The notes beneath the pieces are model-generated. The model saw nothing but the letters and a program-made list of their open reading frames with translations. It made no database searches and was not told the origin of the DNA. Source: a virus. From it: a DNA stretch of 20,562 nt. The position numbers and the translations under genes were made by a program. Shown here piece after piece: positions 1 to 20,562 of this stretch (position 1 is its first letter; every line of letters starts with the position of its first letter). The stretch spans positions 1 through 20,562 of IMG/VR virus record IMGVR_UViG_3300024518_003750; one strand, given 5' to 3'.

Positions 1-54
1 GTTGGATTCGCTCGCACGGATCAGTTGTACCGTGTTTCAACGCAAAACACGCCG

Positions 55-87
55 CCTGTAGACGCGCCACCACGGCCACTCTACAGG
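55..87. repeat. 8-bp inverted repeat upstream of the putative terS
   Basis: CCTGTAGA (55-62) and TCTACAGG (80-87) are perfect reverse complements separated by 17 nt, so the transcript could fold into a hairpin. It lies 18 nt before the ATG at 106. If translation began at the TTG at 25, the repeat would be inside the coding sequence. A role as a packaging-protein recognition site or a leader hairpin is inference from its position beside a putative terminase gene. Confidence 0.4.
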
Positions 88-105
88 TCACGCCCTACAT
101 CCGCC

Positions 106-636
106 ATGGGGGCTGTTTTGGCGCGTAAACCCATACTTAGAGCAGGGGACCCGACGAAACTTCAGGCGCTGGGGTGGTTATCACTGAATGCCGGTTCGGG
201 GCCGTCAGACTGTGCGAGGCACTTCCAGCCCAACTGTCCAGCGAAGCACGTCGAGCGGCTGAGGTTGCGTATAACGGCATGGCTGAGACAGGAGCGGCAC
301 GCAGTAGTCGACGCCAGACCCCAGCTGATCACGATGGCCCAAGCCCCCCCCGCTCCTCAGAGGCAGCTCGAGGTTGCGCCGGCTGACATGGGGGCCACGG
401 AGTACTTTGAGTGGCAGGTCAACGAGCTCGGGCAGGCGTTCTCAGAGGCCAGTGAGCGAGGCAAGGCGGGGCTCTCTAAGGCCATGAACGAAGCGCGGGT
501 GAAGCTTGATGCGGCACGGGAGCAGGAGAGCGTGGGGCCTGTAGACATCGAGGCCGTAATCGCGGAGCTGATGCGTCTGGATGCCGACACGAGGACACAC
601 ATAGTCGGGGCCGTTCAGAGGCTCACGGAGGAGTAG
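106..636 (+). CDS. Putative terminase small subunit (weak call)
   Basis: This is a 176-aa soluble protein. The N-terminal half (about residues 15-65) is rich in short helices, with a possible helix-turn-helix around the segment with a pair of Cys (SDCARHFQPNC). The C-terminal half is acidic and helical (EYFEWQVNELGQ, then EAVIAELMRLDADTR), compatible with an oligomerising TerS core. Length, predicted DNA binding and position close to the large terminase suggest a small terminase subunit, which would select viral DNA for packaging. No diagnostic family motif was recognised, so this is inference. The ATG at 106 was chosen over an in-frame TTG at 25 because the extension contains an inverted repeat and looks non-globular. 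Neither start has a good Shine-Dalgarno. The gene converges on terL, which lies on the opposite strand. It could instead be an unrelated early regulatory protein. Confidence 0.45.
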   Translation: MGAVLARKPILRAGDPTKLQALGWLSLNAGSGPSDCARHFQPNCPAKHVERLRLRITAWLRQERHAVVDARPQLITMAQAPPAPQRQLEVAPADMGATEYFEWQVNELGQAFSEASERGKAGLSKAMNEARVKLDAAREQESVGPVDIEAVIAELMRLDADTRTHIVGAVQRLTEE

Positions 637-737
637 CGTGTGCAGTGATCGGTGAGTCTGAGGGCTGAGGGGGACAGCGTCGTTAGGGCTGGCCTCGGGG
701 TCTATCCCACCTCCCGCGCCACAGCGTACACGACGAG
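637..737. other. Convergent gap between putative terS and terL
   Basis: About 100 nt lie between two gene ends that face each other. A bidirectional terminator would be expected, but only short stems such as GGG-TCTAT-CCC are present and there is no following T-run. I see no convincing terminator, promoter or gene here. Confidence 0.4.
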
Positions 738-2102
738 TCAACGGCCCCGAACGCCCATCACGAGGTATCTCCAGGCATCCATAGCGTGGTCATTCCGCTT
801 CAAGGGACTTTCTGTGCCGTTCGTCTTGCCCTCAGAAGGCCTAACGTAGTTCTCGATCTCCTGAATGAAGTGATGACACGTGCTGAAAACGACACACGCA
901 GCCTGTCCGATCAGGACTCGCCCCTCTAGTCGTTCGGCGCACGCACTGATACCAGCCTCTAGCGCGTTCCTGGCTGGCCGGAATCGGATCCCGTGTTCGC
1001 GCCTCATGTCGACAATCAGCTGCTTTCCGCTCGGATCCGCCCATGAGTCATTGATACGCTCGCCTTCCTCACTGGCTCGGATGCGTTCGGCGTGTTGACG
1101 TAGGCTCCACCCTGCCTTGTAGTGCTCGCGGTAGATGACGAGCTGGTTATCCGGCGAGAGGGCCCCCCAGAGGACGCAGGTGGGGTTCCGAAACCCGAAG
1201 TCTATAGCCCTGAAGCGCGGCCAGTCCGCGGGGATCTCGAACGGGTCGACAACGTGGTTGTTCCGGGACCACGCCTCGTAGACCCGGCCCTCTAGCGTCA
1301 CAAACTCGCCTCGCTCCCTGGCTGCGCGCTCATGGGCCCCATACTGGCTGTAAATGGCTTCGAGTTCGTCTGTGGGCACGTAGGGGTTGTCCGCCCCGTG
1401 TAGCCAGTGGACGCGTCGACGCGCGCCTGCTGGCGGTGTGGCGACGAACCGCTCATAGACCCACGTGAGACCTTTTAGCGGAGTCATGGTGAGGAGCATC
1501 CGGGGCGGTCCGTGTGGTCCTACTCGGATGATTGTCTCGCCCCAGACGTCCTCCTTCGGCTCCTCGTCGAACCAGGCTACCCGGGGCTCCGCGCCCTGGA
1601 AGGCCTCGCGGCCCTGATCGTTTGCCTTGAACCACAGGATAGCGGGCTTTTCGTAGCCGGGACAGTCGATGTAGACCCGGGCCTCACCGCGGCCCCGAAA
1701 GTTGTACCAGCGTTTGTCTCTACGAGGCAGTAGGGCATCGATGTGAGACCGGTGGTAGCGCAGGGAGTCATTCGATGAGAGCGCCACAGCCCACCCCTCT
1801 CCCGGGCCTGTGGGGATGTTCAGTCCGTTGGGCCCCAGATCGAACCCGTTAGCCGCTGCCCACCGCCGTACCATGGGGTGGTCCGATCCGAGGGTGTAGG
1901 CCACGGTGAGCACGCGGCCGGTCTCGGTCTTGCTGGCCCGGTTGCCCCCGAATATCGCAGTCTCATGGGTGCCGAGGTGCTCAATCACTCTGCGCTGGCT
2001 GGTTTTCGGGGCTGGCGCGTCCCATGCTCGCCAGCTCCCCATCGGCATGTCATCTTGGAGCTTGCGAAACTGACTCAGTGTGGCGAGGGCTCCAAGGCTC
2101 AC
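738..2102 (-). CDS. terL: Terminase large subunit (packaging ATPase/nuclease)
   Basis: This 454-aa protein is the packaging motor, which hydrolyses ATP to drive DNA into the prohead and cuts concatemers. Visible motifs in order are a deviant Walker A GGNRASKT (residues 52-59), Walker B VAWFDE with D179/E180, coupling motif LLTMTPLKG (203-211), and RNase H-like nuclease acidic residues D301 (AIDFGF), D356 (WADPSG) and D438/D442 (RNDHAMDAW). The length fits complete terminases of the Terminase_6 type. The start is a GTG at 2102 that overlaps the TGA of the upstream RHH gene as GTGA, and there is no clear Shine-Dalgarno, so translation is probably coupled. It is encoded opposite to the portal and all other structural genes, whereas most siphoviruses have terL and portal co-directional. 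The family call is secure. Confidence 0.96.
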   Translation of the reverse strand: MSLGALATLSQFRKLQDDMPMGSWRAWDAPAPKTSQRRVIEHLGTHETAIFGGNRASKTETGRVLTVAYTLGSDHPMVRRWAAANGFDLGPNGLNIPTGPGEGWAVALSSNDSLRYHRSHIDALLPRRDKRWYNFRGRGEARVYIDCPGYEKPAILWFKANDQGREAFQGAEPRVAWFDEEPKEDVWGETIIRVGPHGPPRMLLTMTPLKGLTWVYERFVATPPAGARRRVHWLHGADNPYVPTDELEAIYSQYGAHERAARERGEFVTLEGRVYEAWSRNNHVVDPFEIPADWPRFRAIDFGFRNPTCVLWGALSPDNQLVIYREHYKAGWSLRQHAERIRASEEGERINDSWADPSGKQLIVDMRREHGIRFRPARNALEAGISACAERLEGRVLIGQAACVVFSTCHHFIQEIENYVRPSEGKTNGTESPLKRNDHAMDAWRYLVMGVRGR

Positions 2103-2275
2103 CGTCTGTTACGCCGCGCTCTGTCTCGGTCCTCCTCGTCGTCGCGTTCGAGTCCCTCTCGGATGTAGCGCACGACTTGACTCGATCTGTTCCGGTCCTC
2201 CCGCCTGGCCCGCTCCTCCAGCTCTTCGACGAGGTGTCGATCGTCGTCTTTAACGTAAATGGGGAATCTAGGCAT
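2099..2275 (-). CDS. Ribbon-helix-helix (Arc/MetJ/CopG-like) small DNA-binding protein
   Basis: This 58-aa protein begins MPRFPIYVKDDD, a typical RHH N-terminal beta-strand. Helix 1 (HLVEELEERARRED), the turn (NRSSQ) and helix 2 (VVRYIREGLER) follow, and it ends in a highly charged Arg/Asp tail. RHH proteins dimerise and insert the strand into the DNA major groove, usually as repressors. The ATG at 2275 was chosen because the fold starts there and a modest GGACGGA lies upstream. An in-frame ATG at 2326 would add 17 residues that do not look like the domain. Its stop overlaps the terL start (GTGA), so the two genes form a coupled minus-strand pair. It may autoregulate from the divergent region at 2276-2359 or help the terminase recognise DNA. 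Both roles are inference. Confidence 0.75.
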   Translation of the reverse strand: MPRFPIYVKDDDRHLVEELEERARREDRNRSSQVVRYIREGLERDDEEDRDRARRNRR

Positions 2276-2359
2276 TTGTCCGTCCGGTATGTGGGTCAAG
2301 TCACACACAGAGTATAACGTAGGCATACAATCGTTGGGAACAGGGGGTATCGGTGTTCC
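2276..2359. promoter_or_regulatory. Divergent regulatory region between RHH/terL and the portal operon
   Basis: This 84-nt gap separates divergent transcription units and is locally AT-richer than its surroundings. It holds overlapping -10-like boxes, TATAAC on plus (2313-2318) and TATACT on minus (2316-2311), within the stretch AGTATAACGTAGGCATAC. No convincing -35 box is present at 16-18 nt on either strand. The host sigma factor is unknown, so the promoter call is tentative. The position implies that both the packaging pair and the late plus-strand operon could start here. Confidence 0.4.
2337..2359. repeat. 6-bp inverted repeat abutting the portal start
   Basis: GGAACA (2337-2342) and TGTTCC (2354-2359) are perfect reverse complements separated by 11 nt, ending one base before the portal GTG. 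The site could be an operator, for instance for the neighbouring RHH protein, or a hairpin masking the start. A six-base arm can arise by chance, so confidence is low. Confidence 0.3.
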
Positions 2360-3889
2360 GTGTCATCGGCGATTACACGACGCCCCCCCATGGTTCAGCG
2401 ACTGACCAACTGGCTCAGCCGCTTTTTCGTCGTCCAGGACCCAGGGGTAGCCTCAGCAGACAGTGAAGAGGCGGCGCCTGGGTACCCCACCGAGAGCAGC
2501 ACGAGCGCCATGAGCCGCTTTCCGTGGGTCTATGCGTGCGTAAAGGCGCGGTCTGGGGACATCGCGGGCCTGCCGTTGGTTGCAGTGACGGTGAACAGCG
2601 ACGGAACACGGCAGATCAACCGCGCACACCCGGCCCTAGAGCGCTGGAAGAAGCCCCACGAGCGCTGTAGCGGGCTCCGTCTTCGTCGACAGCTGGCTGC
2701 AGACTTCCGGTTGACGGGCAACTGGTACTGCTGGTGCCCGGGTGGCGTAGCCTCTGACGGTCCGATCCTGCGTATCCACCCGAACCAGATCAAGCCGGTG
2801 GTGCGAAACGGGGTTGTTGACCACTTCGTCATGGGCACGACGCAGAAGACCCGTCTGGAATGGGACGAAGTGCTCCACGTGGGCGATATCAGCTGGGAGG
2901 ACGGGGTAACGGGCGTCCTTGGCGAGTCCCCTATTCGCGCACTCAACGACGACCTGCATACCGAGCTCGCAGCAAAGAACCACTCCAAGGCCAGCGCGAA
3001 CCGCGGCCGCTTGGAAATAATCCTATCTGCGAAAGAGGCGGTAGGAGGGTTCAATCAGGAAACTAGCGACCGGATCCGTGACCGCTACAACGAATCACGG
3101 GCGAAGGGCGACGGCCTGTTCTTGGTTGGAGAGGCTCTCGAGGCTACCCCGCTTAGCCTCACAGCCCGAGACATGGAGTTTTCGGCCCAGAGCGACTCTA
3201 CACGGTTCTCAACGCTGGCCGTTATGGGCGTTGTTCCGGTCCGTGTTGGCCTACCGTCGGCCAACTACGGCACCAGCAAACAGCAGATGAGGAACTACTG
3301 GGACGACATCCGAAGGGAAGCGCAGCTATTCAACGCAGAAATGAGCCGCACAACTGGCGATGGGGTGCTTATTGAGCATGACTTTGCCGATGTTGAGCCG
3401 CTGCAGGTGTCCTACACGGAGCGCCAGCTACGCGCGCAGACCTGGATGTTCTCGTTTGGTGCTGACCCGAGGGAGGCGGCAGACTTCGAGGGCTTCCCTG
3501 ACGCGCCCGTTGGCGAAGTCTCTCCGGCTGCCCCTACCGCCACTCAGAGGCCTGCTGCCGAGGTCGACGAAGGCCAGGAGCGCGGACTGGAATCGGCGAT
3601 CTGGAGGTACCTGCAGGGTGCGTCGCTCCGGTATGTCGCGCGCGTTCAGTCCGGAGATCTAGAGGGCGGCGACGAGGAACGGACGTGGTGTACCGCGGCG
3701 CTCATGTCCCACCTTCCCCACGCACGTGCCAGCGCTCTAGCCGGCCGGATCGTGGCAGAGACCGACCATGCCATTCGATACCTTCACAATGACGCTCGGT
3801 CCACCGGCGTTGACGGCGTGATCGGTCTCGCATCCCTTCGTGCGTTCGGCAGAGAGCGCGCACACCACATCGCACGTGAGGCCGCATGA
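2360..3889 (+). CDS. Portal protein (HK97 gp3-like)
   Basis: This 509-aa protein forms the dodecameric ring through which DNA enters and to which the connector attaches. The family signature is the N-terminal MVQRLTNWLSRFF, then VYACVKARSGDIAGLPL, the wing/stem region with ILRIHPNQIKPV and DEVLHVGDISWEDGVTG, and the C-terminal crown helix around NYGTSKQQMRNYWDDI. The GTG at 2360 has a G-run (2343-2347) upstream. An ATG at 2390 (residue 11) begins the conserved part but has no Shine-Dalgarno, so either may be used. After residue 390 comes a Pro/Ala-rich linker and a C-terminal extension of about 100 residues (ERGLESAIWRYLQG to the end) that I do not recognise as part of the standard portal core. 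The stop overlaps the protease ATG by 4 nt. Confidence 0.92.
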   Translation: MSSAITRRPPMVQRLTNWLSRFFVVQDPGVASADSEEAAPGYPTESSTSAMSRFPWVYACVKARSGDIAGLPLVAVTVNSDGTRQINRAHPALERWKKPHERCSGLRLRRQLAADFRLTGNWYCWCPGGVASDGPILRIHPNQIKPVVRNGVVDHFVMGTTQKTRLEWDEVLHVGDISWEDGVTGVLGESPIRALNDDLHTELAAKNHSKASANRGRLEIILSAKEAVGGFNQETSDRIRDRYNESRAKGDGLFLVGEALEATPLSLTARDMEFSAQSDSTRFSTLAVMGVVPVRVGLPSANYGTSKQQMRNYWDDIRREAQLFNAEMSRTTGDGVLIEHDFADVEPLQVSYTERQLRAQTWMFSFGADPREAADFEGFPDAPVGEVSPAAPTATQRPAAEVDEGQERGLESAIWRYLQGASLRYVARVQSGDLEGGDEERTWCTAALMSHLPHARASALAGRIVAETDHAIRYLHNDARSTGVDGVIGLASLRAFGRERAHHIAREAA

Positions 3890-5028
3890 GCTTCGTCTAC
3901 GAGACTAGGCGAGGATTCCTCGCCACCCTGATCAAGGCCGGCGAGTCCACCAGCAAGGCCGGCAAGATCACAACCCGGTTCACGGCATCCACAGAGGCAC
4001 CAGACCGCGCAGAGGACGTGGTGGTCCAGGATTGGAATCTCACCGCCTTCAAGGCGAACCCGGTGATTCTGTGGGCCCACAACAGCGCAGAGAACCCGGT
4101 AGGACGGGCCCTTTCGTCTGGCGTTGAGTCAGGCAATCTAGCGATCGAGGTGCAGTGGGACGCGTCCGAAGCGAACAGGCGCGGGATGCTCATCGCTCAC
4201 CAGTTCGCTGAGGGCTTCCTGTCGGCCGGCTCTGTTGGATTTCGGCATGGCAAACGGGAGCTGCGGGCGGATCTGGACAAAGACCACCCCCACCACCAGC
4301 AGCTGGGTGAGGGCGTACCACGCTGGCAGAGCGGGTTCAGGTTCAGCGCGAACGAGCTCCTAGAGTTCAGCGCGGTATCGATCCCAATGAACCAGGACGC
4401 CCTAGCCCAGCGCGGTTGGGCACAGAAGGCGCTCACCGAGGACGGGAAAGCCCTAGCCGAGCACGCACAGAAGGCAGAGACTCGTGAGGAGCAGATCCGG
4501 CGGATCCTGGTGGAGCTACTTCCCAAGGTCCTGGTCCCAACCATGCTCGAACACGAAGATGTCAGAGCGGCCCTGTCCGGCGTCTACCTCTCACAGCAGG
4601 AACCAGAGCCCAAACATTGGTTGGACTCACTCCCAACCAAGCGCGAGTCCCGGTATCGGCTGGTCAGTTGTGGGGTCACCATGAGGGGCCGCAACCTGGC
4701 GTCTCTGCTGAACCGCCTGATTCGTGAAGCATCCGACGACGACACGCCACCCTCTGAGATCGTCGCTGCTATGGGCGCAGCTGCAGGCATCGACGCGGGC
4801 ACAGTCAACCAGATCCTCAACAACGAGATCGATTGTCCGCCCGTCGAGCGCCTTGAAGGGTTCGCAGAGGCTCTCAGCGTTCGTGTACAACGCCTGATCT
4901 CTGCCGCCGAATCAGACGGATGTGAGTACGAAGAGCGGTCTGCAGACCCAGGAACCGCGAAACACTGGCTTGACCAGTTGGCCGATTCGGCCCCTAGCGA
5001 CAACCTCAGCCACCTCTTCGGAGAGTAG
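3886..5028 (+). CDS. HK97-family prohead protease with C-terminal XRE-like HTH region
   Basis: This 380-aa maturation protease would cleave the capsid delta domain. The protease domain (about residues 25-180) shows the S78/U35 features: H65 in ILWAHNSAENPVGRA, S116 in FLSAGSVGFR, and ELLEFSAVSIPMNQDA (158-172), the strand carrying the third catalytic region. The usual family length is about 200 residues. Here the chain continues with a helical linker and then, at about 270-348, a segment matching the Cro/CI helix-turn-helix pattern (EIVAAMGAAAGID, TVNQILNNEIDCPPVERL, EGFAEALSV), ending SDGCEYEE. Two near-identical heptads, KHWLDSL (243-249) and KHWLDQL (359-365), bracket it. The extension may be a scaffold or assembly module; that is inference. 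The ATG overlaps the portal stop (ATGA). Confidence 0.9.
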   Translation: MSFVYETRRGFLATLIKAGESTSKAGKITTRFTASTEAPDRAEDVVVQDWNLTAFKANPVILWAHNSAENPVGRALSSGVESGNLAIEVQWDASEANRRGMLIAHQFAEGFLSAGSVGFRHGKRELRADLDKDHPHHQQLGEGVPRWQSGFRFSANELLEFSAVSIPMNQDALAQRGWAQKALTEDGKALAEHAQKAETREEQIRRILVELLPKVLVPTMLEHEDVRAALSGVYLSQQEPEPKHWLDSLPTKRESRYRLVSCGVTMRGRNLASLLNRLIREASDDDTPPSEIVAAMGAAAGIDAGTVNQILNNEIDCPPVERLEGFAEALSVRVQRLISAAESDGCEYEERSADPGTAKHWLDQLADSAPSDNLSHLFGE

Positions 5029-5032
5029 GACC

Positions 5033-6580
5033 ATGGATAAGAACTACACAGAGACCAAAGAGGCGCTCAACCAGTGTCTCCAAGAGATCAAAGACCACCT
5101 CAAGACCACCGACGACCGCGGCGACGCTCGCGAGGCGCAGGTAGACAAGGTGATCGACGACCTTCGCGGCAAGATGAAGAGCTTTGAGGCAGCGCAGGCC
5201 ATGGCGGCCCGCTACACCCCGACCGGTTCTGACGGCGATCTGGCCGACTTCGTGGAGCGACACGTCCCCACGATCCAGAAGCAGGGCAGCATCAACGCCG
5301 ATGCAGCGAAGCAGGGACGTAAAGCCGCCTACTTCACCGGTGCAGAGCCTGATACCGCCATCCGCCTCAAGGGTGTGCACTACGACGACGGCTCCTATGA
5401 GTCCGGCTTGCTCGACAGCACCGAGCCTGTCAACGACTGGCATGAGCGCTTGCTCGACATGATCGACACCCGCAACATGGTGCGCGCGATCAAGGGCTCG
5501 CAGGCCCCGCGCGGTGGAGCCATGGACCGCCGGATCCTCCGACACCTGGCCCGTGCTCCAGGCATGGTTGGCAAGATCTTCGCGGACTCCAGCGGCATTG
5601 GCGCCGAATGGATCCCGGATAGCACCCTGCCTACCCTCGAGCGGACCCTCAAGGGAGCTCGTCGCGTGGAGGCCCTGTTCGGCACGCTAGCCAGCCCCCC
5701 GGGAGGCAGTCTGATTCTGCCTTTCGAGACCACCGGCCTGCGTCCCTACAAGGCAGGCGCGGCTACCGCAGACGATCCGGCGCAGTTCACCAGCTCTTCG
5801 CTGGTAACCGCGAACCGCACGTTCACGCCTGCCAAGCTGGCTGTCCGTGCGCAGGTCGACCGCGACGCCGCTACCGACTCGATCATCGCGGCCGCTTCGG
5901 TCATTCGCGAGGCCATGGTCTCGGCGCTGGTCGATGGTAGCGAGGATGCGATCATCAACGGCGACACGACCGCTACTCACCGCCACACGGGCCTCTCGGG
6001 TTGGAACATCCGTAGCCGTTGGGGCGCCTCGGGCCTTGGCGGTGGCGGCGATCACCGCCGGCTCTGGGACGGTCTGATCGAGACCGCGTTCACTGCCTCG
6101 AACACCAACGACGGAAGCTCTGTGCAGACGACCGCTGGGATCCTGGCGTCGCGTGCGTCGCTCACCACTCCCCACGGACTGGCCGACAACGTGCTGATCA
6201 CCTCGCTGGAATGGTACCTGCTCAAGATGCTGGGGCTGGCCGAAGTCCTCACCGTAGACAAGTTCGGACCACAAGCAACGGTCCTCACCGGCCAGCTGGC
6301 ATCGATCCTCGGTATGCCCGTCGTGATCTCCGATTTCGTGGACTCGCAGTACAACGCGTCTGGTGTCTACGACGACAGCACCAAGACCAAGACCGGCTAT
6401 CTCATCGCCGACCCGAGCCGGTTCCGCATGGTCACCCGTGCTGGTGCAGCCGTGGAGACCGCACCTGACATCACGCGCGGGATCGACAACTGGGTTGCCA
6501 CCGAGCGCAAGACCCTCGCCAACATCGACGCCTCGGCCACGAAGAACGTGCGCTGGGAATTCAACCTCAGCGCCTCGTAG
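5033..6580 (+). CDS. Major capsid protein, HK97 fold
   Basis: This 515-aa protein builds the icosahedral shell. Residues 1-60 are a charged coiled coil (KEALNQCLQEIKDHLK, VDKVIDDLRGKMKSF), typical of the cleaved delta/scaffold domain of HK97-type capsids. A flexible Gly/Asp-rich junction follows, then the shell domain with LERTLKGARRVEALF, SLILPFETTGLRPYKAG, the P-domain helix SIIAAASVIREAMVSALVDG followed by EDAIINGD, and a C-terminal GIDNWVATERKTLANID strand region. The ATG at 5033 is preceded by GGAGAGTAGGA at good spacing. The reading frame is open upstream to 4922, but that part overlaps the protease out of frame and is not expected to be translated. Location directly after the protease is canonical. 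No separate scaffold gene is seen, consistent with the built-in delta domain. Confidence 0.93.
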   Translation: MDKNYTETKEALNQCLQEIKDHLKTTDDRGDAREAQVDKVIDDLRGKMKSFEAAQAMAARYTPTGSDGDLADFVERHVPTIQKQGSINADAAKQGRKAAYFTGAEPDTAIRLKGVHYDDGSYESGLLDSTEPVNDWHERLLDMIDTRNMVRAIKGSQAPRGGAMDRRILRHLARAPGMVGKIFADSSGIGAEWIPDSTLPTLERTLKGARRVEALFGTLASPPGGSLILPFETTGLRPYKAGAATADDPAQFTSSSLVTANRTFTPAKLAVRAQVDRDAATDSIIAAASVIREAMVSALVDGSEDAIINGDTTATHRHTGLSGWNIRSRWGASGLGGGGDHRRLWDGLIETAFTASNTNDGSSVQTTAGILASRASLTTPHGLADNVLITSLEWYLLKMLGLAEVLTVDKFGPQATVLTGQLASILGMPVVISDFVDSQYNASGVYDDSTKTKTGYLIADPSRFRMVTRAGAAVETAPDITRGIDNWVATERKTLANIDASATKNVRWEFNLSAS

Positions 6581-6595
6581 GCCACAGGAGACACC

Positions 6596-6997
6596 ATGTC
6601 TGCAGGACAAGTTCAGTGCGTAAACATCCAGGTCGACGAGGCCGCGGGTACCGATGACGAGATCTACTGGTCAAACCCGTTTCCGGGTACCTGGAAGATC
6701 GATGCCATCTACTTCGCGCCTGGGACCGCCCTGGCCATCAACGCTACCAACTACATCACGGTCACCGTCTCGTCTAACGACGGGGCAGCAGGCAGCGATG
6801 TGACCGTTGCCACACACAACACCAACACGGGCGGCACCGCGCATGTACTGAAGACCAACTTCGCGTTGACTCTTACGGCCGGGGTCGGCCTTGAGTTGGC
6901 CCAGGGCGAGGGTCTGAAGTTCGCTTCGGTCGGTACGTCGTCGGGTGGCGCTTGGGACGGTACCTACTGCGTGGCCATGACCAAGGTTCGGGTGTAG
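6596..6997 (+). CDS. Beta-rich capsid-associated (decoration-type) candidate, paralogue of 16119-16520
   Basis: This 133-aa protein is predicted to be mostly beta-strand, small and soluble, without signal peptide or TM segment. It follows the major capsid gene by 15 nt, has a strong AGGAG Shine-Dalgarno before the ATG, and sits where many siphoviruses encode head decoration or head-fibre proteins. It is clearly related to the 133-aa protein encoded at 16119-16520. Shared landmarks in the same order are IQVD.AA, W.ID...FAP, SNY/TNY, NDG..G.DV, HNT, G.GLK and W.G.Y. The function therefore has to suit both the head and the tail-fibre ends of the operon. A surface-exposed decoration or adhesion fold is the simplest inference, but no known family was identified with certainty. 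Confidence 0.7.
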   Translation: MSAGQVQCVNIQVDEAAGTDDEIYWSNPFPGTWKIDAIYFAPGTALAINATNYITVTVSSNDGAAGSDVTVATHNTNTGGTAHVLKTNFALTLTAGVGLELAQGEGLKFASVGTSSGGAWDGTYCVAMTKVRV

Positions 6998-6999
6998 CC

Positions 7000-7284
7000 A
7001 TGAAGCTGCGTTTCCTCGGCATGTCGCGTGACGCTTCCTACCAGAACAACGGGCGGGGGATCTCGCCCTGGGCGCCTGGCGAGGAGCGAGACGTGTCCGA
7101 GGAGAACGCCGCGTATCTCATGGAAACCTTCGAGGGGTGCTTCGAGGTCATCAGGCCTCGGGCACCCGTCAAGGCCCCAGCGAACCGTGCCATGGACGCA
7201 CCGGTCACAAGAGCGGCCCCCAAGGCTGCGAAGAAGGCGCCAGCGAAGAAGAAGAAGGCGACTGGCAGACTCAAGGGGGGCTGA
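7000..7284 (+). CDS. Small protein with Lys/Ala-rich C-terminal tail
   Basis: This 94-aa protein has an N-terminal part of about 60 residues (MKLRFLGMSRDASYQN, then VSEENAAYLMETFEG, FEVI) that looks like a compact domain often found next to phage head genes. A histone H1-like basic tail follows (APKAAKKAPAKKKKATGRLK). The ATG at 7000 starts 2 nt after the preceding stop. An upstream in-frame ATG at 6952 lies inside the preceding gene and is less likely. The basic tail could bind DNA or an acidic capsid surface; this is inference. Its TGA abuts the TTG start of the next gene. Confidence 0.65.
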   Translation: MKLRFLGMSRDASYQNNGRGISPWAPGEERDVSEENAAYLMETFEGCFEVIRPRAPVKAPANRAMDAPVTRAAPKAAKKAPAKKKKATGRLKGG

Positions 7285-7899
7285 TTGGCACTAGGCCTAA
7301 CAGGTGCCCAGATCCGACTCCTCATTCCGGGGCTGACTGGGACGGCTGAGGATACTAACCTCGACACGTTGAGCGATCGAGCCGACGCAGCGATCGCGCG
7401 GTGGATCGGATTTCCGGCAACGTCTACGGGTCCGTGGGCCTACACGGTCTCCTCTGCGACCTACATCCACTACAGCGGGCTTCACTTCAGCCCCCGGCCT
7501 CGCTGGTTCTTTCTGCCTCTACGCCCCGTCGTGTCGATCACGACGCTTGAAGAGGACACGACGCAGACGGAGACGCTCGCGACGGTAGCGTCCACCGACT
7601 ACACGGTCGACGTTCTGAGCGGCCGGGTAGACCTGCTCAACGGCGACACCCATGGTGCGTTTCTCGTGTCTCACAGGGCCCTCAAGGTCACGTATGTCGG
7701 TGGCTACGCCACGATCCCAGCGGACATCACTCAGGCCGGTATCCTCCTGATTCGTCACTGGTGGGATCGACGGCACGACGCGGGTATCGCCTCGAGCACC
7801 CAAGACGGCAACACCGTGGTTCGCTCGGATCTCGATCTGCCCGACGAAGTCAAAATGCTCCTCCGACCCTATGTGTTCTGGGAGCGTCAGGTTGGCTGA
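7285..7899 (+). CDS. Head-tail connector (HK97 gp6 / phiE125 gp8-like)
   Basis: This 204-aa protein probably forms the adaptor ring below the portal. An N-terminal helical segment (LTGAQIRLLIPGLT, then LSDRADAAIARWIGF) is followed by a beta-rich middle (WFFLPLRPVVSITTLEED, YTVDVLSGRVDLLNG, VTYVGGYATIPADI) and a helical end (ILLIRHWWDRRHDAG, VKMLLRPYVFWER). This arrangement is typical of gp6-like connectors. The start is TTG at 7285, directly after the TGA of the previous gene, with AAGGGGGG about 5 nt upstream. No ATG gives the conserved N-terminus, so the TTG is favoured. Confidence 0.8.
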   Translation: MALGLTGAQIRLLIPGLTGTAEDTNLDTLSDRADAAIARWIGFPATSTGPWAYTVSSATYIHYSGLHFSPRPRWFFLPLRPVVSITTLEEDTTQTETLATVASTDYTVDVLSGRVDLLNGDTHGAFLVSHRALKVTYVGGYATIPADITQAGILLIRHWWDRRHDAGIASSTQDGNTVVRSDLDLPDEVKMLLRPYVFWERQVG

Positions 7900-8230
7900 T
7901 ACTATGGACCGGCTATCCAGGCGCCTCAAACGCGCGACCCCCCGACGGTTGCGCAAGGCGCTACAGGAGCGCCTAGAGAAGCTTGAGCCCGAGGCTGAGG
8001 CCTTCATGGGACTGGCTGCACCTAGTCGATCCGGCCGGCTGCGCGCGGGTCTGTCCGCCAAAGCAGAGACCCAGGGCAAGTCAGTACACCTCAGGCTAGC
8101 GGGCTCAGAGCCTTACACGGGCGTCCAAAACGAGCGGTTCGGGTTCTTCGAGGCGACCGACGAAGAAATTTCCCCGGACTATGCAGACGCGGTGCTGGAC
8201 GGTCTACAGGGGTTGGTGCTCGATGGCTAA
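7892..8230 (+). CDS. Neck / tail completion protein (HK97 gp10-like)
   Basis: This 112-aa protein has a basic helical N-terminus (MDRLSRRLKRATPRRLRKAL). The pattern APSRSGRLRAGLSAK, then SEPYTGVQNERFGFFE, and a closing helix (DYADAVLDGLQGL) recall HK97 gp10-like neck proteins, in which an RTG(R)L motif precedes the Y..FxE.G strand. The TTG at 7892 was chosen because GGAG lies 7 nt upstream. It overlaps the previous gene as TTGGCTGA. An ATG at 7904 is an alternative. The next gene overlaps its end in the same style (ATGGCTAA). The family call rests on pattern and synteny. Confidence 0.65.
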   Translation: MADTMDRLSRRLKRATPRRLRKALQERLEKLEPEAEAFMGLAAPSRSGRLRAGLSAKAETQGKSVHLRLAGSEPYTGVQNERFGFFEATDEEISPDYADAVLDGLQGLVLDG

Positions 8231-8693
8231 TACCGCAAAGGCTATCGTCGTAGCCGTGAAGGCGGCGCTAGTCGCAGTGGACGGTACCGGCATCTTCACG
8301 TTGGACCTAAGCGCTGCGGACCAGGTCAAGCGGGGCAACTACTCCAAGCCGCCTCGACACGACTTGGCAACGGTGTGCTTTTGGGTCGAGGAGGCCCCTG
8401 TAGACGATGACGCTGTTTTGGGCCACTACAGCACGACGCTTATCCTGGGGATCAAGGGGTGGATCGGGGCGACAGACGGCGACGTTGAGACCCGCGAGGA
8501 TGCCTGTTTGGACCTGGTCCATGACGTCCGGCTGGGCATCGAGGTGGACCGGGGACTGGGTGTGACCACGGTTCGGGACGTGCACATCGATTTGGAGTTC
8601 TTGCACGGCACCTCAGACCACCAACCCGCGACGCAGCCTGTCGGTTTCGAGGGCTCGATCCGGGTGGACTACGCGAAGGACACGGGCCTATGA
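8223..8693 (+). CDS. Candidate tail terminator / tail completion protein
   Basis: This 156-aa protein starts MANTAKAIVVAVKAALVAV, a first helix, followed by alternating strands (YSTTLILGIKGWIGA, TTVRDVHIDLEFLHG, GFEGSIRVDYAKD) and an acidic helix (REDACLDLVHDVRLGIEVD). The alpha/beta layout, length and position between the gp10-like protein and the tail tube gene match tail terminator proteins (HK97 gp11 / lambda gpU type), which cap the tail tube. The ATG at 8223 overlaps the previous gene by 8 nt. The frame extends upstream to 8181, but that portion is inside the previous gene. Function is inferred mainly from synteny. Confidence 0.6.
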   Translation: MANTAKAIVVAVKAALVAVDGTGIFTLDLSAADQVKRGNYSKPPRHDLATVCFWVEEAPVDDDAVLGHYSTTLILGIKGWIGATDGDVETREDACLDLVHDVRLGIEVDRGLGVTTVRDVHIDLEFLHGTSDHQPATQPVGFEGSIRVDYAKDTGL

Positions 8694-9484
8694 GTTGGTA
8701 TGACGAGGCCTGGAAGTACAGATCCGCCATCGGGATCGTCAATGACGGTCTGGGCGGTGGGACGGACGACGTCACTATCGCTGTCGCTGTGGACTGGGAT
8801 CACTTTTGGGACAACATCCAGTCGGACGGAGACGACATCCGGATCACCAGCGCAGACGGGATCACGCTGGAAACATACCAGTTGATCGGGTTCGACTTCG
8901 CGAACAAGGTTCTCACGATCGAGTGTGACGCGGTGGCGATGGCCGGTAGCGCGGCCACAGAGTTGATCTGGCTGTACTACGGCAACTCTGCGGCTGTAGC
9001 AGCATCCGGTACGTTCACGGCCGCTAATGCGCTTACAGGGCACATTTGGCTCGGTACTCCCCCCGAGGGCAACCGGGTCCGACTGCGACGGGAGCGGCCC
9101 GAGGCTACCCAGCCAGAAACCGAGTTCGCCAAGACCACCGCGGAGGAGCTTTGGCTGTGGATTCTGGTTCCTCTCATGCAGCGGGTAGAGGCTAACGAGG
9201 GGCAGCAGGCCTTTGAAGAGGTGGCACGGGTCGCAAACACCAACTTGGTCAAGACTGGCGGGTCCGATGTCACAAGCACGCTAGCCGATGCGACAGCCAC
9301 GAAGTTCGTTGAGGACGGCGAGGGGTTCTGGGTCGGGATCTCGCTGCAGGACGCAGGCGCAGACGGCACGGACTACTCGATCGAGCCCCGAATCACAACC
9401 CAGATCGGCAACGTCGACGGGCAGCGACGCATACTCAACCCGCGGATTCTGATGAAGGTCCGTGACCCTGACGAAACCGCTTAG
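8690..9484 (+). CDS. DUF2341-like domain protein in the neck/tail module
   Basis: In this 264-aa protein, residues 1-100 fit the DUF2341 pattern: W..R..I.I at the start (DEAWKYRSAIGIVNDG), then DDIRITSADGITLETYQL, and the ending LIWLYYGNSAA. That beta-sandwich domain is usually found in large secreted or surface proteins, so its use here suggests an exposed adhesive or decorative role. Residues 130-180 are helical and charged, and the C-terminal 80 residues are beta-rich (GFWVGISLQDAGADGTDYSI). It overlaps the preceding gene as ATGA and is followed by the tail tube gene. It could be a neck or tail-tube appendage; that is inference. Confidence 0.6.
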   Translation: MSWYDEAWKYRSAIGIVNDGLGGGTDDVTIAVAVDWDHFWDNIQSDGDDIRITSADGITLETYQLIGFDFANKVLTIECDAVAMAGSAATELIWLYYGNSAAVAASGTFTAANALTGHIWLGTPPEGNRVRLRRERPEATQPETEFAKTTAEELWLWILVPLMQRVEANEGQQAFEEVARVANTNLVKTGGSDVTSTLADATATKFVEDGEGFWVGISLQDAGADGTDYSIEPRITTQIGNVDGQRRILNPRILMKVRDPDETA

Positions 9485-9495
9485 GAGCGCTAACC

Positions 9496-10458
9496 ATGGC
9501 CAATAACACCCCCTTCACCGGCAGAGGCACCAGCGTAGGGATCGGGCTCGAGAGCACGTGGGGAACCCCTGTCGCTCGGTCAAACTGGATGCGCCTGATC
9601 TCCGCCAACAATAAGCGGAACATAGAGAAGATCGTAAAGCCGCACCTTGGTACATCCGGAGCGACCAGCGCTAACCGCCGTGAGTTTTTCATCGGTGGCG
9701 ATGATGCAGACCTGGCCCTGGAATGTGTCATGGCCTACGATGATTCAAGCATCCTACTGGCCACCAACATGCTTGGGGCTGTGGCTACCACAGGAGCGGG
9801 CCCCTACACCCACACCGTGACCCTTGCTTCGGACGCCCAGACCGGCCTGACGCTTGAGGGATTGAACGGAAACGCGGCCAATAGCGAGGTGTTCGAAGGG
9901 TGCCTGGTAGCCACGTGGCAGATCTCGATCGAGGCGGGGTCATTCATGCGTGCGTCTGCAAACTTCATCGCGCAGACCAGTGCAGCTAGGGCAGCAAAGG
10001 GGACTCCCACCTACAGTAGCAACGGTGAGGAAATCCTCCACCACCATGGCGCGCCCCTCTCGTTCAATTCGGCCACATACGACGTGCGAAGCATGACGCT
10101 GTCCGGGGACAATAAGCTGGCACGGCGGCGGTTCATCGGCTCCAAATTCACACAGAAACCGGTACAAGGTGACTTCGGAGAATGCTTACTTGAAGTGACC
10201 ATTGAACACTTTGATGATGTCCCCTATGCTGCCCTCCTGGCTGACACCCAGGGTGATGTTGTGATCGTATTCACGGGCACAGGCAACAACGCGCTGACCA
10301 TCACCGGTCACAATGCGCTGCTGACCGATGTGAGCACGCCGATCAACAGTGCGGGTGTCATGATTCAGACGCTGACGTTCAAGCTGTTCAGCGACGGCAC
10401 AGACGAGGGCGTGAAGCTGGAATTTGTGAATGACAACGCCACTAGCACGGCCAACTAG
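9496..10458 (+). CDS. Major tail (tube) protein
   Basis: This 320-aa protein would polymerise into the tail tube. The N-terminus (GRGTSVGIGLESTWGTPVA) is typical of phage tail tube proteins (phage_TTP-like). A central beta-rich part follows (YTHTVTLASDAQTGLTLEG, VFEGCLVATWQISIEAGS) and then C-terminal strands (LLEVTIEHFDDVPYAALL, VVIVFTGTGNNALTITGHN). The length matches long tube proteins with an extra domain. The ATG has a clear AGGAG about 9 nt upstream. Position just before the tail chaperone pair and tape measure supports the call. Confidence 0.85.
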   Translation: MANNTPFTGRGTSVGIGLESTWGTPVARSNWMRLISANNKRNIEKIVKPHLGTSGATSANRREFFIGGDDADLALECVMAYDDSSILLATNMLGAVATTGAGPYTHTVTLASDAQTGLTLEGLNGNAANSEVFEGCLVATWQISIEAGSFMRASANFIAQTSAARAAKGTPTYSSNGEEILHHHGAPLSFNSATYDVRSMTLSGDNKLARRRFIGSKFTQKPVQGDFGECLLEVTIEHFDDVPYAALLADTQGDVVIVFTGTGNNALTITGHNALLTDVSTPINSAGVMIQTLTFKLFSDGTDEGVKLEFVNDNATSTAN

Positions 10459-10617
10459 ATGTCCAAGACGTGCGCCAACTGCAGCGGGAAGGGGACTCAG
10501 GTAGTCCATGGAGAGAAACAGGCCTGTCGGTCATGCGACGGCACAGGCCTATCAACGACGGCGAAGAAGCCGGGGAAGGGGAAGACGAATGGCAAAGAAG
10601 CAAAAAAGCAACCCTGA
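10459..10617 (+). CDS. 52-aa zinc-ribbon protein with two CxxCxGxG motifs (DnaJ-like)
   Basis: This short gene starts with an ATG immediately after the TAG of the tail tube gene (TAGATG) and ends TGA at 10615-10617. It encodes CANCSGKG (C5, C8) and CRSCDGTG (C23, C26), the paired CxxCxGxG motif of the DnaJ/Hsp40 cysteine-rich domain, followed by a basic tail (TTAKKPGKGKTNGKEAKKQ). Four Cys could bind one zinc. The last 29 nt overlap the start of the tail chaperone gene. In DnaJ the domain helps bind unfolded clients, so a role in tube-protein folding or tail assembly is attractive but unproven. It could also be an RNA- or DNA-binding ribbon. Confidence 0.7.
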   Translation: MSKTCANCSGKGTQVVHGEKQACRSCDGTGLSTTAKKPGKGKTNGKEAKKQP

Positions 10618-11257
10618 TGCAAATCTGGGGAACCTGTTGGGCAACCTGATCGCCCGCAAGGCGCGAGCGGAGGTAGAGATCCTGCTGGTAGACGGTGAGC
10701 AGAACGAGGGGGACATGCTGTGGCAGATCCGGCGGGTCAAGTCCGGGATGCTGGCAGAGCTCGGGGTGTTCTCGCTCATGGGCGCCAGTGAGACCGCGGC
10801 GATCATGAAGGCCGCGCGTCGAAGTGCAGCTGAGATCGAGGGGATCGACGACCCGGTAGTCCAGGCGCAAGCGGCCGCGGATGCTGCAGCAGCGAACGGC
10901 GAACGGGTGATGAAGCTGGTGCTCGCCCGTGAGGAGAACCTGAAGGCTCTCGATGACGCCCAAGACGCGATCCTGTGTGCGGGTGTCGAGGGTGCCAAGG
11001 GCCGGCTCCATGACGACCAAGGGTGGGATGAGGCGCTGTTCTTCCCCTTGCGCCTAGTAGCCAACCGCGCGGATGAGGACAGAGACGACGGGATCGTGTG
11101 GGTCGGAGACCTTGCGAAGCCAGACAGAGACCGCCTTGCAGCAGCAATCAAGCGCCTCTCCAGCGCTAAAGACGAAGTGCTCCCCTTTCGCACGGAATCC
11201 GGAGGTGCTTTGGACCCTGGACCAAGTAGCCAAACGCTACTCAAAGTGGCCACATGA
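10589..11257 (+). CDS. Tail assembly chaperone, G reading frame
   Basis: This 222-aa protein is helical and strongly charged (LGNLLGNLIARKARAEVEIL, then LAREENLKALDDAQDAIL), with no TM segment. Lying between the tail tube and tape measure genes, it matches the G part of the G/GT chaperone system that holds the tape measure during tail assembly. The ATG at 10589 has GGGGAAGGGGAAG upstream and overlaps the zinc-ribbon gene. A longer frame from 10508 exists but lies inside that gene. The last 24 residues after LPF look like low-complexity run-out (GGALDPGPSSQ), as expected if some ribosomes shift frame before the stop. The function is inferred from synteny. Confidence 0.7.
   Translation: MAKKQKSNPDANLGNLLGNLIARKARAEVEILLVDGEQNEGDMLWQIRRVKSGMLAELGVFSLMGASETAAIMKAARRSAAEIEGIDDPVVQAQAAADAAAANGERVMKLVLAREENLKALDDAQDAILCAGVEGAKGRLHDDQGWDEALFFPLRLVANRADEDRDDGIVWVGDLAKPDRDRLAAAIKRLSSAKDEVLPFRTESGGALDPGPSSQTLLKVAT
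11183..11186 (+). promoter_or_regulatory. Candidate +1 programmed frameshift site (CCCT)
   Basis: In the G frame the codons are CTC-CCC-TTT. If the proline tRNA on CCC (11183-11185) slips one base forward onto CCT (11184-11186), reading continues TTC-GCA-CGG in the T frame and joins G to T. A G/C-rich GGAGG lies about 15 nt downstream. The tail-chaperone shift in most phages is -1; here the only frame that fits needs +1. The exact codon is inference. Confidence 0.4.
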
Positions 11258-11393
11258 GATCCTCGACCTTGAGCCCTGGCAGGAGGCGTTAGCAGTACTG
11301 TGTCTGGCCAACGCTCAACTCCGGACCGCAGAGAACGTCCAGCGCGCGAGTGCAGGCGGGATGGTGTTTCCGGTGATCAATCTGGGGGCATAG
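11184..11393 (+). CDS. Tail assembly chaperone, T extension (+1 frame)
   Basis: This frame ends at TAG 11391-11393 and encodes FARNPEVLWTLDQVAKRY, then HEILDLEPWQEALAVLCL and a helix rich in Ala/Glu, ending VINLGA. The W.L..VA..Y...PHEIL pattern is typical of the second chaperone frame, or of a small protein, just ahead of phage tape measure genes. There is no ATG start. The codons upstream of 11180 in this frame read like out-of-frame shadow. It is therefore best explained as an extension of G made by +1 frameshifting, about 267 aa in total. A GTG at 11205 with poor Shine-Dalgarno would be the independent alternative (62 aa). The tape measure GTG abuts its stop. Confidence 0.65.
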   Translation, partial: PFARNPEVLWTLDQVAKRYSKWPHEILDLEPWQEALAVLCLANAQLRTAENVQRASAGGMVFPVINLGA

Positions 11394-13409
11394 GTGGCTA
11401 GTCGGGTCGTCGAATTCATTATGCGCGCAAAGACCGGCGAGGCGCAGAAGGAGATCAAAGGCGTGGGCGGTGCTGCCGCTGGTGCTGCCCAGTCCATGGG
11501 GGTGGCCGCGGGTGCGGCGCTAGCCCTTGGTGCAGCCATGATCAAGCTGTCACAGCACGTAGCCGACATGCGCAACGAGTTGTTGGATGCCTCTACCCGC
11601 TCAGGTATCGCAGCTGATACTCTCAACGGCTTGCGGCTAGCTGCGGAAGGCTCAGGGCAGAAGTTCACTGAGCTTAGAGGCGCGCTGGACGGACTGCCTA
11701 AACGGCTGGCAGACACGGCAGATGGGACAGGAGACGCGCTAAAGGCATTCAATAAGCTGGATGTGGTTGTAACAAATGCTTCGGGTGGCCTGCGTGACGC
11801 TGACGATGTCTTTAAGGAATTCATCACCAAGCTGCAGGAGGTCGAGAGCCCCACAGAGCGGGCAGCCTTGGCGACCCAGGCGTTTGGAGAGGCTGGCGGC
11901 AAACTGAACCAGGCGCTTGGTGACTCCAAGCTAGATGACTTCGTCGAGCTCGCCAACCGCTACGGGGTAGATGTCGGGCCAAGGGCCTCAGCTGCGTCTG
12001 CGGAGTGGCAGCGCAACATGGCTAACCTGTCACTAGTCACGAACGGTGCACAGGCCAGCATGTCTGACTTCTTGGACCTGAACGGCAAGGTCGCGGACTT
12101 CACGAGGGGCCTGGTGTTCCTGGGGGAGACTGCGTCTGAGCTGGGCAACAACAAGGTCATCGCCGGGATAGGCAGACTGGTAGCATCTACACTCAAGCTG
12201 CTCTCTGTCTTCAAGGAGCTGGTGGCTTTACCGTTCTCCGTGGTGTCTGTGGGGTTTGACACGTCCTTTGCGCTCTGGGACCGTGTTCTGAACGGCGCCC
12301 TGACTCGAGCTGCAGAGGCCTCGGGTAAGTTTCAAGAGCTTGCCGATACGGTGGCGGGCGTTGGGACGGAGATTGACGGTGCGGGCGCAAAGCTGGTCAA
12401 GTTCGCAGAACAGGGTCCGTTCTTGGGTGAGGGCGAGTTGGATAGCGAGCGGTCTAAGCGTGCGGCACAGGAGGCATCAAAGGCCAGCGCAGGGGCACGT
12501 AAGACAGACGAATCAGTGCAGTTTCAACGGGCGATAGACGAAGGCCTTGCTGAGTTCATTGCGGCGCAAGAGGCATTCGCGAAAGGTGCGTTTGGGCAGG
12601 GCATCGAGGGGGGCGGTCGCGACCTGTCTGCGGATCTGTCGATAGGGTTCGTGGGCGTAGAGAACGCGGTTGGCGAGCTGCCGGGCAAGTTCGACGGGAG
12701 CATGCGTCAGATGGGCAGCGCCATAGCGTCGAGCTTCATGTCGGTAGCTGGTGGCATCAATGGCGGGCTATTCGGGATCATGGAAGCGTTAGGCCCCACA
12801 GGCGCTATCGTGTCGTCGTCGATTCAGACCCTGCTGAACCTGGACCAGATCGGCGACGAGATCCTCGCGACGATTGAACAGATAATCACAGAGTTGCCGA
12901 GTATCCTCGCGGAGACGCTCCCGGAATTCGTGGGTAAGTTTTGGTCTGAGGGCGTTCCGGCGCTCATCGGTGCAATTCCCAAGCTGGTGGGCGCAATGGT
13001 GATCGGGTTCGCGAGGTTCTTTGACCCCACGGGCAAGGTCAAAAAGATCGGCGAACAGCTAGGGATCATCGACGGAAAGCCATCGGAGACGTTCACGGCG
13101 GCCGGCCAGGGCCCGCTGCTGTTCGGAGGCGGGGATAGCCGCCTGCCCGGGTTCGACTCTGGTATCGCCGAGGTTAACCAGAACATGCTGGCGTTGCTCC
13201 ATCCCGGAAACACGGTAACGGCGTCGAGGGACGGCACCACGAGCGGCAAGGGCCAGCGGAACATGCGCGGGGCGCGAGGCTCAACCACCATCAACATTTC
13301 GGTCAACGGAGGCATGGACCCAGCGGCTATTCGGTCGCTCATCCGTCAGCTTAACGCCGCCATAGGTGGCAGAGGGCTCGGCGAGAACCTCAACGGATTC
13401 TCGACCTAA
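11394..13409 (+). CDS. Tape measure protein
   Basis: This 671-aa protein sets tail length and is extended inside the tube. Features include the N-terminal VVEFIMRAKTGEAQKEIKG, a hydrophobic Ala/Gly segment (about 33-51), long helical regions with coiled-coil character (EVESPTERAALATQAFGEAG), hydrophobic segments near residues 455-520 and 525-545 (ALIGAIPKLVGAMVIGF), and the C-terminal TTINISVNGG...IRSLIRQLN typical of tape measures. At roughly 1.5 angstrom per residue (the established rule), the tail would be near 100 nm. The GTG start directly follows TAG of the T frame, with GGGGG upstream. Confidence 0.9.
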   Translation: MASRVVEFIMRAKTGEAQKEIKGVGGAAAGAAQSMGVAAGAALALGAAMIKLSQHVADMRNELLDASTRSGIAADTLNGLRLAAEGSGQKFTELRGALDGLPKRLADTADGTGDALKAFNKLDVVVTNASGGLRDADDVFKEFITKLQEVESPTERAALATQAFGEAGGKLNQALGDSKLDDFVELANRYGVDVGPRASAASAEWQRNMANLSLVTNGAQASMSDFLDLNGKVADFTRGLVFLGETASELGNNKVIAGIGRLVASTLKLLSVFKELVALPFSVVSVGFDTSFALWDRVLNGALTRAAEASGKFQELADTVAGVGTEIDGAGAKLVKFAEQGPFLGEGELDSERSKRAAQEASKASAGARKTDESVQFQRAIDEGLAEFIAAQEAFAKGAFGQGIEGGGRDLSADLSIGFVGVENAVGELPGKFDGSMRQMGSAIASSFMSVAGGINGGLFGIMEALGPTGAIVSSSIQTLLNLDQIGDEILATIEQIITELPSILAETLPEFVGKFWSEGVPALIGAIPKLVGAMVIGFARFFDPTGKVKKIGEQLGIIDGKPSETFTAAGQGPLLFGGGDSRLPGFDSGIAEVNQNMLALLHPGNTVTASRDGTTSGKGQRNMRGARGSTTINISVNGGMDPAAIRSLIRQLNAAIGGRGLGENLNGFST

Positions 13410-14188
13410 TGGGCAACGCGAAGATCTACTACTATCCGAACCCCAACTCGGTCCTCAAGGTGATTGACCTGGGGGAGGCGCTGACGAACCTGTCGCCTGT
13501 GCCCGACTACAGGCAGGTGACCGCCGAGACTTGGCACGGTGATGTGTTCGAGACTATCCAGCACGTGAAGCGCCGGATGACCATCACGCTGAGCCAGTTC
13601 AGCAGCCCGGCGATCGCTAGGGACCTTCTGACGTTCGAGAGCCACGTGTTGAGGGGGGGTCGATTCGGTATCGCAGAGGACTCAGCCAAGGCATGGGCTG
13701 GCTATACGGTGTCGAATGGCCACAAAGACGGCAAAACGGCCCTTGTCACACGCGGCAATAACTACTACGACGCGTCCGGGACCTTGGTTGCCGGTGACGA
13801 GGTGGTGATCCAGAGTTGTGGGACCCAGGGCCACTACGAGCTCGACACGATCGCCACCTTCACAGACCCTGACCTGACGCTCACAAACGGCCTGGTGTTC
13901 GTCTACGAGGGCGAGCCGGTCTTGGTGCGACATCGCGGCTACTGGCCCTTGCTGCGCCTGCCTCCCGACGACAGGCGTCAGCAGATCATGACGGACAACT
14001 TCAGGATCACCTACACGATCGAGCTGCGGGTCGAAGAGGATACCGTGGGCCTAGCTCGCCTCAAGGGCCTAGGGTCTGCGCACCTACGCAGAGACACCGA
14101 GGCCGGCGGTAAGGTCAGTGATACGCAGTTTTTCGCGAACAATGAGCTAGACGCAGTGACCCAATTCGCCCGCATCCGGAGGTTGTAG
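13409..14188 (+). CDS. Distal-tail-type (Dit-like) tail tip protein
   Basis: This 259-aa protein is encoded directly after the tape measure, with stop and start sharing one base (TAATG). The N-terminal part (VLKVIDLGEALTNLSPVPDY, HVKRRMTITLSQFSSP) is beta-rich and tail-ring-like. A middle segment (about 98-165) resembles an inserted beta domain (LVAGDEVVIQSCGTQGHYEL, LTLTNGLVFVYEGEP), and the C-terminus returns to strands (FRITYTIELRVEED). Dit proteins form the hub ring joining tube to tip. The assignment rests on position and fold impression, not on a recognised signature. Confidence 0.55.
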   Translation: MGNAKIYYYPNPNSVLKVIDLGEALTNLSPVPDYRQVTAETWHGDVFETIQHVKRRMTITLSQFSSPAIARDLLTFESHVLRGGRFGIAEDSAKAWAGYTVSNGHKDGKTALVTRGNNYYDASGTLVAGDEVVIQSCGTQGHYELDTIATFTDPDLTLTNGLVFVYEGEPVLVRHRGYWPLLRLPPDDRRQQIMTDNFRITYTIELRVEEDTVGLARLKGLGSAHLRRDTEAGGKVSDTQFFANNELDAVTQFARIRRL

Positions 14189-15727
14189 GTGTCATGGGGC
14201 CAGCGATTCGTCGACGCCATCGAGTCATCAGACCGGCTGGAACCCGTGTATCTGCTGGAGAGCGTGATCTTGACGTTCAGTAGCCCCCAGAACACGCGGG
14301 TGAGGCTGTCGTCGCATGACGTGGGGGAGCCTTACCACGCGATCATAGCGGGCAGCGGGCATGAGTTCTTGGGCACCGCGCTACAGCCCAGGACGTGGCA
14401 GACCCAGACGGGTGGATTCACCGTGGCCCTCGCTGCGGATCCCGGCAAGCTACGCCGGCAGATGAAGCGCGGGATGGGGATGCAGTTGCGGGTTGGGTTC
14501 AGAGGCTGGAAGACATCGCGGTTCGAGACGGTAGCACTAGGGGTCCTGTGGAATCTGACGTACTCTGGGGGACGCTGGGTGATGGCCTGCAGGGATGCAT
14601 TTGCGGGCCTGACTAGCCGCCACACGCTCACCGGATCGTCCTATGACCTGTTCTTCAACATGCCGATCACCACGACGGTAAGCAGTCAATACCACGTAAC
14701 GGACACTGAGATCGAGGTGGCTGCTACTACTGGGTTTGAGAGCCAGGACTCTAGCGGGGGCGCGGGAGCTCTGAGGGTCACGCCTAACGTTGGCGATCCG
14801 TTCTATTTGACGTACACGGGGACCGCATCAGGCCCGGCTCAGTTCACCGGCCTCAGCACAACCGACCTGTTCAACACGACCCAAAACGATGCAGGCAACA
14901 ACAACCTCGTGGAGTCTGTTGCGTATACCGAGGTGCACCCGATCAACATCGCGCTCAGGATCCTGCAGTCTACTGGCACGGCCCTCCAGAACGGCACGCG
15001 CGATGTGTTGCCGCTGTCCTGGGGTCTCGGTGTGCACAAGCGGCTGGTGGACGTAAAGGACGCAGTCAGCTTCCGACGTGTGACAGAGCCGGCTAGTGGT
15101 TCGAATGACTGGGCCATGCTGGAGACCGAGCCCGCGACTAATCCTCTGACGTACGTGCAGGATTTCCTCAAGCCCGGCGGGTTCTTCCTCACGCAGAGGC
15201 AAGGCCGGATCACCGTGCGAGGGGTGGTCGACGCTCTCAAGGCGGCCCTGGGTCCGGTCAGTATCACCGATATCGATATAGTGGAAATACTGGCCTATGA
15301 GGCGTGGGATAGCTCGCTGCCTCTGGAGTACCGACGATTCAGAACGGTATCCGGCGATGGCTCGGGTTCATTCACGACTGAGCAGGTAGCGTCGATGCCG
15401 GCACAACAGCGACTCACAGAGACGCTAGCGGATGTCCACGAGAACGAGACGCTATGGCGCGAACAGGTGCGAGACCGTCTCCTCCCCTACATGACCCGGA
15501 TTCCAGAGCGAATCGACTTGCTCTTGGGTGGCTGGCGACACGCTCAGCTAGCGGTGGGGGACGTGGTACACCTACGCACCCGGATGATCTCTGGTCGCAA
15601 GCGACTGTCAGTCGACGGTATCAACTCTCGCTGCCTGGTAACGGCGGTGAGCCCTAACTGGTTTGGGGCTACCACGGGCGTCACGCTACTTATCCCGGTC
15701 AATCGGGCCAACGAACACTCAGAATAG
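14189..15727 (+). CDS. Tail hub / tail-associated protein (Tal-like)
   Basis: This 512-aa protein starts at a GTG abutting the preceding TAG, with GGAGG upstream. It contains N-terminal beta segments (LEPVYLLESVILTFSSP, GLLWNL-type strands) and, at about residues 165-240, a repeat-type module (DTEIEVAATTGFESQD, DPFYLTYTGTASGPAQFTGL) that resembles small beta domains found in phage tip and virion adhesins. A C-terminal half ends in SVDGINSRCLVTAVSPNWF and LLIPVNRAN. Location after the Dit-like gene suggests a hub or tail-tip protein. No peptidase or glycosidase catalytic motif was seen. Confidence 0.55.
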   Translation: MSWGQRFVDAIESSDRLEPVYLLESVILTFSSPQNTRVRLSSHDVGEPYHAIIAGSGHEFLGTALQPRTWQTQTGGFTVALAADPGKLRRQMKRGMGMQLRVGFRGWKTSRFETVALGVLWNLTYSGGRWVMACRDAFAGLTSRHTLTGSSYDLFFNMPITTTVSSQYHVTDTEIEVAATTGFESQDSSGGAGALRVTPNVGDPFYLTYTGTASGPAQFTGLSTTDLFNTTQNDAGNNNLVESVAYTEVHPINIALRILQSTGTALQNGTRDVLPLSWGLGVHKRLVDVKDAVSFRRVTEPASGSNDWAMLETEPATNPLTYVQDFLKPGGFFLTQRQGRITVRGVVDALKAALGPVSITDIDIVEILAYEAWDSSLPLEYRRFRTVSGDGSGSFTTEQVASMPAQQRLTETLADVHENETLWREQVRDRLLPYMTRIPERIDLLLGGWRHAQLAVGDVVHLRTRMISGRKRLSVDGINSRCLVTAVSPNWFGATTGVTLLIPVNRANEHSE

Positions 15728-15736
15728 AGGTCTTAC

Positions 15737-16117
15737 ATGTCCGTAAATACCGGCCTGGCCACAGCCGCAACCGACGCTCTCTCAACGGCCTACTCTGTCG
15801 CCACCCTGACGACGCTCCCTGACGAGTGCTTCTTGGGGTATTTGCACGGAGACCTGGACACCATCGCAGGCGGCGCCACTAGCGTTACCGTCTACCTCGC
15901 TGCCGATGCAGCAGGTGACTTCGCGTTGTCTGACGCCAACGCTACGACGATCGTTCTGGGGCTCGGGGCAGCTACAAACGGGGGCGTGAACGTGGCGATC
16001 GCGATCGACTACAAGACCGCTACGAAGGCTGCTGCAGGCACGATCTACGCGGTCGCCAAGACCAACGCCGGAACGTGCAACGCTGTCTGGTCCCTGACCT
16101 TCAGAGAGGACAACTAA
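15737..16117 (+). CDS. Small beta-rich tail-tip-associated protein
   Basis: This 126-aa protein is Ala/Thr-rich with alternating beta-strand patterns (TSVTVYLAADAAGDFAL, NVAIAIDYKTATKAAAGTIY, AVWSLTFREDN). It has no Cys pair, TM segment or signal peptide. The ATG follows AGAGGTC in a 9-nt gap after the hub gene, and the next gene starts one base after the stop. Its size and architecture are like the adjacent 133-aa protein, and the two might form a paired complex. I do not recognise a family. Confidence 0.65.
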   Translation: MSVNTGLATAATDALSTAYSVATLTTLPDECFLGYLHGDLDTIAGGATSVTVYLAADAAGDFALSDANATTIVLGLGAATNGGVNVAIAIDYKTATKAAAGTIYAVAKTNAGTCNAVWSLTFREDN

Positions 16118-16118
16118 C

Positions 16119-16520
16119 GTGGCAAAGTTCACGCCCATGGGTCCGATCCAGGTCGACAAAGCAGCGAACCAGTCAGGCTACTACTGGCTTGCTATGCCTG
16201 CTAACGGGCACTGGCGGATCGATCGGGTGGACTTCGCGCCTTGTGAGACGACACCGCTCCACGCGTCCAACTACGTGACCTGTCAGGTGTTGGTCAACGA
16301 CGGCTTAGGGGGTGATGACGTGCTGATCGCCTCGCACAACACCAGCACCACAGGTGGTCAGCCCTTCGTGGTCAACCGCACTATTCGCGTCCACATGAGC
16401 GGATCGGAAGAGCTGCGCACGCTGAAGGCCGGTCAAGGCCTCAAAGTCCAGAACGTACCAACAGGGGCAGGCGCTAAATGGCGCGGGGCCTACACGATAT
16501 CGCTAACGGAGCTGCCATGA
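16119..16520 (+). CDS. Beta-rich protein near the fibre, paralogue of 6596-6997
   Basis: This 133-aa protein starts at a GTG one base after the preceding TAA. It shares the ordered landmarks of the capsid-adjacent 133-aa protein: IQVDKAA, WRIDRVDFAP, ASNYVT, VNDG.GGDDV, ASHNTSTTGG, AGQGLK and WRGAYT. The two genes even share the 12-nt word ATCCAGGTCGAC at the IQVD codons. Duplication within the genome is the simplest explanation. Since it lies directly upstream of the fibre with an ATGA overlap, it may attach the fibre or decorate the tip. Function unknown. Confidence 0.7.
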   Translation: MAKFTPMGPIQVDKAANQSGYYWLAMPANGHWRIDRVDFAPCETTPLHASNYVTCQVLVNDGLGGDDVLIASHNTSTTGGQPFVVNRTIRVHMSGSEELRTLKAGQGLKVQNVPTGAGAKWRGAYTISLTELP

Positions 16521-18550
16521 GTTCACGATCCCGCGCTATGGGAGCCTTCTATTCCTCTGCCCAGATCGAGCGGATTCTCAGCCGCACAGATCAGAAGGAC
16601 CCGGTAGCTACGGCAACGGTGTCCGGCGACGGCAACATCACGTTGAGCGGTGAGCAGACGATCAACGGCGTACTGACGTCGACCAGCCGAATCCTGCTCA
16701 CCGATCAGACTGCAGGCGCGGAGAACGTTATCTGGGTCACGGGTGCGTCTACATGGACCCGTCCCACCGACTTTGACCAGGATGACGAGGTGACCAACGG
16801 CGCCTCGGTCCATGTGGTCAACGCCAGCAGCACCTACGACCAGCACGAGTTCATCCTGTCGACTGCCGATCCCATCGTGGTCGGAACCACGGTGATCGCA
16901 TGGACCCAGATCAACCCCCTGGCGCTTCATGCTGCAAGCCATCTGCCTGCGGGTGGAGACGCTCTCACCACTGCTGCCCCAGGAGCCACAGGCGTAGCTA
17001 CGGCCAGCGCTGTAGGGGCGGCGGAGTCGTTCGCCAAGAGCGACCACGCCCATCAGAGCAACACCGCCCCAGCTGACTCAACCAAGGCAGCGGCCGCCAT
17101 CGGAACCAGCGGAGAGCCGGCGAGGGCAGACCACAAGCACGACATCACGACCGCTGCCCCGGGCGCCACAGGAGCAGCAACCGCAAGTGCAGAGGGTTCA
17201 GCAACCACGCTCGCAAGGTCCGACCACGCTCATCAGTCCAACACGGCCCCCACCGATACGACGAAGGCAGCGGCCGCCATCGGAACCAGCGGAGAGCCGG
17301 CGAGGGCAGACCACAAGCACGACATCACGACCGCTGCCCCAGGCACGTCCGGTCTTGGTGTCACCTCGGGGGACGGATCTGCTACCACCGTTGCACGTTC
17401 CGACCATACTCACCAGAGCAACACGGCACCAGTCAACAGCACGGCGGGCGCTGCGGCGAAGGGCACGTCAGGCGAGCCGGCTAGGGCGGACCACAAACAC
17501 CAGGTGGACGGTGCGGCCCCAGGGTCGACCGGGGTAGCTACAGCGTCAGCAGAAGGCAGCGCGGCCACTCTCGCAAGGTCCGACCACGCCCATCAGTCCA
17601 ACACGGCCCCCACCGATACGACGAAGGCCGCGGCCGCCATCGGCACGTCTGGAGAGCCAGCGCGAGCGGACCACAAGCACGACATCACCACAGCGGCACC
17701 ATCTGACATAGGCACCGCTAACGCCGAAGGGTCTGCAACGTCCTTGGCTAGGAGCGACCACACACACAACAACCCTCACGGCGTTGGGATCTTCGGTGAC
17801 GGTTCCGACGGGGTGGTCACTATCAGCGGCAACACGACGCTGACCGGTGACGTGTTCTATTCCACTCTGACCGTGCAAAGCGGGTTCACGTTGGACACAG
17901 ACGGCTATCGGGTGCACTGTTCGGGCACGCTGACGGTGGAGAGTACTGCCGTGATCAGCAACGACGGCAACGCGGCAGCCGCCGAGGTAGCGGGGGCAGC
18001 CAGATCATTTCGGGTCACGTGGGGTGGTTCTGCAGGCGGCACAGGCAGCACGGGAGCGGGTGCTAACGGTGGCGCTGGGACCAACGCTATCTACATCGGC
18101 GGCAACGGGGGCGCTGGTGCTAACGCAGCAGGCAACGGCGGGACCAGCAGCGCCTCAGGTTCGCCTGCTGGCGTCCATGGCCTACTGCATCCGGTCGTAA
18201 GCGGCGGGATCCTCCATGTGGCGACCGGGGGCGGCGCTGGGGGCGGAGACGGCGCATCGGGCAACGGCGGCGGCGGCGGCGGTGGCGCTGGCGCTGTACC
18301 GATCTACGCATTCAACCTGGTGAACAGTGGGTCTATCCAGGCGCTTGGCGGCGCTGGGGGTGCTGGGTCTGGGGCAGTCAACGCTGGTGGCGGCGCTGGG
18401 GGTGCTGGTGGACTCGTGTACCTGGTTACTCGCACGTCTACCGGGGCGGGCACCACGTCTGCTGCTGGTGGTGCTGGTGGCGCTGGGTCCGGATCCGGTT
18501 CTGCTGGCTCCACTGGCGGCGCTGGTGCCGTAGTCACCCTCACCATGTAG
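16517..18550 (+). CDS. Tail fibre / receptor-binding protein with DHxH repeats and Gly-rich C-terminus
   Basis: This 677-aa protein has four parts. Residues 30-132 form a common phage-fibre N-domain (SRILLTDQTAGAENVIWVT, TDFDQDDEVTNGA). HAASHLPAGGDAL (138-150) is a fibre linker. Residues 175-415 hold nine repeats of about 30 aa, each ending AR(S/A)DHxH or close to it, resembling the HxH metal-binding motifs known in the T4 gp37 needle. Residues 430-490 look like a beta-solenoid step (FYSTLTVQSGFTLDTDGYRV). Residues 500-677 are glycine-rich (GGNGGAG, GGGGGGGAG), recalling polyglycine-type adhesins such as S16 gp38. A trimeric shaft ending in a glycine-rich tip is inferred. The start is an ATG overlapping the previous stop (ATGA); an upstream ATG at 16478 lies inside that gene. 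Confidence 0.85.
   Translation: MSSRSRAMGAFYSSAQIERILSRTDQKDPVATATVSGDGNITLSGEQTINGVLTSTSRILLTDQTAGAENVIWVTGASTWTRPTDFDQDDEVTNGASVHVVNASSTYDQHEFILSTADPIVVGTTVIAWTQINPLALHAASHLPAGGDALTTAAPGATGVATASAVGAAESFAKSDHAHQSNTAPADSTKAAAAIGTSGEPARADHKHDITTAAPGATGAATASAEGSATTLARSDHAHQSNTAPTDTTKAAAAIGTSGEPARADHKHDITTAAPGTSGLGVTSGDGSATTVARSDHTHQSNTAPVNSTAGAAAKGTSGEPARADHKHQVDGAAPGSTGVATASAEGSAATLARSDHAHQSNTAPTDTTKAAAAIGTSGEPARADHKHDITTAAPSDIGTANAEGSATSLARSDHTHNNPHGVGIFGDGSDGVVTISGNTTLTGDVFYSTLTVQSGFTLDTDGYRVHCSGTLTVESTAVISNDGNAAAAEVAGAARSFRVTWGGSAGGTGSTGAGANGGAGTNAIYIGGNGGAGANAAGNGGTSSASGSPAGVHGLLHPVVSGGILHVATGGGAGGGDGASGNGGGGGGGAGAVPIYAFNLVNSGSIQALGGAGGAGSGAVNAGGGAGGAGGLVYLVTRTSTGAGTTSAAGGAGGAGSGSGSAGSTGGAGAVVTLTM
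17039..17752 (+). repeat. Four tandem 180-nt (60-aa) repeats in the fibre gene
   Basis: Copies begin at 17039, 17219, 17399 and 17579; the last is 6 nt short. Positions 17084-17160 and 17264-17340 are identical over 77 nt. The second and fourth copies are nearly identical at DNA level over about 70 nt. Each 60-aa unit contains two related half-units ending ADHKH and SDHxH. Such tracts can expand or contract by recombination, changing shaft length. Confidence 0.9.
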
Positions 18551-18558
18551 GATCGAGC

Positions 18559-18819
18559 ATGCCCACAATCACCTGTGCCGACGAAGATCACGCGACCCGA
18601 GCAGCCCTCCCAGGGTGGTCTGCAAGCCTTGGGACGTCTGACGTACCGTCCACCGCCTATGTCTGTCAGGCCTGCGCGGCAGCTCGAGCGGTTGATCCCG
18701 TTCGCCTTGCTCGTCTTGCTGCCCTTAACGAGCTCGGGGAAGCGGCCGTTGACATTCAGCGCGCGACCACAACTGCCGGCGTTAGGTCTGCCGTAGCAGC
18801 CCATAAGGCACGACGGTGA
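18559..18819 (+). CDS. Small protein with one CxxC, unknown function
   Basis: This 86-aa protein starts with an ATG 8 nt after the fibre stop, with AGGATCGAG as Shine-Dalgarno. The first half has scattered Cys (C6, then VCQACAAA). The second half is an Ala/Arg-rich helix (VRLARLAALNELGEAAVDIQ). Position directly after a fibre gene is where fibre chaperones or adhesin partners often lie, but nothing in the sequence identifies it as one. Its stop overlaps the next start (GTGA). Confidence 0.6.
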   Translation: MPTITCADEDHATRAALPGWSASLGTSDVPSTAYVCQACAAARAVDPVRLARLAALNELGEAAVDIQRATTTAGVRSAVAAHKARR

Positions 18820-19340
18820 GCGACGAACTACAGCGACAGATCGACGTAAACCGGGCCGACATCGCCAAGGGAAAGGAGCTTGTCTACCCCGTGGTCGAGC
18901 AAGCCAAAACGAACACTGCAGCGATCGACCGCCTTGAGGGGCAGGTTGAGAAGGTGGAGACACGCTTGGAAGGCAAGATCGAACGGACAGACACCCAGGT
19001 ACAGGACCTGTCGCTCGTAGTCACAGAGGCAATAGGGGCAGCGAAGACTCTCACCGGAGCGTTCGACGGGATGAGCGCCCAGATCGCTACCATCAGAGAG
19101 AGCGAGGCGCCCATCGAGCCGGACGCCAAGGGCTTCGAGGCCTGGAAAACGCAATGGAGAGAGGCAGCCACGCCCACCAACTTCGTGCTGCTGATCGTCA
19201 TCGTGACGACTATCGGCTCCCTGGTCCGCCGAGAGATCGGTCAGGCAGAGGCAGCGGCCCAGATCCAGCACGCCATCACCATGAGTCAGCCCGCCGTGGT
19301 AGGCCCACAGGAGCCAGCCAAGGCCAAGGCGAAACAGTAA
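18816..19340 (+). CDS. Coiled-coil protein with a single transmembrane segment
   Basis: In this 174-aa protein, residues 1-70 form a long amphipathic helix with coiled-coil heptads (AAIDRLEGQVEKVETRLEGK). Residues 75-120 are helical and polar, and residues 122-137 (NFVLLIVIVTTIGSLV) form one TM helix followed by RRE. A short Ala/Pro/Lys-rich tail closes it. Ahead of the endolysin, a membrane protein is a candidate for the lysis module (holin or regulator of lysis), but a large cytoplasmic coiled coil before a single TM is unlike classical small holins. The GTG start overlaps the previous TGA, with AAGG about 7 nt upstream. Confidence 0.65.
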   Translation: MSDELQRQIDVNRADIAKGKELVYPVVEQAKTNTAAIDRLEGQVEKVETRLEGKIERTDTQVQDLSLVVTEAIGAAKTLTGAFDGMSAQIATIRESEAPIEPDAKGFEAWKTQWREAATPTNFVLLIVIVTTIGSLVRREIGQAEAAAQIQHAITMSQPAVVGPQEPAKAKAKQ

Positions 19341-19342
19341 CC

Positions 19343-19411
19343 GGCGGGTAGTCGACCCCTCCCTGGACCTTCGTTGTTTTCCCCCTCTCGGGTCCTCGTC
19401 GTCTACCCGCC
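19343..19411. repeat. Inverted repeat spanning the gap before the 92-aa gene
   Basis: GGCGGGTAGTCGAC (19343-19356) pairs with GTCGTCTACCCGCC (19398-19411) over 14 bp with one mismatch, enclosing 41 nt that contain a nested GGACC/GGTCC stem. It occupies most of the 87-nt gap between genes, the longest gap inside the late operon. A structured leader or an mRNA-processing/attenuation element are possibilities. It lacks the T-run of a classical terminator directly after the stem. Confidence 0.55.
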
Positions 19412-19427
19412 CACCCTGGAGACACAG

Positions 19428-19706
19428 ATGAAAGCCGTCGCCCCCCAGCTCGTAGCAGCCCTGGCCATGCAGTCTGTCGAGGCGGCCGCTAGCCTACCCA
19501 AGCTCAACGGCAAACAGCGACACAGGGCAGCCCGTAAGGACCTGGCGCGCAAGCTCGATGCCCTACTCACCTTCCCGCCTACTCCCATGGGCCTCGTCGC
19601 GGAGCTCGTAGACGGCCCGCTTCTGCTGCTCTGCGGATCGTTCGTAGAGCACGCGTACCAGCAGTGGCGGACCAAGCGTGCGAAACGAACGGACTCCCGC
19701 AGATGA
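19428..19706 (+). CDS. 92-aa protein in the lysis region, unknown function
   Basis: The ATG at 19428 has GGAG 7 nt upstream. The protein has an N-terminal helix (AVAPQLVAALAMQSVEAAAS), a basic stretch (NGKQRHRAARKDLARKLDAL), one mildly hydrophobic segment (MGLVAELVDGPLLLLCGSF) and a basic C-terminus (WRTKRAKRTDSRR). The segment holds acidic residues, so a true TM helix is doubtful. It overlaps the endolysin start by 4 nt (ATGA), which places it in the lysis cassette and makes a small holin-like or regulatory role possible. A frame upstream to 19374 (TTG) exists but lacks a Shine-Dalgarno. Confidence 0.6.
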   Translation: MKAVAPQLVAALAMQSVEAAASLPKLNGKQRHRAARKDLARKLDALLTFPPTPMGLVAELVDGPLLLLCGSFVEHAYQQWRTKRAKRTDSRR

Positions 19707-20329
19707 CCCGGCGTCCTCTGGATGTCATGCTCACGATCGGCCATGACTTATGGGGCCCAGGTGCCCGCGGGCAGGGCATCCCAGAGCGGTACTTCATGGG
19801 GGCTTGGGCGCCAGCGTTCGCGCGGTCGCTCCGGGTCGCTGGGTTCCGTACCGCGATCGACTACAGGCGCATCGAGGACGGCGAGGATCGATACCAGCAG
19901 CTGATAGCCAGGTGCTCTACACGCGCGCCCAGAGTCCTGATCGACCTGCACTTTAACTCGGGGGGCTATCCGGGCGTAGGGGGCTTGCACCGTCCTGGTC
20001 ATACGAGCGGCCGGCGCCTGGTAGAGTTGGTCACCCGGTACCTGTCAGAAGCTCAGGGCACCAAGGCCCATCCGCCGAGAGACCATGCCGGGGCGGACGG
20101 CAGGCCTCGGGCGTGGACTGGGACCGAGACTCAGTCAGCAGATGGGCAGTGGTACCCAGCTGGCTCACCGCTCTATCTGCTGGAGTTGCCAGATCCGATC
20201 GTGCCCGTCGTGCTCGAGCTATTCGACGGGTCGGTCGAGGCGGACCATGCCTCGGCGGTGGCGGCGCTCAGGGCAGGGAAAACACAGGCGGCGCTAACTC
20301 GGGCCGTCAGTGAGTTTCTGGGCGGGTAG
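19703..20329 (+). CDS. Endolysin: N-acetylmuramoyl-L-alanine amidase (Amidase_3-like)
   Basis: This 208-aa enzyme would cleave the amide bond between muramic acid and the stem peptide at the end of infection. It follows the Amidase_3 zinc motif: GHDLWGPGARGQGIPE with H14 and E28, the strand LIDLHFNSG with H83, and a late E161 in LYLLELPDP that fits the catalytic glutamate. It lacks a signal peptide, so a holin would be needed for export. The start overlaps the previous stop (ATGA). The fold ends with a helix at VSEFLGG, a natural domain end, and no cell-wall-binding domain precedes the TAG stop. Confidence 0.8.
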   Translation: MTRRPLDVMLTIGHDLWGPGARGQGIPERYFMGAWAPAFARSLRVAGFRTAIDYRRIEDGEDRYQQLIARCSTRAPRVLIDLHFNSGGYPGVGGLHRPGHTSGRRLVELVTRYLSEAQGTKAHPPRDHAGADGRPRAWTGTETQSADGQWYPAGSPLYLLELPDPIVPVVLELFDGSVEADHASAVAALRAGKTQAALTRAVSEFLGG

Positions 20330-20562
20330 ATCCGTTCCCGCCCGTCCGTAGCCTCAGGCCCCGCCTCGAACCCCAGCTCCAGCAGCACGTCCCAAAGCAC
20401 CAGCCCCGCCTCAGCCCCCTGCCAGCGTGACCCCTCCATCGCCATCACGGAACCCGTCCCCGAACCCGCGCCCGTCCCCGTCCCCGAACCCGTCCCCGTC
20501 CCCGAACCCGTACCCGCCCCCATCGCCGAACCCGAACCCGAACCCGAACCCGCGCCCATCGC
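20330..20562 (+). other. Open Pro-rich frame continuing past the amidase TAG to the window edge
   Basis: The amidase frame stays open after TAG (20327-20329) to the end of the window with no ATG, GTG or TTG. It reads a Ser/Pro-rich stretch and then repeated EP/VP dipeptides from 20450. In another plus frame a GTG at 20427 would give an SP/NP repeat, and the minus strand reads GSGTG repeats. All three plus frames are open in the repeat part, so the coding frame cannot be decided. A readthrough linker to a distal domain, a separate gene with an unusual start, or noncoding low-complexity DNA are all possible. Confidence 0.4.
20441..20562. repeat. Hexanucleotide-type low-complexity repeat
   Basis: From about 20450 the sequence is built from GAACCC and GTCCCC blocks, with four tandem CCGAAC-type units near 20530-20552. 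It is strongly strand-biased (C-rich on plus) and runs off the window. Such tracts mutate by slippage and are prone to assembly error. Confidence 0.85.

Follow-up and report, generated by a model that had tools for sequence, protein, structure and literature searches.

The question raised by this locus is whether a phage fibre gene whose product carries nine DHxH motifs in a regular array encodes a shaft that is clasped by metal ions. The stretch of DNA that we analysed (hereafter, the window) comprises a complete IMG/VR virus record (20,562 bases) and represents a fragment of a tailed phage, which encodes the terminase large subunit, portal, tape measure protein and amidase endolysin. The fibre gene is located between the tape measure and tail genes and the amidase gene, in the tail-to-lysis part of the late module, and precedes the lysis-side genes. 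The start codon at 16517 shares the sequence ATGA with the stop codon of a small gene directly upstream, and translation could alternatively begin at an ATG further upstream, at 16478. In a comparison with PHROG, the protein matches phrog_11518, a tail fiber protein family (E 3.7e-14). The features of the gene are the following.

16517..18550, plus strand: whole fibre protein, 677 aa (open reading frame and translation; phrog_11518 match)
16589..16921, plus strand: N-terminal module, aa 25-135 (tblastn, AF2, BFVD)
16940..17780, plus strand: repeat shaft of nine 29-31-aa units, with R/K-x-D-H-x-H at the end of each
17039..17053, plus strand: motif 1, SDHAH
17126..17140, plus strand: motif 2, ADHKH
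17219..17233, plus strand: motif 3, SDHAH
17306..17320, plus strand: motif 4, ADHKH
17399..17413, plus strand: motif 5, SDHTH
17486..17500, plus strand: motif 6, ADHKH
17579..17593, plus strand: motif 7, SDHAH
17666..17680, plus strand: motif 8, ADHKH
17753..17767, plus strand: motif 9, SDHTH
17786..18013, plus strand: domain C-terminal to the shaft, aa about 424-499, limits approximate (phrog_13336)
18014..18547, plus strand: glycine-rich tip at the C-terminus, aa 500-677 (37% Gly, 20 GG pairs)

The nine motifs, five SDHxH and four ADHKH, which an earlier note on this DNA had placed at 17039-17767 on the plus strand, are located there exactly to the base. In the fibre protein, DHxH starts at residues 176, 205, 236, 265, 296, 325, 356, 385 and 414, with spacings of 29, 31, 29, 31, 29, 31, 29 and 29 residues. 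Nine such motifs in one protein are far beyond chance: among 20,000 shuffles of the protein, 18,932 contained no DHxH, 1,045 contained one and 23 contained two, with never more than two. The regular spacing of about 30 residues described in the same note holds, in steps of 29 and 31, but the array is not a succession of a single unit; rather, two alternating flavours of one unit (A-type and B-type) make up a super-repeat of about 60 aa (180 bp), which Tandem Repeats Finder detects in the window DNA as a 180-bp period with 3.6 copies. A single unit profile, which includes the fibre's own units, recognises nine of nine units with E-values from 3.9e-9 to 1.3e-14, and the fibre displays all the hallmarks of the unit, namely, Gly at position -9 and Arg or Lys at -2 (the Asp being position 0), D/N-H-x-H, a spacing of 29-33 residues and tandem arrangement. 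The shaft consists mostly of small residues, with 25% Ala and almost no aromatics. Since a typical short read exceeds the longest exact DNA repeat in the array (between 71 and 80 bp), the number of copies is probably correct. One contig matches the window at 99.9% identity over 4,405 bp but diverges from it inside the array; this divergence, confined to the final 46 bp of the match, may represent either real copy variation or an assembly fork.

Relatives of the repeat were sought by scanning IMG/VR and GTDB contigs, with duplicates removed; in the second viral scan, 80 of the 170 confirmed places were kept. The unit is present in at least about 70 other distinct proteins of viral or prophage contigs, with 2 to 28 units per protein among the relatives kept, and 283 of the 342 unit spacings in the collected proteins, the window included, fall between 28 and 35 residues, 31 being the commonest. 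An apparent preference for odd-numbered spacings, which would hint at strand register, was discarded because strict clustering reduced it from 159:43 to 31:22. A tblastn search for the repeat in named phages returned nothing, which is not to be read as absence because the low-complexity filter probably masks the repeat. The domains joined to the unit on its N- and C-terminal sides vary widely and are unrelated between relatives: two proteins (L056 and L077) combine the unit with a C-terminal Peptidase_S74 domain, a chaperone of trimeric fibres, whereas others carry a CBM_4_9 or lectin-like domain, or beta-helix and K1-lyase C-terminal domains. Among PHROG families, the relatives match some for tail fibres, tail spikes and head decoration. 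Such variety of partner domains, together with the fibre and spike matches, marks the unit as a mobile fibre module. The largest array observed is that of L030, an open reading frame of 1747 aa whose 28 DHxH units form groups of three (four in one group) with 68 or 173 residues between groups; it is the same design on a larger scale.

The gene position, the match to phrog_11518, the modular relatives and the presence of Peptidase_S74 in two of these jointly support the proposal of the earlier note that the array is a fibre shaft, and the gene product is very probably a modular phage tail fibre with a real, conserved shaft repeat. The N-terminal module has tblastn matches among structural proteins of Gordonia, Rhodococcus, cyanophages and others. 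Its AF2 model has a pLDDT of 88.6 and 85 BFVD matches at E<=0.001, although a search of the PDB with the fold gave no match; proteins that share the fold are annotated as tail fibres in some cases and as capsid decoration in others. Thus, as modelled, the module has a confidently predicted fold that is widespread among the tail-fibre and decoration proteins of phages, and probably serves as the fibre anchor. Downstream of the shaft, aa 426-508 match phrog_13336, a family of unknown function (E 7e-4). The glycine-rich tip, for which no relative was found in viral contigs or the PDB, recalls polyglycine-type phage adhesins.

The variation in unit number, the 180-bp DNA repeats, the attachment of the same units to unrelated end domains and the departure of the 99.9%-identical contig inside the array, albeit only at its very end, could also be accounted for if the array were chiefly a length spacer and a recombination cassette through which fibre parts are swapped or duplicated, the histidines being incidental. 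The pattern of substitutions speaks against this explanation. Among the A-type copies within the window, codon changes are mostly synonymous (e.g. 12 synonymous versus 2 non-synonymous), which shows selection on the protein frame; the B-type copies show a more mixed pattern of synonymous and non-synonymous changes. Between near-identical units from unrelated contigs, 11-20 of the 29 codons carry synonymous changes and 1-4 carry non-synonymous ones, an excess showing that long-term purifying selection maintains the protein sequence of the unit. With HxH invariant despite strong divergence at synonymous sites, the DNA is not being kept alike and the histidines are not incidental; the cassette explanation is accordingly improbable.

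Conservation of the motif itself was assessed with a motif-blind profile, for which the units were cut before R-x-D-H-x-H, run against the collected proteins. This profile found 331 units, and HxH follows in 331 of 331, a conservation that is somewhat selected for because many loci were found with patterns holding parts of the motif (these motif-containing patterns did not select the remaining units of those proteins). The residue that precedes HxH is Asp in 325 units (DHxH) and Asn in the remaining six (NHxH), all of which retain the Arg. R(-2), D(0), H1 and H3 are kept together as one block. In a set of 395 units, position -9 is always Gly, and large hydrophobic side chains cluster at -4 and +5 but are seldom seen at +4 or +6; this distribution would be expected if H1, H3 and residue 5 were on the same buried side of a strand. 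The resulting pattern, HxH-x-hydrophobic, is found in 151 of the 156 DHKH units of the relatives; the B-type units of the window have Ser or Asn at +5 instead of a hydrophobic residue.

HxH motifs contributed by three chains, with six histidines coordinating an octahedral iron, are known in R1/R2 pyocin fibres, T4 gp37, and the P2 gpV and phi92 spikes, and every solved phage fibre or spike HxH site of this kind cited in that work holds metal (PMC6116203). Of these, T4 gp37 (PF03335, Phage_fiber) is a trimer with six histidines per iron (PMC6116203, PMC11705849) and, like the fibre in the window, carries an HxH array, with seven iron sites. The HxH-x-hydrophobic pattern common to the DHxH units of the relatives recurs at five of the seven T4 sites; however, the T4 motifs are mostly GxHxH with irregular spacings of 32, 14, 37, 14, 9 and 9 residues, unlike the DHxH unit. 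The fibre protein has no match to PF03335 at E 0.1, whereas T4 gp37 itself does match, and homology between the DHxH unit and T4 gp37 was rejected, the best E-value of the unit profile being 1.7. The closer parallel in layout is the PTR repeat (PF12789) of Alteromonas phages R22Y and V19, with regular HxH motifs, one per repeat, as in the DHxH shaft; in R22Y, these have been modelled as iron-binding in a trimer, and up to 36 irons per virion have been proposed (PMC11705849). All five R22Y sites conform to HxH-x-hydrophobic. The PTR unit, however, is a 22-residue repeat, LxxxLxxKAxxxHxH, compared with 29-31 aa for the DHxH unit; neither the fibre protein nor its units match PF12789, which R22Y matches at 6e-24, and hhalign aligns only the four DHxH columns with a probability of 0.5%, so that homology to PTR was rejected as well. 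The remaining known sites are not tandem arrays: a single iron is buried in the shaft of the pyocin fibre, and P2 gpV and phi92 carry HxH at the tip of the spike (PMC6116203). The stem of the receptor-binding protein of Staphylococcus aureus phage phi11 contains an axial iron with six histidines, held by second-shell residues, at a single site, His42-X7-His50, where a coiled coil ends, unlike DHxH (PMC4901313). Thus, HxH arrays in phage fibres are already known, from T4 gp37 and the PTR repeats of R22Y, and the uniqueness ascribed to this array in the earlier note was overstated. The contrast with T4 drawn there is borne out inasmuch as the T4 array is irregular and not homologous, but regular fibres with one iron per repeat had been proposed before, for R22Y (PMC11705849).

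With both histidines present in all 331 units and HxH-x-hydrophobic shared with T4 gp37 and R22Y, we regard a metal-coordinated trimer held through HxH as the most plausible account of the shaft and, by analogy, as likely. Trimerisation is suggested by the fibre context and by the S74 partner in relatives; beyond that, we infer the axis-facing orientation of the histidines and the identity and role of the metal. In this model, the fibre would consist of the N-terminal module, the nine-unit DHxH shaft and the glycine-rich tip, with three chains probably winding together. At each unit, the HxH motifs of the three chains would meet at the three-fold axis, where six histidines would serve as ligands of one octahedral metal ion, most likely iron, giving up to nine metal ions stacked along the shaft. 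The invariant Asp or Asn that precedes H1, together with the Arg at -2, would probably form second-shell or inter-chain contacts that fix the histidines, and the metals would lock the register of the chains and stiffen or fold a shaft made of small residues.

The same conserved block can be interpreted differently. The repeat might be trimeric with a purely structural DHxH, in which hydrogen bonds and salt bridges between the Asp, Arg and His of different chains define each turn, with no metal in the virion. Conservation of R(-2), D(0), H1 and H3 as a block is what such a hydrogen-bond network would produce, a metal is not readable from sequence, and the AF2 model provides no geometry: for four units, with 30 aligned rows, the AF2 monomer has a pLDDT of 48.5 and no secondary structure, as expected of an obligate trimer, and gives no positive support. 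Nevertheless, the His pair is never replaced in the 331 units, even where Asp gives way to Asn, which is more ligand-like behaviour, and the solved phage HxH sites cited in PMC6116203 all hold metal; we therefore regard the metal-free alternative as unlikely, although it is the most serious of those considered. Still another possibility accepts the metal but assigns it mainly to recognising the host or delivering iron, with siderophore receptors detecting the metals of the shaft, the 'Ferrojan' or 'Trojan horse' scenario proposed for the HxH fibres of marine phages including R22Y (PMC11705849). Because buried sites would not be exposed, and the different tip and lectin domains that follow the repeat more likely carry receptor specificity, this role appears highly improbable, slightly more so than the cassette.

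Searches of PDB sequences with the protein, the unit, the unit profile and a four-unit profile detected no relative of the repeat, the single PDB match of the whole protein being a weak one to the lectin 6gxr, mostly within the N-terminal module. The fibre protein and its units have no match to any Pfam or NCBIfam model, and the unit has only weak matches in PHROG, the best of these being phrog_5231, a family of unknown function. By these comparisons, the DHxH unit belongs to neither Phage_fiber nor PTR and represents a third, hitherto uncatalogued type of HxH fibre repeat, which would function in the manner of the other two. Whether it also constitutes an independently evolved, widespread class of metal-binding fibre repeats, from which phages can build shafts of whatever length, burying one iron per approximately 30 residues, is a proposition to which we assign about even chances. 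If the metal-clasped reading is true, a common but unnamed repeat of environmental phages is a fibre shaft of this kind, many more phages would be suspected of carrying iron, stiff trimeric rods could be built by a simple modular design, and an invariant motif outside the Pfam and NCBIfam models would be explained.

Elsewhere in the window, the gene for the terminase large subunit (738-2102) is on the strand opposite to the portal, capsid and tail genes, and the contig ends, at 20450-20562, with a short tandem repeat with periods of 6, 18 and 24 bp. In addition, two paralogous 133-aa proteins are encoded at 6596-6997, adjoining the capsid gene, and at 16119-16520, adjoining the fibre gene; family searches with the latter, including PHROG, gave no meaningful match. 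The two share 37% identity over 123 aa (E 3e-27) and possibly represent a decoration protein that was reused at the tail.
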